A DNA stretch of 59,227 nucleotides, taken from positions 1 through 59,227 of the forward strand of contig NZ_QVMV01000018.1 in the NCBI RefSeq assembly GCF_003417465.1, read 5' to 3'. The notes beneath the pieces were generated by a model that did no database searches, was not told where the DNA came from, and saw only the letters and a program-made list of their open reading frames with translations. A program made the translations under genes and the position numbers. This DNA is from Wenzhouxiangella sp. 15190 (GTDB lineage: Bacteria; Pseudomonadota; Gammaproteobacteria; Xanthomonadales; Wenzhouxiangellaceae). Positions 1 through 59,227 of this stretch are shown here, piece after piece (positions within the stretch are counted from its first letter, which is position 1; each line of letters opens with the position of its first letter).

Positions 1-1
1 G

Positions 2-499
2 TGGGCGATCGTTCCGCTGTTGATGCTCGGCGGTGCCTTTTTATGCTACGAGGGCGCCCACAAGGTCCACCAGAAGCTCTTCCGCAGCGAAGTCGATAAG
101 CAGGAGAAGGAGGAGCTGAAGAAGGCGCTTCGCGATCCCGAGGTCGACCTGGTCGCCTTCGAGAACAAGAAGATCAAGGGGGCGATTCGCACCGACTTCA
201 TCCTGTCGGCCGAGATCATCGTCATCGCACTGGGCTCGGTCGCCGCGGCGACGCTGAGCGTACAGCTCGGCGTACTGATCGCCATCAGCGCGCTCGTGGT
301 GTTGGTCGTGTACGGACTGGTCGGCGGCGGCATCTTCTCGCACAATATCCCCTGGGTCGAGCACCCCTTCAAGGGCTGGGCGGCACTGACCGGCCCGCTC
401 GAGTCGGTCACGCCGCTGTTGCTCGATGGACTCCTCGGCGTCGCGATCGGCGCTATTATCGTGGCGATTCTTTCGCTCGGATCCAGGCTTGCGAATTAG
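2..499 (+). CDS. DUF808 (YedI-like) inner-membrane protein, 5' truncated
   Basis: The open frame continues to the left edge of the window, so only the last 165 residues of the protein are present. The visible start-like codons are internal. The segment LLMLGGAFLCYEGAHKV followed by a charged linker and several hydrophobic helices matches the C-terminal half of the DUF808/YedI family, a conserved proteobacterial inner-membrane protein of roughly 300 residues with no firmly established function. At least four membrane segments are visible, at about residues 65-85, 87-105, 120-140 and 140-160 of the fragment. It ends at TAG and is followed by a 57-bp spacer before the next plus-strand gene. Family assignment is from recalled motif similarity. 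Confidence 0.8.
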   Translation, partial: WAIVPLLMLGGAFLCYEGAHKVHQKLFRSEVDKQEKEELKKALRDPEVDLVAFENKKIKGAIRTDFILSAEIIVIALGSVAAATLSVQLGVLIAISALVVLVVYGLVGGGIFSHNIPWVEHPFKGWAALTGPLESVTPLLLDGLLGVAIGAIIVAILSLGSRLAN

Positions 500-556
500 T
501 CAACGTCCTCTCTGGTATAAACAGAAATCCAACGGGCCATTAAACGTCAAAGAACA

Positions 557-1537
557 ATGGACAACAAAATGAAAGCCTGGGTCTATCATGACTATGGCGG
601 CCCGGAACAACTTCAACTGGGCGACGTTCCAACACCAGTTCCCAAAGATGACGAAGTACTGATCAGGGTGCGTTCCTGCGCTCTGAATGATTGGGATAAC
701 GAACTTCTCAGGGGTGATTTCATCAATCGACTCCTCAATGGTCTGTTCCGACCCAAGCGCATGCCGATTCTGGGCAGCGATATTGCCGGGGTCGTTGAAA
801 CTGCGGGTGCCCACGTGACGCGCTGGAAAGTCGGTGACGAGGTGTATGGCGATCTATCTTCCAACGGATTTGGCGGGTTTGCCGAATATGTCTGTGCACC
901 GGAAGAGGCGTTGGAGCGCAAGCCTGCGAAGATGAGCTTCAAGGAAGCGGCGGCCATTCCGCAAGCGGGAATGTTGGCGTATCAGGGCTTGTTCGATGTT
1001 GGGCAATTACGTCCGGAGCATTCATTGCTCATCAATGGCGCGGGTGGCGGTGTCGGTAGTCTCGGAATTCATCTCGCCAGAAATGCTGGTATCGAAAGAG
1101 CGACCGGGGTTGATAGCACGGAAAAATTGGCGTTCATGAAATCTCTCGGTTTTGATGAAGTCATCGATTACACGCAGAAGGATTTTGCCACTGCTGGTCA
1201 ACAGTACGATTTGATTCTCGATTGTAAAACCTCACGCATGCCCCGGGCTCATGCAAGCGCGCTTAAGCCGGGCGGCACATATTGCACGATTGGCGGCAGC
1301 GTACCGAAGATGCTGGTGCAGTTGGTCTCAAGTCAACCCATTAGAGCATTGACCGGAAAAAGGTTGCGACTGGTCGCATTGAACCCAAACAAGGATCTGG
1401 AAGCCTTTAATGACCTGTTCGAATCAGGAAAGCTGACAGTGTCGATTGATGGCGACTTCGGGTTTGATGACATTCCGGACCTATTCAAAAAATTCAGATC
1501 AGGTGCCTACAAGGGAAAGTTGGTCGCCGGCTACTAG
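557..1537 (+). CDS. NAD(P)-dependent MDR oxidoreductase, quinone-oxidoreductase type
   Basis: 326 residues, the usual length for zinc-independent medium-chain dehydrogenase/reductases. The N-terminal GroES-like fold begins KAWVYHDYGGPEQL. The Rossmann domain carries the nucleotide-binding loop NGAGGGVGSLGIHLA near residue 160. The catalytic zinc ligands of alcohol dehydrogenases are absent, so a quinone oxidoreductase or enoyl reductase-like activity is the best inference. An ATG twelve bases downstream (569) would give the MKAWVY start typical of the family, and neither start has a strong ribosome binding site. Base composition is visibly less GC-rich than its neighbours, with many AT-ending codons, which suggests a horizontal origin. 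It stands alone, with a REP-like inverted pair right after its stop. Confidence 0.85.
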   Translation: MDNKMKAWVYHDYGGPEQLQLGDVPTPVPKDDEVLIRVRSCALNDWDNELLRGDFINRLLNGLFRPKRMPILGSDIAGVVETAGAHVTRWKVGDEVYGDLSSNGFGGFAEYVCAPEEALERKPAKMSFKEAAAIPQAGMLAYQGLFDVGQLRPEHSLLINGAGGGVGSLGIHLARNAGIERATGVDSTEKLAFMKSLGFDEVIDYTQKDFATAGQQYDLILDCKTSRMPRAHASALKPGGTYCTIGGSVPKMLVQLVSSQPIRALTGKRLRLVALNPNKDLEAFNDLFESGKLTVSIDGDFGFDDIPDLFKKFRSGAYKGKLVAGY

Positions 1538-1555
1538 GAAAAATCAGGGAAGGCT

Positions 1556-1621
1556 GGGACACCCACGCTTTTGTCCGGCAGAAGCCGAGCGGTCGCAACG
1601 ACCAGGATGGGGTGGGTGTCC
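1556..1621. repeat. REP-like inverted pair (GGACACCCAC core)
   Basis: The left arm GGGACACCCAC (1556-1566) and right arm GTGGGTGTCC (1612-1621) are inverted copies about 45 bp apart, lying directly behind the MDR gene stop. The same core recurs in many spacers of this window (see 8602, 11859, 34693). The arrangement resembles a REP doublet (REPIN) mobilised in trans by a REP-associated tyrosine transposase. No such transposase lies in this window, so the mechanism is inference. Confidence 0.7.
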
Positions 1622-1705
1622 GTAGCCGGGCTTTGTCGTCGTGTGGAGAAATTTTTGTACCGGAGCTAGACTGTCGGGAACCTTCCTTGCCGAGGGAGAC
1701 TGCAG

Positions 1706-3034
1706 ATGGAACGCCGCAACTTCCTGAGAAACACCGGCCTGATGCTCGGCAGCCTGCCGTTGATGGCTCATGCCCGGGCGCCTGCACCGGCCACGGGCAC
1801 CCCCGACGCCGCACCACTGGATCCCGAAGACTGGTCGAGCGTTCGCGCCCAGTTCGCGCTGACCGATGAGCGCATCCACATGGCGACCTTCTTGCTGGCC
1901 AGCCATCCGAGACCGGTGGCCGAAGCCATCGAAGCACATCGCCGCGCCTTCGACGCCAACCCGGCCGAATACTGGGAGGAACACTTCAGGACCGCCGAGC
2001 CGGCCGTTCGCCAGGCCGCGGGCCGCTACCTCGGCGCTGAACCCGATCACATCGCCCTGACCGACAGCACCACCATGGGCCTGGGGCTGGTCTACGGCGC
2101 ACTGAAACTGGCACCGGATCAGGAGATCCTGACCACCACGCACGATCACTACGTCACCATCAAGTCGTTGGCGCTGCGGGCCGAGCGCACCGGCGCCAAG
2201 GTGCGCGAGGTTGCCCTCTATGATGAAGGCGCCCGGGCCGACGTCGACGAGATCATCGCGCGTATGCGCCGCCACATCAATGAACGTACCCGCGTACTCG
2301 CGGTAACGTGGGTGCACTCCTCGACCGGCGTCAAGCTGCCCCTGGCGGCGATGTCGAAGGCACTGGCCGAAATCAATGCGGATCGCGAGCCGGACCGTCG
2401 GGTGCTCTTCTGCGTCGACGGCGTGCATGGCCTGGGAATCGAGGACGTCACCATGGACGATCTGGGCTGCGACTTTTTCATTGCCGGGACCCACAAGTGG
2501 CTGTTCGGGCCGCGCGGTACCGGCCTGATCTGGGGTCGCCCGCGGGCCTGGGAAGCGCTCGAGCCCATCATTCCCAGCTTCGGACCGAGCGTGGGCGTAT
2601 GGCTGGGCATGTTGCCTCCTGATTCACCCCTCGTCACGCCGGGCACTTACCACACACCCGGCGGCTTCCACAGCTTCGAGCATCGCTGGGCACTGGACCG
2701 CGCCTTCGAGTTTCACCTCGCCATCGGCAAGCCGCGCGTACAGCGACGCATCCATGCGCTCAATACGCGGGCCAAGCAGGGCCTGGACGACATGGCGCAT
2801 GTCAGGCTGCACACCCCGATGTCGGAAGAACTTTCATCGGGCATCATCTGTTTCGAGGTGGACGGGCATGAGCCGCCGACAGTGGTCGAGAAGCTGGGTG
2901 AACAGGGCGTCATCGCCAGCGCAAGCCCGTATCCGGTCTCGTATGCCCGCATCGCCCCCAGCCTCATCAACACCGAGCGGGAAGTCGATCGCACGCTCGA
3001 GGTCATCGGAAGCCTGGCAAGCTCAAATCCGTGA
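1706..3034 (+). CDS. Exported PLP-dependent class V aminotransferase
   Basis: 442 residues. The N-terminus MERRNFLRNTGLMLGSLPLM carries an RRNFL motif and a hydrophobic stretch, consistent with a Tat signal; this would let the enzyme fold with its cofactor before export. The rest is a fold-type I aminotransferase of the class V group (cysteine desulfurase / isopenicillin N epimerase relatives). D238 and H241 in CVDGVHG and K264 in AGTHKWLFG are the expected pyridoxal-phosphate contacts, with K264 forming the Schiff base. Substrate is unknown. A Shine-Dalgarno-like GAGGGAG precedes the ATG. No operon partner is visible; the next coding gene begins nearly 500 bp downstream. Confidence 0.87.
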   Translation: MERRNFLRNTGLMLGSLPLMAHARAPAPATGTPDAAPLDPEDWSSVRAQFALTDERIHMATFLLASHPRPVAEAIEAHRRAFDANPAEYWEEHFRTAEPAVRQAAGRYLGAEPDHIALTDSTTMGLGLVYGALKLAPDQEILTTTHDHYVTIKSLALRAERTGAKVREVALYDEGARADVDEIIARMRRHINERTRVLAVTWVHSSTGVKLPLAAMSKALAEINADREPDRRVLFCVDGVHGLGIEDVTMDDLGCDFFIAGTHKWLFGPRGTGLIWGRPRAWEALEPIIPSFGPSVGVWLGMLPPDSPLVTPGTYHTPGGFHSFEHRWALDRAFEFHLAIGKPRVQRRIHALNTRAKQGLDDMAHVRLHTPMSEELSSGIICFEVDGHEPPTVVEKLGEQGVIASASPYPVSYARIAPSLINTEREVDRTLEVIGSLASSNP

Positions 3035-3526
3035 CGCGAGTTTCTGGATGTACTGGGAGAGTCAAACGACAATCTTGTAGGGTGGATTGTTCTTCGGGCT
3101 CTCGGTATCGGTTCTTTCGCCAACGTGCTGTATGCCTTGTTTGCTGGCGCCATTCGTTTTCCTGGCGGTCGAGGTGAAACTGGTGGCGCTTGGATCTACT
3201 GGAATGCTGGGGATTTTTATTGGTCTGGGCATAGCGGACCTGATCTACGAGCCTGTCGGTAAAGAGGGGTGTCCTCCTGAATTATTACGACGCTCATTGC
3301 CAGGCGCTGACGGAGACGCTGTCCGGCTCAGGGCAGGGCCGCGAGCGTTGTAGCCATGTTTCGCATGTTCCTGGAAGGCGATGGCGCCAGGATTCGGGTT
3401 ATCCTTCGGACACGATGACTTGACTGGCCGTGCTCGAGCGCCTCGCCGAATCGCCCCAGCGCGGCTGTGCTCGGTGCCGGAACGCTGGTCGCCATTGGCG
3501 GCAGGTTGACTGGAGTGAGATGGACC
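3035..3526. other. Spacer with no supported gene
   Basis: This 492-bp stretch separates the exported aminotransferase from the methyltransferase. A hydrophobic 88-codon frame exists at 3087-3353, but it starts with TTG, lacks a ribosome binding site and I recognise no family. A second frame over the same bases is also protein-like for about 50 codons, so this may be a decayed gene. The last part holds the probable leader of the methyltransferase, including GGAG at 3512-3515. Confidence 0.4.
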
Positions 3527-4417
3527 ATGGTTGGCTCTGAGACGTTTGGCGCAGGTTCATGCCGTGCAACCCGGTCGGCCGGGGCGTCCGGCCCGCTGGG
3601 TGATCATTGGCAACGGCATGCCTTGCAGTGGGAAAGCGTGGGGCCACCGCTCCGGCCGGGACCCGAGGACGTGGCCATTGCCGAGCGGATGGTCGACCGG
3701 GCGCGATGCCATGAAGGCAGCGAATCGATGCGCAATGCGCTTCTGGGCGTCACCCCCGAACTGGTCGGCATGAACTGGCCGACGGGCAGCCGGCTGCTGT
3801 CGGTTGACCGAAGCCGGCGCATGATCCGCGAGATTTTGCCGCGTCGCGCTGCGGCACCCGTGACGCCGATTTGTGCAAGTTGGCTGGACATGCCGCTGGT
3901 CAACGACTGCCTGGACTGTGTCATCGGCGATGGTTGTTTCACGGTGCTCGAGAATGTCGAGATGCATCGCCGCCTGTGGCACGAACTCCATCGGGTTCTG
4001 CGCCCGGGTCGCTTTCTGGTGATCCGGTTGTTCGTCCAGCCGCCCGAACGTGAATCGGTCTCTGCCGTGTTCGATGATCTCGCCGCCGGGTTGATCGGCA
4101 GCTTCCACGTGTTCAAGTGGCGCCTGGCGATGGCACTCCACGACAACCTGGACGAGGGCGTTTGCGTGAGCGACATCTGGGGTCACTGGGCCAGCGCCGG
4201 AGTGAATGCCGAATCCCTCGCGACCCGATTGAACTGGCCGATCCGCGAAGTCCGGACCATCGAAGTTTATCGCGGTAGCCCGGCGCGCTATACCTTTCCG
4301 ACGCTCGAACAGGCACGCAAGGTGTTGGCCGAATGCTTCGATGAACTAGCGTGCCACGTTCCCGAGTATGAACTGGGCGATCGCTGCCCCACGCTGTTGC
4401 TGGCCGCGCGCGATTGA
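3527..4417 (+). CDS. Class I SAM-dependent methyltransferase
   Basis: 296 residues from ATG 3527, chosen because GGAG lies 11 bases upstream and the longer frame adds a low-complexity leader. The glycine-rich motif I is replaced by LLGVTPELVGM, a variant seen in one branch of class I methyltransferases. The acidic ribose-binding residue appears in LLSVDRSRRMI, motif II in DCLDCVIGDGCFTVLEN, and the later LHRVLRPGRFLVIRLF is typical of the core fold. No membrane segment or signal is visible, so it should be cytoplasmic. It ends six bases before the CphA-like gene, so the two are almost certainly one transcript, and the methyl acceptor is probably the substrate or product of that enzyme. Confidence 0.78.
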   Translation: MVGSETFGAGSCRATRSAGASGPLGDHWQRHALQWESVGPPLRPGPEDVAIAERMVDRARCHEGSESMRNALLGVTPELVGMNWPTGSRLLSVDRSRRMIREILPRRAAAPVTPICASWLDMPLVNDCLDCVIGDGCFTVLENVEMHRRLWHELHRVLRPGRFLVIRLFVQPPERESVSAVFDDLAAGLIGSFHVFKWRLAMALHDNLDEGVCVSDIWGHWASAGVNAESLATRLNWPIREVRTIEVYRGSPARYTFPTLEQARKVLAECFDELACHVPEYELGDRCPTLLLAARD

Positions 4418-4423
4418 CAATCC

Positions 4424-6913
4424 ATGCTCGAAACCAGCGCTTTTGTCTACGCCGGGCCGAATCGACGCAGCGATCTCACGGTGATCGAAAAGGCTTTTGC
4501 GCTCGAGCCGGTTGAAGTGAAGCGATTGGCCGAATTCGACCCCGAATCGTGGCGGACCCGCCTGGCGGCCATTCATCCCGCACTGGCGGGGGGCGACATT
4601 TCGGAATCCAAAGGGCACGAATCAGGCCGGAGCCGAAACGGCCTGTTGGCCCGGCTATATGCGCGGCTGGGTATTTCGCTGCAGCAAGCTGCACGTCACC
4701 CGGTTGCCGAAGCCGGCGTGCTTGCGCCCGCGGCAGACGACGACTTTCGCGTTTTCTTCGAGTATGAAGAACCCGAAACCGGAATGAATGCTGCAAGTAT
4801 CGCGCAGGCGGCCATTGAAATGCTGTTCATCGAGGGCGATGCACACACGCCCGTAGGCGAAGGGCTGGCAACCCTGGGCCGGCGTGTAGAGCGATTCCTG
4901 GACGAGGCCCGGCCCCTTGCCATGCCGGCGGACAGTCGTGCGATTCATGACGCGGCGCGCGATCGCGGCGTGCCTTGCCTGCGCATGGACAGGCCGCCCT
5001 TCGACCCGATCGAAGGCGAATTTCGCATCCGGCGCAACGGTTTGCTTCGCCTTGGATTCGGTTGCCGTCAGCACACGGTAGACGGCACGTTCTGTGTCAG
5101 CCGGTCGCAAGACGTTTATCCCTTTATCCGTGACCGTAAAGCCTTGTTTGACCGCCTTGCGGAACAGGGTTTCCCGCTGCCTGGCGGGGCAGCCGGGCAA
5201 TGGTGCGGCGCAGCACTCAAGGCGGCCCGGCTGGCCGATCGCATCGGCTACCCGGTCTGTCTGCGCGCGAGCCGGCGGGGCCACGCGGGCCCGGCCGTTC
5301 GACGGTTGCCCGATCGCGAAGCGGTCATCCGCGAGGCGGGCCGTACTTTGCAGCAAAGCCCGCGGGTTCTGGTGCAGCCCTTCCTGTCGGGCACGGAGCT
5401 CAAGGTCGTTGTTGCGGGACAAAGCCGGGATTCGGTGTTCGAGCGACCTGATCCGAATGCGGACTGGCGGCGTTCCGACAATCACGGCGCGGCACGGCAG
5501 CTCGCGCTCGAAATGGCCCGCTCCCTCAACGTCGGCCTGATGACGGTCAGCCTGATCTGCCCGGGGAACGACACCGGTTCCGATAACGCCGCTACCGTGA
5601 TCGACGTGGAACTCGCGCCCGAGCTCGACGGGGTTACTGCACTCGATGACCACGAGCTGTACCCGGCGGCGCAGGCCTTTGTGGACTGGATATTTCCGGA
5701 TCCGGCCACGGCGCTGGTTCCGGTCATGGCCGTGACCGGCACCAACGGCAAGACCACCACGACGCGCATGCTCGCGCAGATCATGCGCGCTGCCGGGCAC
5801 GTCACCGGTCTGGCATGCTCCGACGGTTCCTACATCGACGACAGGAAAGTATCGGAGTTCGAGGACGGGTATCTCCCGGGGCACCTGACCGTGCTCGACA
5901 ATCCCGACACGGAAGTGGCGGTGCTGGAGGCAACGCGGGGCGGCGCTGGCAGCGCGGGTCTGGGGTTCGATCGCTGTGATGTGGCTGCATGCCTGAACGT
6001 CACCGCCGACCACCTCAACGATCATGTGGGCGTACGCAGCGTGGACGAGCTCGCGCGCCTCAAGCGCACCATTCTCGAGCGGGCTCGCAGGGTTGTCCTC
6101 AACGCCGATGACCGGCAGTGCCGCGCCATGATCGGGTCGCTGGGTGATCGCGTGTCCGGCATGGTGTCTCTGTCGCGTTCGGCCGTGGAGCTGCGGAATG
6201 CATTCGCGCTGGAATTCGTGGCCGGCGTGGTGGAACGCGTCGAAGGGCGCGAGTGGCTGGTCATCCACCAGGGCGGTCGACGCTTTCCCGTGCTGCCTGT
6301 CGATGAAATTCCACTGGCCTTCGGGGGTGCGGCCCGGCACAACGTATCGAACGCGCTTGCCGCCGCGGTGGTTGCCTGGCTGATGAAGGAGTCGATCGAT
6401 GTCATCTCGTCCGGCCTGAAGGGCTTGCGGGGCGATTTCGAAACGACGCCGGGCCGCCTCAACTTTTTCCGCAAGCTGCCGTTTGACGTCTGCATGGATT
6501 TTGCCCACAACCCCGCTGGCGTGCGGGCGCTTGCCAAGTTCGTGGACCGTCTTCCGGTCGACGGCCGGCGGATCGCCTGCCTTTCGTGCAGCAACGAAAA
6601 CGACGATGACTTCATCCGTGAGACCGCGGCGGCGGCAGCGGGTCATTTCGATCACTATGTCTGCAAGAACTTTGGCAAGATCTTCGATCGCGCACCCGAG
6701 GAAGGGCCGAGACTGCTGCGCGAAGGACTGCTCGCCGCCGGTGTGTCGCCGAGTGCCGTGACCTGTGTCGAAGGCCACGAGCACGAGGGCGTCAAGTCCG
6801 CGCTCGGCATGGGGCGCCCGGGCGATCTCGTCGTGATCGTGGGCGGCAAGCGGCGCCGGGAACTGTGGCGTTTGATTAATGAATGGCCGGTCGATTCAGG
6901 GAGACCGTCGTGA
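4424..6913 (+). CDS. Cyanophycin-synthetase-like protein with degenerate ATP-grasp and intact Mur-ligase half
   Basis: 829 residues with CphA-like order: N-terminal domain (about 1-200), ATP-grasp region (about 215-425), and Mur-ligase-like region (about 430-829). The Mur half keeps the P-loop VTGTNGKTTTTRM near residue 435, a motif EATRGG, NVTADHLNDH, and DFAHNPAG, all as in cyanophycin synthetase. The ATP-grasp half differs: VVKPL is replaced by VCLRAS, the middle lid region is about 70 residues shorter, the GVDIV acid is lost, and the EVNAAPG end reads DVELAPE. So ATP and magnesium contacts of that half appear missing. In CphA the ATP-grasp half adds aspartate and the Mur half adds arginine; here only one ligation seems possible. 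No cyanophycinase gene is nearby. Translated right after the methyltransferase. Confidence 0.8.
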   Translation: MLETSAFVYAGPNRRSDLTVIEKAFALEPVEVKRLAEFDPESWRTRLAAIHPALAGGDISESKGHESGRSRNGLLARLYARLGISLQQAARHPVAEAGVLAPAADDDFRVFFEYEEPETGMNAASIAQAAIEMLFIEGDAHTPVGEGLATLGRRVERFLDEARPLAMPADSRAIHDAARDRGVPCLRMDRPPFDPIEGEFRIRRNGLLRLGFGCRQHTVDGTFCVSRSQDVYPFIRDRKALFDRLAEQGFPLPGGAAGQWCGAALKAARLADRIGYPVCLRASRRGHAGPAVRRLPDREAVIREAGRTLQQSPRVLVQPFLSGTELKVVVAGQSRDSVFERPDPNADWRRSDNHGAARQLALEMARSLNVGLMTVSLICPGNDTGSDNAATVIDVELAPELDGVTALDDHELYPAAQAFVDWIFPDPATALVPVMAVTGTNGKTTTTRMLAQIMRAAGHVTGLACSDGSYIDDRKVSEFEDGYLPGHLTVLDNPDTEVAVLEATRGGAGSAGLGFDRCDVAACLNVTADHLNDHVGVRSVDELARLKRTILERARRVVLNADDRQCRAMIGSLGDRVSGMVSLSRSAVELRNAFALEFVAGVVERVEGREWLVIHQGGRRFPVLPVDEIPLAFGGAARHNVSNALAAAVVAWLMKESIDVISSGLKGLRGDFETTPGRLNFFRKLPFDVCMDFAHNPAGVRALAKFVDRLPVDGRRIACLSCSNENDDDFIRETAAAAAGHFDHYVCKNFGKIFDRAPEEGPRLLREGLLAAGVSPSAVTCVEGHEHEGVKSALGMGRPGDLVVIVGGKRRRELWRLINEWPVDSGRPS

Positions 6914-7243
6914 CGGCACGCAGCCACGATGCTGCGCTCGACCAAGGTCGGGCTTTTCGCCTCGACTGCCGGATCATTCGGCTGGCAGGTGCGTTTGCAG
7001 GGCTTAAAGGCCCGCTTAAGGTGCTGCTGCGCTGTTTCCGTCCTGTCCGGTAGCCCCAAATGCGGCCGGCGCTGGGACGTGCGCCGTTGAAAGCCGATCC
7101 GTGCCGTTGTCGCGGCTACAGCGGGAACCTGCGGATTTTTGAGCTGCGTTCCCCGGCGTTCGGACGCGCTTGGAGCGGGCGTGGACGGGTAGCGTAACGA
7201 GCCGGCCGACACCACCAGCATCACCGAGATGCTGCGAATCAAT
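6914..7243. other. Convergent spacer, nothing recognised
   Basis: 330 bases lie between the converging CphA-like gene and the DHFR-like gene. I see no strong terminator hairpin, no repeat arm of the local family and no frame that resembles a known protein. Frames crossing it are extensions of antisense shadows. Confidence 0.4.
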
Positions 7244-7909
7244 TCATTCCTCGGCCTTCATCTTCTCGCGTCGCGCCAGCTCCCGCTCGGATGGATCGTC
7301 CATGGCGAAGGAGCCGGTTTCGACATCGCCTGCCGGCTCGAAGGTCGACATGGCGATGCCGCCGGCCGACAGCCGATGCTCGACCAGGCGAAACATTTCG
7401 GGCGGTGTGCCCTCACCGAACAGCCGCTTGCCCTTTCCCAGCACCAGTGGTGCGACCATCAGCACGAGCCGATCGATCAGCCCCCGTTCCAGCAGCTGCG
7501 GGTAGAGTGTGGAGCTGCCCTGGATCACCAGGTTCGGTCCGTCTTCGTCCTTGAGAGCCGCGACCGCGTCGATGTCCGGCAGGCGATGGCTGCCCCGCCA
7601 TTCGAGTGGTGCTTCCGAGCTTGTCAGCACGTATTTGGAGATGCGGGCGAACTTTGCGGCAATGGCATCCTGATCGGGGTCGATGAAGGGCCAGTGGGCG
7701 GCGAATATGTCATAGGTGCTGCGGCCCAGCAGTAAGTCGAAGGGCTCGCTGAATACGGTATCGACCTGGTGGCCGATCGCTTCGTCGAACAGGCTGGTGA
7801 GCCAGCCGCCGTGCGTAAAGTCCCCGGTCGTGTCCTCTTCCGGGCCGCCGGGGGCCTGCATTACCCCGTCGAGCGAGAGGAACGCGGCGCCGATGATCTT
7901 GCGCGACAT
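7244..7909 (-). CDS. Dihydrofolate-reductase-family (RibD C-terminal) protein
   Basis: 221 residues from MSRKIIGAAFLSLDGV; a longer frame upstream overlaps the preceding gene and is not needed. The pattern SLDGVMQAPG near the start, LLLGRSTYDIFAAHWP, LVIQGSSTLYPQLLERGLIDRL and VLGKGKRLF is the signature of small stand-alone RibD C-terminal reductases, the family that includes many YyaP/YwjB-like proteins. It is a cytoplasmic NADPH-type reductase by fold, with substrate unknown. The start lies one base after the stop of the VOC gene, so the pair is a translationally tight operon. The C-terminal 30 residues are charged and extend beyond the core domain. Confidence 0.85.
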   Translation of the reverse strand: MSRKIIGAAFLSLDGVMQAPGGPEEDTTGDFTHGGWLTSLFDEAIGHQVDTVFSEPFDLLLGRSTYDIFAAHWPFIDPDQDAIAAKFARISKYVLTSSEAPLEWRGSHRLPDIDAVAALKDEDGPNLVIQGSSTLYPQLLERGLIDRLVLMVAPLVLGKGKRLFGEGTPPEMFRLVEHRLSAGGIAMSTFEPAGDVETGSFAMDDPSERELARREKMKAEE

Positions 7910-7910
7910 G

Positions 7911-8396
7911 TCAGCCTTCTCCCTTGGCGGCAGCTTCGATCCGGGCAATATCGATCTTCTTCATCGTCATCATCGCCGCCATTGCGCGGGCGGCCTTTTC
8001 ACGATCGGAATCGGCCGTCAACTCCATCAATCGTCTCGGCGTGATCTGCCAGGAAAAACCCCAACGGTCGCGGCACCATCCGCATTCAATTTCAGCGCCG
8101 CCGTTTTCGACGATCGCGCTCCAGTAGCGGTCGGTTTCTTCCTGGTCGTTGGTCAAGACCTGAAAGCTGACGGCCTCATTCGGCTTTACATCGGGGCCGC
8201 CATTGAGGCCGAGGAACTTCCGACCGAGCACGGTGAACTCGACCGTCAATTCGTCACCTTCCCGACCGCCGGGATAGTCGCACGCGGCTGCGTTGACGCG
8301 TTCGATCCGGCTGTCGGGGAATGTGGCGGCATAGAACTCTGCTGCCTTGCGGGCCTCGCCATGGTCGAACCACAGGCAGTTGATCACTTCGGCCAT
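7911..8396 (-). CDS. VOC-fold PhnB-like protein
   Basis: 161 residues. The sequence [20 protein letters not shown] at the start, [14 protein letters not shown] in the middle, and [15 protein letters not shown] near the end are typical of the PhnB / 3-demethylubiquinone methyltransferase-like branch of the vicinal oxygen chelate superfamily. Despite the historic name, these proteins are small dimers of unknown activity. The C-terminal tail [17 protein letters not shown] is a common feature of the family. It is the first gene of a two-gene minus-strand operon with the DHFR-like gene. Confidence 0.87.
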
Positions 8397-8601
8397 GTTT
8401 TTCCTCCATGCTGTTCAAGCTTTGTGACATCGGATGGTGCCCTTTCTTCCAGGTTCGAAACCAAAGATCAAGCGCCTGCAGTGCCCCGATTCGTGTCCAT
8501 CCGGGATGCTCGTCAATCCCTGGTCGAATGATGAAAAGGTGCTTCGACAGGGAGCGGTTTTCTCCGCGCCCTTCGAAATGCTACCTCGCCTAAGCTGTCA
8601 A

Positions 8602-8690
8602 GAAACCTGGACACCCACTAATTTCCTGTCTGAAACGGCCTCGTTGTGGTCGGGATCAGGACTATTTGAAGTCGTGGGTGTCCTAGTTCT
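8602..8690. repeat. REP-like inverted pair (GGACACCCAC core)
   Basis: The left arm GAAACCTGGACACCCAC (8602-8618) and right arm GTGGGTGTCCTAGTTC (8674-8689) are inverted, about 55 bp apart. Bases beyond the core also match in reverse complement (AGAAAC/TAGTTCTC). The remaining part of this 353-bp spacer, 8397-8601, holds no gene I can support. Confidence 0.75.
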
Positions 8691-8700
8691 CCGGACATGC

Positions 8701-8740
8701 CGGGTCAGTTTTCGATGTGCGGGGTCAGTTCAAGCCGGTC
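8701..8740. repeat. Two 20-bp direct repeats (GGGTCAGTT), possible IS end remnant
   Basis: CGGGTCAGTTTTCGATGTGC at 8701-8720 is followed immediately by GGGGTCAGTTCAAGCCGGTC at 8721-8740, so the GGGTCAGTT block repeats at an exact 20-bp period. Ends of IS21-family elements carry several repeats of this look, so this could be a leftover transposon end. No transposase gene remains nearby, and the match is from memory only. Confidence 0.35.
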
Positions 8741-8749
8741 CGGATTCTG

Positions 8750-9538
8750 TCAGGGGGATAAGGATTTTCCTGGCAACCAGCCGATGTCGTGCGCCGTTTG
8801 CCGTCCAATCTGGCACCGCGCCAGGCTTGGGGCCTGTTGCGCTGAGTCCGGCGTGATGGGGATTTGGCCCGCCATGATTTCGGCAGTCGGTTGCGGATAG
8901 CGCGGTGTCCTGTCGGGTTGGACGTAGCCTTCGGGAAACTTCGGCAAGCCCGTGGCGGGGTCGTAGAGGTCGCGGGCATTAACGGTGTGCAGCAGCTCAT
9001 GGACGAGGATGACCTGGTTGAGCCCCCGCAGTTTTTCGCTGGCTGACAGGCTGGCCAACCCCAGCCGGGGACTGGACATGCCGATGGACTGCGCATCCAG
9101 GTTTGGGTCGTCCTGGGCGCTGTAGCGAGCGATGATCACGATGTCGGGGTTCAGGCCGCGGGTATCCAGTCGCCAGTGCCACCAGCGGAGGCTTACTGCC
9201 CATTCCAGTTTCCGCCAGTAGCTGCCGTTGCCTGGCGGCAGGGGCGGCGTGCTCCGGAGCGGTCGCCCCATCCGAATATCGAAGGGTCGATCGAGGGGTA
9301 AGCCGTGGCGTGTCGCCTGCGCGGCCAACCAGTCCTCGACTGGATCGAAATACTCGCCGTCGAGCGAGTCAAGCCAGCGCCGAACCTCTGCCGAGCCATC
9401 GGCATTATAGGGGTAGACGGCGACGACGAGCGTATCCGACCAGTCGGGCCGATGGTCTTGCTCCCAGAAGGCGACAATCACCAGCGGAAAAAGAAGCAGC
9501 AGCAGGATCAACACCCGGAGCTGTTTTGCACGCGTCAT
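8750..9538 (-). CDS. Membrane-anchored zincin-like metalloprotease of unknown family
   Basis: 262 residues from MTRAKQLRVL; the longer frame upstream runs through a REP-like arm and was not used. A single hydrophobic anchor LILLLLLFPLVIVAF (about 9-24) precedes a domain likely outside the cytoplasm. The motif VHELLHTVNARD at 179-190 gives HExxH with an aspartate six residues after the second histidine, the spacing of the snapalysin-type HExxHxxGxxD site, although the glycine is replaced by asparagine. A second conserved-looking block, EIMAGQIPITPDS, follows. I do not recognise a named family. It stands alone, flanked by REP-like sequences on both sides, and may be a small extracytoplasmic protease or peptidase. 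Confidence 0.7.
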   Translation of the reverse strand: MTRAKQLRVLILLLLLFPLVIVAFWEQDHRPDWSDTLVVAVYPYNADGSAEVRRWLDSLDGEYFDPVEDWLAAQATRHGLPLDRPFDIRMGRPLRSTPPLPPGNGSYWRKLEWAVSLRWWHWRLDTRGLNPDIVIIARYSAQDDPNLDAQSIGMSSPRLGLASLSASEKLRGLNQVILVHELLHTVNARDLYDPATGLPKFPEGYVQPDRTPRYPQPTAEIMAGQIPITPDSAQQAPSLARCQIGRQTAHDIGWLPGKSLSP

Positions 9539-9612
9539 CGTGGCTCCGATCAGTGGCGACGAACGGTTGCGGTCGATGAACCATATCGCAATATGTCCGA
9601 TCAGCCAATCCT

Positions 9613-9632
9613 GAAAACCGGGGCACCCACGA
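9613..9632 (+). repeat. REP-like solo arm
   Basis: GAAAACCGGGGCACCCACGA matches the arm consensus AAAACCxGGACACCCACGA with one core change. A GGGTGTCC at 9778-9785 in opposite orientation might be its decayed partner across the spacer. The arm lies upstream of the zincin gene and overlaps the open frame extension of that gene. Confidence 0.6.
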
Positions 9633-9941
9633 TGTTCTTGGCTCAATCATCCTGGCCATGGTCGGCTGGATATCAGAATCTGCTGAAATTCGTGCTCGAA
9701 TGGCCGGGGTTTGGCGTATAGAGAAGTGTCTGCGGGCTGCCTGAGGTCAACTTCGGGCAAGGGCTAGCGTCTTGCAGGGTGTCCCGAATTCGTCTCCTGA
9801 TGCTGCGGTCATCGATTGGCCATTCGACGCTTCAAAATGGCGTCTTTATACTCCACAAGGGGGCTGTGGAAGAACGATCGTGCTGGTGACCGTGGCGCCT
9901 CATCCGATGGTTCGGCCCCGTTTCCGAACACACAGGCATTC

Positions 9942-10973
9942 ATGGACAAACTCCTCCAGCCGCTTCTCGAGCTTTCACCCTTCACGATCTACCTGCTGAT
10001 CGGGCTGTTCTGCTGGTCGGAGGGCGCATTCTTCCTGGGTTTCGTGACGCCGGGGGAGCTTGCCGTCGTGGTCGGTGGGATTCTCGCCTCGCGCGGCCAC
10101 CTCGAGATGGATGTCCTGCTGGGGGTCGTGGTGTCTGCGACTATTGCGGGCAATGCCACCGGATTTTACGTGGGTCGCCGTTGGGGCACCGGAATGCTGG
10201 AATGGGCGCCGCTTCAGCGATTCTTCGGCCCTTCGATCCGGTTAACGCTCCGGGTGACCGGCACTCAGGGAATTGCACGGACGCTCGCGCCCGGGGTCCG
10301 CTGGCTAAACCGACGGTTCGACCCGCGCTTGGCCCAGGGGCTGAGCCTGACGCTGGGATTCTTCGCCCTTATGGGAGCGATCGGAGGCGCGGGCCTGGTG
10401 TTCAGTCAGACTCAGGCGGTCGAGGGGTTGGCGCTGATCGACTTCCCTGTTCTCGAGTGGATGGGAAAGACTCGAACCGATGAGGCGGTCTCGATCGCAT
10501 GCGGCGGGCTGCTGGCATTTCACTGGCCCGGTGTCTTCGAAGTGGCGGTGCCGCTGATGGCCTTCGCCTGGTGGCGGGTGGGCTGGTTCGCCGCGATCCG
10601 AATCGGCGTCGGTGTCGTAGGCGCGGCCGGCGGCGCCTATTTCCTCGATCGATTCGTGCTCGAAGGACACGTCCCCGGTGCCGAGTTCCCCTCGGTGCCG
10701 GTCGCCGTTGCAGCGGTGCTGCTGGTTCATACGACGGCGCTCACGGCCAGGATGCTTGATTGGGGAGGTGCGGTGGCTTGTGCGGCGATCGGCACGTTCG
10801 TCTTGTGCACGGTCGCGCTGGGAACGGTCGTGGCCGGCTGGGCAGCGCCGTCGGGAATCGCACTGGGGTTGGCCCTGGGGATGGCCTGGGCGACGACGCT
10901 GGAACTGCCCGGGACCGCCCTGCGCTCGAAGCCCCCCTCCCCGGAAGAGGAGCAGGGCGATTCGCCCCGGTGA
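9942..10973 (+). CDS. DedA-PAP2 fusion remnant or pseudoenzyme, membrane protein
   Basis: 343 residues from MDKLLQPLLE. Residues 1-80 match the first half of a DedA/VTT domain (EGAFFLGFVTPGELAVVV, YVGRRWG). The second DedA half appears deleted and the frame passes directly into a region aligned with the PAP2 part of known DedA-PAP2 fusions (QGLSLTLGFFALMG onward). In a live PAP2 phosphatase one expects a KxxxxxxRP block, PSGH and SRxxxxxHxxxD. Here the equivalent PSGH site reads EFPSVP, and the last motif is GWAAPSG with no histidine or aspartate. About nine hydrophobic segments remain. The frame is fully open, so it may be a non-catalytic membrane protein rather than a pseudogene. It converges on the holin-like gene with a 10-bp gap. 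Confidence 0.65.
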   Translation: MDKLLQPLLELSPFTIYLLIGLFCWSEGAFFLGFVTPGELAVVVGGILASRGHLEMDVLLGVVVSATIAGNATGFYVGRRWGTGMLEWAPLQRFFGPSIRLTLRVTGTQGIARTLAPGVRWLNRRFDPRLAQGLSLTLGFFALMGAIGGAGLVFSQTQAVEGLALIDFPVLEWMGKTRTDEAVSIACGGLLAFHWPGVFEVAVPLMAFAWWRVGWFAAIRIGVGVVGAAGGAYFLDRFVLEGHVPGAEFPSVPVAVAAVLLVHTTALTARMLDWGGAVACAAIGTFVLCTVALGTVVAGWAAPSGIALGLALGMAWATTLELPGTALRSKPPSPEEEQGDSPR

Positions 10974-10983
10974 TCTCAGCACG

Positions 10984-11460
10984 TCAGCGCTGACGCTGGG
11001 ATCGACGCAGGGATTCGGATTCCGAATAGCGCGAATACAGGTCCATCAGCACATGACGGAAACGGTCGCTGTAACCGGCCGCGATGCCCAGTGCCAGCGT
11101 CGCGATCGCTGCCCTGTCGGGGTGGTTTCGGACCCAGTCGCTCAGCACCGGGTCGGCGTGTTCGCGCAGGAAGTTCTCGAAATCCTCGCCAAGATCGAGA
11201 TCTTCTCTATCCGATCGAGCGGTCGATCGCGAAGAACCGCCGCGGCCGGCGTTGGCAATTCGCGCGATTACCAGGATCAGAGCGATCAGCACGATGCCGC
11301 ATGCTGCCGTCACCAACGCGGCCAGTTTCGGTGGCAAGGTTTCGCTGAAAGCGAAGTAGCCGGCGAGGCTGAGAAACGCGAACACGCACAACGCCAGCGG
11401 CACGATCAACGCCGTCACCAACGCGCCGGTTTCAATGCGTCTCTTCAGCTTCTTCAGCAT
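10984..11460 (-). CDS. Small membrane protein, phage-holin/YqjE-like family
   Basis: 158 residues. Two hydrophobic helices, about 13-35 and 43-66, are followed by a charged, mostly helical cytoplasmic tail with SDREDLDLGEDF and a second amphipathic part near residue 120. In many proteobacteria a protein of this type follows an ElaB/YqjD-type gene, as here, and is annotated as a phage holin family protein (YqjE-like), although the locus is not a prophage. It is cotranscribed with the ElaB-like gene 28 bases upstream. The role is unknown; cell-envelope stress or membrane association of ribosomes has been proposed for the neighbours. Confidence 0.6.
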   Translation of the reverse strand: MLKKLKRRIETGALVTALIVPLALCVFAFLSLAGYFAFSETLPPKLAALVTAACGIVLIALILVIARIANAGRGGSSRSTARSDREDLDLGEDFENFLREHADPVLSDWVRNHPDRAAIATLALGIAAGYSDRFRHVLMDLYSRYSESESLRRSQRQR

Positions 11461-11488
11461 CGCACTCTCCGGATATCAGTGCTTGCTT

Positions 11489-11764
11489 TCAGCGGCTGAG
11501 CAGCTTGCCGAGAATGAAACCGATGCCGAGCGCGGCTGCGATGCTGGTCATCGGGCGTTCCTCGATTTCCTTCTCGAACGCACTCCAGCTCTGGCGGGCC
11601 TGCTCGCGCGATTGATTGGCCGCGGCGCGGATACGGTCCCGGCCTTCGTCGGTTGCGGAGTGTGCCAGCCTGGAAACGGTCTTGCTCATCTCTGAGAGCT
11701 CACCTTTCAGTGCGGAAAACTCGTCTTTCAGCTCTTTAAGTTCCTTGTCCGTTGCAGTGGCCAT
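11489..11764 (-). CDS. ElaB/YqjD-type DUF883 membrane-anchored protein
   Basis: 91 residues. The first 60 form a charged amphipathic coil (KELKDEFSALKGELSEM and RAAANQSREQARQSW) and the end is ERPMTSIAAALGIGFILGKLL, the glycine-rich single C-terminal transmembrane helix of DUF883. In E. coli, relatives YqjD and ElaB are tail-anchored inner-membrane proteins that bind ribosomes in stationary phase. Length and ending fit. A GGAGGG ribosome binding site lies upstream of the start. It leads the two-gene unit with the holin-like gene. Confidence 0.85.
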   Translation of the reverse strand: MATATDKELKELKDEFSALKGELSEMSKTVSRLAHSATDEGRDRIRAAANQSREQARQSWSAFEKEIEERPMTSIAAALGIGFILGKLLSR

Positions 11765-11858
11765 GGGGCCCTCCTGTTATGCGTAATTTGACAAAGAATC
11801 GCCTGATCAGAATAGCATCGGACGAAAAACCGGGCCACAAAAACCCACACAAAACCCA

Positions 11859-12031
11859 AAAACCAGAACACCCACGATTCTTTCTCCGAAATCGGCGAGA
11901 ACCGGGACCGATAACCGGTACACCAGTAATTTGTTTCTGCAGGCAATCTCCTTCGAACGGAGGCGATATTTTCCGGCCTGGCCTGCACGTTGACTAGCGC
12001 AACTTCGGTGAATTCGTGGGTGTCCCAGTTT
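11859..12031. repeat. REP-like inverted pair, 173 bp
   Basis: AAACCAGAACACCCACGATTC begins at 11859 and the reverse arm AATTCGTGGGTGTCCCAGTTT ends at 12031, with about 130 bp between. It is the longest pair in the window and abuts the transporter relic that starts on its right edge. The interior has runs of AAACCCACAC-like sequence but no gene. Confidence 0.75.
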
Positions 12032-12222
12032 GGGCGCTTCTGATCGTCGGCGGCGAAAGAGCCCTCGACAGCCTGCAGACCGGCGCCATCGCCGCAGGCT
12101 TGCCGGTCGCCTTGATCCTGTGTCTTCCCTGCTTCAGCCTGATGCGTGCCCTCGGACGCGAATTGAGCGTGGAAGGCGCGCGCCTATCCTGGGGACCTGC
12201 CAGCGGGCGCGAAGAGTGCTGA
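12032..12222 (+). pseudogene. C-terminal relic of a BCCT-family transporter
   Basis: The frame reads WALLIVGGERALDSLQ, TGAIAAGLPVALILC and FSLMRALGREL before a short polar tail and a stop. This closely follows the last transmembrane helix of betaine/choline/carnitine transporters (pattern LLLAGGLxALQTAAIxxxLPFxxILLxM). All the rest of the transporter, over 450 residues, is absent. The homology begins exactly where the REP-like right arm ends, so the repeat sits at the deletion or rearrangement boundary. There is no start signal of its own and it is not expected to be expressed as a functional protein. Recognition is by motif memory. Confidence 0.65.
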
Positions 12223-12393
12223 TCGTCATGCGGGGGTTGAAGCGCGGCTCCTCTCAGCTGACCAGCAGGCTGAGTGACTGAACCATGGCGGAATGATGGC
12301 GACACGTCCGGCGCCGTGTATTCGGAGCTAAACGAAATCCCCCGGAATGGCTTCGCGTCCCAGTTGTCACTCAAGACGCGTTTTTTCGCGTTC

Positions 12394-13704
12394 TCATGCG
12401 GCCTCCGGCCCGAACGGACGTATCCGGAAATCGAGCAGGTCGCGCACTTCCTCGTATTTCACCAGCAAATCGTCCTCGTTGTCGGCGCCGAGAAAGATTT
12501 CGGCGACTTCGAAGCTGTAACTGTCTTGCAATTCCAGATCGCTGAGCGCCGTGCCCTGTGAGGCCAGCACGCGGATCCGGGCTTCCGGATACTTCGCCTG
12601 CACGCGGGCGATGTCCCGATCGTTGGGAACGCGCTCGATGATACCGTCTTCGAAGTAGCGCAGCATGAACTTGCCCGAGAAATGGAAATCGCCTTCGCGA
12701 TAGGGAAATGCCGGCCGCCGCCCCAGCGCCAGGTCGAGGACCACCTTCTGGTTGGGCACGCCATCGACCATCAGAAACAGCGGCGAATGCGACTTCGAGA
12801 TGCGCGCATTGATTTCGAGAAGGCGGATGGTGTCGGCATCCGGATCCCAGTAGAACTCGATGTTGAACGCGGCGCCGTCATAGCCGAAATGCCGCATCAC
12901 CTTGCGGGCGATTTCGATCATCCGTTCCTGCACTTCGACCGGTAATGCCGAGGGATACTGGTAATGGCTGAACGAGGAGCCGTGCTTACCGAAACGCTTC
13001 GAGTCGATGACGCCGAAGATCAATACCTCGCCTTCCCAGCAATAGCCCTCGAGCGTGCACTGCTCGCCTTGTGAGACGATCTCCTCGATGATGCAATGGT
13101 AACCGTCGATCGGCGCGATCTCGTCGGGCACGTCGACGTGTTCAAGGAACTGGTTCATCGGCCTGGCCATGATGCCGATCTGTTTGCGCACCTGCGGCAG
13201 GTGCTGCTCGAACGTTTTTCGGCTGTCGACATGAAAGCCGAGAAACGACGAATGCGACTTGATTGGCTTGAACCAGAAAGGATAGTCGAGTTCGAGTCCG
13301 GCAAGCGGATCGTCAGCGAACGGATCGATGGCCTGAAACCGACCCACCACCTCCGGGACGGCCTTGCGCTGTTCAATGCGCGACCAGTATTTGTGTTCGC
13401 ACTTGGCGACCGCTGCCAGCGGCGCGCCCGGCAGCCCGAACTCCCTGGCGACCAGCGGCACGGCCAGTGAGGTCGGCAGATCCCAGTAGCCCATCACGCC
13501 ATCAGGCGGCGCCGGCGCCGCCTCGAACAGTTCACCGGCATGTGCGAGGATGTCGTTCATCGATGGGTAGGCGAGTTCGGGGGGATGAACGATCTGCGAC
13601 TTGTCGAACAGCGCGTGGTACTCGTATTCCTCGTTGTCGTCGTGAATCGTTTCGAGCAGGTCGAGATGAAACCGGTCGAGACCCATGACATAGACGTTCT
13701 TCAT
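12394..13704 (-). CDS. ATP-grasp ligase-like protein
   Basis: 436 residues from MKNVYVMGLDRFHLDLLETI, preceded by a GGAGGG ribosome binding site; a longer frame upstream was not used. The ATP-grasp fold shows in FWFKPIKSHSSFLGF (nucleotide-binding lysine strand), EEIVSQGEQCTLEGYCWEG, and the metal-binding end AAFNIEFYWDPDADTIRLLEINARIS. The EINAR motif keeps the glutamate and asparagine expected of active carboxylate-amine ligases. The N-terminal about 100 residues are a pre-ATP-grasp domain. The target is unknown; such stand-alone enzymes join a carboxylate to an amine via acyl phosphate. It is monocistronic, with a 756-bp non-coding region on its 5' side. Confidence 0.85.
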   Translation of the reverse strand: MKNVYVMGLDRFHLDLLETIHDDNEEYEYHALFDKSQIVHPPELAYPSMNDILAHAGELFEAAPAPPDGVMGYWDLPTSLAVPLVAREFGLPGAPLAAVAKCEHKYWSRIEQRKAVPEVVGRFQAIDPFADDPLAGLELDYPFWFKPIKSHSSFLGFHVDSRKTFEQHLPQVRKQIGIMARPMNQFLEHVDVPDEIAPIDGYHCIIEEIVSQGEQCTLEGYCWEGEVLIFGVIDSKRFGKHGSSFSHYQYPSALPVEVQERMIEIARKVMRHFGYDGAAFNIEFYWDPDADTIRLLEINARISKSHSPLFLMVDGVPNQKVVLDLALGRRPAFPYREGDFHFSGKFMLRYFEDGIIERVPNDRDIARVQAKYPEARIRVLASQGTALSDLELQDSYSFEVAEIFLGADNEDDLLVKYEEVRDLLDFRIRPFGPEAA

Positions 13705-14460
13705 CCGGAGCCCTCCATTCAAGGTGGTGCTGCCTGTCAACAACATCGAGGCTACCGGGCCTGCTCCGAATAGGTATTGACCTGTATCAGGAATCAGGAC
13801 AATCAAGAGTCTTCTGAAAGAATCGTCTTGGTCGGCCAGGCTGGTCATGCTGCCGGAATGGGCATCTCGAGGAAAACAGGGCGGGAAGGAGATTCCCGCT
13901 CATAACAAAACCCCGGTCTTCTGGAACCGGGGTCTGTCCGCGGATAATTTGAGATTGGAGCACTAGCGCTGGGATCCTGATATTCGACAAAAATGCTTCC
14001 AACTTCAAGAGTCTTGGCTTTTGCCACCAGATCTCGCTGGATCGAGCTCTCTAGTGCCGCTTCACCCTTGTGAGGCTTCCGCGTCGAGTATAGATTTACG
14101 CCCATGCGAAGGGCCTGTCAATCACTTCGTAGTAAAAGTGAAGGAAAAATTGACCTGCGTCATCAGAAGGGACGTACGGGCCGGTCCGACCACTCGTGTC
14201 CCATGCCGTCGTCTTCGGCGGGCCTCGCACAGGTGAAAGCTCGGACGGGCTTCTCAGGATGGCTCAATCCAGGGTGCTTTTCATGCCCGACTGGACCCGA
14301 GTGCACAAAACTTGGAGAATGAGTGGCCGCTGCCTTGCCAGGCAGGACACACTATCCGTACAAAAAGGCACGCCCGCTCCCGATGGAGCCGCGTCAAAGG
14401 AGTGGTGCGAGCCTTAACATCATGCAGGTCTGTTTTGCCTGCCAATCCAAGGAGCATTCC
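13705..14460. other. Long spacer with one terminator hairpin
   Basis: This 756-bp gap separates two divergently oriented genes. Apart from the hairpin at 13910-13933, I recognise nothing. A minus-strand frame at 13845-14105 starts MGVNLYSTRKPHKG and runs through the hairpin; it lacks a ribosome binding site, but a small RNA or short gene reading toward the hairpin is possible. Confidence 0.4.
13910..13933 (-). terminator. Rho-independent terminator-like hairpin
   Basis: ACCCCGGT (13910-13917) and ACCGGGGT (13926-13933) form a perfect 8-bp stem with an 8-base loop. Read on the minus strand the stem is followed by TTTTGTTATG, a weak U-tract. No confident gene ends here, so it may terminate an unannotated minus-strand transcript from the 14 kb spacer. 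Confidence 0.55.
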
Positions 14461-17400
14461 ATGCCCATCGAACGACACGGTTGCCGTGTTGCCGTCAACT
14501 GGCTCTTCGCCATCGTCCTGATTCTTGCGGGCGCGACGGCAGCCGCGCAGGCGCCCATCCAGGGGCTTCAGGACAACGCCGATTCTCATTACGCCCTGGT
14601 CAACGCCACGGTGGTCACCGAGCCCGGCGAGCGCCTGGATAACGCCACGATCCTGATCGAGGACGAGCGCATCGTCGCCGTCGGGGAGGATCTCGAGGCG
14701 CCGCAAGGTGTGCAGCGCATCGATCTTGAGGGCGCTTTCGTTTATCCCGGCTTTATCGATCTGATGGCCGAGTACGGCGTGCCGTCCGCCGAGGGCGACG
14801 GCACGAGTTGGGGCGATCCGCCGATTTACGAGGTCGAGCGACCCGGTGCGGTTTCCTGGAACGCCGCCCTGCATGCCGACCGCGAGTGGGTGGCGGCGTT
14901 CGAGCCCGACGGCGATGCGGCCGAGCGCTGGCGCGGCAATGGATTCGCCGCCGTGCAGACCGCCCGCCTGGACGGCATCCTGCGCGGTCGCGGGGCGCTG
15001 GTTTCGCTGGCACCCGGCAGCGCCAATGAGCGCGTGATCGACGCCGATGGCTTGCACTTCGGCGCTTTCAACAAGGGTGCCTCCAGCCAGGCTTATCCGA
15101 GTTCGTTGATGGGCAGCATCGCGCTGCTTCGCCAAACCTTGAGCGATGCCCAGTGGTATCCGCAGGCGCTGGCCGCCGACGACACCCGATTCCTCGACGA
15201 ACCCGTAGCCATGCAGCGGGGACTGGCCGCAATGCAGGACGTGTTCGGGCGCGGCCTGCTGTTCGACCCGGGCAACGCCGAGTCGATGCTGCGTGCCAGC
15301 GCGCTGGCGGCCGAATTCGATCTGCCGATGATCCTGCGGGCCGACGCCCACGCCTGGGAACACGCCGAGGCGCTGGCCGAGACCGGTCATCCGGTGCTGG
15401 TGTCGTTGGATTTCCCCAAGCCGCCGCCTGTAGCCACCTCTGGTGACGTGCTGGATGCCTCGGTGGCCGAGCTGCGCCGATGGGAGCGTGCGGCCTACCA
15501 GCCGGCCATGCTGGCCGAAGCGGGACTCCGAATGGCATTTACCCAGCACGGAATGGAGAAAGCCGATAAGTTCTGGCCGAATCTGCGACGTGCCGTCGAG
15601 CGTGGACTGGGTGCCGACACCGCGCTGGCGGCGCTGACGACCACGCCCGCCGATCTGATCGGCGCCGATGAGGAGCTGGGGAGAATCGCGCCGGGCTATC
15701 GCGCCAACCTGGTGGTCGCCGACGGCGATCTGTTCGACTCCGACGCGCGTCTGCTCGAAACCTGGGTCGATGGACACCGCCACGAGCAAGTGGCGATGGA
15801 ACAGCGCGCCCTGCTGGGCGATTACGCCGGCGAGCTGGGCGGCGTGGAAGGCACGCTCAGCGTCGCCCCCGCACGAGGCAAGAAACTCAAGGTCAGCTTC
15901 GAGCACGAGGACGGCAAGCTGTCCTTCAAAGAAGCCAGTGTGGCTTTCGGCGAGCTGCGTGCCCGCAGCGCGGATGCACTGGGCGATTGGCCCAAGGCGA
16001 CGCGCCTGGTTCTGCGCCCCTCCGACGAGGGCCTGAGCGGTGAGACGATCGGGCCGGACGGCTCCACCCGGGCGCTGGCGTTGAACCAAGCGGCGGTCGC
16101 CGACGAAGAAGCCGATAAAAACGACGATAAACAATCCGGAGAGGCCGAAACGGCGGATCGCGCCCCGGTCTCGCGCATCGTCTCCCCCAACCAGGCCTTC
16201 GGCCGCGCCGAGATGCCGCAGCAACGCGACGTGCTGGTTCGCAATGCCACCATCTGGACCCAGGGCGAGCAGGGCGTGCTCGAGAACGCCGACTTGCTGG
16301 TACGCGACGGCCTGATCCGCGAAGTGGGTGAGGACCTCGCCGCACCGCAGGGCGCGACCGTGATCGATGCCGAGGGCCGGCACGTTACGCCGGGGCTGAT
16401 CGACGAGCATTCCCACATCGCCATCTCGCGCGGCGTGAACGAGGGTTCGCACCCGGTCACGTCCGAGGTGCGCATTGCCGACGTGGTCACCGGAAACGAC
16501 GTGGACATCTACCGCGGCCTGGCCGGCGGGACCACCATCGCGCAGCTGTTGCACGGTTCGGCCAACCCGATCGGCGGTCAGGCCCAGGTGATCAAACTGC
16601 GCTGGGGGCAGGACGCCGAGGGACTGAAAATGAATGAAGCCCCGCCCAGCATCAAGTTCGCGCTGGGCGAGAACGTCAAGCAGAGCAACTGGGGCGACGA
16701 CGTCGACAGCCGTTATCCGCAAACGCGCATGGGTGTGAACACGCTGATGCGCGCCGCCCTCAACGCGTCAGTGGCCTACCGTGAGCGCCACCAGGCCTAC
16801 AATGAGTTGTCGAGCCGGGCGCGTCGCGATACCGCCCCGCCGCGGGTTGATTACCAGCTTGAGGCCCTGGCCGAGGTGGTCAACGAGGAGCGTTTCGTGC
16901 ACGTGCACTCCTACGTCGCCTCGGAAATTCTCGCCTTCATGCGACTGGCCGAATCGATGGGCTTCACCATCCAGACCTTCACTCACATTCTCGAGGGCTA
17001 CAAGGTCGCCAGCGAGATGGCCGAGCACGGCGCCGGGGCGTCGAGCTTTGCCGACTGGTGGGCCTACAAGTACGAGGTCATCGACGCCATCCCCTACAAC
17101 ACCTGCTTGATGATGGAGGCGGGTGTGCTGACGTCGGTCAACTCTGACAGCGCCGACTTGCACCGGCGACTGAACCAGGAGGCGGCCAAGTCGCTTACCT
17201 ATTGCGACAACGTCACCGAGGAGCAGGTGCTGGATCTGGTCACGATCAACCCGGCGAGGCAGCTCGAGATCGATGAATACGTGGGTTCGCTCGAGCCGGG
17301 CAAGCAGGCCGATTTCGTGATCTGGAACGATCACCCGCTGTCGGTCTACGCGAGGGCCGATGAGACCTGGGTCGACGGACGCCGCTACTTCAGCCGCAGC

Positions 17401-17580
17401 GAGGACGAGGAACTGCGCCAGGCGGCCGCCAGCGAGAAACAGGCGCTGATCGAGCGCGTGCTGGCCGGCGACGAAGCGCCGCGCGAAGACGATGAGCAAG
17501 ACGTTGAACACCAACACGAATGGCACTGCGAACACAACGTCGACGTGTGGGCCATTCTCAACCGCGGGGATCAGTCATGA
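14461..17580 (+). CDS. Secreted double-domain amidohydrolase (N half degenerate)
   Basis: 1039 residues from MPIERHGCRV, preceded by AAGGAG at 14449-14454; a longer frame adds nothing. A signal peptide (WLFAIVLILAGATAAAQA) directs export. Two amidohydrolase-like halves follow. The first (about 35-480) has GAFVYPGFIDLMAEYG where a metal-binding H-x-H would be expected, so it cannot bind metals in the usual way. The second (about 590-1000) has PGLIDEHSHIAIS (H650, H652), HVHSYVASE, FTHILEGYK and SVNSDSADLH, the full imidazolonepropionase-like site. A charged linker (DEEADKNDDKQSGEAET) joins them. The stop overlaps the start of the next amidohydrolase by ATGA, so they are translationally coupled. 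Substrate is likely a cyclic amide or peptide-like compound, unknown. Confidence 0.85.
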   Translation: MPIERHGCRVAVNWLFAIVLILAGATAAAQAPIQGLQDNADSHYALVNATVVTEPGERLDNATILIEDERIVAVGEDLEAPQGVQRIDLEGAFVYPGFIDLMAEYGVPSAEGDGTSWGDPPIYEVERPGAVSWNAALHADREWVAAFEPDGDAAERWRGNGFAAVQTARLDGILRGRGALVSLAPGSANERVIDADGLHFGAFNKGASSQAYPSSLMGSIALLRQTLSDAQWYPQALAADDTRFLDEPVAMQRGLAAMQDVFGRGLLFDPGNAESMLRASALAAEFDLPMILRADAHAWEHAEALAETGHPVLVSLDFPKPPPVATSGDVLDASVAELRRWERAAYQPAMLAEAGLRMAFTQHGMEKADKFWPNLRRAVERGLGADTALAALTTTPADLIGADEELGRIAPGYRANLVVADGDLFDSDARLLETWVDGHRHEQVAMEQRALLGDYAGELGGVEGTLSVAPARGKKLKVSFEHEDGKLSFKEASVAFGELRARSADALGDWPKATRLVLRPSDEGLSGETIGPDGSTRALALNQAAVADEEADKNDDKQSGEAETADRAPVSRIVSPNQAFGRAEMPQQRDVLVRNATIWTQGEQGVLENADLLVRDGLIREVGEDLAAPQGATVIDAEGRHVTPGLIDEHSHIAISRGVNEGSHPVTSEVRIADVVTGNDVDIYRGLAGGTTIAQLLHGSANPIGGQAQVIKLRWGQDAEGLKMNEAPPSIKFALGENVKQSNWGDDVDSRYPQTRMGVNTLMRAALNASVAYRERHQAYNELSSRARRDTAPPRVDYQLEALAEVVNEERFVHVHSYVASEILAFMRLAESMGFTIQTFTHILEGYKVASEMAEHGAGASSFADWWAYKYEVIDAIPYNTCLMMEAGVLTSVNSDSADLHRRLNQEAAKSLTYCDNVTEEQVLDLVTINPARQLEIDEYVGSLEPGKQADFVIWNDHPLSVYARADETWVDGRRYFSRSEDEELRQAAASEKQALIERVLAGDEAPREDDEQDVEHQHEWHCEHNVDVWAILNRGDQS

Positions 17581-18887
17581 GTCGAGTGACACGATGGATT
17601 TTTGCCGCGCTGGCGTTGTTGCTGACCAGTCAGCTCATGGCCAGTCCTTACGCGCCTGGCGAAGCGCCGGCCGAAGTCCTGCTGTTGCAGGGCGGCCGGA
17701 TCGTCACCATGGACCCGCAGCAGGGCGAGGACGGCGTTATCAGCGATGGCGACGTGCTTATCCGCGACGGCCGCATCGCCGCGGTCGGACGCTCGCTGCC
17801 GGTGCCCGACGATGCCGAAGTCATCGCGCTGAACGGCCGGCACATCTATCCCGGCCTGGTCGGGCTGGACACCACGCTCGGCCTGGTCGAGATATCGGCG
17901 GTGCGCGCCACCGTCGACACCGAGGAGGTGGGCACCTTCACCCCCGAGGTGCAGGGCCACATCGCCTTCAATGCCGACTCCGAGGTCATCCCCACGGTGC
18001 GATCCAACGGCCTGACGCATGTCCAGGTCGTGCCGCAGAACGGTCTGGTGTCCGGACGCAGCAGCCTGATGCACACCGACGGATGGCACTGGGAAGACGC
18101 CCTGGTCAAGGCAAACGACGCGCTGCACGTGCGCTGGCCTTCGCCGCGTCCGCGCTGGTCGTGGTTCGGCGGGTCTTCGGGCTCCGATCCGGTCGAGCGG
18201 GCCCAGCGCGAACGCCGGGAACTGCTCGATTTCTTCGACGAGGCGCGCGCCTATCACCTTCGGCGCTCGGCCGACGAGGAAACGCCTCGCGACGAGCGGC
18301 TCGAGGCGATGCGCGGTGTGTTCGGCGGTGACGTGCGGCTGTTCATTCATGCCGACGGCCTGCGCCAGATCGAACAGGCCATTCGCTTTGCCGAGTCCGA
18401 GGACCTGGCGTTCACGCTGGTGGGCGGGCGCGATGCCTGGCGTCTGGCCGATGAGCTGGCTGCCGCGGAGATCGACGTCGTCTACACTGCGACATTCGGC
18501 ATGCCGATCCGCGACGGGGATGGTTACGACGCTGCCTTCCGGGCACCGGCGATTCTCGACGAGGCGGGCGTGAAGACGGCGCTGGCCTACAGCGGCTACT
18601 GGGACACCCGCAACCTGGCGTTTGCCGCCGGCTACCTGGTGGCCCACGGCCTGGACCGCCAGACTGCGCTGGCCATGATTACCCGCACGCCAGCCGAAAT
18701 GCTCGGGGTGGGCGATGAAATCGGCCGTATCGCGCCGGGCTATTCCGCATCGCTGCTGGTAAGCAGCGGCGATGTTCTCGACTATCGTGAACATGCCGTC
18801 GAAGCGCTGTTCATCGACGGTCGCCAAGTCGATCTGGGTAATCATCACAAGGCCCTGGCCGAGAAGTATCGTCAGCGTCTTCGCTGA
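17577..18887 (+). CDS. Secreted amidohydrolase-like protein lacking the metal site
   Basis: 436 residues from MSRVTRWIFA; the ATG overlaps the stop of the preceding gene (ATGA). A signal peptide (IFAALALLLTSQLMA) is visible. The fold landmarks of amidohydrolases are present: ILLQGGRIVTMD-like start, GRHIYPGLVGLDTTLG, and the C-terminal IGRIAPGYSASLLVSSGD. But where active enzymes read D-x-H-x-H the sequence is GLDTTLG, and no HxxxE or SD site is evident later. This is the same state as the first half of its partner. It may be a structural or substrate-binding partner of the active half of the upstream protein in the periplasm. Confidence 0.83.
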   Translation: MSRVTRWIFAALALLLTSQLMASPYAPGEAPAEVLLLQGGRIVTMDPQQGEDGVISDGDVLIRDGRIAAVGRSLPVPDDAEVIALNGRHIYPGLVGLDTTLGLVEISAVRATVDTEEVGTFTPEVQGHIAFNADSEVIPTVRSNGLTHVQVVPQNGLVSGRSSLMHTDGWHWEDALVKANDALHVRWPSPRPRWSWFGGSSGSDPVERAQRERRELLDFFDEARAYHLRRSADEETPRDERLEAMRGVFGGDVRLFIHADGLRQIEQAIRFAESEDLAFTLVGGRDAWRLADELAAAEIDVVYTATFGMPIRDGDGYDAAFRAPAILDEAGVKTALAYSGYWDTRNLAFAAGYLVAHGLDRQTALAMITRTPAEMLGVGDEIGRIAPGYSASLLVSSGDVLDYREHAVEALFIDGRQVDLGNHHKALAEKYRQRLR

Positions 18888-18900
18888 TCGGCAGGGGACG

Positions 18901-18924
18901 CGCGCCGGCTGGCAAGCCGGCGCG
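18901..18924 (+). terminator. Strong GC hairpin after the amidohydrolase pair
   Basis: CGCGCCGGCT (18901-18910) and AGCCGGCGCG (18915-18924) form a perfect 10-bp stem with a GGCA loop, thirteen bases after the stop. The run that follows (ATGTTCATTG) is only weakly U-rich, so termination could be partly factor-dependent. Confidence 0.65.
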
Positions 18925-19053
18925 ATGTTCATTGAAATGCCGCCACATCGTCGGCGATAAGGGATCGCTGTTGTCGGCGCCCGGCGTGCCGTGATCGGCC
19001 GAGTCGGGGTGAGTCGTACTTTATGTGTCTGGATTGGTCTTGCGAACGAAGGC

Positions 19054-20556
19054 TCACATGCCATTATTGATGAGAGGGTGGAGTGCCGTCACTCGTGGCC
19101 TGATCGTTTGAGCCCCCGAATCCAGAATGCCCACATTATCTGAGATAAGCGGTACAAAAATCACTTCGCCGGATGGCGCCAATACTGCTCCGGCAAATGC
19201 AAAATTTCCGCTCCCATGCGCCGGCCCGGATGTGTAGGTTCCTGCTTCCGGATCGAAGATTCCTACTTGAGCAGATTGGCGAGGAGCAAAAACCACCTTG
19301 CCAGCAGGTGTCAGCGCAGCTCCCTGAAAGGCGCTCCCTCCCTGTCCGTGCGCCGGGCCGGCAATGTATGTCCCGGCTTCAGGGTCGTAGAGCCCGACAT
19401 GATCGGACTCGTGCGGCGTAAATATCACATCACCTGTGGGCGCCAGAGAGGCTCCGCGGAATGCTCCATCTCCTTCGTTATGCGCCGGGCCAGAATTGTA
19501 TGTCCCGGTCGCCGGATCATAGATGCCGACATGATCGGACATTCTAGGCGCAAAAATCACGTCGCCATTTGACGTCAGCGCTGCCCCGGTGAAAGCACCC
19601 TCCCCGGCACCATGCGCAGGGCCGGAAGTGTAGCTATTTGTCGCCGGATCATAGATGCCCACGTGCTGAGATTTATAAGGCACAAGAATTATCTTGCCGT
19701 TGGGTGCCAGTACCGCGCCAGAAAATGCGGACTCCCCCTCACCGTGTGCAGGTCCGGATGTATAAGTCCCGGTACCCGCATCGTAGATGCCCACATGATC
19801 TGATTGAGATGGTGCGAAAATCACCTTTCCGTCGGACGCCAATGCTGCTCCGGAAAATGCAGTCCCGCCCTCGCCGTGCGCAGGGCCGGGTGTAAAGGTG
19901 TGCGTTGAGTAATCGTAGATTCCAACGTGATTGGAGCCGAACGGTGCAAAGACAATCTGTCCCATAGGTGCAAGAACACCTCCCAGGAAACTATCCTCAC
20001 CGTGAGCGGCCCCGGGATGGTAAATGGGCTCAGTCCACGGCGTTTCATCGAACAACATTGACAGTGCATTGATTGCCCGTGCGGGATCAGTACCGACTTC
20101 GCTGATTTTGGGCAGCGTGTCATTAATGGTAATTCGATCAGCGATAATCGAGCTGACATCGAGGTTCGGGGGAACATTCATTGCATGAACCGCAGTTGGA
20201 ACAGATGTAACGCGCTGCCGTGGTGCAAGTGTTTTTCCTTCGACAACCACTTCAATCCATCGCTCGCCGTTCAAGACCTCTCCGAAATTTAACTCGACCT
20301 GGAATAGCCCATCTTCGATTGCGACATCGGAAAAGCTCTGGGTTGCGCCGACCTGGTCGCCGTCAACCCGGCTGTCATATAGGAGAAAGTCCATCTGCGC
20401 GGTGCCACTGAAGTGCCCGCCACCGTCGTGCAATTGACCTTGATAGGTAAAGGTTGAGCTTTGGGTTGTCGGGCTTTGGGCTACTGCCAGTCCGGAGATC
20501 CCGGATATAAGCCCAAGAACAAGAGTGTTTAGAAAAAAAGCTTTTATGTGCATCAT
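19054..20556 (-). CDS. Secreted seven-repeat beta-propeller-like protein
   Basis: 500 residues. Signal peptide MMHIKAFFLNTLVLGLISGI with cleavage after AVA. Residues 30-130 are a beta-rich domain starting FTYQGQLHDGGGHFSG, of a type common at the N-terminus of secreted repeat proteins. From about residue 176 to 483 there are seven tandem 44-residue units with the pattern TYTSGPAHGEG-x-AFSGAALAP-x-G-x-VIFAP-x-x-SDHVGIYDP. Seven such four-strand units suggest a closed seven-bladed propeller. The start is preceded by GGGAG. It follows the metzincin gene after 36 bp, so the two form an operon and both products are exported. Binding partner unknown. Confidence 0.8.
   Translation of the reverse strand: MMHIKAFFLNTLVLGLISGISGLAVAQSPTTQSSTFTYQGQLHDGGGHFSGTAQMDFLLYDSRVDGDQVGATQSFSDVAIEDGLFQVELNFGEVLNGERWIEVVVEGKTLAPRQRVTSVPTAVHAMNVPPNLDVSSIIADRITINDTLPKISEVGTDPARAINALSMLFDETPWTEPIYHPGAAHGEDSFLGGVLAPMGQIVFAPFGSNHVGIYDYSTHTFTPGPAHGEGGTAFSGAALASDGKVIFAPSQSDHVGIYDAGTGTYTSGPAHGEGESAFSGAVLAPNGKIILVPYKSQHVGIYDPATNSYTSGPAHGAGEGAFTGAALTSNGDVIFAPRMSDHVGIYDPATGTYNSGPAHNEGDGAFRGASLAPTGDVIFTPHESDHVGLYDPEAGTYIAGPAHGQGGSAFQGAALTPAGKVVFAPRQSAQVGIFDPEAGTYTSGPAHGSGNFAFAGAVLAPSGEVIFVPLISDNVGILDSGAQTIRPRVTALHPLINNGM
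19108..20031 (-). repeat. Seven coding 132-bp tandem repeats
   Basis: The propeller region of the secreted protein consists of seven units of 44 codons. They are similar at the protein level (GPAHG, FAP, DHVGIYDP) and still recognisable in DNA, for example GCGCCGGGCCGGxxxTGTATGT-like blocks every 132 bp. This is intragenic repetition and not a mobile or CRISPR repeat. Confidence 0.8.
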
Positions 20557-20592
20557 AGAGTGGCTCTCCCATCCGAGTGTCGGGCCGCAAGG

Positions 20593-23500
20593 CTACTCGA
20601 AAGCATCTTGGAAAATTACATCGCTCAGATCACCCGGCCCGAAGTTCCAGAGGGTGACATTCACCGACTCGGTTTCCTCGTTGGCATCATTGGACAGAAG
20701 GATGGTTCCGAGGAAGACGCCTGTTCCCAGGCCACTGGTATCCACTGAAACGGTAATCTCTGCGGGTGTCGTTCCCGCGTTCCTATCCAGGGTGATCCAA
20801 TCTTTGTCACCCCCAATACCAACTGTGAATGCGGACGCGGACCAGCCGATGCTGTCGCGTCCGCTTCGATTGTCAACGGTTATGGTCTGGGTGTCCAAGC
20901 CGAATGCCGGCCGGAACTGGAGATGATCCGGACCGTGCTCCAAGCCTGCGGTGAGACTGGGCAACAATGTCGGGTTTTCGACGACAAATACCGAGTCGAC
21001 GGACTGGAACACGTCCGCCACACCGTCGTCCACCAGCACCCCTATGTTGTGCTCACCAGGAGTCAATCCAGTCACGGTCAGTCGCTTTCCGCTGCCAAGG
21101 ATGCTGTCGACGCTCGAAGCCCAGAGGATCTGGTCGTCGTTCAGCGAGCCGACATTGGGAGAGAAGGCTTTAACCTCCAGCGTTAGCGTCTGGCTTTGAC
21201 TAACATAGGTGCCGCTGGCAGGTGAAATGATCTCAGCCGTCGGTGACACGGTTGACAGAGTAAATGTGCCGTCGGAGACATCGCTGCCCGTATGGATGCC
21301 GTCGCTGGCGGTGACCCTGAAGAGTCCCTGACTGGTGCTGGGCAAGTTGGCCCGGGGAATGGCCGCTTGGGTGGTAGCCAGATTGCGAGTGACAGGCTCC
21401 CAAGTCGTGCCACCATCGTGGCTGAATTGCACCCGGTAAGTCAGTGGGTCACCGTCCGGATCCGATGCGTTCCAGTCAACTTCAACTGGGTCGGTCGATA
21501 TTGTCTCGCCACCGCCGGGGCTTAGGACTTCAACGTTCGGCGGGTTGATTCCCGCGTTGACGGTGGCGAGTACTCTGGTGGAATCTTCGATTTCGACCCT
21601 CGCCGTCCCTTCAACATAGGGAACCAGTTCCGAGATCAACAAGGATACGTCCTCGGTAAAACCGGTGCCCGGCTCTGTTGGTCCGGAGCTCATCTCTTCT
21701 GGCGTAAACGCGTACCGTGCCAGCTCCTCACTGTTCTGGTCTCGCAAGACAATTTCATAATCGCCCGGCGTGCGAGGCTCAAGGTCTCCAGCATCGCGTA
21801 AAACAAATAATGGCTGAAGTTGGACGTCACCGGTATCCGGATCGATGCTGCCGTTGACCTGCAGTCGGTCGGTAACCCCAGTACTTTCTACTTCAGCCCG
21901 CGTCGCGGTGCCCGAAGGCTCGACCTTGCGCTGGATAAAGTCCATCACCCCGTGGTAAGTAAAATCACTGATCCACTGGTTGTCGCAGTAGGTCATGACA
22001 TCGGCCCAGGCCCAGCGGTAGACTTCGAATTCACGCGAACTGCTGCCGACGCTTTCAGGAGCCAAATCGAAGCCAAAGATTGCATCGTCACCGGATCGGG
22101 TGGGACTGATCAGACCAAAGTCATGCGGAAAACTTCTTCCTTTCTTGGCCCCGCAAAATTCTGCGTGGCGGCGTCCAAAGTTGTGTCCCAACTCGTGCGC
22201 CCCATACCAGTCGCCAAAACTGCCGTCGAAGTCCCACCCCCAGTTCGCGCTGCCGGTCGGTCCTGCGGCCACATTGCCACCGATTTTTGCCTTGCCACGC
22301 ATGCAGGGAATACCACCGCAACCGGCGGTGTCGGCCACCATGCCGTAGTAGCGTATGTCCTTTTCGTCACCCACCATGCCCGACCAACGGCCGGCATTCC
22401 GAGCTTCTTGTTGCAGGGATTTTAGAAACGAGTTGACCTCTTTGGCCTTCAGACTGAAGTCGCCACCTTCAACGCTTACATCGGCGAATGTCAGGCGCCG
22501 GCGCGTATACCAGATATCGGATACCGGATAGGCCCGCTCGAGCCACGAGACCATGTGATCCAAGTGGCTAAAGGACGTTTCCTGAAGCTCCTGGCTACCG
22601 CTGCCGTCATCCACTTCATAATCAATCGCGTATAGCACCAGGCCAATTCGGGGGACCCACTCGAAATTCACGTTGACTGATTGAGTATTGTTTTCGAAGT
22701 TGGATTCCGGTGGATAGCGACCCCGCCACCCTGTCTCGGGGTTGACTTCCGCGGTGAGGGTGACGATGCCCTGCGTGAAGTCGGTCGGCCAATTGGGCAG
22801 CCGGAACAGAAAAGCGTGATTGAGTGATGAACGCATGGGGGACGATTTCGCCACAATGTGTCCGGCATTTTCGTTGATGGGGTGCAAAACCTGGCTCTCG
22901 TTGCCGTTGTCGGCTGTGAGAGTGGCGAAAGTGCGAAAGCGGCCACCGGCCCTGTCCTCCACATGCACGCGCACGTAGGTTGGTTTGCCGGCCACCAGCC
23001 GAACACTGTTGTTTAAATCCTGGGTGCCCTGGGTGACTTCAACGGCTGTGACCGCCAAATCGGCTTCTACGTCTAGGTCCCAATTCACGCACAGGCGTGG
23101 CTGATTTCGTTCGCTGGACGCGTCTTTTGTCCGGAAGCGAGCAAGCGCCGAGAACCCGCCAGCCACGACGGCCAGGCCGTGGTTTGTCCGCGTGCCGGTG
23201 ATCCAGTCGCTGACCAGTCCGTCGGCAGTCCAGGACAGCCACCGGGGAGCGTCTTTCGCATTTGCGGAATCCAGGTTGGTCGATGAAATGCCGGGCCTGT
23301 TGTCCCAGGTCAGCGTATTCTCCGCCCAGCTCTCGTTGATCGCCCTAAGATGTGTCTGTGTCGTGCCATCTGTCGGGGAAATGTTGTTGAGATGAAGATG
23401 CAGGTCTGCAGACAGGATCGTGGCATCGGCTGGAATGGGATCGAGATTAAAGCGGAGATAACCGGTTCGGTTGTCAGAACCGACATCGCAGCAGTTGGTT

Positions 23501-23727
23501 ACCTCCAGATCTCCTGAATCGCCAAAGTTCTGGGCGGGATCCTGTCTTGACGCGAAAGTATCGGCCTCGGGATAGAAACATTGTGATGTGTCAGACAGGG
23601 CGGTTTCCTGCCATCCCAGTGCAAAAATCGCCAGGATGGCTAGACCCCCAAGCGGGCCGGAACTTCGGCCGGGGCCGAATCTGGTTCGTGTGTTGATGGT
23701 GCTTTCGATTGTCAGCATGATCGACAC
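20593..23727 (-). CDS. Large secreted metzincin-type metalloprotease with DNRLRE and Ig-like domains
   Basis: 1044 residues; GTG start, with an ATG nine bases later (23718) as an alternative. A hydrophobic signal (LGGLAILAIFALGW) is followed by a DNRLRE/CBM96-like module (about 50-200, with GYLRFNLDPIP and AINESWAENTLTWDNRPG). The protease domain has HELGHNFGRRH near residues 510-520, the three-histidine metzincin zinc site, and DVMTYCDNQW as its Met-turn. C-terminal to it are fibronectin/Ig-like beta domains, including one with WNASDPDGDPLTYRVQFSHDGG. The last residues are DVIFQDAFE, like an F-x-D-G-F-E tail seen on exported proteins of related bacteria. It is transcribed divergently from the STAND regulator and ahead of the propeller gene. 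Confidence 0.85.
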   Translation of the reverse strand: MSIMLTIESTINTRTRFGPGRSSGPLGGLAILAIFALGWQETALSDTSQCFYPEADTFASRQDPAQNFGDSGDLEVTNCCDVGSDNRTGYLRFNLDPIPADATILSADLHLHLNNISPTDGTTQTHLRAINESWAENTLTWDNRPGISSTNLDSANAKDAPRWLSWTADGLVSDWITGTRTNHGLAVVAGGFSALARFRTKDASSERNQPRLCVNWDLDVEADLAVTAVEVTQGTQDLNNSVRLVAGKPTYVRVHVEDRAGGRFRTFATLTADNGNESQVLHPINENAGHIVAKSSPMRSSLNHAFLFRLPNWPTDFTQGIVTLTAEVNPETGWRGRYPPESNFENNTQSVNVNFEWVPRIGLVLYAIDYEVDDGSGSQELQETSFSHLDHMVSWLERAYPVSDIWYTRRRLTFADVSVEGGDFSLKAKEVNSFLKSLQQEARNAGRWSGMVGDEKDIRYYGMVADTAGCGGIPCMRGKAKIGGNVAAGPTGSANWGWDFDGSFGDWYGAHELGHNFGRRHAEFCGAKKGRSFPHDFGLISPTRSGDDAIFGFDLAPESVGSSSREFEVYRWAWADVMTYCDNQWISDFTYHGVMDFIQRKVEPSGTATRAEVESTGVTDRLQVNGSIDPDTGDVQLQPLFVLRDAGDLEPRTPGDYEIVLRDQNSEELARYAFTPEEMSSGPTEPGTGFTEDVSLLISELVPYVEGTARVEIEDSTRVLATVNAGINPPNVEVLSPGGGETISTDPVEVDWNASDPDGDPLTYRVQFSHDGGTTWEPVTRNLATTQAAIPRANLPSTSQGLFRVTASDGIHTGSDVSDGTFTLSTVSPTAEIISPASGTYVSQSQTLTLEVKAFSPNVGSLNDDQILWASSVDSILGSGKRLTVTGLTPGEHNIGVLVDDGVADVFQSVDSVFVVENPTLLPSLTAGLEHGPDHLQFRPAFGLDTQTITVDNRSGRDSIGWSASAFTVGIGGDKDWITLDRNAGTTPAEITVSVDTSGLGTGVFLGTILLSNDANEETESVNVTLWNFGPGDLSDVIFQDAFE

Positions 23728-23856
23728 CGTGTGCTTGCAATTGAATGGACTGAACTTCCAGAGCCATTCGAACGCTTCGACGAACTCATTGTCGGTTTCG
23801 CGGATCCCTCCTCCCGACGCAGACTAGCCGCGGCAGACAGTCGAGTCAGCCTGATT

Positions 23857-23889
23857 TGCGGCCAAAATGCGGCCAATATGCGGTCAGCC
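23857..23889. promoter_or_regulatory. Three 11-bp tandem repeats, putative operator
   Basis: TGCGGCCAAAA (23857-23867), TGCGGCCAATA (23868-23878) and TGCGGTCAGCC (23879-23889) follow one another at an exact 11-bp period, about one helical turn. They lie in the 199-bp region between the metzincin gene and the divergent STAND regulator. A TATAGT hexamer (23894-23899) just downstream could be the -10 of the regulator promoter, so the repeats would cover its -35. Same-face spacing suggests cooperative binding by an oligomeric protein, plausibly the STAND protein itself through its C-terminal helix-turn-helix. Confidence 0.6.
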
Positions 23890-23926
23890 TTGCTATAGTT
23901 GACTTGAATTTTTCCAACGACCATCG

Positions 23927-26008
23927 TTGATGACCAGGTTGACGGAAAGCACCAGAGGTGGCACACCACGGTCGCCGGAGAGAACGGTTCGCCGCGTGCA
24001 GCGCCGGGCCAGGGTTCAGAACCTGGTCGGGCGCAATCGGGAAATAGCTCAATTTGCGGATCTGCTTGCCGCTGAACGGGCACCGTGCATCATCTATTTG
24101 CACGGTCCCGGGGGGATCGGCAAATCCAGCTTGCTGGAAGCCTTCCGGGTTTGTGCGCTCGAGCGAGAGCACTCTTTCGACTGTCTGGATGCGCGTTTGC
24201 TGCCGGCGCGGCCTGATGCGGTCCGTCAGTCGGTTGAACAGGTGGTGGCATCGACGAGAGTCGGAGGAAAGAGCCGAATTCTGGCTATCGATCACACCGA
24301 ACGACTCTCCAGTCTCGATGGGTGGTTGCGTGCCGAACTTCTGCCGAGCCTCCCGGCCGAGATCATTCTGGTCCTCGCGGGCCGGAACCGACCTGACGCG
24401 AGGTGGCACGCAGATCCCGGGCTGAGCGAATTGTTGATCGACGTGGAACTCGAGCCGCTGGAATCCGAGGCCGTGTCGGAGTATTTCCAGCATCGCAAAG
24501 TCCCCGAGAGACATCGAACTGCCGTACGGGATTTTGCGCGCGGCCATCCGTTGGCACTGGCCCTCGCTGTCGATCGGGTTTCAAGAAAACCGGACAAGCC
24601 ATTCGATGCCGCCGGGTCCCCGGATCTGATCCGGGACCTGGTCGAGTGGCTGCTGGGCGACGTAGACGAGCCCCGTCAACTTGATGCGCTGGCCGCCTGC
24701 GCGACGGTTCGGGTTCTGACTGAGCCCTTGTTGGCGGCCATGCTGCAGCGCAGCGACGTACACAGTGAATTCGACTGGCTTGCCGAGCAGCATTTCATCG
24801 ATCGGCAGACCAATGGCCTGGTGATTCATGACCTTGTGCGGGAAGTGATAGTGCACGAGTTGCGCCAGCGCAATCTCGAACGCCACCACGGGCTGATCCG
24901 GATTGCAGCTGCATATAGGCTGGACGGCCTCGAAAACGCCGGCCAATTGGCCGCCTTGCAGGCCATTGGCGAGACGATATACACCCTGCGCCATGAGCCG
25001 CACGTCAAACGCCAGTTCCCGTTCGGCGACGTCCAGTGCTACCCCGATTCGGCTAGCGCAGAGGAGATTCCGGCATTGCAAGCGGAGGTGGCACGCCTCG
25101 AGGGGGACGAGTCGGCGGACTGGTTCGAATATTGGCTCAGCCGCGAACATACCGAGCTGCTGGTGCTCCGTGACAGTACCCGGCAGCCGTGCGCAGTGGC
25201 AGTTAATATTCTTTTCGACGCTTCGGACCTCGCCACCGGTTCGGATGATCCCTGCGTGCAGGCCTTGTTCCGTTATCTGGATCGCCACGCGCCGCTACGT
25301 GGGGCAGAGCAGGTCATGCTGACGCGGTTCATGATTGCACACGGGACCCACCAGGCGCGGACGCCCGTATGGGCGGAGCTGGCAGCCCAACTCAACGGCC
25401 TCATGTTCACGCCCGGTATCGTTCTTCTGGGCTGGGCCTCGGATCTCGCTCATGACTGGAGCCAAATCGACAACACGGCGGATGCCTGGATTCTGCCCGA
25501 TACGGAATACGAGATCGGTGGCCGCAGTTATGGCATCACCGCCCACGATCTGAGACGCGAGCCAAGCTTTCAATGGGCGCACAACTGCGTCGAGCGCATC
25601 CTCCGCGACGGCGATGCACCGGAATTGCGACCCGCCGATGTTGTGCTGCTCGACATGAAGGCATTCGAGCAGGCTGTCGTGGACGCCCTGCATGGATTCA
25701 ACGACGACTCGCTTCTGGCGCATAGTCCGCTGCTGCACTCACCCATGTTGCGTCGCTACGGCAATCGTAGCGACCCTGAATCGCTGCGTAGCCTGATTCA
25801 GGCCAAGAGCGAGCGTCACTTGTCAGCTTCACCGAAACCGTGTTCTCTGCACGAGGCGCTGGAGCAAGTCTATTTCGTGCCGGCCGGGAAACACCCGGCG
25901 GCCGCCGAGAGCGTCCACGTCTCCGAACGCACGTTGAGACGCCGACTGCGGGCGGCCGAATCCCGGCTTGCCGAGGTCCTGTGGCAGTTCGACACCCAGG
26001 CGGATTGA
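23927..26008 (+). CDS. STAND-type AAA ATPase transcriptional regulator
   Basis: 693 residues from TTG 23927, with an ATG at 23930 that gives the same protein minus one residue. An N-terminal VQNLVGRNREIAQFADLL leads into Walker A GPGGIGKSS (60-68) and Walker B SRILAIDHTERL (near 120), followed by a winged-helix-like region (LEWLLGDVDEPRQ onward). The middle 350-600 is an uncharacterised sensor region. The last 60 residues contain SVHVSERTLRRRLRAAESRL, a probable helix-turn-helix. No TPR repeats are obvious. STAND proteins switch on ligand binding with ATP-driven oligomerisation. It is divergent from the metzincin-propeller operon, with the 11-bp repeats between, so it most likely controls that operon and itself. 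Confidence 0.8.
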   Translation: MMTRLTESTRGGTPRSPERTVRRVQRRARVQNLVGRNREIAQFADLLAAERAPCIIYLHGPGGIGKSSLLEAFRVCALEREHSFDCLDARLLPARPDAVRQSVEQVVASTRVGGKSRILAIDHTERLSSLDGWLRAELLPSLPAEIILVLAGRNRPDARWHADPGLSELLIDVELEPLESEAVSEYFQHRKVPERHRTAVRDFARGHPLALALAVDRVSRKPDKPFDAAGSPDLIRDLVEWLLGDVDEPRQLDALAACATVRVLTEPLLAAMLQRSDVHSEFDWLAEQHFIDRQTNGLVIHDLVREVIVHELRQRNLERHHGLIRIAAAYRLDGLENAGQLAALQAIGETIYTLRHEPHVKRQFPFGDVQCYPDSASAEEIPALQAEVARLEGDESADWFEYWLSREHTELLVLRDSTRQPCAVAVNILFDASDLATGSDDPCVQALFRYLDRHAPLRGAEQVMLTRFMIAHGTHQARTPVWAELAAQLNGLMFTPGIVLLGWASDLAHDWSQIDNTADAWILPDTEYEIGGRSYGITAHDLRREPSFQWAHNCVERILRDGDAPELRPADVVLLDMKAFEQAVVDALHGFNDDSLLAHSPLLHSPMLRRYGNRSDPESLRSLIQAKSERHLSASPKPCSLHEALEQVYFVPAGKHPAAAESVHVSERTLRRRLRAAESRLAEVLWQFDTQAD

Positions 26009-26190
26009 ACATCGTTCCATGACTCTCGTGAGCTCCGGCCGTTGACCGAGATCAGCTGCCTTTAACATCAATGTTTTGGCCGTTAGGACCGGGAGCGTAT
26101 CGACATCAAATCCGGCGTACGAATCGGTGTCCCAAAGCCTCCCCGAATCCTCTTTGAAATCAATAAGCTGGGGGTTTAGACTGGCTATAG

Positions 26191-26220
26191 CCATCGGTCG
26201 ATGGGGGTAAGGCCGGGGTA
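26191..26220 (+). promoter_or_regulatory. Shared upstream element, copy 1
   Basis: CCATCGGTCGATGGGGGTAAGG plus GGGG continues to 26220. A second copy is at 28724-28753 in front of the CocE-type gene, matching 25 of 30 bases. Both follow a TATA-like stretch (CTATAG here) by a few bases and sit in the leader of an exported-protein gene. It could be a common regulator site or leader element. Confidence 0.45.
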
Positions 26221-26258
26221 GATGGGGGCCATTACTCGACGGATGGAGGTGGGAGGCC

Positions 26259-26738
26259 ATGCCGAAGGTATACGCTACTGCACTCTCGTTTCTGGCGGGC
26301 ATTTTGCTGGCGCCGACTCCGGTTGCGGGCCAGGAAGGCAAGGAACTCCCGGAAGCCCTGCAACAGGCCTACGGCGCCTTCGCCACGGCAATGGTCCAAG
26401 GCGACGCCGAGAAAGCCGCTGCGTTCTACGCCAAGGATGCCGTCGTGCTCGTCGATCACGAGCATGTCTTTCGGGGCCGTTCGGCGATTCGGGAGGACTT
26501 TCTCGACACTTACCTGGCCTCGCCTGAAGGAGAGGCCGGGGAAGGCAGCGGCACGGAGATCGAGGTCGACCGGGTCGCAGCCGAAGAAGGCCTGGTAACC
26601 CTGGCGGGTCGATATTCGAGCCAGGCAGGTAATGGGGGCATATACAGCAACACCTGGCAGCGACAGGCTGATGGAGGCTGGAAGCTGGCGGTCTCGGTAA
26701 TGACCTTCGAGTCGCTCGAGAACGATTCTTCTTTCTAG
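26259..26738 (+). CDS. Secreted SnoaL/NTF2-like (DUF4440-type) protein
   Basis: 159 residues. Signal peptide MPKVYATALSFLAGILLAP with cleavage after VAG. The mature part, from AFATAMVQGDAEKAAAFYAKDAVVLVDH through GRYSSQAG and TWQRQADGGWKLAVSVM, is the NTF2-like fold of the SgcJ/EcaC/DUF4440 group. Such proteins bind or isomerise small molecules or act as protein partners. A GGGAGG ribosome binding site sits six bases before the ATG, and the shared element at 26191-26220 lies 39 bp upstream. It is followed by a 144-bp spacer and then the serine hydrolase gene on the same strand. Confidence 0.82.
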   Translation: MPKVYATALSFLAGILLAPTPVAGQEGKELPEALQQAYGAFATAMVQGDAEKAAAFYAKDAVVLVDHEHVFRGRSAIREDFLDTYLASPEGEAGEGSGTEIEVDRVAAEEGLVTLAGRYSSQAGNGGIYSNTWQRQADGGWKLAVSVMTFESLENDSSF

Positions 26739-26882
26739 GCACCATGCAATTCTGAAAGTGTCGCAACTGGCGGTAGGAATTTTCTACAAAAGGCGACTGT
26801 CCGCAACGCGTAGGTCGATGGATTTCCTGCAAGTGAGGCCTTACCCATTCTTGACTGGCTGCCGATGAACAGGAGGAGACTC

Positions 26883-28685
26883 ATGGAGTTCAGCAAACAA
26901 CCCCACCGTCGGCTGGTCGGGTTCATGGGCCTGGCACTGGCCCTGGTCCTCTCGGGTGAGCTCAACGCCCAGCGAGTGCCCGGTGAGACTTGGATGAGGT
27001 ACGCGGATATCGAGGATGCCGGGTTCGATCCGGCGCGGCTGGACTCGGCGAGAGAAAGCTGGGAAGCACTGCCGTCGGCGGCCTTCATGGTCGTGGCGGA
27101 TGGTGCGGTGGTGGCCGCCTGGGGCGAGGTGGGCCGTCGGTTCGAGGCTCACTCGGTGCGCAAGAGCTTCCTTTCCGCACTGTACGGAATCTACTGGGAC
27201 CGCGACGAGATCGAACTCAACAAACGGCTCTCGGATCTCGGAATCGACGACCATCCGGCCCCGTTGCTCGAGACGGAGCGGGAGGCGAGGATTCTGGACC
27301 TGCTGAAAGCTAGGTCGGGCGTCTTCCACCCGGCGGCATATGGCGGTCGGACTGATTCGCGGCCCCGGGGGAGCGAGGGGCCAGGCCGGCACTTCGCCTA
27401 CAACAACTGGGACTTCAATACGCTGGCGTTCATTCTCCGGCAGGAGACCGGAGACGGGGTCTTCACCGCCTTCGACGAACACCTCGGCGAGCCGCTGGGG
27501 ATGGAGGACTGGCGGGTTTCCGACGGCTACTACCACTATGAGCGGGACAAGTCACGCTATCCGGCCTATCCGTTCCGGATATCGGCACGGGACGCGGCCC
27601 GTTTCGGGCTGCTGTTCGCGCGGGAAGGGCTGTGGGGCGATACGCGAATCCTCTCCCGGAACTGGGTGCGCCGCAGCGCCGCCACCTACTCGTTCGACAA
27701 CGAGGTACGGGGCTACGGTTTCATGTGGTGGACGTTCCTCGAGCCCCGTTTCCGCCAGCACGGCATGTACGCGGCCCTGGGCGTGGGCTACCAGATGATC
27801 GCCGTGCTCCCGGATATTGACGTGGTGATTGTGAACCGCGCGAACACGTATGAATTCGAGTACACGCCTTCCGGCAAGCTGCTGGACCTGGTCGAGGAGG
27901 TCCTCGAGGCACGGTCGGGTAACCCGATCGACGATCCGGAGCTGACGCCCGTAACCACTGAATCCGATCCGCTGATCACCTCCGTTGCCAGCGACGCACT
28001 CTCCGAATTCGTCGGTGAATGGCGTTATCCCCCGGCTTCCCTCGGCCTGCCGGAGCGGGGCACCGTGGAAATCAAGGCGGCGGACGGTCACCTGGTCTTC
28101 GACGCCCCGTTTGCAGGCACGTTTCGCCTCTACCTCCAGCCCGACGGCACGCTGCACGAGGAGGACAGCCACGCGCGCTACTGGCCGGTCCGGGACGACG
28201 ACGGCACCCTGGCCGGGATCGTCGACACCGAGCACCTGGTCCGGGCCGCGCTGTACGCCGCCGCCGGCGGTGAAGTCGCAAGGGCACGGGAGCTCATGGA
28301 CCGGACCGAGGGCGAATCGGAACTTCTGGTGGCGGTCGGCAGCGCCCTGGTCGACCTTCTGGCCGGCGACCAGGACTCGGCCAAACAGGCCATAGGAGGG
28401 CTCCTGGCAACGAATCGAACGAGTGTTGCTGCTCTGCTCGATGGTGCCGCGGAAATGCTCATGGAGACGGGCAGACCGGATGGCAGTGTTCAGATCTACC
28501 GATTGGTGACCCGAATCGCCCCCGAGTCAACGCGGGCCTGGGCCGGGTTGGGCCAGGCGTACGAGGCCGCTGGTCAGGATCCGGACGCCATCAGTGCGTA
28601 TGAACGAGTGATGGAGCTTGATCCCGACGACGAGACCACGAAGATGACTCTCGATCGGCTGCGCAAGGCAGAAAAGGGACGCTAA
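26883..28685 (+). CDS. Secreted serine beta-lactamase-family hydrolase with TPR tail
   Basis: 600 residues from MEFSKQPHRR. ATG 26883 was chosen over 26865 because AGGAGGAG sits between them, seven bases before 26883. A signal peptide ends near residue 30 (SGELNAQ). The catalytic domain shows SVRK at 91-94 (S-x-x-K nucleophile) and FAYNNWDFN (Y-x-N), as in class C beta-lactamases and esterase/PBP relatives. A lipocalin-like or beta domain follows (FVGEWRYPPASL). The C-terminus holds TPR-like helices, ending SAYERVMELDPDDETTK. This three-part architecture is unusual. Reaction is likely hydrolysis of a D-amino-acid peptide or ester in the periplasm. No resistance role can be claimed from sequence. 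Confidence 0.82.
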   Translation: MEFSKQPHRRLVGFMGLALALVLSGELNAQRVPGETWMRYADIEDAGFDPARLDSARESWEALPSAAFMVVADGAVVAAWGEVGRRFEAHSVRKSFLSALYGIYWDRDEIELNKRLSDLGIDDHPAPLLETEREARILDLLKARSGVFHPAAYGGRTDSRPRGSEGPGRHFAYNNWDFNTLAFILRQETGDGVFTAFDEHLGEPLGMEDWRVSDGYYHYERDKSRYPAYPFRISARDAARFGLLFAREGLWGDTRILSRNWVRRSAATYSFDNEVRGYGFMWWTFLEPRFRQHGMYAALGVGYQMIAVLPDIDVVIVNRANTYEFEYTPSGKLLDLVEEVLEARSGNPIDDPELTPVTTESDPLITSVASDALSEFVGEWRYPPASLGLPERGTVEIKAADGHLVFDAPFAGTFRLYLQPDGTLHEEDSHARYWPVRDDDGTLAGIVDTEHLVRAALYAAAGGEVARARELMDRTEGESELLVAVGSALVDLLAGDQDSAKQAIGGLLATNRTSVAALLDGAAEMLMETGRPDGSVQIYRLVTRIAPESTRAWAGLGQAYEAAGQDPDAISAYERVMELDPDDETTKMTLDRLRKAEKGR

Positions 28686-28723
28686 GACATAGATTCGGCG
28701 CTCGACCTCGAATCTGCTTATAT

Positions 28724-28753
28724 CCTTCGGTCAATGGAGGTGAGGCCGGGGTC
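28724..28753 (+). promoter_or_regulatory. Shared upstream element, copy 2
   Basis: CCTTCGGTCAATGGAGGTGA followed by GGCCGGGGTC matches the 26191 copy at 25 of 30 positions. It again follows an A/T-rich -10-like stretch (GCTTATAT) and lies 79 bp before the CocE-type gene start. Confidence 0.45.
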
Positions 28754-28831
28754 GAAAACCAGGGCGCCCGCGAACTGCAAGAAGTTGCCGCCTTCCTGCT
28801 ATGCTCGGTGCGATTGTCACGGAGCATGTCG

Positions 28832-30619
28832 ATGAGGAAACTGATTGCATTCGCGCTGTGCGCCATGGTTGGTGCGACGGCCGTCGCCGAGTCCTCCGAC
28901 GATATCGGCCGCGAGCCAACCGATGTCGACTTCATCTGGGGTGTGGAGATCCCGGTGCGTGACGGCACCGTGCTCAACGGCACGTTGTACCGGCCTGACG
29001 GCTATTCGCGCGAAGAAGACGGGCCGTTGACGACGATCGTGACGATCACGCCGTATATCAGCGATCGCTACCATCCCGATGCACAGTATTTCGCCCGGCA
29101 CGGGTTTGCATTCCTGATTGTCGACACGCGTGGGAGGGGCAACAGCGAAGGTGCGTTCAAGCCGCTGGATCTCGAAGACGGCCGCGACGGCTACGATATT
29201 GTGCAGTGGATCGCCGAACAGCCGTGGTCAAATGGCAAGATCGGCATGCGTGGCGGCTCCTACGGCGGTTACAACCAGTGGGCCACGGCGCGGTACTTCC
29301 CCGAGGATCTCGACACGATCGTGCCGATCGCCTCGCCGTATCACGGCATCGATTTCCCGATGAACTACAACGTGCAGTACCCGTACGTGATTCGCTGGTT
29401 GACGCTCACCGCCGGGGTGACGCCGCAGGGCCGCACGTTCGGTGACGACGCGTTCTGGGAGCGCAAGTTCCTCGAGTATCACCAATCCGGGATTGCGTTC
29501 GAAGAACTCGACGAACACGTTGGCATGCCCAGCGAGACATTCGACGAGTGGGTCTCGCGGTCGGTTATGGACGACTACTGGGCTGCGCGCGTCCCGTCGG
29601 CGGATGAACTGGCCCGGCTCGACCTGCCCATCCTGACGATCACCGGCTACTACGACGGCGACCAGCCCGGCGCGATGCATTACTACCACGAGCACATGCG
29701 CCACGGCAGCGAGGCGGCGAAAGAAGCGCACTACCTCGTGCTCGGCCCCTGGAACCACAGTGGAACGCGCATGCCCGAGCAGTCGTTCGGCGGCTACGAG
29801 TTCGGTGACGAAATGATGTTCGACGCCTTCGCGCTCGACCGCGACTGGTATCACTGGACAATGGAAGACGGCGAGCGGCCGGAATTCCTGCTCGATCGGG
29901 TGACTTACTTCGTCGCCGGCGCCAACGAGTGGAAATCGGCCCCATCGCTGGATGCAGTTGCCGACGACGAACTCGTGCTGAGACTCGGCGCGGACCGCCC
30001 GGTGCACGATCTCTTTCGATCCGGGGTGTTGGCACCCGAGCCGGATACCGGCAGCGATTATTCCGAATACGTCTACGACCCCCTGGATACGTCGAAGGCC
30101 GAGCGCGGTACGGCCGACGACTACATCGTGGACCAGACCGAGGTGGTGATGACCGACGGCGACGGGTTGATCTTCCACAGCGAGCCGTTCGACGAGGCCA
30201 CCGAGATCAGCGGGAATATCCGAGTGGAAGCCTTCATCGAGATGGACGTGCCCGATACCGACGTCGACGCCACGCTCTACGAGATCCGCGTCGACGGCAG
30301 CAGCATCGCGCTGGCCGGCCAGACGCTACGCGCGCGCCACCGGGACGGGTTGCGCGAGGTCCGCATGATGAAGCCGGGCACCATCGAAAAGCTGGTCTTC
30401 GACCGCTTTTACTGGTTCTCGCGCAAGGTTGCCGAAGGCAGCCGCCTGCGGCTGTTCATCCGGCCGGCCAACGGCATCGGCGACCAGCGCCACTACAACG
30501 CCGCCAAACCGGTGCACGAGCAGACGGCTTCCGATGCCCGCACCGCGACGGTGCGGCTGCACCACGATGAAGAACATCGAAGTCGCCTGATTCTGCCGGT
30601 CGTCTCGGACGACGGCTGA
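28832..30619 (+). CDS. Secreted CocE/NonD-family hydrolase (X-Pro dipeptidyl-peptidase type)
   Basis: 595 residues from MRKLIAFALC, chosen because GGAG lies eight bases upstream; a GTG start at 28808 and ATG at 28826 are alternatives. A signal peptide ends at VAE. Alpha/beta hydrolase domain with GMRGGSYGGY (Ser143), TITGYYDGDQPG (Asp) and VLGPWNHSGTR (His) forms the catalytic triad. The C-terminal jelly-roll domain of the X-Pro peptidase/cocaine esterase family follows from about residue 380. Family members cleave acyl esters, X-Pro peptides or beta-lactam side chains (glutaryl-7-ACA acylase). It lies on the same strand as the preceding serine hydrolase, 146 bp downstream. Confidence 0.88.
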   Translation: MRKLIAFALCAMVGATAVAESSDDIGREPTDVDFIWGVEIPVRDGTVLNGTLYRPDGYSREEDGPLTTIVTITPYISDRYHPDAQYFARHGFAFLIVDTRGRGNSEGAFKPLDLEDGRDGYDIVQWIAEQPWSNGKIGMRGGSYGGYNQWATARYFPEDLDTIVPIASPYHGIDFPMNYNVQYPYVIRWLTLTAGVTPQGRTFGDDAFWERKFLEYHQSGIAFEELDEHVGMPSETFDEWVSRSVMDDYWAARVPSADELARLDLPILTITGYYDGDQPGAMHYYHEHMRHGSEAAKEAHYLVLGPWNHSGTRMPEQSFGGYEFGDEMMFDAFALDRDWYHWTMEDGERPEFLLDRVTYFVAGANEWKSAPSLDAVADDELVLRLGADRPVHDLFRSGVLAPEPDTGSDYSEYVYDPLDTSKAERGTADDYIVDQTEVVMTDGDGLIFHSEPFDEATEISGNIRVEAFIEMDVPDTDVDATLYEIRVDGSSIALAGQTLRARHRDGLREVRMMKPGTIEKLVFDRFYWFSRKVAEGSRLRLFIRPANGIGDQRHYNAAKPVHEQTASDARTATVRLHHDEEHRSRLILPVVSDDG

Positions 30620-30692
30620 GTCTGGGGACCGCCCCGACCAGTCGATCAGCCAGCGTTCGAGAACCCGATCGCGGTCGACGATTTCTAGTGAC

Positions 30693-31904
30693 TCATGGCC
30701 AGGTTGATTTTGCGAGATCCGGGTATTTCCCGATTTTTTTATATTTGCTCTTGTCACTCACGCCGGCGCGCTCCAGTGCTTCGCGCATGGACTTCCTGGC
30801 CAGTCCGAGTCGTCCTTGCCGGAACCGCACGGTCGCGATTCGTGCATGGATCTCGTGTAGGTAGGGTGCGAGGTCGCGGGCCCGGGTATAGTAGTTCAGC
30901 GCGATCTGGATATGACCGCGTTGCAGGGCCTCGTCGCCGAGTTTGATCAATGGGAACGGATCGGAGTCTGGCAGCGCAACAATTCGCCGTGCGACGTTCC
31001 GGGCCTCTGCCTCGCGACCGCGGGCCAGCAACAGGCGTTCGAGGTTACGCAACGTGACCAGTCGTTCGCCGCCGACGTCCAGAGCGTGGCGGTAGTATGC
31101 CTCGGCCGTGTTCCATGCGCCCTTACGCTTGTGGAGTAGGCCGAGGATGTTGTAGAGCTCCGGGTTGGCCGGATCGTGTTCCAGCCCTTTCAGGGACAGG
31201 TGGAATGAACTGTCGAGATCGCCATCTGCAATCGCTTCGGCGGCCAGGTTCTGATACGTCAACGCGATAATCTGGTGGTGTTTCAGCGTGAATCCGCCTG
31301 ATTTCGGGCGTTGGGAGAAGTAGTCGACCAGCACATGCGGTCGACGCAGTGTGATCTGTCCGGGCCTGGTCTCGTAGGTTGGATCGAACAATCGGGTATG
31401 GACATGATTGGCGCTGTAGACCACGCCGTCGTCAGAGGAATACACCGGGTTGCGGGTCGTCAATTTCCAGTCGGTATCGACCCCGGCAACCCGTGAGATT
31501 GCGGTGGTCACCAGCGCCAGCGACAGGCAATTGCCGTGTCGACTTGCCAGCACATCGGCAGCGCCCCTTGTCTGATCGTCGAAGGTGACGTCGGCCAGGA
31601 GGGTTTCAAGATAATCGGCGATGCGCCGGTGCGGTTTGACCGCGACGCGCTCGGGTGCGTTGAACCAATCAAAAAACTGGCGTTCCTGCGCCGGGGTGAG
31701 TCGCGTGAGTTCGTCAAACGAGGGGACATCGGCCCGGGATTGGAACAGGTCAAGCCGAGGCACCGGCAGTGGGGGTTGCACCAGGTCGTTCGAGTCAGCT
31801 TCGTGTTGCTGACTGGATTGCGGCACCGATGCACAGCCTGCCGCGAGCACAAGCAGGATCAGCGCGACTGGCAGACGAGCACCATGCAAAAAGCCTGTGT
31901 TCAT
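30693..31904 (-). CDS. Lipoprotein with transglutaminase-like and TPR domains
   Basis: 403 residues from MNTGFLHGARL; a longer frame was not used. Lipobox LVLAAGC24 marks a lipoprotein for the outer or inner membrane. A transglutaminase-like domain has SRHGNCLSLALV with the nucleophile cysteine, a HVHTRL block for the histidine and DPTYETR for the acid. The second half (about 235-400) is a series of TPR helices (NPELYNILGLLHKRKGAWNTAEAYYRHAL). Such proteins may act as envelope scaffolds or peptidases. It converges on the CocE gene and is divergent from the acyl-CoA dehydrogenase gene. Confidence 0.8.
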   Translation of the reverse strand: MNTGFLHGARLPVALILLVLAAGCASVPQSSQQHEADSNDLVQPPLPVPRLDLFQSRADVPSFDELTRLTPAQERQFFDWFNAPERVAVKPHRRIADYLETLLADVTFDDQTRGAADVLASRHGNCLSLALVTTAISRVAGVDTDWKLTTRNPVYSSDDGVVYSANHVHTRLFDPTYETRPGQITLRRPHVLVDYFSQRPKSGGFTLKHHQIIALTYQNLAAEAIADGDLDSSFHLSLKGLEHDPANPELYNILGLLHKRKGAWNTAEAYYRHALDVGGERLVTLRNLERLLLARGREAEARNVARRIVALPDSDPFPLIKLGDEALQRGHIQIALNYYTRARDLAPYLHEIHARIATVRFRQGRLGLARKSMREALERAGVSDKSKYKKIGKYPDLAKSTWP

Positions 31905-32079
31905 GTGCTTGATTCTCCCAACTCGTCGCGCGTTTGGCAAATTGGGCGGGGGCAGCAAAATGTACTTTTCCCGGTTATCAATCGGTATTATCGAACGGTG
32001 TCATCCCGATGGCCTGTGCCGATAGTCATTGAGCTCTCCGGGGGTGTCTGAAATTTATGACTGACAAGGGAGATTGTTC

Positions 32080-33876
<1,797 letters not shown>

Positions 33877-33901
33877 ATGCGGTACACGCGAGGACAAATA
33901 C

Positions 33902-34681
33902 ATGTCACTGGTCAATGTTGAAGCACGGGATCATGTTCTGTTCATCGGCCTGAACCGGCCGGAGAAGATGAACGCCATGAATCGCGAGATGTATCACCAG
34001 ATCGCCGCTGCCTACGGGCGCCTGAACCGCGATGATGACCTTCGGGTCGGGCTGTTTTATGCAGAGGGCGATCACTTCACCTCGGGCCTGGAGCTGGATG
34101 ACTGGGCCGACGTATTTGCCCGGGGCAAGGGCCTGGAACTCGGCGAGGGCGAGATTGACCCGTTCTTTGTGTCCGGTGAGCCCCTGACAAAGCCGGTTGT
34201 CTATGCCACCCAGGGCATCTGCTTTACCTGCGGCGTTGAAATGATGCTCAATACCGACATCCGGGTGGCGGCCCACGACACGCGCTATGCCCAGCTCGAG
34301 GTCAAACGCGGCATCTTCGCCTGCGGTGGCGCCACCATTCGTTTGCAGGAGGAAATCGGCTGGGCCAATGCCCAGCGCTACCTGCTCACCGGTGACGAGT
34401 GGACGGCCCGCCAGGCGCACGAGTGGGGCATGGTGCAGGAACTGGTCGAGCCGGGACAGCAGTTCGACCGAGCCCTGGAGCTGGCGGGCAAGGTGGCCAA
34501 GGCCGCGCCCCTGGGCGTCCAGGCGAGCCTGAAATCATCCCGTCTGGCCAGGCTGCACGGCCACGACGCGGCCAAGGAGCGGCTGTTTCCGGACCTGCGC
34601 CCGGTTATGGAAAGTGAAGACGTCAAGGAAGGCATCCGCTCCTTCCTGGAACGGCGCGACGCGGTCTTCAAGGGGCGCTGA
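33902..34681 (+). CDS. Enoyl-CoA hydratase/isomerase family (crotonase) protein
   Basis: 259 residues from MSLVNVEARD; GAGGAC lies upstream. The crotonase fold is visible in VLFIGLNRPEKMNAMNREM, FTSGLELDDW (oxyanion-hole region), CGVEMMLNTDIRVAAHDTRYAQLEVKRGI, and AKAAPLGVQASLKSSR. Instead of the usual catalytic glutamate pair, the second oxyanion glycine region reads GICFTCGVEMML, so the exact reaction (hydratase, isomerase or hydrolase) cannot be told. It forms an operon with the preceding acyl-CoA dehydrogenase. Confidence 0.85.
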   Translation: MSLVNVEARDHVLFIGLNRPEKMNAMNREMYHQIAAAYGRLNRDDDLRVGLFYAEGDHFTSGLELDDWADVFARGKGLELGEGEIDPFFVSGEPLTKPVVYATQGICFTCGVEMMLNTDIRVAAHDTRYAQLEVKRGIFACGGATIRLQEEIGWANAQRYLLTGDEWTARQAHEWGMVQELVEPGQQFDRALELAGKVAKAAPLGVQASLKSSRLARLHGHDAAKERLFPDLRPVMESEDVKEGIRSFLERRDAVFKGR

Positions 34682-34692
34682 ACGAAGTCAAT

Positions 34693-34727
34693 GAAAACCA
34701 GGTCACCCACGATTCATGGGACTGGTT
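34693..34727. repeat. Compact REP-like hairpin
   Basis: AAAACCAGGTCACCCACGAT (34694-34713) is followed within a few bases by TGGGACTGGTT (34717-34727), giving arms AACCAG-TC-CCCA / TGGG-A-CTGGTT with a very short loop. It appears to be a collapsed version of the long inverted pairs at 8602 and 11859, lying right after the crotonase gene stop, where it could also act as a transcript end. Confidence 0.6.
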
Positions 34728-34756
34728 CTGGGGGTGCTGCGCGACTGACCGGAAAC

Positions 34757-35293
34757 TCAGGATTCGCGCTCGCGGCGAGCTGCTTGACGGCGTTTCTCCC
34801 GGGCCTGGTGACGGCGGCGGTGCCAGACTTCCGATATGCCCAGCGAGGCGAAGTAGCCGACCAGCGCGATGGGGATGGCGATCAGAAGCGTGCCCAGGAC
34901 CGTGCTCACCACCGCAATCAGCGCATTGTCGACCGCATCCGAGCCCTTGAACAAGGCCTGAGCCCAGGACCCGAACAACCATTTGCCCAACTCATGGTAG
35001 GCGTAGACCATCGGCGGCAGGGTGAACGGGTTGCTGACCCAGGAGATTGCGAATGCGGCCGGAAAATTGCCGCGTACCAGCAGGCTGCCGGCCAGCATCA
35101 TGATGGTCTGCAGCCCGACCGTCGGGGTCAGGCCGACAAAAAGGCCGATGCCGATGCCACGCGCGATGGGTTCGCGCTTGAAGGTCAGGCAGCCGGAGCG
35201 TCGCAACCACTGGCGCACCCGCTCACTGTTCTGGCCCTTTCCTTCGCCGGAAGCCATCTGCCGGCGGTGATTGAGAATGAATTTCTTGAACAC
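34757..35293 (-). CDS. DUF2062 membrane protein
   Basis: 178 residues. The conserved signature RSGCLTFKREPIARGIGIGLFVGLTPTVGLQTIMMLAGSLL... LLVRGNFPAAFAISWVSNPFTLPPMVYAYHELGKWL is that of DUF2062, a small protein with three to four membrane helices in many proteobacteria, function unknown. Arginine-rich C-terminal tail (WHRRRHQAREKRRQAARRE). It converges on the crotonase gene and is divergent from the thioredoxin-DsbD-like gene with a 324-bp gap. Confidence 0.85.
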   Translation of the reverse strand: MFKKFILNHRRQMASGEGKGQNSERVRQWLRRSGCLTFKREPIARGIGIGLFVGLTPTVGLQTIMMLAGSLLVRGNFPAAFAISWVSNPFTLPPMVYAYHELGKWLFGSWAQALFKGSDAVDNALIAVVSTVLGTLLIAIPIALVGYFASLGISEVWHRRRHQAREKRRQAARRERES

Positions 35294-35617
35294 TGGTAGT
35301 CAGGCACACGGCCCGCCGAGACGTGAAGCGCCCAGTGTACGCAATTCGGCAGAAACCAAACTATTTGTAAGAATCATCTCGCTCCAAATTTCTAGTTCGC
35401 TGATTCGGCGTCGGCTTGGTGTGCTCACTATCAAGATCTTCCGGAATGGCCTTTAGGGGGCTTTTGCTCGAAACGATCATGACGTATTAATTCGCGGATT
35501 GTTGCGCCCTGGTGTAGGCGCTATTCTAAGAATCATGGGTGCTTCGAGTTTTTCAGTCGCACGCTCTGTCCCGGGTTCTCCCCTGGATTGTTCCGAAACA
35601 GTGAAGAGGCCATTCTG
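35294..35617. other. Divergent spacer with a REP-like solo arm
   Basis: The 324-bp divergent gap holds the promoters of the DUF2062 and thioredoxin-DsbD-like genes. No gene-like frame is convincing. AAGAATCATGGGTGCTTCGA at 35528-35547 is one arm of the window-wide repeat. Confidence 0.45.
35528..35553 (-). repeat. REP-like solo arm
   Basis: AAGAATCATGGGTGCTTCGA followed by GTTTTT matches the reverse complement of the arm consensus (AAGAATCGTGGGTGTCCTGG) with four changes. It points the other way from the arm behind the downstream gene at 36932, so the two flank that gene. Confidence 0.5.
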
Positions 35618-36928
35618 GTGACAGTAGCCCGAGATCGACGCACCCGCCGCAGGCTCCGGCATGTGCTGGTGTTGGCCGGGGTATTGCTGGCAGCTGCCGG
35701 GGTCGGCCGGGAGTCGTTGGCGGCGGATGTGCCGGATGAGTGGGTGACGATAAATGCGCAAGGCCAGCCCCGCGTGCATCTGTGGTTCTTCTGGTCACGG
35801 CAGTGCCCGCACTGCCTCGACGCGCGATCCTACCTGCTGGAGCAGGCTGACGACACTCCCTGGCTGCAGCTTCACGATCTTGAACTGATCCGGTATCCCG
35901 AGAACGCGCATCTGTACCGGGAAATGGCGGAACGACTGGGTCGGGAAGCACGCTCAGTGCCCGCTTTCCTGTTCTGTGGCCAGATGGAGGTGGGCTGGCA
36001 TTCGGCGCAGACGACCGGCACACGGTTATTCGAGCAACTGACGGCGTGCCGGCAGCGGGTGGTCGCCGGTAGCCCGGCACCGAGTGCCGCTGCTCACGAG
36101 GAGCGCGTGTCGCTGCCTTTCGTGGGGGCGCTGGACCCGGCGGCGCTGTCCCTGCCGGTGTTGACCGTCGCCCTCGCTGCCGTCGACGCCTTCAATCCGT
36201 GCGCGTTCTTTGTGCTGTTGTTTCTGCTTTCGATGCTCGTCCACTTGCAGAGTCGAGGCCGTATGTTGTTGATCGGTGGGGTTTACGTATTGATCTCGGG
36301 GTTGATGTACTTCGCTTTCATGGCTGCCTGGCTCAATCTGTTCCGGTTGCTGGGCAGCCTGCCATGGGTGACCGTTGTCGCGGGCGCGGTGGCAGTCGTG
36401 CTGGGTGCGATCAACGTCAAGGATTTCATCGTCTTCGGGCGCGGTGTGACCTTGTCCATCACCGAATCCCGGCGGGAGGACATCTTCCGGCGCGGGCGCC
36501 AGCTCCTGGCCGCCGGCAGTCTTCCGGTGATGGTCGGCGCGGCGGTCATCATGGCCATCGTCGCCAATCTCTACGAACTGCTTTGTACTGCGGGCTTTCC
36601 GATGGTCTACACCCGGATGTTGACGTTGAAGGTCGACGGGGCCGCCCAGCACTATGCCTGGCTGGCCCTCTACAACCTTGTCTACGTCCTGCCAATGGTC
36701 GTGATCGTGCTGGTATTCGTGCGCAGCATGGGCAGCCGCAAGCTCGGCGAGCGCCAGGGACGGCTGCTCAAACTGCTGTCGGGTCTGATGATGCTGGGCC
36801 TGGGCATTCTGCTCATGTCAGCGCCACAAACGCTTGGCAATCCGGTCATGGCACTCGGGTTGGTGGCGGGGGCAATCGTGCTGACCGGCCTTGCCGCCTG
36901 GGCTACGCGACGCCCGACACTTCAATGA
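35618..36928 (+). CDS. Thioredoxin-fold and DsbD/CcdA-like membrane fusion protein
   Basis: 436 residues from GTG 35618 (GAGG upstream); an upstream TTG start is possible. A signal-like segment ends around LAADVPDE. An exported thioredoxin/glutaredoxin-like domain follows with FFWSRQCPHCLDARSYL, a CxxC motif CPHC. The second half is a bundle of about six to seven transmembrane helices, with DAFNPCAFFVLLF near residue 190 and LLCTAGFPMVYT near residue 325, the paired cysteine sites of DsbD/CcdA-type electron carriers. So it could move electrons from cytoplasmic thioredoxin to its own periplasmic domain. It stands alone, between two REP-like arms. Confidence 0.8.
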   Translation: MTVARDRRTRRRLRHVLVLAGVLLAAAGVGRESLAADVPDEWVTINAQGQPRVHLWFFWSRQCPHCLDARSYLLEQADDTPWLQLHDLELIRYPENAHLYREMAERLGREARSVPAFLFCGQMEVGWHSAQTTGTRLFEQLTACRQRVVAGSPAPSAAAHEERVSLPFVGALDPAALSLPVLTVALAAVDAFNPCAFFVLLFLLSMLVHLQSRGRMLLIGGVYVLISGLMYFAFMAAWLNLFRLLGSLPWVTVVAGAVAVVLGAINVKDFIVFGRGVTLSITESRREDIFRRGRQLLAAGSLPVMVGAAVIMAIVANLYELLCTAGFPMVYTRMLTLKVDGAAQHYAWLALYNLVYVLPMVVIVLVFVRSMGSRKLGERQGRLLKLLSGLMMLGLGILLMSAPQTLGNPVMALGLVAGAIVLTGLAAWATRRPTLQ

Positions 36929-36931
36929 GGC

Positions 36932-36956
36932 AAAACCAGGACACTCATCGTTCCTT
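36932..36956 (+). repeat. REP-like solo arm
   Basis: AAAACCAGGACACTCATCGTTCC has two changes from the arm consensus; a short GGTGTCTCC at 36971-36979 may be the decayed partner. It starts three bases after the upstream gene's stop. Confidence 0.55.
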
Positions 36957-37062
36957 TTTGCCACAATATCGGTGTCTCCCTGCATTGCTCGGCGGCAGGG
37001 TTCATAGATTGTGTCTTCAGACAACGGAAATGATGGCGAACTGATCAACGAACAGGTGCGCA

Positions 37063-37359
37063 ATGCAAGACAACGTCAAAACCCGGATTCTCTTTCGATC
37101 CAGACGCCTGAACATTTACCTGGTCCGTTACTCGGAAGGGCACAGGGTCGTGCCTCACGTAGACATGGTGTCCGAAGGCAGGCTGTACAAATTCAATTGG
37201 GTCGTGGTCCAGCCCGAAGCGGGCGGCGAGTTCATTTGTGAAAAGAATATCTTCAACTTGTTCGGGCGATTCATCCTGTTCCGGCCGGACCTGCACCAGC
37301 ACCAGGTCACGAAGATAGAACGCGGCAATCGTTGGCTACTGAGTTTTGCCGTGAGCTAG
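37063..37359 (+). CDS. Small 2OG-Fe(II) oxygenase-like protein
   Basis: 98 residues. The sequence VVPHVDMVSEGRLYKFNWVV carries H32 and D34, and FRPDLHQHQVTKIERG provides the distal histidine (78 or 80) and a basic residue for 2-oxoglutarate. The core FICEKNIFNLFGRFILFRP is typical of a short prolyl-4-hydroxylase-like branch without extra domains. It would use iron and 2-oxoglutarate to hydroxylate an unknown protein or small molecule. No ribosome binding site stands out. The 3' end overlaps the leader of the alpha/beta hydrolase gene, 87 bases upstream of its start. Confidence 0.72.
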   Translation: MQDNVKTRILFRSRRLNIYLVRYSEGHRVVPHVDMVSEGRLYKFNWVVVQPEAGGEFICEKNIFNLFGRFILFRPDLHQHQVTKIERGNRWLLSFAVS

Positions 37360-37445
37360 GATACCCGGAAATTTGCCCCGCGCTTTGGGCCGGCCAGCAA
37401 AAGGGCAAAGGATATCGCAAGCCGACTGCGCACAAGGAGTTCCGC

Positions 37446-38267
37446 ATGGCCAAACATGCCCTGAACAACGCCAGCCTGAATGTCGTCGAATCCGGCACCG
37501 GCGACGAAACCCTGGTTCTTCTCCACGGCCTGCTGTTCTCTCACCGCATGTTCGACGCCCAGGTCGCGGCGCTCCAGTCCCGCTTTCGTTGTGTCCGCAT
37601 GGACTTCCGCGGGCAGGGCGACAGCGAGGTGACGCGTTCGGGTTACGATCTGGATACGCTGGCCGACGACGCGATCGCCCTGATCGAGTCCCTCGACTGT
37701 GGCCCGGTTAACCTGCTCGGCTTTTCGATGGGCGGGATGGTGGCGCAGCGGGTGGCGTTGAAGCGGCCCGATCTGCTGCGGTCACTGGTGCTGATGAATA
37801 CCTCTGCGGAACCCGAACCAATATCCAAGCGTCCGCGCTTTGCGCTGCTGAACCTCGTCGCGCGGTTCATAGGCCTGAAGAAAGTGGCCCCGAAGATCCT
37901 GCCGATATTGTTCTCCGAGCGCTTCATCGAAGACCCGGCCTACCTGGAGGAGCGCGAGCGATGGCTGGCGATGGTGACGGCCAACGACCGGATCGGCGTC
38001 AGCCGGGCGGTGCACGGCGTGGTGTCGAGAAAATCGATCCTGGAGCGCATCCACCAGATACAGCTGCCGACGTTGATCATCGCCGCCGACCAGGACCGCG
38101 CCACCCCGCCGGCCCGAGCGCGGAACATGCAGGAGCGAATCGACGGCTCGAAGCTGGTGATGATCGAGGACAGCGGGCACATGACCACGGCCGAGAAGCC
38201 CGATGAGGTCAATCGTGTGCTCGAGGAATTCTACGCCTCGCTCTCTTCCGGAGACCGACAGGACTAG
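37446..38267 (+). CDS. Alpha/beta hydrolase
   Basis: 273 residues from MAKHALNNASLN; AAGGAG lies six bases upstream, so an in-frame TTG extension is not the start. LVLLHGLLFSHRMFDAQV is the oxyanion strand, LLGFSMGGMVAQRVAL holds the nucleophile serine, LIIAADQDRATPP the acid, and IEDSGHMTTAEKP the histidine. It is a cytoplasmic esterase/lyase of the 3-oxoadipate enol-lactonase-like group with substrate unknown. It converges on the PCMT-EreA gene after 42 bp. Confidence 0.88.
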   Translation: MAKHALNNASLNVVESGTGDETLVLLHGLLFSHRMFDAQVAALQSRFRCVRMDFRGQGDSEVTRSGYDLDTLADDAIALIESLDCGPVNLLGFSMGGMVAQRVALKRPDLLRSLVLMNTSAEPEPISKRPRFALLNLVARFIGLKKVAPKILPILFSERFIEDPAYLEERERWLAMVTANDRIGVSRAVHGVVSRKSILERIHQIQLPTLIIAADQDRATPPARARNMQERIDGSKLVMIEDSGHMTTAEKPDEVNRVLEEFYASLSSGDRQD

Positions 38268-38309
38268 AGCGACAACGCCCGCCGTTTGGATGCCAACCTC
38301 CGCGGTACT

Positions 38310-40310
38310 TCAGACCTTCAGCGGGTGATCGTCGTCCAGCACTTGAGTATCGCGCTCCTGAAGCTGATGGACGGCGGAGGTTTCGTCGAACCAGATGTAT
38401 TCGTCGAATTGCTTGGGCAGTACCGATTCGAAGTAATGACTGATGCGCTCGGTTTCCGGCCTGTAGATCACGCCTATGGCGCGCTCGAGCCGCGGGGTGG
38501 ACAGTTCGTGCCTGAGGTCGTCGGCGCCGTCGAGGTGCAGCGGTAGCATGAATTTCGGTACCTGGGTCTGATGGCAGACCTGTTCGTAGCTGTCTGGGTG
38601 CGACGGCCGGACCTCCATGACCTGCATCGGCTCGTCCCAGTTTGAGGCCGCCGCCACCGTGCCGCGATCGGTCCCGAAGCCGATCAGGTAGGCGTCGTCG
38701 CCCCAGGCTTCACGGGCGAGCTGGCCGATGTTGGTCTCTCCGCGCATGCTCATTTCGGTCGCCGAGGCATCGCCCACGTGGCTGTTGTGGGCCCATACGA
38801 CGGCGCGCGTATTGTCGCCGCGGTGCTGCATCACCGACTGAAGCGTACTGAACATGTGTCTGTCGCGCAGATTCCACGACTCGCGTGACCCGTAATACAT
38901 CACGCGGTAATAGCGCTCGGCACTTTGCACCACGCGCGCATTCTGTTCGGTGTCGAACAGCGCCTCGCCGTCGGCGGTGCGATATTCCATGCGCCGGGCC
39001 AGCAGGTCCTTGAGTGTGGCGACGACTTCTTCCTCACAGTCCTCGCGCTCGCCGGAGACGGTCGCGCGGCCGTAAGTGGCCGGTTCCTTTTCCCACGGCG
39101 AGAAGCAGGCGTAGCGCTGGCGTGCCCGGTCGGCTGCAGCCGGGTCGACGCGATCCAGATATTCCAGCACCGTGTGGATCGAGTTGTACAGACTGTACAG
39201 GTCCAGACCATGAATGCTGGTCTTCTGGTCGGGATCGTCCCGACCGCTGTTGTGCTTGGCCAGCCAGTCAACGAACTCCAGCATCTCCCGATTGCGCCAC
39301 ATCCACTGCGGGAATCGGGAAAACGGGGGGGTGTCGAGCTGCTGTCCGTCCCAGTCTCGTACCCACCGATCGAGCATGCTGGTATCGGGCCAGTCGGCCT
39401 CGATGCCCACGACGTTAAAATCCGCCTGCTCGATCAGCGCGCGGGTGATGCGGGCCCGCATTCGGTAAAACTCCGATGTGCCGTGGCTGGCCTCGCCGAT
39501 CAGCACCACGCGGGCATTACCGACGCGCTGGACAATGGAATCCACATTGGCCGACTCGATATCGTCGAAGGATTCGCAGGCCTCGCGGACACGGCCCGAC
39601 AGGCGTTGGCGCTTGATCGAAAGCTTCGGGCCCCGCGGCGGCTCGGGTTGCTTCGGTTCGCCGGCCTGCCAGCCCTCGCTGCCGACCAGCGGCACGAACT
39701 GTACCAGCCCGAGCGAATCCTGCTCGTACTCGTGTTCGTCGACCTTGCGCACTCGAAGCAGTTCCTGGCTGCGCGTGCGGTCGCCGACCGGGATGACCAT
39801 GCATCCGCCCACCGCAAGCTGATCCAGCAGTGTCGGTGGCACGTCCGGCCCGCCGGCCGAAACCATGATGGCATCGAACGGTGCCTGCGAAGGCCAGCCG
39901 CGGGAACCGTCGCCCTGCCTGACCTCGACGTTGTCGTAGCCCAGCGCCGCCATTCGCTGGCGCGCCAGTTCGGCCAGCTCGTCGTGATACTCGATGGCAT
40001 AGACCTCGGCCCCGAGCTTCCCGAGCACCGCGGCGGCATAGCCCGATCCGGCACCCACTTCGAGGATGCGGTCGGTCTCCTCGACCTCCATTGCCTCGGC
40101 CATCACTGCGACGATATAGGGCTGCGATATGGTCTGGCCCTGTTCTATCGGCAGCGGCCCGTCGCGGTAGCTCATTTCGCGATAGTTCTCGGGCACGAAA
40201 CGCTCGCGCGGCACCGATCGCATGGCGTCGAGTACCCGCTCATCGCGAATGCCGCGCTCGGCCAACTGGCGTTGCACCATTTCCTCGCGTTGCTGAGTGA
40301 AGTCGGTCAT
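38310..40310 (-). CDS. Fusion of protein-isoaspartate methyltransferase and erythromycin-esterase-like domain
   Basis: 666 residues from MTDFTQQREEMVQRQL (ribosome binding site GGAGG upstream). Residues 1-215 are a full PCMT domain: VPRERFVPE, GQTISQPYIVAVM, ILEVGAGSGYAAAVLGKLG, and ISAGGPDVPPTLLDQL-like end, which methylates damaged L-isoaspartyl residues for repair. Residues about 235-660 are an erythromycin-esterase-family domain with LIGEASHGTSEFYRMRARITRAL, GIEADWPD, and VVWAHNSHVGDAS (histidine and acid of the active site). The second domain hydrolyses lactones or esters by precedent, but such chromosomal relatives are mostly of unknown substrate. It overlaps the upstream gene's stop by ATGA, so both are co-translated. 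Confidence 0.85.
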   Translation of the reverse strand: MTDFTQQREEMVQRQLAERGIRDERVLDAMRSVPRERFVPENYREMSYRDGPLPIEQGQTISQPYIVAVMAEAMEVEETDRILEVGAGSGYAAAVLGKLGAEVYAIEYHDELAELARQRMAALGYDNVEVRQGDGSRGWPSQAPFDAIMVSAGGPDVPPTLLDQLAVGGCMVIPVGDRTRSQELLRVRKVDEHEYEQDSLGLVQFVPLVGSEGWQAGEPKQPEPPRGPKLSIKRQRLSGRVREACESFDDIESANVDSIVQRVGNARVVLIGEASHGTSEFYRMRARITRALIEQADFNVVGIEADWPDTSMLDRWVRDWDGQQLDTPPFSRFPQWMWRNREMLEFVDWLAKHNSGRDDPDQKTSIHGLDLYSLYNSIHTVLEYLDRVDPAAADRARQRYACFSPWEKEPATYGRATVSGEREDCEEEVVATLKDLLARRMEYRTADGEALFDTEQNARVVQSAERYYRVMYYGSRESWNLRDRHMFSTLQSVMQHRGDNTRAVVWAHNSHVGDASATEMSMRGETNIGQLAREAWGDDAYLIGFGTDRGTVAAASNWDEPMQVMEVRPSHPDSYEQVCHQTQVPKFMLPLHLDGADDLRHELSTPRLERAIGVIYRPETERISHYFESVLPKQFDEYIWFDETSAVHQLQERDTQVLDDDHPLKV

Positions 40311-41563
40311 GAAGTAACCTCCGTTTGCGATTCGCCATGCGGTGCGGGGCCCAGGTAGCCGGCCGGCGCCAGGCAAGTGGCGAGCATTACGTCGTTGATG
40401 TCGCGATGGTCGGTCCAGGCGGGAAACTTGCGGTTCTCGCGCCGAAGCCAGGTCCGCTCTATATCGTCGGCCAGCGGCAGCCGGTCCGAAATACTGGCCA
40501 GCGAATCTTCAAGCCGGCCCGGGTCGACCCTGCTCGAAGACTGTGCGCACCCGGCCAGCCGGCCGGCCGCACGCAGTCCAGTGGCGAGTCCCAGTTCGCG
40601 GAACGCCAGCCGGTACTCGGGCCGAGCTTCGAGCTGGCGCTGACCGACCACCAGATCCAGGCCCGATCCAGCGGCGTCGACGAGTTCGGCGACCCGGGCC
40701 GGTGCGATGTCCTCGGCTACGGGCAGCACCCGGTACAACTGCCAGGCGTCCACCAGCAGACCGCCGATGCCCAGCGCATCACCGGTCGCCATGTCGCGAC
40801 CGGCGAACATCTCACGGTAAATTCCGGCACGCCGGGCCAGTTCACGCCGCTCGGCCTCGGTGCCGTGGTCGGATGCCATCAGCACCTGTGCCATGACCCA
40901 TCCGTCCAGCGGATCGTGGTGTCCCATGGACGGCACCAACGGGCGGTCCAGATCAATGCTCATCTTCCAGAATATGCGCGGCGGGCCATCGGGCGACCGG
41001 TGCACGAAGCCGTCGAAGGCCGCGAATGCGAGATCGACCGCCCATCGGTGATATCGCGCCTCGTCGGTGGCTTCGGCCATCCGCTCCAGCGCGTGCATCC
41101 AGCGGGTCAGATAATGAAAATACTGGCCATCGCGGTCCCACTCACGGCGTTCGTCGAACGCGTCGCCAGGACCGCGTTCGGATAACTGCTTGCCGATTCG
41201 CAGGCCCGCCCGGGTCGGCGCACGGGAATGCTCCCGGTCATCCATGCCGCCGAGCCAACCGCTGCGGGGATCGTGTTCCGCGTAGGCCCCGAGCACCTCG
41301 TGCACCTGATCCACCAGCAATCGGGCGCGGTCGAGGAAGGCTTGTTCGCCGCGGGCACTTCGAAGAGACAGGTAGTTGCAGACCGCGAACGCATCGGTCC
41401 AGAGGTATCTTTTGGGAACAGATGTGCCGTCCAGGCCCGTGCGATTAGCAAAGTCCTCCATCAACCCTTCGACTCGTTCCAGTCGGTCCACGTCGAACTC
41501 CACCCTGACCCTCGCGCGGGGATGCACGAAAAGCCTTTGAACTGAACCCCATCTTACGCCCAT
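40307..41563 (-). CDS. Helical-toroid (six-hairpin glycosidase-like) protein of unknown function
   Basis: 418 residues from MGVRWGSVQR; the start is uncertain because the frame continues upstream through a REP-like arm and a GTG or a later ATG could also serve. Repeated helical pairs such as YLWTDAFAVCNYLSLR, FHYLTRWMHALERMAEAT and RWAVDLAFAAFDGFV resemble the alpha/alpha-toroid of six-hairpin glycosidases or squalene-cyclase-like proteins, but I recognise no catalytic signature. No signal peptide is visible, so cytoplasmic. The stop codon overlaps the start of the PCMT-EreA fusion, suggesting a shared role, possibly in repair or detoxification. Confidence 0.7.
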   Translation of the reverse strand: MGVRWGSVQRLFVHPRARVRVEFDVDRLERVEGLMEDFANRTGLDGTSVPKRYLWTDAFAVCNYLSLRSARGEQAFLDRARLLVDQVHEVLGAYAEHDPRSGWLGGMDDREHSRAPTRAGLRIGKQLSERGPGDAFDERREWDRDGQYFHYLTRWMHALERMAEATDEARYHRWAVDLAFAAFDGFVHRSPDGPPRIFWKMSIDLDRPLVPSMGHHDPLDGWVMAQVLMASDHGTEAERRELARRAGIYREMFAGRDMATGDALGIGGLLVDAWQLYRVLPVAEDIAPARVAELVDAAGSGLDLVVGQRQLEARPEYRLAFRELGLATGLRAAGRLAGCAQSSSRVDPGRLEDSLASISDRLPLADDIERTWLRRENRKFPAWTDHRDINDVMLATCLAPAGYLGPAPHGESQTEVTS

Positions 41564-41640
41564 GCGACAGCTTGGTGCACTGCCTCTCGGCGTCCCGAAA
41601 CCGTGTCCCTGTAGCCCAGCATCCACTGCATTGTCCCCAC

Positions 41641-41660
41641 CAAAAACCAGGGCCCTCACG
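41641..41660 (+). repeat. REP-like solo arm, decayed
   Basis: CAAAAACCAGGGCCCTCACG follows the consensus AAAACCAGGACACCCACG with three changes. It lies within the upstream extension of the helical-toroid frame, supporting the later start chosen there. Confidence 0.4.
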
Positions 41661-41834
41661 AACAACATACGATTCCAAAAATGACTGTAATGAATAATGG
41701 CAACCGACAGACATTTGCGTCGCCATTGTTCCAGGCTGGCAGGATCGCCTTCTCTGTTATTCACCGTAGCCCGGATAATAGGCAGGCGTAGCGGATCGTG
41801 AAGTTAGCTGCTCTACTTCCATGCAGAGGACGTC

Positions 41835-42482
41835 ATGACAGATAAAACTGTGCTCATAATGGGCGCTAGCAAGGGGATTGGCCGGCGTGCGGTCGATTAC
41901 GCGCTGGAACGCGGTTGCACGGTACGGGCTATGGCGCGGGGCGCCGAGAAAATCGAGATCGAGCACGACCGTCTCGAGAAATTCTCCGGCGATGCGACCG
42001 AGCGAGATGACGTGCATCGTGCACTCGAGGGCACAGATGCGGTGATTCTCGCGCTCGGGGTTCCTTCCGGTCCCACGCGGCTCATGCAGCCGGTCACGTT
42101 ATTCTCGCGGTCGACCGAGATCCTCGTCGCGCAGATGGAGGCGAACGGGCCGAAGCGCCTGGTCGTCGTCACGGGCTTCGGCGCAGGGGAAAGCCGCCAC
42201 GCGATGAACGCGGTCGAAGAACTCGGTCATCGCCTGCTGCTTGGACGCGCGTACGCCGACAAGGACGTACAGGAGGAAATTGTTGAACGCAGTAGTCTGG
42301 ACTGGACGATCGTGCGTCCGACGATACTGACAAATGGACCGGCGACAGGCGAATACCAGGTTTTGATTACACCGGAATCCTGGCGGAACGGCCTGATCTC
42401 GCGAGCCGATGTGGCGGAATTCCTGGTCACGCGTGCGCTTGACCGGGAGAATCTGCACGAGGGGCCGGTGCTGGTCTATTGA
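41835..42482 (+). CDS. NAD(P)-binding SDR/NmrA-like protein
   Basis: 215 residues from MTDKTVLIMGASKGIGRRAV; GAGGA precedes the ATG. MGASKGIGRR is the dinucleotide-binding glycine loop; DATERDDVHRALEGTDAVI and LVVVTGFGAGESRHA follow the atypical SDR pattern, and VERSSLDWTIVRPTIL is the substrate-side motif of NAD(P)H-binding / YwnB-like flavin reductase relatives. No YxxxK pair is present, as expected for atypical SDRs. It is a small cytoplasmic oxidoreductase or NAD(P)H sensor with unknown partner. Confidence 0.85.
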   Translation: MTDKTVLIMGASKGIGRRAVDYALERGCTVRAMARGAEKIEIEHDRLEKFSGDATERDDVHRALEGTDAVILALGVPSGPTRLMQPVTLFSRSTEILVAQMEANGPKRLVVVTGFGAGESRHAMNAVEELGHRLLLGRAYADKDVQEEIVERSSLDWTIVRPTILTNGPATGEYQVLITPESWRNGLISRADVAEFLVTRALDRENLHEGPVLVY

Positions 42483-42570
42483 AGTTCTCCGCCACTCCGA
42501 ATCCGGCGGGGAAAAGTGAAAAATTCGACGTCGCGATTACCCACCGCCCGGGTGCAGTTTTTGTGACGTG

Positions 42571-42864
42571 TCAGTGGTCGTACTTTTCCGTCAGCCGGTC
42601 CATCGATGCTCCGGCCGGGGTGTGGAAGATCTTGACCTGGGAGATGACGCTTGGGCAACCCAGCTCGACCATTTGGTCACTCACTTCGCGGACGATATCG
42701 AGCAAGTGACTCAGCTCACCTTCCATCGTCGTTTCCAGCGGGCCGACGCGGAACTTGACGCCGGAGTCCGCGATCACGGCAATGGCCCGGTCAACAAGGG
42801 GAATCACATCTTCATTGTCCGGCGGGCGGGGAATGACCTGTAGGCTCACAAGTGCGTTGGCCAT
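42571..42864 (-). CDS. Thiamine-binding (YkoF/MTH1187-type) protein
   Basis: 97 residues. ALVSLQVIPRP at the start, IADSGVKFRVGPLETTMEGELSHLLDIVREV in the middle and VISQVKIFHTP near the end match the thiamine-binding/DUF77 domain, a small ferredoxin-like fold of about 95-100 residues. Some members bind thiamine or its pyrimidine part. I looked for a TPP riboswitch in the leader and did not see one. The gene converges on the SDR-like gene. Confidence 0.82.
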   Translation of the reverse strand: MANALVSLQVIPRPPDNEDVIPLVDRAIAVIADSGVKFRVGPLETTMEGELSHLLDIVREVSDQMVELGCPSVISQVKIFHTPAGASMDRLTEKYDH

Positions 42865-43225
42865 GGGAAGTGTTCCAATGAAATCAGTGTGTTTTCAGAC
42901 TGGATTATAGAGTCGTATCGGCAAGCCGGGCCGGAAAACCGGGACAACTACGAAATCACTCCCCTGTCATCCGAGCATCCCGACAGAAGGGATATCGTCG
43001 AAGATCGGATCGATCCAGGTGATATCGTCCGGCGTTCACCTGGATGGACACGCCGTTGGTGAACTGATTATCCGAACTGACGATTTCCATGGGTTGTCGG
43101 TGCACCTTACGAAAATCCCGCCCGTCGCCCAATGAGTGGTTTTGCTGAGAAAGATCGAAGGAGGCGGCGGCTCTATCCCGTTGGCACCTGCTAGAATGTG
43201 ATCGAGTGCTCATACAGGGGCGAGC
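42865..43225. other. Spacer with a REP-like arm, no gene
   Basis: 361 bases separate the thiamine-binding gene and the CadC-like regulator, which are divergent. GAAAACCGGGACAACTACGA at 42934-42953 is a decayed repeat arm. No frame is convincing. Confidence 0.45.
42934..42955 (+). repeat. REP-like solo arm, decayed
   Basis: GAAAACCGGGACAACTACGA differs from the consensus AAAACCxGGACACCCACGA in its second half. No inverted partner was found nearby. Confidence 0.4.
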
Positions 43226-45331
43226 GTGAGCGACAAGTCCAATTTGCGAAGCGGATTCTGGCTGGAGGAATGGCGGGTTCAACCCGACCGGAACCGAATT
43301 TCCGGTCCGGATGGCCATGTTCGCCTGACGCCCCGGACCATGGAAGTGTTGCTGTGCATGGCCGAGCATGCCGGCGAAGTGGTGACACGAGATGAGTTCA
43401 GCAATGAGATATGGCATCCCAGTGTGGTGTCGGACTATGCACTGACTCGCTGTATCTCGGAATTGCGGGGTCACCTGGGCGACCAGGCCGGAAACCACCG
43501 CTTTATTGAAACCATTCCCAAGCGCGGTTATCGGCTGATCGCTCCGGTGACTCTATGCGACCCGGATGAGTCTACGCAGATCAACCCCGGTGCTGAGCCA
43601 GCCTCGGACGGAACGATTTCAGCAGGACAAAGGACCTCGCCGCTGCGACTGACGGCACTCGGCGTTGTCTTGGTGGTCAGCGCCCTGGTCGCGATCTGGA
43701 CTAACTGGCCCGATGGTGGCTCTTCTGCAGCCCCGGCAACGCCGGATGGAATTGCTGTACTTCCCTTTGTCAATTTGAGCCCGGACCCCGACCATGCCTT
43801 TTTTGCCGGCGGCATGCACGAGGAGGTTTTGACGAGTTTGTCGCATATTGACGACCTGCGGGTGATATCGCGCAGCTCGATGCAAGCCATTGCCGAGGAG
43901 GGGTTGGCCGTTCCGGAGATCGGGAACCGCCTGGGCGTGAGTCATGTTCTCGAAGGCAGCGTACGCCGTTCGGGTGACCGGGTGCGGGTCACAGCGCAGT
44001 TGATCGATGCGGTAACCGATGATCATTTATGGGCCGAAAATTACGATCGGGACCTCAGCGATATCTTTGCCATGCAGACCGATATTGCACTGGCAATTGC
44101 CGATCAACTCGAAGTGAACCTGGAACCGGCCGCGATCAGTCGACTCGCGGAGCGTGGCACCAGCGACCCCGAAGCTTACGAACTGTACCTCGAGGGACGC
44201 GAACTTTTAAGACAGCCCCGGCCACCCGTCCTCGGGCCGGAGGAGATTGGTGAGCGTCTCGACCAGGTTGAGACCCTGTTTCGCTCCGCGATAGAACAGG
44301 ACCCGGAATTCGCAGCCGCCCATGCAGCCCTGAGCTCTGCGTTGCTTTCGGCCCTGAGATTTCGGTCTGCCGAAGAAGCAGAAGCGCACTACCTGGAGGC
44401 GGTGGAATCCAGCCGTCGCGCGATTCGTCTCGATCCCAATCTCGCTGCCGGTTACCTCACACTCGGAAAGGCATACTATTTTAATGGTGACGGCGATGCT
44501 GCCTGGGAGCAGTTCCAACTGGCCGCCGATATCGATCCCGACGATCCGGACACGCTCAAGCACATATCTCTGATCCATGAGAATCGGGGCGAGTATGTCG
44601 AGCTCGTCCAGGTGATCCGCCGAGCAGCGGCCATTGAACCCAACCTGACGAGGCATCAGAATCGGCTCGGAAATGCCTACCGGTGGCTCAGGCATATGGA
44701 TCGAGCTCGGGATGCGTACCGGCAGGCATGGGAACAGATAGATTCCAATCCATGGTGGTTGCGTTACTTGTTTGCCGTCACTGCCCGGGATGAACAAGAC
44801 TGGGACGAGCTGCGCAGGCAGCTGGACTATCTTACGGCTACCGCAGATAGCCCGAGTCAGGACTATCGCCTATTTGGACTCAACATTTCGCTCGGTGATA
44901 TCGATGCCTCCGAGGCGTATTTCGACCGGTATCCGGAGCATTTTGAGAAAAACGGTGCCTTCGGGGCTGCCCTGATCTGGACCCGTCGCGGCGAAAGCGG
45001 AAAAATGGAGCAGGCATTGCGAACATACGAGCATAACCTGCGCAATCGAATACCAAGGCGATGGGGCAGTACTTTACAAGTTTCCCTGGCCTGGATTGAA
45101 TTGCTGCGTGGGCAACACGAAAAAGCCCTGGATCGCATGGAGGCGGCGATCGAGAAGGGCTTTCGAAGACGATTGCTATGGATCTTCGGTCATCCCGATG
45201 CCTATCCCCCCATTGTCAGGGAATTTGCGGAGCAAGATCGTTTTCGCAAGCTTCAAGCCCGGATCGATGCCGATCTGGCGCGAATGCGCGCCGAACTGGC
45301 GGAACTCGATGCATTGGAGCGCCACCAGTAG
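43226..45331 (+). CDS. CadC-like membrane regulator with TolB-N and TPR domains
   Basis: 701 residues from GTG 43226. Residues 10-108 form an OmpR/PhoB-type winged helix (VRLTPRTMEVLLCMAEHAGEVV, TRCISELRGHLGD, IETIPKRGYRLIAPV). A single transmembrane helix lies at about 141-161. A periplasmic TolB-N-like domain follows (IAVLPFVNLSPDPDHAFFAGG, VSHVLEGSVRRSGDRVRVTAQLIDA), then TPR repeats to the end. This is the common one-component membrane-bound regulator of Xanthomonadales and related bacteria; the DNA-binding head is cytoplasmic and the sensor outside. Its target is unknown. A terminator hairpin follows at 45374. Confidence 0.88.
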   Translation: MSDKSNLRSGFWLEEWRVQPDRNRISGPDGHVRLTPRTMEVLLCMAEHAGEVVTRDEFSNEIWHPSVVSDYALTRCISELRGHLGDQAGNHRFIETIPKRGYRLIAPVTLCDPDESTQINPGAEPASDGTISAGQRTSPLRLTALGVVLVVSALVAIWTNWPDGGSSAAPATPDGIAVLPFVNLSPDPDHAFFAGGMHEEVLTSLSHIDDLRVISRSSMQAIAEEGLAVPEIGNRLGVSHVLEGSVRRSGDRVRVTAQLIDAVTDDHLWAENYDRDLSDIFAMQTDIALAIADQLEVNLEPAAISRLAERGTSDPEAYELYLEGRELLRQPRPPVLGPEEIGERLDQVETLFRSAIEQDPEFAAAHAALSSALLSALRFRSAEEAEAHYLEAVESSRRAIRLDPNLAAGYLTLGKAYYFNGDGDAAWEQFQLAADIDPDDPDTLKHISLIHENRGEYVELVQVIRRAAAIEPNLTRHQNRLGNAYRWLRHMDRARDAYRQAWEQIDSNPWWLRYLFAVTARDEQDWDELRRQLDYLTATADSPSQDYRLFGLNISLGDIDASEAYFDRYPEHFEKNGAFGAALIWTRRGESGKMEQALRTYEHNLRNRIPRRWGSTLQVSLAWIELLRGQHEKALDRMEAAIEKGFRRRLLWIFGHPDAYPPIVREFAEQDRFRKLQARIDADLARMRAELAELDALERHQ

Positions 45332-45373
45332 GTCAGGCTCCCAGGACGAGATTGATCGGTTCGAGACAAGACA

Positions 45374-45397
45374 AACCCGGCCTTTGCCGGCCGGGTT
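45374..45397 (+). terminator. Terminator hairpin after the CadC-like gene
   Basis: AACCCGGCC (45374-45382) and GGCCGGGTT (45389-45397) are a perfect 9-bp stem with a TTTGCC loop, followed by GTCTCC. It sits between the end of the regulator and the convergent secreted-protein gene, and because it is symmetric and AA/TT-flanked it may serve both strands. Confidence 0.7.
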
Positions 45398-45455
45398 GTC
45401 TCCGTTGGTGCCGTCGGTCCCTACCGCCAGGTTCTGCGGGGCAGATCCGCCAGGC

Positions 45456-46367
45456 TCAGCGCCCGGCTCTCATCTGTTCCTCGTCTATGGCGAGGTCCAG
45501 TCCCGGACTGATATAGACAAACCAGATATAGGCACTGGATGTGTTGTGTGTTTTGAATGAATCCACCGGTTCCTCGGAAAGCAGCGTGACATCATGACTC
45601 TGGCTGTAGAGCGGCCAGTCATGGCGTGAAAGCACGAATTCCGCCGACAGGTGATTGCCCTTACCGCTGCTGTAAACCGTCGAGAATGTGTACCACCCGG
45701 CTTCAGTGACCTGGAATTCGCCCACGAACAGCCCGGTCTCGGTACGCGCTACGGGAATGAAAAGGTAGCGGAAATTGGGGAATTCCGCGTCAAGGTCCTG
45801 GAATGCGTCTGCATAGCCGAACTCAGCGCCTTCCGCCCAGCCGGGATCAAGGTAGATGTTGACCGAGCTTGTAAAGCCTCCTTCGGGGAAGCTCTCGTTC
45901 AGCAGCCTCAAAGACGAGGCCGGACCGGAGCCGTCAGGGAATGTCTCGCTGAAGAAGTCATTGCATTGGCCGTGGCGGACAATGGCATGGTTGTCGCCCG
46001 ACAGCGGTCGAATCTCATCGGCCTCGCACATCAGGTCGCTGATGTTGATCCGTTCAATTTCGCCACACCATCCGGTGGGTCCTGGATCGGCGCTCGTCAC
46101 CCAGCCGGCGGTATCATCTTCGAAAGATTGACGCCAGTTTTCAAACTCGGGAAGACAACGAGGCGGGAGTTGACCCCCCAGCATGCGGATCAATTGGCAT
46201 TCACGGTTTTGGTGGTCGCCTAGCGGCTCATAGCCGGTCGATGCTCCTTTCTCGATTAACGGACTCGTATTAGCCTGTGGATCTGGGCCGGCATTTGCCG
46301 CCAATGCAAATAACGCAGACCAAAGAACCACCAGTAGGCTGTTGATCAGTTTCGATAGCTTGTTCAT
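45456..46367 (-). CDS. Secreted protein of unknown function
   Basis: 303 residues. The second of two adjacent ATGs was chosen because GGAGG then has a normal five-base spacing. Signal peptide (MNKLSKLINSLLVVLWSALFALAANA). The mature protein has cysteines at regular places (ECQLIRMLGG, RCLPEFENW, WCGEIERINISDLMCE, GQCNDFF) that may form disulphides, and a beta-rich second half (WAEGAEFGYADAFQDLD, VGEFQVTEAGWYTFSTVY, SAYIWFVYISPGLDL), like an extracellular jelly-roll or carbohydrate-binding module. I recognise no family. Converges on the CadC-like regulator. Confidence 0.7.
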   Translation of the reverse strand: MNKLSKLINSLLVVLWSALFALAANAGPDPQANTSPLIEKGASTGYEPLGDHQNRECQLIRMLGGQLPPRCLPEFENWRQSFEDDTAGWVTSADPGPTGWCGEIERINISDLMCEADEIRPLSGDNHAIVRHGQCNDFFSETFPDGSGPASSLRLLNESFPEGGFTSSVNIYLDPGWAEGAEFGYADAFQDLDAEFPNFRYLFIPVARTETGLFVGEFQVTEAGWYTFSTVYSSGKGNHLSAEFVLSRHDWPLYSQSHDVTLLSEEPVDSFKTHNTSSAYIWFVYISPGLDLAIDEEQMRAGR

Positions 46368-46541
46368 CATGTCCTCCGTGCCTTCTTGACGTGTGGCCGC
46401 GTCCGATCCAACGCGGTAAATCCCAAGCTATTGATTTATTGGGTCGAGTACTTGCGAGAAAGATAAGAGTTTCAGGATATTTTCGTGAGGATGGGGCGGG
46501 CTTCGGCGGTATCATTGAGTATTCTGCTCTGGCTCTGAACC

Positions 46542-48425
46542 ATGTCCGATTCCAACGACTCCGAACCCGGCTTCGATGCCCTGGGTCTCCCCGCCGAACT
46601 TCTTGCCACCCTGCGGGACCTCGGTTACGAGGCGCCCTCGCCGATCCAGGCCGCAACGATTCCGGCCCTGCTGGCCGGGCACGACGTGCTCGGCCAGGCA
46701 CAGACCGGCACCGGGAAGACGGCTGCCTTCGCGCTGCCCATCCTGGCCCGCTTGAAGCCGGGTGAGGCTCGCCCGGCCGCGCTGGTGCTCGCCCCCACCC
46801 GTGAACTGGCCATCCAGGTCGCGGAAGCGTTCCAGACCTATGCCAGCGGATTGCGAGGGTTCCACGTGCTGCCGATCTACGGCGGCCAGGCTTATGCACC
46901 GCAGCTGAACGGGCTCAAGCGCGGGCCTGATGTGGTCGTCGGCACGCCGGGTCGCATCATCGACCACCTGGGTAAGGGTACGCTCAAGATCGATCAGCTC
47001 CAGACCCTGGTGCTCGACGAGGCCGATGAAATGCTGCGTATGGGTTTCATCGACGATGTGCGTGACGTCATGGAGCGAATCCCCGAGACCTGCCAGAAAG
47101 CGCTTTTCTCGGCGACCATGCCGGATGCGATCCGGCGAATCGCCGAGCGTCACATGAGCGAGGCCGAACACGTCACGATCCGCTCGAAGACCACGACGGC
47201 CGCCAATACCCGTCAGCGTTACTGGGTGGTCAGCGGCATGCACAAGCTCGACGCACTGACGCGCATCCTGGAAGTCGAGGAATTCGACGGCATGATCGTC
47301 TTTGCCCGTACGCGCATTGCAACGGAGCAGCTGGCCCAGCGTCTGGAAGCGCGCGGATTCTCGGCGGCCGCACTCAACGGTGACGTGCCGCAGAAGCAGC
47401 GCGAACAGATCGTCGATCGCCTCAAGCGCGGGGAGATCGACATCCTGACGGCCACCGACGTTGCGGCCCGCGGTCTTGATGTCGAACGTATCAGCCACGT
47501 CATCAACTACGACATTCCGCACGACACGGAAGCCTACGTACACCGGATCGGGCGCACGGGTCGGGCCGGCCGATCGGGCGAGGCGATCCTGTTCGTTGCC
47601 CCACGCGAGCGCGGCATGCTGCGGGCGATCGAGCGCGCGACGCGCCAGCCGATCGAGTCCATGACGCTGCCGACCGTCGGCGACGTCAACGCCCAGCGCC
47701 TGGTCCGCTTCCAGGCGAGGATCAAGGCCGCGCTGGAAAGCGACGAACTGGATGCGGGGCGCGAGACCGTGCAGCAGACGCTGGATGCGCTGGATACCTC
47801 CATCGAAGACCTCGCCGCCGCGCTCGCGCTGATTGCGCGTGGCCAATCTCGCAGCCTGGGTGACGACAGTGTGCTACCCACCGCTGCAGACCAGAGTCCG
47901 GAGGCAGGACGAGGGCCACGGGATCAGCGCGGGCAGGGTGCGCCTTCGCGCCGCGATGCCAAGTCTGACTCGGCCCGCGACGCAGACCTGGCCAGCTATC
48001 GCATCGAGGTCGGCGCTAGCCACGGGGTAAAGCCCGGCAACATCGTCGGCGCCATCGCCAACGAGGCCGGGCTGGATGCCGGCCAGATCGGACGGATCAA
48101 CATCCAGCAGGATTTCAGCACTGTCGATCTTCCCGCCAACCTGGCCGCGGAGACCCTCGAGCACCTTCGCGGCGTGCGTGTTGCCAGCCAGCCTCTTTTG
48201 ATCCGGCTGGATACCGGCACGTCCGGCCAATCCACGTCCCGTCCTGGTGGTCCGAGTCGATCCGCTTCAAGTCCGGGGCGACCGTCCGACAAGAAGAAGC
48301 CGCGCGATGAGAGCGAGAAGGACAAAACGAAAAAACCACATGAACCGGACAAGCCCAGGCTGAAGCGTCCGGCCCGAACGCGTGCCGAACGCAAGGCCGG
48401 GTTCAAATCGCGCAAGAAGACCTGA
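46542..48425 (+). CDS. deaD: DEAD-box ATP-dependent RNA helicase (DeaD/CsdA type)
   Basis: 627 residues. Motifs in order: Q motif region GYEAPSPIQAATIP, motif I AQTGTGKT, PTRELAIQV, GTPGRI, DEAD in LVLDEADEMLR, SAT, and HRIGRTGRAG. After the two RecA-like domains comes a dimerisation/linker region, then a DbpA-type RNA-binding domain (YRIEVGASHGVKPGNIVGAIANEAGLDAGQIGRINI), and a highly charged lysine/arginine-rich tail. This is the DeaD/CsdA organisation, used in ribosome biogenesis and cold adaptation. No ribosome binding site is obvious before the ATG. It is monocistronic, 105 bp ahead of the VPS10-like gene. Confidence 0.92.
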   Translation: MSDSNDSEPGFDALGLPAELLATLRDLGYEAPSPIQAATIPALLAGHDVLGQAQTGTGKTAAFALPILARLKPGEARPAALVLAPTRELAIQVAEAFQTYASGLRGFHVLPIYGGQAYAPQLNGLKRGPDVVVGTPGRIIDHLGKGTLKIDQLQTLVLDEADEMLRMGFIDDVRDVMERIPETCQKALFSATMPDAIRRIAERHMSEAEHVTIRSKTTTAANTRQRYWVVSGMHKLDALTRILEVEEFDGMIVFARTRIATEQLAQRLEARGFSAAALNGDVPQKQREQIVDRLKRGEIDILTATDVAARGLDVERISHVINYDIPHDTEAYVHRIGRTGRAGRSGEAILFVAPRERGMLRAIERATRQPIESMTLPTVGDVNAQRLVRFQARIKAALESDELDAGRETVQQTLDALDTSIEDLAAALALIARGQSRSLGDDSVLPTAADQSPEAGRGPRDQRGQGAPSRRDAKSDSARDADLASYRIEVGASHGVKPGNIVGAIANEAGLDAGQIGRINIQQDFSTVDLPANLAAETLEHLRGVRVASQPLLIRLDTGTSGQSTSRPGGPSRSASSPGRPSDKKKPRDESEKDKTKKPHEPDKPRLKRPARTRAERKAGFKSRKKT

Positions 48426-48529
48426 ATTGAAAACCTGGCACGCAGGGAAGCATCGCTGATGCTGGGGTCAGCGTGTGTGCGATCATGCAATTAGACGGGT
48501 TGAATTGTTCTGAATGGATGGAGACTTGC

Positions 48530-51500
48530 ATGAAGATTTATCGATCTTTTGTATCACTGGTTGTTACCGCCTTGCTGGGCGCCACGCTTGCCGGTTCGCC
48601 CGCGATGGCTCAGGACAATGGCAACGATGAGGGCGAACAGAAGTCGGCGCTGGAAAAGGCGTTGGCCGGACTGGAGCTGCGCACCATCGGCCCGGCGTTC
48701 ATGTCCGGCCGGATCGCGGATATCGCCATCCATCCCGACAACCATAACGTCTGGTACGTCGCCGTCGGCTCCGGGGGCGTGTGGAAGACCACCAATTCGG
48801 GCACGACCTGGGAGTCGATCTTCGACGGACAGGGTTCGTACTCGATCGGTGCGATCACGCTCGATCCGAACAATCCCAACACGGTCTGGGTGGGTACCGG
48901 TGAGAACGTCGGGGGTCGCCACGTCGGCTACGGCGACGGCGTCTACGTCAGCCACGATGCCGGCAAGAGCTGGAACAACGTCGGGCTCGAGGGCTCCGAG
49001 CACATCGCCAGGATCATCATTCATCCCGAAGATTCCGACACGGTCTGGATCGCCGCCGAGGGTCCGCTCTGGAACGCGGGTGGCCAGCGCGGGTTGTACA
49101 AGACTACCGACGGCGGCGAGAGCTGGACGCGGACGCTGGTCGGTGAGGAAGGCGACGATGTCTGGACCGGCGCGACCGACCTGGCCATGGACCCGCGCGA
49201 CCCGGACGTGCTGTACGCGGCCACCTGGCAGCGTCACCGGACCGTCGCGACCTACGTCGGCGGTGGACCGAATTCGGGCATTTATCGTTCGAGTGACGGC
49301 GGCGAGACGTGGACCGAGCTGAAAAAGGGATTGCCGAAAGGCAACATGGGCAAGATCGGGCTGGCGATTTCGCCGCAGAAGCCCGACGTGCTGTATGCCG
49401 CGATCGAGACCAACCGCCGCGAGGGCGGGGTGTGGCGCTCCGACGACCGTGGCGCGTCGTGGGAAAAGATGTCCGAGCGCATCGCCGGCGGCACCGGTCC
49501 GCACTATTACCAGGAGATCTATGCCAGCCCGCACGAGTTCGACCGGCTCTATTTCATGGACGTGCGCGCCGCGGTATCCGACGACGGTGGCGCGACCTGG
49601 GAGTCGATCGCCCATGACTCAAAGCACGTCGACAACCATGCGCTGGCGTTCCGGGAGGATGATCCGAACTACCTGCTCATCGGCACCGACGGCGGGCTCT
49701 ACGAGACCTTCGACCATGCCGAGACCTGGCGCTTCATCGACAACCTGCCGGTGACCCAGTTCTACAAGGTTGCCGTCGATGACGAGGAGCCTTTCTACAA
49801 TGTCTACGGCGGCACCCAGGACAACAACACCCAGGGCGGGCCGGTCCGCACCGACAACATCTCGGGAATTCGCAATTCCGACTGGAACGTCATCCTCTTC
49901 GGCGACGGCCATCAACCGGCGACCGAGCCGGGCAATCCCGACATCGTCTACGCCCATTGGCAACAGGGCAACCTGGTGCGCTACGACCGCACCACCGGCG
50001 AAATCGTCTATATCCAGCCGCAGGTCGGGCAGGACGAGGCGCCGAACCGATTCAACTGGGACGCCCCCATCCTGGTCAGCCCGCACGAGCCGACGCGTAT
50101 CTACCACGCCTCGCAGCGGGTCTGGCGCTCCGACGATCGCGGGGACAGCTGGACTCGCATCTCGGGCGATCTCACGCACGACCAGGAGCGCATCGAGCTC
50201 GACGTCATGGGTCGCCAGTGGAGCTGGGATGCGCCGTGGGATACCTACGCGATGTCGAACTACAACACCATCACCTCGCTGGCCGAATCGCCGGTCGAGG
50301 AAGGCCTGCTGTACGCCGGTACCGACGACGGCCTCATCCAGGTCACGGAAAACGGCGGCGAGAGCTGGCGTGAAATCGAGGTCGGCGAGTTGCCGGGCGT
50401 GCCGGACACCGCGTTCGTCAACGACATCAAGGCCGACCTGTTCGACGCCGACACGGTCTACCTGGCGCTCGACAACCACAAGTACGGCGACTTCGCGCCG
50501 TACCTGCTCAAGAGCAGCAACCGTGGGCGCAGTTGGCAATCCATCGCCGGTGACCTTCCCGAGCGCCATCTGGTCTGGCGTGTGATCCAGGATCACGTCG
50601 ATCCGCAACTGATGTTCGCGGCGACCGAGTTCGGGATGTTCGTGACAATCAACGGTGGCGATGAATGGAACAAGCTGACCGGCAACGCGCCAACAATCTC
50701 ATTCCGTGACCTGGCTATCCAGCGACGCGAGAACGACCTCGTCGGCGCCTCGTTCGGCCGGGGTTTCTGGGTGCTCGACGACTACAGCGTGCTGCGCGAA
50801 ATCGACGACGAGACGCTGGAACAGGAAGCCGCATTGTTCGACACGCGCGATGCGTGGTGGTACATGCAGCGCACGCCGCTGGGCGGCAACGAACGCGGCT
50901 CGCAAGGTCAGGGCATGTACATCGCACCCAACCCGCCATTCGGCGCGGTATTCACCTACCACCTGGCCGAAGGCTACAAGACCGACGCCGAAAAGCGCCG
51001 GGAACGCGAAGAATTGCTGATCGAGGAGGACGAGGACGTGCCGTTCGTCGGCTGGGGGAAGGTCGAGGCCGAACGCCGCCAGCCCGAACCGGCAGTGATC
51101 CTGACGGTGCGCGACAACGACGACAACGTCGTGCGACGTCTCGAAGGCCCCGCCGGAGAAGGCCTGCATCGCGTGGCCTGGGATCTGCGCATGCCGGCGC
51201 CGAACGCGATCGGCGATTCCGGCGGATTCGCCGAGCCCGAGGGCTTCATGGCCGCGCCGGGCACCTATACCGTCGAGCTGGCCAAGCGTATCGACGGCGA
51301 GGTCACCGCACTTGCCGAGCCCCGTTCCTTCGATGTCGTCCGGATGCGCGAAGGGACTCTGGAGGGTGTTGATCCCGAAGAGACGGTGGCGTTCTGGAAA
51401 CGCCTGCAGGAGATGCAACGCAAGGTCTCGGCAGCCAACCGGATCATTGAAGAGGCCCGCTCGCGGGTCGATGCGATGCAGACCGCGCTCGAGCGCAGCA

Positions 51501-51847
51501 CCGCCGAAGCCGGTGAACTCGACGGCGAGCTTTACACGGTCTCGCAGCGGCTCTACGAGATCGCCGAAGAGCTCAAGGGCAGGGAGACGATGGAAGAGAT
51601 GAACGAGCCGCAGGGTCCGACCATCGGCGATCGCCTCTTCGTCGCCATGATCGGCACCGGTCGTTCGACCTACGGCCCGACGCCGACCCACAAGATGAGC
51701 CTGGATATCGCCGAGCGCGAGTTCACCGACGTGCGAGCCGAACTCAACCGGCTGGTCGAGGAGCGGATTCCGGCGCTCGAAGACGAGCTTGCCGATGCCG
51801 GGGCGCCCTGGACACCGGGCGCCGCTGTTCCGGCCAGGGACGGTTAG
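48530..51847 (+). CDS. Large secreted VPS10/sortilin-type BNR propeller protein
   Basis: 1105 residues from MKIYRSFVSLVV; GGAG sits seven bases upstream, so a longer frame was not used. Signal peptide ends SPAMA. About residues 30-700 contain many BNR-like units (VWKTTNSGTTWESI, VYVSHDAGKSWNNV, LYKTTDGGESW, IYRSSDGGETWTEL, VWRSDDRGASWEKM), giving one or two propellers of the VPS10/WD40-glycosyl-hydrolase-like type. The C-terminus (about 720-1105) has a fibronectin-like part (VILTVRDNDDNVVRRLEG) and a coiled-coil helix region (RKVSAANRIIEEARSRVDAM). Relatives are usually annotated as glycosyl hydrolase without proof. Followed by a strong hairpin. Confidence 0.85.
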   Translation: MKIYRSFVSLVVTALLGATLAGSPAMAQDNGNDEGEQKSALEKALAGLELRTIGPAFMSGRIADIAIHPDNHNVWYVAVGSGGVWKTTNSGTTWESIFDGQGSYSIGAITLDPNNPNTVWVGTGENVGGRHVGYGDGVYVSHDAGKSWNNVGLEGSEHIARIIIHPEDSDTVWIAAEGPLWNAGGQRGLYKTTDGGESWTRTLVGEEGDDVWTGATDLAMDPRDPDVLYAATWQRHRTVATYVGGGPNSGIYRSSDGGETWTELKKGLPKGNMGKIGLAISPQKPDVLYAAIETNRREGGVWRSDDRGASWEKMSERIAGGTGPHYYQEIYASPHEFDRLYFMDVRAAVSDDGGATWESIAHDSKHVDNHALAFREDDPNYLLIGTDGGLYETFDHAETWRFIDNLPVTQFYKVAVDDEEPFYNVYGGTQDNNTQGGPVRTDNISGIRNSDWNVILFGDGHQPATEPGNPDIVYAHWQQGNLVRYDRTTGEIVYIQPQVGQDEAPNRFNWDAPILVSPHEPTRIYHASQRVWRSDDRGDSWTRISGDLTHDQERIELDVMGRQWSWDAPWDTYAMSNYNTITSLAESPVEEGLLYAGTDDGLIQVTENGGESWREIEVGELPGVPDTAFVNDIKADLFDADTVYLALDNHKYGDFAPYLLKSSNRGRSWQSIAGDLPERHLVWRVIQDHVDPQLMFAATEFGMFVTINGGDEWNKLTGNAPTISFRDLAIQRRENDLVGASFGRGFWVLDDYSVLREIDDETLEQEAALFDTRDAWWYMQRTPLGGNERGSQGQGMYIAPNPPFGAVFTYHLAEGYKTDAEKRREREELLIEEDEDVPFVGWGKVEAERRQPEPAVILTVRDNDDNVVRRLEGPAGEGLHRVAWDLRMPAPNAIGDSGGFAEPEGFMAAPGTYTVELAKRIDGEVTALAEPRSFDVVRMREGTLEGVDPEETVAFWKRLQEMQRKVSAANRIIEEARSRVDAMQTALERSTAEAGELDGELYTVSQRLYEIAEELKGRETMEEMNEPQGPTIGDRLFVAMIGTGRSTYGPTPTHKMSLDIAEREFTDVRAELNRLVEERIPALEDELADAGAPWTPGAAVPARDG

Positions 51848-51858
51848 GCACAGCGGCT

Positions 51859-51889
51859 CGGCCCGGAGCCGCCGTGCGGTTCCGGGCCG
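51859..51889 (+). terminator. GC-rich hairpin after the VPS10-like gene
   Basis: CGGCCCGGA (51859-51867) and TCCGGGCCG (51881-51889) pair perfectly over nine bases, with an inner GCCGC/GCGG that can extend the stem. It begins 12 bases after the stop. The following CCTGTCTCG is not a clear U-tract. Confidence 0.5.
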
Positions 51890-52020
51890 CCTGTCTCGCG
51901 ACGGTAGATGGTGGCGTCCCGTTTTTGGAACCGCACGAAGAACAGGAATCCGAAGTCAGGTTCGTGGTGTGGTCCGTCGCCGGGAGATGACCGGGGCGGA
52001 ATTGCCCGCATTCGTCAGGT

Positions 52021-53613
52021 TCAGCCTTGGGGCGGCTGCTCCAGGGGCGTGGACCCCAGTCCCCGCAGAAGTGGTTCCAGGTGAGCCTCGTAATGGCGCC
52101 ATCGGTTGATGGCGCGACGATACAGGCCCTGGCGTACCTGCCAGCTGCTCGCCGTGGTCACCACCTCTTGTGCGGCATGACCATCCGCAGGCTCTGATGG
52201 ATCCAGGCCGCAGCAATCCAGTGCGTCGCGAATCGTGTTGTCGGGTTCGGTAACCAGTTTCTCGTAGGACACGACACGGACCGGGTTCGGCAACGCGGCG
52301 AGCCAGTGATCTGTCAAACGCTGTACGGTTTGGATCTGCCGGCCGCAGTGATACAGGTCATAGCTAAAATTCTGGCCTTTCTCGAAACGCGTGAAATAGC
52401 ACGACAGTCCCACATCGCGCGGATCGCGCCAGGTGAACAGGATCGGCGCTCGGGGCATGAGCAGGCCCACGAGTCCCAGTCGCCAGACATTGCCCGGGAG
52501 CTTGTCGATGAGCATGGATGCGCCTGAGGGCGTATCGAGATGCCTGTCGAGGATTTTCGCGGCTTGCTGCATGGCCTCGGGTCCGGCTTCTGCCCATTGC
52601 CTGGGCTTTCTCAGCCCGAGCGTTTCAGCCGCCTCGGTAAGGGCCGCTTGTAGTTCCATGCGCTCACCACCGGCGGCCACGCTCGGGTGGCGGGCCAACA
52701 TGGCTTCCAGCAGCGTCGTGCCCGAGCGGGGCATGCCAACGATAAAAATGCGGTCGGCGCGGGCGAGGGCCGCATCGCTGCCTTGGCGGAGCCGCTTGGC
52801 TGAAAAGGACTCGATCAGGTGCCCGGCCCATTCATCCCGCGCTTCGGGGTCATGTTTGACGCCCGTGACCTGGTTGGCCCGGTGGTGGGCCTCGATTGCC
52901 CGGTCGTAACGCGCCAGGTCGTCGTTGAGCTTGCCGAGCGCCGAGTACAGCCAACCCGTTTCGCGCGGCGGCCAGTCACGCTGTGCCACCAGTGACTCGA
53001 TCTGGGCCAGTTGCGGGTCGTCGGCCTGTTCCGCCCGGCGCGCATGCGCCAGGTGAAAATGGGCTTCGGGGTAGGCGGGCTGAATGTCCAGCGCCCGGCG
53101 AAAGGCGTCCCGGGCCTCGTCGAGCCGGCCGAGCATCTGCAAGACCATGCCGCGGGCATGGTGTACCCCCGCCATGCCGGGATCGTGTTCGCAGGCGGTC
53201 TCGTAGGCCCACAGGGCCGACCGGTGGTCACCCAGGTCCTCGTGCACCAACCCCAGGTTGTAGTAAGCGCCGGCGAAGCCGGGCCGGAGCCTGATCGCCC
53301 GTTCCAGGGTTCTTCGTGCCGATTCGGCTTCCCCCAGATCGCGCAGCACCACGCCCAGGCTGTTGTGAAAACGGGCCACCCGCGGATGAATCTCTACGGT
53401 TTTGCGCAGCTTGCTCTTTGCCCCGGCGAGGTCGCCCCGGCGATGGGCTATCAGACCGGCCAGGTGCAGGGCTTCCGGTTCCCTGGGGGCGGCCCGGAGT
53501 AGCTGGTCGCAGGCCTGCTCCGCCGCGGACAATTCCCCGCGCTGCAGCCGCCGGGCGGCTTCGAGCAACACGGCTCGCGGATCAACGTGATTTGACGAAG
53601 AGGTTGTGTTCAT
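52021..53613 (-). CDS. TPR-containing sulfotransferase
   Basis: 530 residues. The N-terminal half (about 10-260) consists of TPR units (EPEALHLAGLIAHRRGDLAGAKSKL, AYYNLGLVHEDLGDHRSALWAYE, AHFHLAHARRAEQADD). The C-terminal half is a P-loop-like sulfotransferase: IFIVGMPRSGTTLLEAMLARHP is the PAPS 5'-phosphosulfate loop, TWRDPRDVGLSCYFTRF the 3'-phosphate loop. It would transfer sulfate to a protein or carbohydrate acceptor from PAPS. No signal peptide; cytoplasmic. It is divergent from the TonB receptor with a 499-bp gap. Confidence 0.88.
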   Translation of the reverse strand: MNTTSSSNHVDPRAVLLEAARRLQRGELSAAEQACDQLLRAAPREPEALHLAGLIAHRRGDLAGAKSKLRKTVEIHPRVARFHNSLGVVLRDLGEAESARRTLERAIRLRPGFAGAYYNLGLVHEDLGDHRSALWAYETACEHDPGMAGVHHARGMVLQMLGRLDEARDAFRRALDIQPAYPEAHFHLAHARRAEQADDPQLAQIESLVAQRDWPPRETGWLYSALGKLNDDLARYDRAIEAHHRANQVTGVKHDPEARDEWAGHLIESFSAKRLRQGSDAALARADRIFIVGMPRSGTTLLEAMLARHPSVAAGGERMELQAALTEAAETLGLRKPRQWAEAGPEAMQQAAKILDRHLDTPSGASMLIDKLPGNVWRLGLVGLLMPRAPILFTWRDPRDVGLSCYFTRFEKGQNFSYDLYHCGRQIQTVQRLTDHWLAALPNPVRVVSYEKLVTEPDNTIRDALDCCGLDPSEPADGHAAQEVVTTASSWQVRQGLYRRAINRWRHYEAHLEPLLRGLGSTPLEQPPQG

Positions 53614-53695
53614 TAAGTTGGATGGCGGTTGTTCTAGCTGTAGATGGGCGGCGCCGAATGGCGCTATTTTACGCGCTCATCTCGAGCCGGCGCCC

Positions 53696-53718
53696 GAAAC
53701 ACCAGGACATCCGCGATG
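53696..53718 (+). repeat. REP-like solo arm, decayed
   Basis: GAAACACCAGGACATCCGCG retains ACCAGGACA-CC of the consensus with an inserted AC and two changes. It is the most distant copy in the window and lies in the gap between sulfotransferase and TonB receptor. Confidence 0.4.
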
Positions 53719-53928
53719 TTGACCGGCATAGCGGCTTATCTTCGGCTTATACAGGAAGCCGGCTCTTCGTCGCTGACCCGTTGGCTGCGTGCATGATTTC
53801 CTCCTCCCAGATTTCCGCCCGTTCACTATGCTAGGCTTACGCGAACGCCATTAACAGAGGGAGAGGGAAAGTAGTCGGTGGCTTGCGGCCCATGGTTCGA
53901 TTTCAACTGGGAAGCAAGGGGCATTTCT

Positions 53929-54030
53929 ATGGGCGGCCGACCGGTCACCGACGTGGCGCTGGAGATTGGGTACAAGAACACCTCGGGGGCGACACCGTCC
54001 CGATTCAGAGCTGCCGCCCGGGACCAGTGA
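53929..54030 (+). pseudogene. Relic of an AraC-type helix-turn-helix
   Basis: The frame reads MGGRPVTDVALEIGYKNTSG followed by ATPSRFRAAARDQ and a stop. GxPVTDVALELGYxSxSAF is the second helix-turn-helix of AraC/XylS regulators, so this is the very end of such a protein. Upstream, the frame (a stop lies at 53872) does not continue the family. It has lost its start, sensor domain and first helix-turn-helix. The fragment lies 82 bp upstream of the TonB receptor gene, so the lost regulator may once have governed it. The rest of the 499-bp gap (53614-54112) has only a repeat arm. Confidence 0.6.
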
Positions 54031-54112
54031 CCGCGCTCGCAAGGGACGGACCGACGTTTCACTTTCCATCTTGGCGAATTGAAGTGACACAACCTATCTA
54101 GGGAGAAACCTC

Positions 54113-56548
54113 ATGCCTCGAGCTAGTGAAAGAACAAATACATCGACCGACCTACGCACTGCGGAACCGCCTGTCGTGGGTCGGAGCGGATCCTGGGCGT
54201 CGATGTCCTGCCTGCTGGCGGGGCTTTTGGCTACCTGCCTTGCGATGCCGGTATTGGCACAGTCGGAACAGGATGCAAACGACGAAGAGGAAAAGGAAGA
54301 GGAAGCGCAACGTGATTCGAGTTCCGTAACCGATACAGTGATCGTTACCGCGCAGAAGCGGGAACAGAGTGTGCAGGATGTGTCCTTGGCGGTCACTGCC
54401 TTGACCGGGGATGCGCTGCAGAAACTGGGCTACGAAGCGGGCCTGGAGGTGTATCAACAGGTCCCCAATATGAACTTCTTCGCCATCTTTGGTGAGGCGT
54501 CGAGCCCGTCGATCAGCATGCGCGGCATCAGCCTGGTCAATTTCTCCGATTCCTGGGAATCTCCGGTCTCGATCTACGTGGACGAGGTGTATCGCGGCAA
54601 TCCCGCCGGCTCGGCGATCCAGCTATTCGACCTGGAACGCGTGGAGGTGCTACGCGGCCCCCAGGGCACGCTGTTCGGTCGCAACGCTACCGGGGGGCTG
54701 GTGCAATACGTAACCGCGGGGCCGACTGAGGAATTCGAGGCCCACGGTAGTGTCCAGGTTGGCTCCTATTCCCAGAGAATTTTCGAGGGGGCCGTCAGCG
54801 GCGGGATCGCGGACGGTGTGCGCGGCCGCTTTGCCTTCAAGGTGAACCAGGACGACGGTTGGCAGGTCAACAATGGTGATTCGGTGAACGACTACGGCGT
54901 GGCAGTCAACACCTCCAAAAAGCTCAACGAAACTAACACCTACGGATTTCGCGGCAAGCTCGAGTTCGATATCGGGGATGCCTCCGAACTATTGCTGGAT
55001 GTGCATGGCAGTTCAGCCGACCAGCAGTCCGTCGGCTTCGCCCACATGGGGTATCTCGACTTCAACCCGGACGGCACCGTCTCGGACCAGCGCTGCTCCG
55101 TGGCCCGCATCCACCGGGGTGAATGCACCAGCAATACCTTCGCTACTACCGGCATCATCCAGTCGGGTGGAGACTTCAATCCGGAAGACGTGTCCTCAAG
55201 CATTGGCGGTGCAGACGGGATCAAGACCGAGATCGACACCTTTGGCGCTTACGCCCGCTACATTGCTGATTTCGAGAGCTTTACGCTGACTTCTGTTACC
55301 GCCTACGAGAGCCTGGAGAAACTTCTGGAGGATGACGGCGATGGCGTCAGCGCCGGGCCGAATCTCGATCCCGAAGGGAACACTTTCGATGTGTTCTTCG
55401 ACGAGCAGTACACCGTGGATGCGGAGCAGATCACCCAGGAGTTGCGTCTGAACGGCAACACGAACCGCATGAAATGGGTTGCTGGACTGTATCTCTACGA
55501 CGATCTCCGGGAAATGACCACCCAGAACCCGGGCGATGAGGAGTTCGATGCGGCGGCGGACATTGGCTTTGCACATTTCGAGGACGTTAGCCTGGATACC
55601 CAGTCCTGGGCTGTTTTCGGGCAGACGGAATACGACCTCAGCAACCAACTTACGTTGGTGACTGGTCTGCGCTACACCGACGAGGAACGGGACTTTGACT
55701 ATATCCGGGATCCCTCTTACTACGGCTCTAACTACGCCGTGCAGGACTCCCTGTCGGAAGACGCGTTAACCGGCCGTCTTGGACTCGATTACCGCCCCGA
55801 CGACAGCACGCTGATATACGGCAGCCTGTCGACGGGCCATCGCTCGGGCGGCTATTCGGCCAGCTATAACAACAAGCCTGAGGCCTTCGAGCCGGTTACC
55901 AAGGAGGAGATCACCAACTTCGAACTCGGCTGGAAGAAAACCTTTGCCGACAACAGGGCGCGATTCAACGCTGCTGCCTTTGTCTATGAGCTGGAGGGTT
56001 TCCAGACGCAGCTCTTCGAGAATGTCTCCACCGGCCAGGTGATTCTCAATGCTGGCGACGTGACCGGCAAGGGCATCGAAGCCGAACTGAACTATCGCGT
56101 GACGGACTACTTCGAGGTGATCGGCGGGCTCGGCTTGCTTGATACGGAACTCGATTCGGATCGCACTTCCATCGTGGCCGGGGATGTTCTGAGCCTCGAT
56201 GGCAACGAGCTGCCCTCGGCCCCGGCGATCTCTTACAACCTGCTTGCTCGCTATTATCGCCCGCTAAAAGGCGGCAGCGAAATGGCCTTTCAGCTTGACT
56301 ATTCCTGGCAGGACGAGCACTTCCTGCAGGTGGAGAACGACCCATTCTCGCGCCATCCGTCCTACGGTATTGGCAACGCCAAGGTTACCTGGCGTTCGGC
56401 CGATCGCCAGTGGGCGGTGTCGGGCATGGTTAAAAACATCACAGACGAAGAATACTTTACCTACCAGAATACGCTCGGCGATGACTGGGGCTACGGGGTG
56501 TGGGGTAAGCCCCGTACCTGGAGCGTACAGGTTCGCTGGACCTACTGA
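54113..56548 (+). CDS. TonB-dependent outer-membrane receptor
   Basis: 811 residues; GGGAGA lies nine bases before the ATG. A long N-terminus is followed by a signal segment (MSCLLAGLLATCLAMPVLAQ), then an acidic linker. The plug domain begins TDTVIVTAQKREQSVQDVSL and holds SISMRGISL, VYIDEVY-like SIYVDEVYRGN, and VEVLRGPQGTLFGRNATGGLV. The beta-barrel fills the rest and ends with VWGKPRTWSVQVRWTY, an aromatic terminal residue as required for outer-membrane insertion. The plug motif class (VTAQKRxQSxQDVPxSV) is typical for receptors of complex carbon sources rather than siderophores, but substrate is not determinable. It stands alone, behind a relic AraC fragment, with a strong terminator downstream. 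Confidence 0.92.
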   Translation: MPRASERTNTSTDLRTAEPPVVGRSGSWASMSCLLAGLLATCLAMPVLAQSEQDANDEEEKEEEAQRDSSSVTDTVIVTAQKREQSVQDVSLAVTALTGDALQKLGYEAGLEVYQQVPNMNFFAIFGEASSPSISMRGISLVNFSDSWESPVSIYVDEVYRGNPAGSAIQLFDLERVEVLRGPQGTLFGRNATGGLVQYVTAGPTEEFEAHGSVQVGSYSQRIFEGAVSGGIADGVRGRFAFKVNQDDGWQVNNGDSVNDYGVAVNTSKKLNETNTYGFRGKLEFDIGDASELLLDVHGSSADQQSVGFAHMGYLDFNPDGTVSDQRCSVARIHRGECTSNTFATTGIIQSGGDFNPEDVSSSIGGADGIKTEIDTFGAYARYIADFESFTLTSVTAYESLEKLLEDDGDGVSAGPNLDPEGNTFDVFFDEQYTVDAEQITQELRLNGNTNRMKWVAGLYLYDDLREMTTQNPGDEEFDAAADIGFAHFEDVSLDTQSWAVFGQTEYDLSNQLTLVTGLRYTDEERDFDYIRDPSYYGSNYAVQDSLSEDALTGRLGLDYRPDDSTLIYGSLSTGHRSGGYSASYNNKPEAFEPVTKEEITNFELGWKKTFADNRARFNAAAFVYELEGFQTQLFENVSTGQVILNAGDVTGKGIEAELNYRVTDYFEVIGGLGLLDTELDSDRTSIVAGDVLSLDGNELPSAPAISYNLLARYYRPLKGGSEMAFQLDYSWQDEHFLQVENDPFSRHPSYGIGNAKVTWRSADRQWAVSGMVKNITDEEYFTYQNTLGDDWGYGVWGKPRTWSVQVRWTY

Positions 56549-56562
56549 TTGAATTGCGTTTT

Positions 56563-56590
56563 CCCCGCGGCCGAATCACTGGCCGCGGGG
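56563..56590 (+). terminator. Terminator hairpin after the TonB receptor
   Basis: CCCCGCGGCC (56563-56572) and GGCCGCGGGG (56581-56590) are perfect 10-bp arms around GAATCACT, beginning 14 bases after the stop codon. TT precedes the stem and GCGCCTTTCA follows. Confidence 0.75.
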
Positions 56591-56829
56591 GCGCCTTTCA
56601 CGTGACCTCAGTTGATCCTCTTCGACTCACCTACCCATGTGCCCCGCTTGTCCACCCAGCGGGCTTCGTCTCCAGGTTGCACCCGAAGGCTGACCGGCGT
56701 CCTATAAATTGCCTTAAGCTAAACACGCTGATCCAATTTCGCTGGTTGTCTACACAGTCAGCTTGCCAAGCAGGCGGGGCGCCGGCCTGTTCGTTGGCGT
56801 ACCTAGCCGTAAAGAAGTATGGGTGTGAT

Positions 56830-56858
56830 CCACCTTCCCCCGCGGCGGGGGAAGGTGG
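56830..56858. repeat. Perfect 14-bp palindrome with one-base centre
   Basis: CCACCTTCCCCCGC (56830-56843) and GCGGGGGAAGGTGG (56845-56858) are exact inverted arms around a single G. It lies in the gap between TonB receptor and ATP-grasp gene, near the relics. It could be a hairpin terminator for either strand or the end of a lost element. Confidence 0.5.
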
Positions 56859-56883
56859 GACAACCAGGTTACTGCACCTGCGA

Positions 56884-56960
56884 CACTTCCAGGTAGCGGA
56901 AGAAGTCGGAATCGGCGCTCAGCATAATGATGGCATTGGGGCTCAGTGCCTGGCGCGATG
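56884..56960 (-). pseudogene. Relic resembling the C-terminus of HflC (SPFH family)
   Basis: On the minus strand the bases read SPNAIIMLSADSDFFRYLEV plus SQVQ and a TAA. HflC proteins end with a similar VMSPDSDFFRYMK-type segment. Nothing of the rest of the protein is present upstream, where the sequence turns into the kinase relic on the other strand. Identification rests on about 20 residues and memory, so it is tentative. Confidence 0.4.
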
Positions 56961-57178
56961 ATCGCGAGTGGGATCAACAGGTCGCCATCAAGGTGCTAAC
57001 CCACGGCATCGATTCCGACGATGCTCAACGACGGCCCAGCCGCGTCCAGGAGTCTGCAGACGAAACCCTTCCATACCGTTTCCGCGACTTGCGAGGCGAT
57101 CTGGACGGAATCCTCTTGCGGACGCTCGCTTTGACCGGTCTCGCCGCCGTAGTCACGCGACGGCCTGAGGCCCGCTGA
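56927..57178 (+). pseudogene. Ser/Thr protein kinase relic with core deleted
   Basis: The frame contains WDQQVAIKVLTHGIDSDDAQ, the lysine strand and following helix of bacterial Pkn-type kinases that carry TPR tails (pattern QxVAIKLLRRGxDSDD). It then jumps to YRFRDLRGDLDGILLRTL, a stretch that in those kinases lies at the C-lobe (LRGDLDNIVLKAL). The glycine loop, catalytic loop HRD and DFG region between are missing. After LRTL the frame no longer follows the family. So an internal deletion of about 200 codons is implied. No start context; not likely functional. Confidence 0.6.
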
Positions 57179-57203
57179 GGGCAGTGCTGATCCCGAACTC
57201 CGC

Positions 57204-58253
57204 CTAGCGATACCTCGACAACCCGGCCTCCAGAATCTTTCGCAGCAAGTCGGCGTAGCTGTAGCCGGCCCATTCGGCCGATTTGGCCAGCCGACCGTTG
57301 TGATGCCAGGTCGGATTGGGGTTGGGATCGAGCAGTCGCAGCCGACCGTCCTTGCCGGCACGGAAATCGATTCGCGCGTAATCGCGGCATCGCAGGCGCT
57401 CGAACAAAAGCTTGCAGGTGTGGCTAATCCACTCGAGGCTGTCTGCATCGAGTTCGCTCCGGAAATGCTCCAGCTGCTCGTAATAGCGTGACCCCGGGTC
57501 GAATTTGGCGCCGTAAGTGAAAATCGGCGGCAGGTTGGTGTCCAGTCCGGAGTAGTCGATCTCTGCGGGCGGCAGTATTTCCAGACCGGTCTCTGGATTG
57601 CCGATGACCGATACCGTGAGCTCGCGACCGGTCAGGAACTCCTGCACCACGGCTTCGGGGGGTGAGATATTGTCCGCCATCCAGTCGAGGTATTCCTGCG
57701 CCTCCTTCTCGTCGTAGACCACACAGTTTCGAGTCACGCCATAGCTCCCGCCGCCCACGTTGGGCTTGATGAGCACCGGGTAGTCATCGGGCAGCCGAAA
57801 AGGTCGTGTAGTCAGATCCACAAGGTATTCCCGGGGCACCGGTATGCCCATGCGGTTGGCCAGGGCGGAGACCAGGAACTTGTCGCCGCAGGTGTCGATG
57901 GCCACTGCCGAGGATCCCGTGACGGGTACGCGCAGGATCTCGCACAGCGATGGTACGTTGCTGATGAAATCCTCGTTGTGGAAACCCGTATCGCAGAAAT
58001 TGAGGGCGATGTCGAATACCCCGGCCCGGAGCTGGTCGATCATGCGCGGGTGATCATCCAGAATGGTGGCATCATACCCGTCCAGGCTGATCAGGGCTTC
58101 TTCAACACAACGCGCGGCTTCGAGGTCAACTTCGCCGAGCCAGCCGCCCGGCGCAAAGGCATATGGTAGCCGGGGATCAGGCAAGAGAACGGCGACCTTC
58201 ACGGGGCCGCCTCCGCGGCCCGTCGGGATGCTGGTTTGCTTTTTACTGGCCAT
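57204..58253 (-). CDS. D-Ala-D-Ala-ligase-like ATP-grasp enzyme
   Basis: 349 residues; CGGAGG lies just before the ATG. Cytoplasmic, Ddl-like fold: VKVAVLLPDPRLPYAF start, N-domain with CDTGFHNEDF, ATP loop YPVLIKPNVGGGSYGV, and metal site ARIDFRAGKDGRLRLLDPNPNP. The acid E of Ddl (EVN) is replaced by D in LLDPNPNP, but asparagines remain, so activity is plausible. It belongs to a Ddl-like group of unknown acceptor, which makes an amide bond by acyl phosphate. It is the third gene of a minus-strand run after an M20 peptidase and a papain-like protein, with a 58-bp gap. Cell-wall D-Ala ligase Ddl is normally next to murC/ftsQ, which is not the case here. Confidence 0.85.
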   Translation of the reverse strand: MASKKQTSIPTGRGGGPVKVAVLLPDPRLPYAFAPGGWLGEVDLEAARCVEEALISLDGYDATILDDHPRMIDQLRAGVFDIALNFCDTGFHNEDFISNVPSLCEILRVPVTGSSAVAIDTCGDKFLVSALANRMGIPVPREYLVDLTTRPFRLPDDYPVLIKPNVGGGSYGVTRNCVVYDEKEAQEYLDWMADNISPPEAVVQEFLTGRELTVSVIGNPETGLEILPPAEIDYSGLDTNLPPIFTYGAKFDPGSRYYEQLEHFRSELDADSLEWISHTCKLLFERLRCRDYARIDFRAGKDGRLRLLDPNPNPTWHHNGRLAKSAEWAGYSYADLLRKILEAGLSRYR

Positions 58254-58311
58254 GATGCCTCCGGGTTAGCACGATCCCGATTTAAAGGGAAAGGAGACTT
58301 CCTGTTATTCC

Positions 58312-58887
58312 TCAGGCGCTGTCTTCATGCCGCGTCAGTATCGTGGCGAAACGATATTTCAGCGATCCCATCTGGAATGGTAAGAGATGTCGCTGCGCAA
58401 AAAGGTGCTTATCGCGGATAAGTACATTCACCGTGTTGTTGGTACCTTCCATGTAGGGAGGGTAGGTTTCGTACTTGTCCTCGATGACTTCATTCTTCTC
58501 CACGTGTTCCCAGTACGGGTCGAAGGCCTGAAAGACGCCGTCATGATAGTCGTTTATGAGAATCGAGTGAGCCCCGGCCTTGATGTCGCACACGGCAACC
58601 TGGTTCTGATAATCCAGTTTCTTGATGGCATCCGGGACGTCCTTGCCGTTGACGTAGCTGATATCCAGGCCGGTGCATACGCCGACGGCCGATACGATTG
58701 CCTCGTATTCACGCACTTGCTTGTTCGTGTAGTAGAAGACGCCATCTTCGCCGAGCAGGTTATGAAGCACGTTGTAGGCCAAGTAGGACACGCGCTTGCC
58801 CGGATACAGGCAGAGAATGCCGTTGATCATCGAAGTTACCCAGCACGATGACGACAAGGGTTGGTAATTCAAGGGGTACGTTGCCAT
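58312..58887 (-). CDS. Cytoplasmic papain/C39-like cysteine protease or acyltransferase
   Basis: 191 residues, no signal peptide. LNYQPLSSSCWVTSMING gives Q9 (oxyanion) and C15 (nucleophile), AGAHSILIND holds H107 and QAFDPYWEH the acid D123, the order and spacing of the C39/papain-like fold (peptidase C39, phytochelatin synthase and BtrH-like amino-acyl transferases). No ABC transporter domain is attached, so it is not a bacteriocin exporter peptidase. The gene lies between an M20 peptidase and an ATP-grasp enzyme in the same orientation and may hydrolyse or transfer a peptide made by the latter. Substrate is unknown. Base composition is less GC-rich than its neighbours. Confidence 0.72.
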   Translation of the reverse strand: MATYPLNYQPLSSSCWVTSMINGILCLYPGKRVSYLAYNVLHNLLGEDGVFYYTNKQVREYEAIVSAVGVCTGLDISYVNGKDVPDAIKKLDYQNQVAVCDIKAGAHSILINDYHDGVFQAFDPYWEHVEKNEVIEDKYETYPPYMEGTNNTVNVLIRDKHLFAQRHLLPFQMGSLKYRFATILTRHEDSA

Positions 58888-58986
58888 GGTTGGTTGCCTT
58901 TGTGATTTCCGCCAGCTCGATTCTGTCGTCAGCGCCGTCTGGCGTTGGAAAGTTCCATCAAGAACAGAACTGCCGGTTATCGCTGC

Positions 58987-59226
58987 TTAATTGACTGAAT
59001 GACGCTCGTTCCGGGGTACTTGCTGCGAGTTCTTGCTGGGTGGTCGCAGTTCGTCGACCGGGATTTCCAGTAGCCGCTCGGTCGCCTTGACCAGTGTGCG
59101 CGCTACCCGATAGGTGGCTTCCAGCGAGACGGACTCGTTGGGGGCGTGCGCCAGCTCGATTTCTCCGGGGCCGTAGATGACCGTGGGAACGCCGGCCAGC
59201 CGGACCCAGCCCGACATGTCGCAGCC
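58987..59226 (-). CDS. M20-family metallopeptidase, C-terminal part only
   Basis: The frame runs off the right edge, leaving the last 79 residues: GCDMSGWVRLAGVPTVIYGP, GEIELAHAPNESVSLE, then a helix and a polar tail (PPSKNSQQVPRNERHSVN). GPGxxxxAHAPNE is the conserved end of M20/M25/M40 peptidases and deacylases (ArgE/DapE group), with the histidine of AHAPNE a zinc ligand. Most of the enzyme, including the other ligands, lies outside the window. It is upstream of the papain-like gene (99-bp gap) on the same strand, so it is likely the first gene seen of the cassette. Confidence 0.8.
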   Translation of the reverse strand, partial: GCDMSGWVRLAGVPTVIYGPGEIELAHAPNESVSLEATYRVARTLVKATERLLEIPVDELRPPSKNSQQVPRNERHSVN

Positions 59227-59227
59227 G

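What the first reader, a model, noticed from the sequence alone, without database searches (positions are those of the whole stretch)
3527..6913. Methyltransferase coupled to a cyanophycin-synthetase-like protein with a dead ATP-grasp half
The 829-residue protein keeps all Mur-ligase motifs (GTNGKTTTT, DFAHNPAG, NVTADHL) but its ATP-grasp half lost the lysine strand, about 70 residues of the lid and the EVN metal site (VDVE). In the known CphA2 variants it is the Mur half that decayed, so this is the mirror case. The methyltransferase six bases upstream hints that the ligation product or substrate is methylated. No cyanophycinase is nearby, so a new small conjugate rather than a polymer seems likely.
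Basis: partly seen in the sequence, partly recalled or inferred. Interest (0 to 1): 0.72.

Follow-up and report, generated by a model that had tools for sequence, protein, structure and literature searches.

The report
Mur ligase from half-dead cyanophycin synthetase
In the soda-lake bacterium Wenzhouxiangella a methyltransferase gene sits next to a relative of the enzyme that makes the storage polymer cyanophycin; one of that relative's two engines looks dead and the other intact, so the pair probably builds a small methylated conjugate that is not yet known.

Summary
The finding is real, with corrections. Window 4424-6913 (+) encodes an 829-aa CphA1-derived protein whose Mur-ligase half keeps every catalytic residue checked in 11 of 11 family members (one Mg ligand as Ser for Thr), while its ATP-grasp half looks dead: K220 is Arg in 11/11, K261 lost 11/11, H267 in 1 of 11, D431 in 1 of 11, E450/N452 now D/E. 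Ten CphA1 controls keep all of these. The missing ~75 residues are the aspartate-recognising omega module, not the lid. As far as searched, the family is confined to Wenzhouxiangella (9 of 25 genomes, plus 2 more) and is its own clade. Six of the nine show neither CphA1 nor cyanophycinase; three of those six are incomplete.

Seven of 10 readable loci have a methyltransferase directly upstream, of two dissimilar families. The window's methyltransferase family, elsewhere in Pseudomonadota, sits beside CphA-derived ligases with the opposite half alive (2 loci) and PaaK-like adenylating ligases (4 loci). Likely function: a one-site, ATP-dependent Mur-type amide ligase paired with a small-molecule methyltransferase. 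Substrate and product are unknown; no activity is shown. A new variant of a known kind, moderately surprising.

The parts
3527..4417 (+). Class I SAM-dependent methyltransferase, 'type A' family with LGVTPE in place of the usual glycine-rich motif I (that motif is recalled); the true start codon is uncertain (homology begins near residue 26)
   Evidence: Methyltransf_11 5.7e-7; family alignments; AlphaFold model pLDDT 84.3, nearest folds mostly class I methyltransferases
4424..6913 (+). CphA1-derived protein, 829 aa: N-like region, dead ATP-grasp region without omega module, intact Mur ligase half
   Evidence: model pLDDT 81.7, ten best fold matches are CphA1 chains, query-normalised TM 0.57-0.75
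4424..4918 (+). N-like region (residues 1-165), poorly conserved, without the HxxEH peptidase motif of CphA1
4919..5173 (+). Residues 166-250: the best conserved of the four segments measured (60% mean pair identity, 25 of 85 columns invariant), with a family-specific insert RMDRPP..PI.G.FR.R; R238 stands where CphA1 has K220; residues 190-206 and 211-227 are modelled with low confidence
5174..5653 (+). Residues 251-410: decayed ATP-grasp core (34% mean pair identity); R281 for K261, S376 for D431, D394/E396 for E450/N452; omega module missing near residues 341-350
5663..6868 (+). Residues 414-815: Mur ligase middle and C-terminal domains; K443, T444, S466, E502, D529, H530, R678 and H695 are the catalytic positions, kept in the family
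5738..5761 (+). Mur P-loop GTNGKTTT (residues 439-446)
   Evidence: invariant in 9 of 9 rows; K499 and T500 equivalents kept in 11 of 11
5861..5884 (+). Residues 480-487, E[DE]GxxxGH: replaces the CphA1 loop GDMTGP; candidate acceptor-specificity change

Best explanation
The pair is a two-enzyme conjugation module. The CphA1-derived protein is a single-active-site amide ligase. Its Mur half binds Mg-ATP, phosphorylates a carboxylate on an acceptor and lets an amino group attack the acyl phosphate, giving an amide or isopeptide. Its ATP-grasp half, the site where CphA1 lengthens the aspartate backbone, no longer works and is kept as scaffold, with one strongly conserved family-specific segment (residues about 168-225). 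Without backbone elongation it should make one bond per substrate, hence a small conjugate rather than cyanophycin. The upstream methyltransferase methylates the substrate or the product. Shown: residue patterns, domain losses, family limits within the searches made, gene neighbourhoods, open frames. Inferred: Mur catalysis, scaffold role, functional coupling. Unknown: the two substrates, the methylated atom and the biological role.
For: Mur residues (TeCphA1 K499, T500, T522 as Ser, E558, R731, H748 and SuCphA1 D585/H586, named in PMC9427784 and PMC9262961) are kept in 11 of 11, while the ATP-grasp residues fail in every member and are intact in 10 of 10 CphA1 controls (papers). The omega module that recognises aspartate is absent (positions 388 and 394 are gaps in 11 of 11). 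The Mur half is conserved (53% mean pair identity, 87 of 402 columns invariant) against 34% for the ATP-grasp core. The loop GDMTGP (10 of 10 CphA1) is E[DE]GxxxGH in 11 of 11. Cyanophycinase over the cut-off is absent from 7 of the 9 family genomes. A methyltransferase lies directly upstream in 7 of 10 readable loci: type A in 4, the dissimilar type B in 3. The type-A family lies beside a same-strand ATP-dependent ligase in 10 of 15 loci, with ligases of three kinds (Mur half, CphA ATP-grasp half, PaaK-like).
Against: No activity, substrate or product is known. Partner genes follow the family's sub-clades, so the 7 loci stand for about two recruitments. L052 has an acetyltransferase, L057 a 3beta-HSD-like protein and L063 a divergent ABC transporter upstream. 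In G013 the type-A methyltransferase is not next to the ligase. Two of the nine genomes (G001, G002) do have cyanophycin genes. Five of 15 type-A loci have no recognised ligase beside them (L053, L096-L098, L100), the L095 partner is below its Pfam cut-off, and the methyltransferase tree is weakly resolved (2 of 11 inner branches starred). Structural support is one AlphaFold model from a shallow 9-row alignment, least confident at residues 190-227. The acceptor role of the GDMTGP loop is recalled, not tested. I did not compute how often a random gene has such a ligase neighbour.
Confidence: 0.57

Rival explanations
1. The protein is an accessory of cyanophycin or beta-Asp-Arg metabolism: its Mur half adds Arg (or Lys) to aspartate side chains of peptides or of cyanophycin ends.
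For: [quoted passage not shown]
Against: In G000, G018, G024, G008, G009 and G021 no CphA1 and no cyanophycinase over the cut-off were found (the last three are only 65-80% complete). The CphA1 loop GDMTGP is replaced in 11 of 11. The N-domain peptidase motif is absent.
Confidence: 0.13
2. Methyltransferase and ligase are neighbours by chance or share only a promoter; the methyltransferase acts elsewhere.
For: G013 separates them, 3 of 10 loci have no methyltransferase upstream, and a MazG gene lies upstream of the methyltransferase in L051 (Pfam) and, by visible similarity, in L053 and L060.
Against: Two dissimilar methyltransferase families occupy the same slot, and the type-A family recurs next to carboxylate-activating ligases of other kinds in distant genomes.
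Confidence: 0.18
3. The ATP-grasp half is still active, with Arg replacing Lys and an acidic pair holding Mg, so the protein is an odd two-site enzyme.
For: Arg at K220 in 11 of 11 and at K261 in 10 of 11, and an acidic pair at E450/N452 in 11 of 11, are conserved rather than random.
Against: H267, R309, R323 and D431 are not conserved and the aspartate-binding omega module is gone; the core is weakly conserved.
Confidence: 0.06
4. The gene is a decaying remnant on its way to loss.
For: Patchy presence, 9 of 25 genomes of the genus, several of them incomplete.
Against: The 11 frames have no internal stop in the aligned part (L009 is cut by a contig edge), and the Mur half is strongly conserved over deep divergence.
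Confidence: 0.03

Closest known systems
Cyanophycin synthetase 1 (CphA1; TIGR02068, PRK14016; PDB 7lgm, 7lgn, 7lg5, 7wac)
   Same: Same order of N, ATP-grasp and Mur regions, best sequence and fold matches, same Mur catalytic residues
   Different: ATP-grasp residues and omega module lost, peptidase motif lost, loop GDMTGP changed, far below the family cut-off, separate clade
Cyanophycin synthetase 2 (CphA2; PDB 7ta5, 8fxh/8fxi)
   Same: CphA-like protein working with a single active site
   Different: CphA2 is described as a one-site cyanobacterial polymerase of beta-Asp-Arg (PMC10206079, part 1 of 5); that its surviving half is the ATP-grasp one is recalled. Here the Mur half survives.
Mur-only CphA relatives of 550-616 aa behind CphA1 (best named match for one of them: TIGR02068, below cut-off)
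   Same: CphA-type Mur half without a working ATP-grasp half
   Different: No ATP-grasp region aligned; beside CphA1 in 14 genomes, and in one more (G034) without a CphA1 match; a separate clade
MurE and other Mur ligases (PF08245, PF02875)
   Same: P-loop, Mg ligands and C-terminal domain
   Different: Whole architecture is CphA-like; Pfam found no N-terminal Mur domain; MurE score 86.9 against a cut-off of 257.3
DVU_1553 AMP ligase and DVU_1556 methyltransferase families (NF045666, NF045667)
   Same: Best NCBIfam hits of the PaaK-like partners and of both methyltransferase types
   Different: All scores far below cut-offs; that the two named genes are neighbours is guessed from their numbers; no paper found for these locus names

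Membership tests
CphA1 | ATP-grasp residues K220, K261, H267, R309, R323, D431, E450 and N452 | tested here: not met
   kept in: K220 0/11, K261 0/11, H267 1/11, R309 4/11, R323 3/11, D431 1/11, E450 1/11, N452 0/11; 10 of 10 CphA1 controls keep all
CphA1 | Omega module that recognises aspartate (TeCphA1 325-399) | tested here: not met
   profile of 9; positions 388 and 394 gaps in 11 of 11; position 396 aligns to no conserved residue
CphA1 | Mur half with P-loop and Mg ligands | tested here: met
   11 of 11 (T522 as Ser)
CphA1 | N-domain HxxEH peptidase motif (in most, not all, CphA1) | tested here: not met
   absent in 11 of 11 (E82 and H83 in none); the paper counts the full Cx19HxxEH motif in 83% of CphA1; the Cys was not checked
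CphA1 | Score over the curated family cut-off | tested here: not met
   344.5 bits against 850
CphA1 | Polymerises Asp and Arg | not testable with these tools
   needs an assay
CphA2 | Working ATP-grasp half, degenerate Mur half (recalled definition) | tested here: not met
   one search shows the reverse; L087 and L099 fit this pattern instead
Mur ligase superfamily | Mur_ligase_M and Mur_ligase_C over gathering cut-offs with the catalytic residues | tested here: met
Class I SAM methyltransferase | Methyltransf_11 over cut-off and class I fold | tested here: met
   (30.5 against 21.2 bits)
Class I SAM methyltransferase | Canonical glycine-rich SAM motif I (recalled) | tested here: not met
   LGVTPE stands at this place in 8 of 8 rows; whether SAM is bound was not tested

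The most novel reading that the evidence does not exclude
The window holds one member of an unrecognised, mix-and-match 'carboxylate ligase + small-molecule methyltransferase' module. The same methyltransferase family teams up with a CphA-derived ligase running only on its Mur half, with CphA-derived ligases running only on their ATP-grasp half, and with PaaK-like adenylating ligases, to make a class of methylated amide or ester metabolites (perhaps compatible solutes or signals in this soda-lake genus) unrelated to cyanophycin.
Probability: 0.3. Interest if true: 0.75.

Novelty: new variant of a known kind. Interest (0 to 1): 0.55.

Why it matters
It shows the cyanophycin synthetase fold being split functionally in both directions: here the Mur half survives, and beside the same methyltransferase family in two other bacteria the ATP-grasp half survives. 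That makes a clean natural test of whether each half of CphA can work alone as an amide ligase, and points to an uncharacterised methylated metabolite. It also warns that annotation as 'cyanophycin synthetase' would be wrong for this family.

Tried and rejected
Cyanophycin production by this genome: the only other full-length CphA relative found in G000 has K220R, K261R, E450D and N452V, and no cyanophycinase match was found. Wider family: one genome-contig scan with the family-specific stretch (a single peptide pattern) and 274 class genomes gave no strong match outside Wenzhouxiangella. In one search eight other genomes matched weakly (E 8.2e-5 to 0.0073): five gave frames with intact ATP-grasp residues, and three (L071, L074, L075) gave no such frame and were not examined further. 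The 284-aa gene divergent from the methyltransferase in L096-L098 looked to me like an ATP-grasp protein, but Pfam, NCBIfam and PDB profile searches gave nothing, so it is not counted as a ligase. Promoter/terminator scan: 0 promoter-like sites and one terminator-like site against 3.6 expected, uninformative. Fold neighbours of the methyltransferase are many methyltransferases at similar E-values, so no substrate can be read from them. Literature: searches (listings) showed no description of this family or pairing in the open-licence library; subscription papers were not searched. An osmolyte role is only a thought, from the habitat and from sub-cut-off similarity of the L087 and L099 ligases to N-acetylglutaminylglutamine synthetase.

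Rows dropped before counts: the Mur tree used 10 of 13 CphA1 loci (L018, L024 and L025 left out), left out the 5 partial CphA1 controls, and used 8 of 13 tandem loci plus L028 (L107, L108 and L114-L116 gave no frame passing my filter). L009 (contig edge) is not counted in the upstream tally. In one search, 14 of 41 genomes matched, but only 4 strongly (E below 1e-80); the rest (E 2e-6 or weaker) I took as other methyltransferases and dropped. N-termini of L060, L063, L058 and L027 were trimmed by eye. Two alignments disagree at single weak positions: R323 of the window is Arg and a gap, and H267 of L058 is His and Gln.

Full report
What is there. Two + strand genes six bases apart: a methyltransferase (3527-4417; the start is uncertain) and an 829-aa protein (4424-6913). 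The protein's Mur half passes Pfam cut-offs for Mur_ligase_M and Mur_ligase_C; no ATP-grasp model does. Its best NCBIfam match is cyanophycin synthetase at 344.5 bits against a cut-off of 850, and its best solved relatives are CphA1 entries. An AlphaFold model (mean pLDDT 81.7, pTM 0.78, 9 sequences) has ten CphA1 chains as its ten best fold matches, with query-normalised TM 0.57-0.75.

The host. One search returned eight loci whose records are named Wenzhouxiangella (6) or Gammaproteobacteria (2). In 41 related genomes the family occurs in 9 of the 25 of the same genus (own genome included) and in none of 16 others of the order. Two further members came (L060, L063), making 11. In 274 genomes of the class only the own genome gave a strong match.

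Which half is dead. Residue roles were taken from PMC9427784 (passages, and sections 8 and 10) and PMC9262961 (outline, section 5 part 1 of 2, and passages). One search gives the residue-by-residue mapping to TeCphA1 for the 9-row profile, and one search counts it on 11 family members. K220 is Arg in 11. K261 is Arg in 10 and Ala in 1. H267 is His only in the window. R309 is kept in 4, R323 in 3, D431 in 1. E450 is Asp in 10 and Glu in 1. N452 is Asp or Glu in 11. The omega module (TeCphA1 325-399), which carries the aspartate-recognition loop, is missing. Ten CphA1 controls keep all of these, as do five partial ones for the positions they cover. In the Mur half K499, T500, E558, D585, H586, R731 and H748 are kept in 11 of 11, and T522 is Ser in 11. 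The HxxEH peptidase motif of the CphA1 N domain is absent in 11. By segment, mean pair identity is 28% for the N region, 60% for residues 166-250, 34% for the ATP-grasp core and 53% for the Mur half; for CphA1 the corresponding segments are 64, 77, 70 and 69%. So the ATP-grasp half is not uniformly free to drift: residues 166-250, which include a family-specific insert (RMDRPP..PI.G.FR.R, a gap in CphA1), are the best conserved of the four segments and may have a new job, though the model is least confident at 190-227.

Specificity. CphA1s carry GDMTGP after the Mg-binding threonine (10 of 10); the family has E[DE]GxxxGH there (11 of 11, residues 480-487). That this loop contacts the acceptor is recalled from Mur ligases and not tested here.

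Not cyanophycin. Cyanophycinase (TIGR02069, over cut-off) occurs in 16 of 41 genomes. Of the nine family genomes only G001 and G002 have it; G013 has a match below the cut-off, and also a Mur-half fragment of unclear kind (G013:C59); the other six have none. G018 is a single-contig genome with only this CphA relative. G008, G009 and G021 are 65-80% complete, so absence there is weak.

A family of its own. On a tree of Mur halves (32 rows) the 11 family members form one supported clade (100/99), separate from CphA1, from Mur-only tandem proteins and from a third group. That third group is represented in the window's own genome on contig C38 (L058) and in G016 (L027). It too has K220R, K261R, E450D and N452V but keeps the omega module and D431, and in L058 its gene is followed by an overlapping OCD/mu-crystallin family gene. 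Mur-only relatives of 550-616 aa lie right behind CphA1 in 14 of the 41 genomes. A missing or disabled ATP-grasp half is thus seen in three groups of this unrooted tree; how many independent losses that means was not established.

Partner genes. Ten family loci have a readable upstream gene (L009 is at a contig edge): the window's methyltransferase type ('type A') in window, L050, L051 and L060; a dissimilar methyltransferase ('type B', BLASTP E = 0.035 with type A; both match the broad model Methyltransf_11, so they may share a distant root; L056 assigned by visible similarity) in L054-L056; a GNAT acetyltransferase in L052; a 3beta-HSD/epimerase in L057; a divergent ABC transporter in L063. 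These classes follow the sub-clades of the tree, so they are few events, not ten.

The type-A methyltransferase elsewhere. Searches over relatives (41 genomes), class, phylum and one further family, plus L060, gave 15 loci that I read (weak matches dropped). Besides the four above: L087 and L099 have, on the same strand, CphA-derived ligases with the opposite fate (K220, K261, R309, R323, N394, D431, E450 and N452 kept; H267 is Gly; K499, T500, E558, D585 and H586 lost); L085, L086, L095 and L103 have PaaK-like adenylating ligases (L085 and L086 are from one genome, and L095 is below its Pfam cut-off); L096-L098 have an unclassified divergent gene; L053 (G013) has no ligase beside it; L100 has a truncated methyltransferase and no partner found. 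Thus 10 of 15 have a same-strand ATP-dependent ligase next door. A methyltransferase tree of 14 rows is weakly resolved and does not settle how often the partner changed; three ligase kinds on one family require at least two changes. L085 also holds a second PaaK-like gene beside a type-B-like methyltransferase. I did not compute the chance rate of such neighbours.

How it probably works. The Mur half activates an acceptor carboxylate as an acyl phosphate and joins it to an amine. The ATP-grasp half is scaffold. The methyltransferase modifies substrate or product. Because backbone elongation is lost, one bond per substrate is expected, so a conjugate rather than a polymer. All of this is inference from sequence; no activity is shown.

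What is known. CphA2 is described as a cyanobacterial enzyme with a single active site that repolymerises beta-Asp-Arg (PMC10206079, part 1 of 5 and passages). I found no description of the present family or pairing in searches (listings seen); that library holds open-licence papers only.

Noticed in passing
G000 contig C38, L058:8534-11413 (-); also L027: Second CphA-like subfamily in the same genome with a degenerate ATP-grasp half (K220R, K261R, N452V, S396F) but omega module kept; the Mur His H748 is Gln. An OCD/mu-crystallin family gene overlaps directly downstream in L058 (7497-8534).
   Followed up: partly
L087:7404-9392 (+), L099:5215-7032 (-): Pseudomonadotal CphA2-like ligases: ATP-grasp residues mostly intact, Mur half truncated or degenerate, next to the same methyltransferase family as the window's; CphA2 is described as cyanobacterial.
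   Followed up: partly
L014, L016, L019, L021 and others, directly after CphA1: Mur-only CphA relatives of 550-616 aa right behind CphA1 in 14 of 41 genomes; I found no family name of their own for them.
   Followed up: partly
L096:5243-6097, L097:2201-3052, L098:7812-8657: A 284-aa gene head-to-head with the type-A methyltransferase gave no significant Pfam, NCBIfam or PDB match, though by eye it looks like an ATP-grasp protein; in L100 it was not found and the methyltransferase match is truncated.
   Followed up: partly
L051:3909-4700, L053:8253-9041, L060:2392-3180: MazG pyrophosphohydrolase gene (Pfam for L051, visible similarity for the others) directly upstream of the type-A methyltransferase in three Wenzhouxiangella genomes; I saw none upstream of the window's.
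   Followed up: no
window 12394-13848 (-): ATP-grasp ligase of unclear family about 5.5 kb from the pair on the other strand (CPSase_L_D2 2.3e-8); no sign of a link.
   Followed up: no
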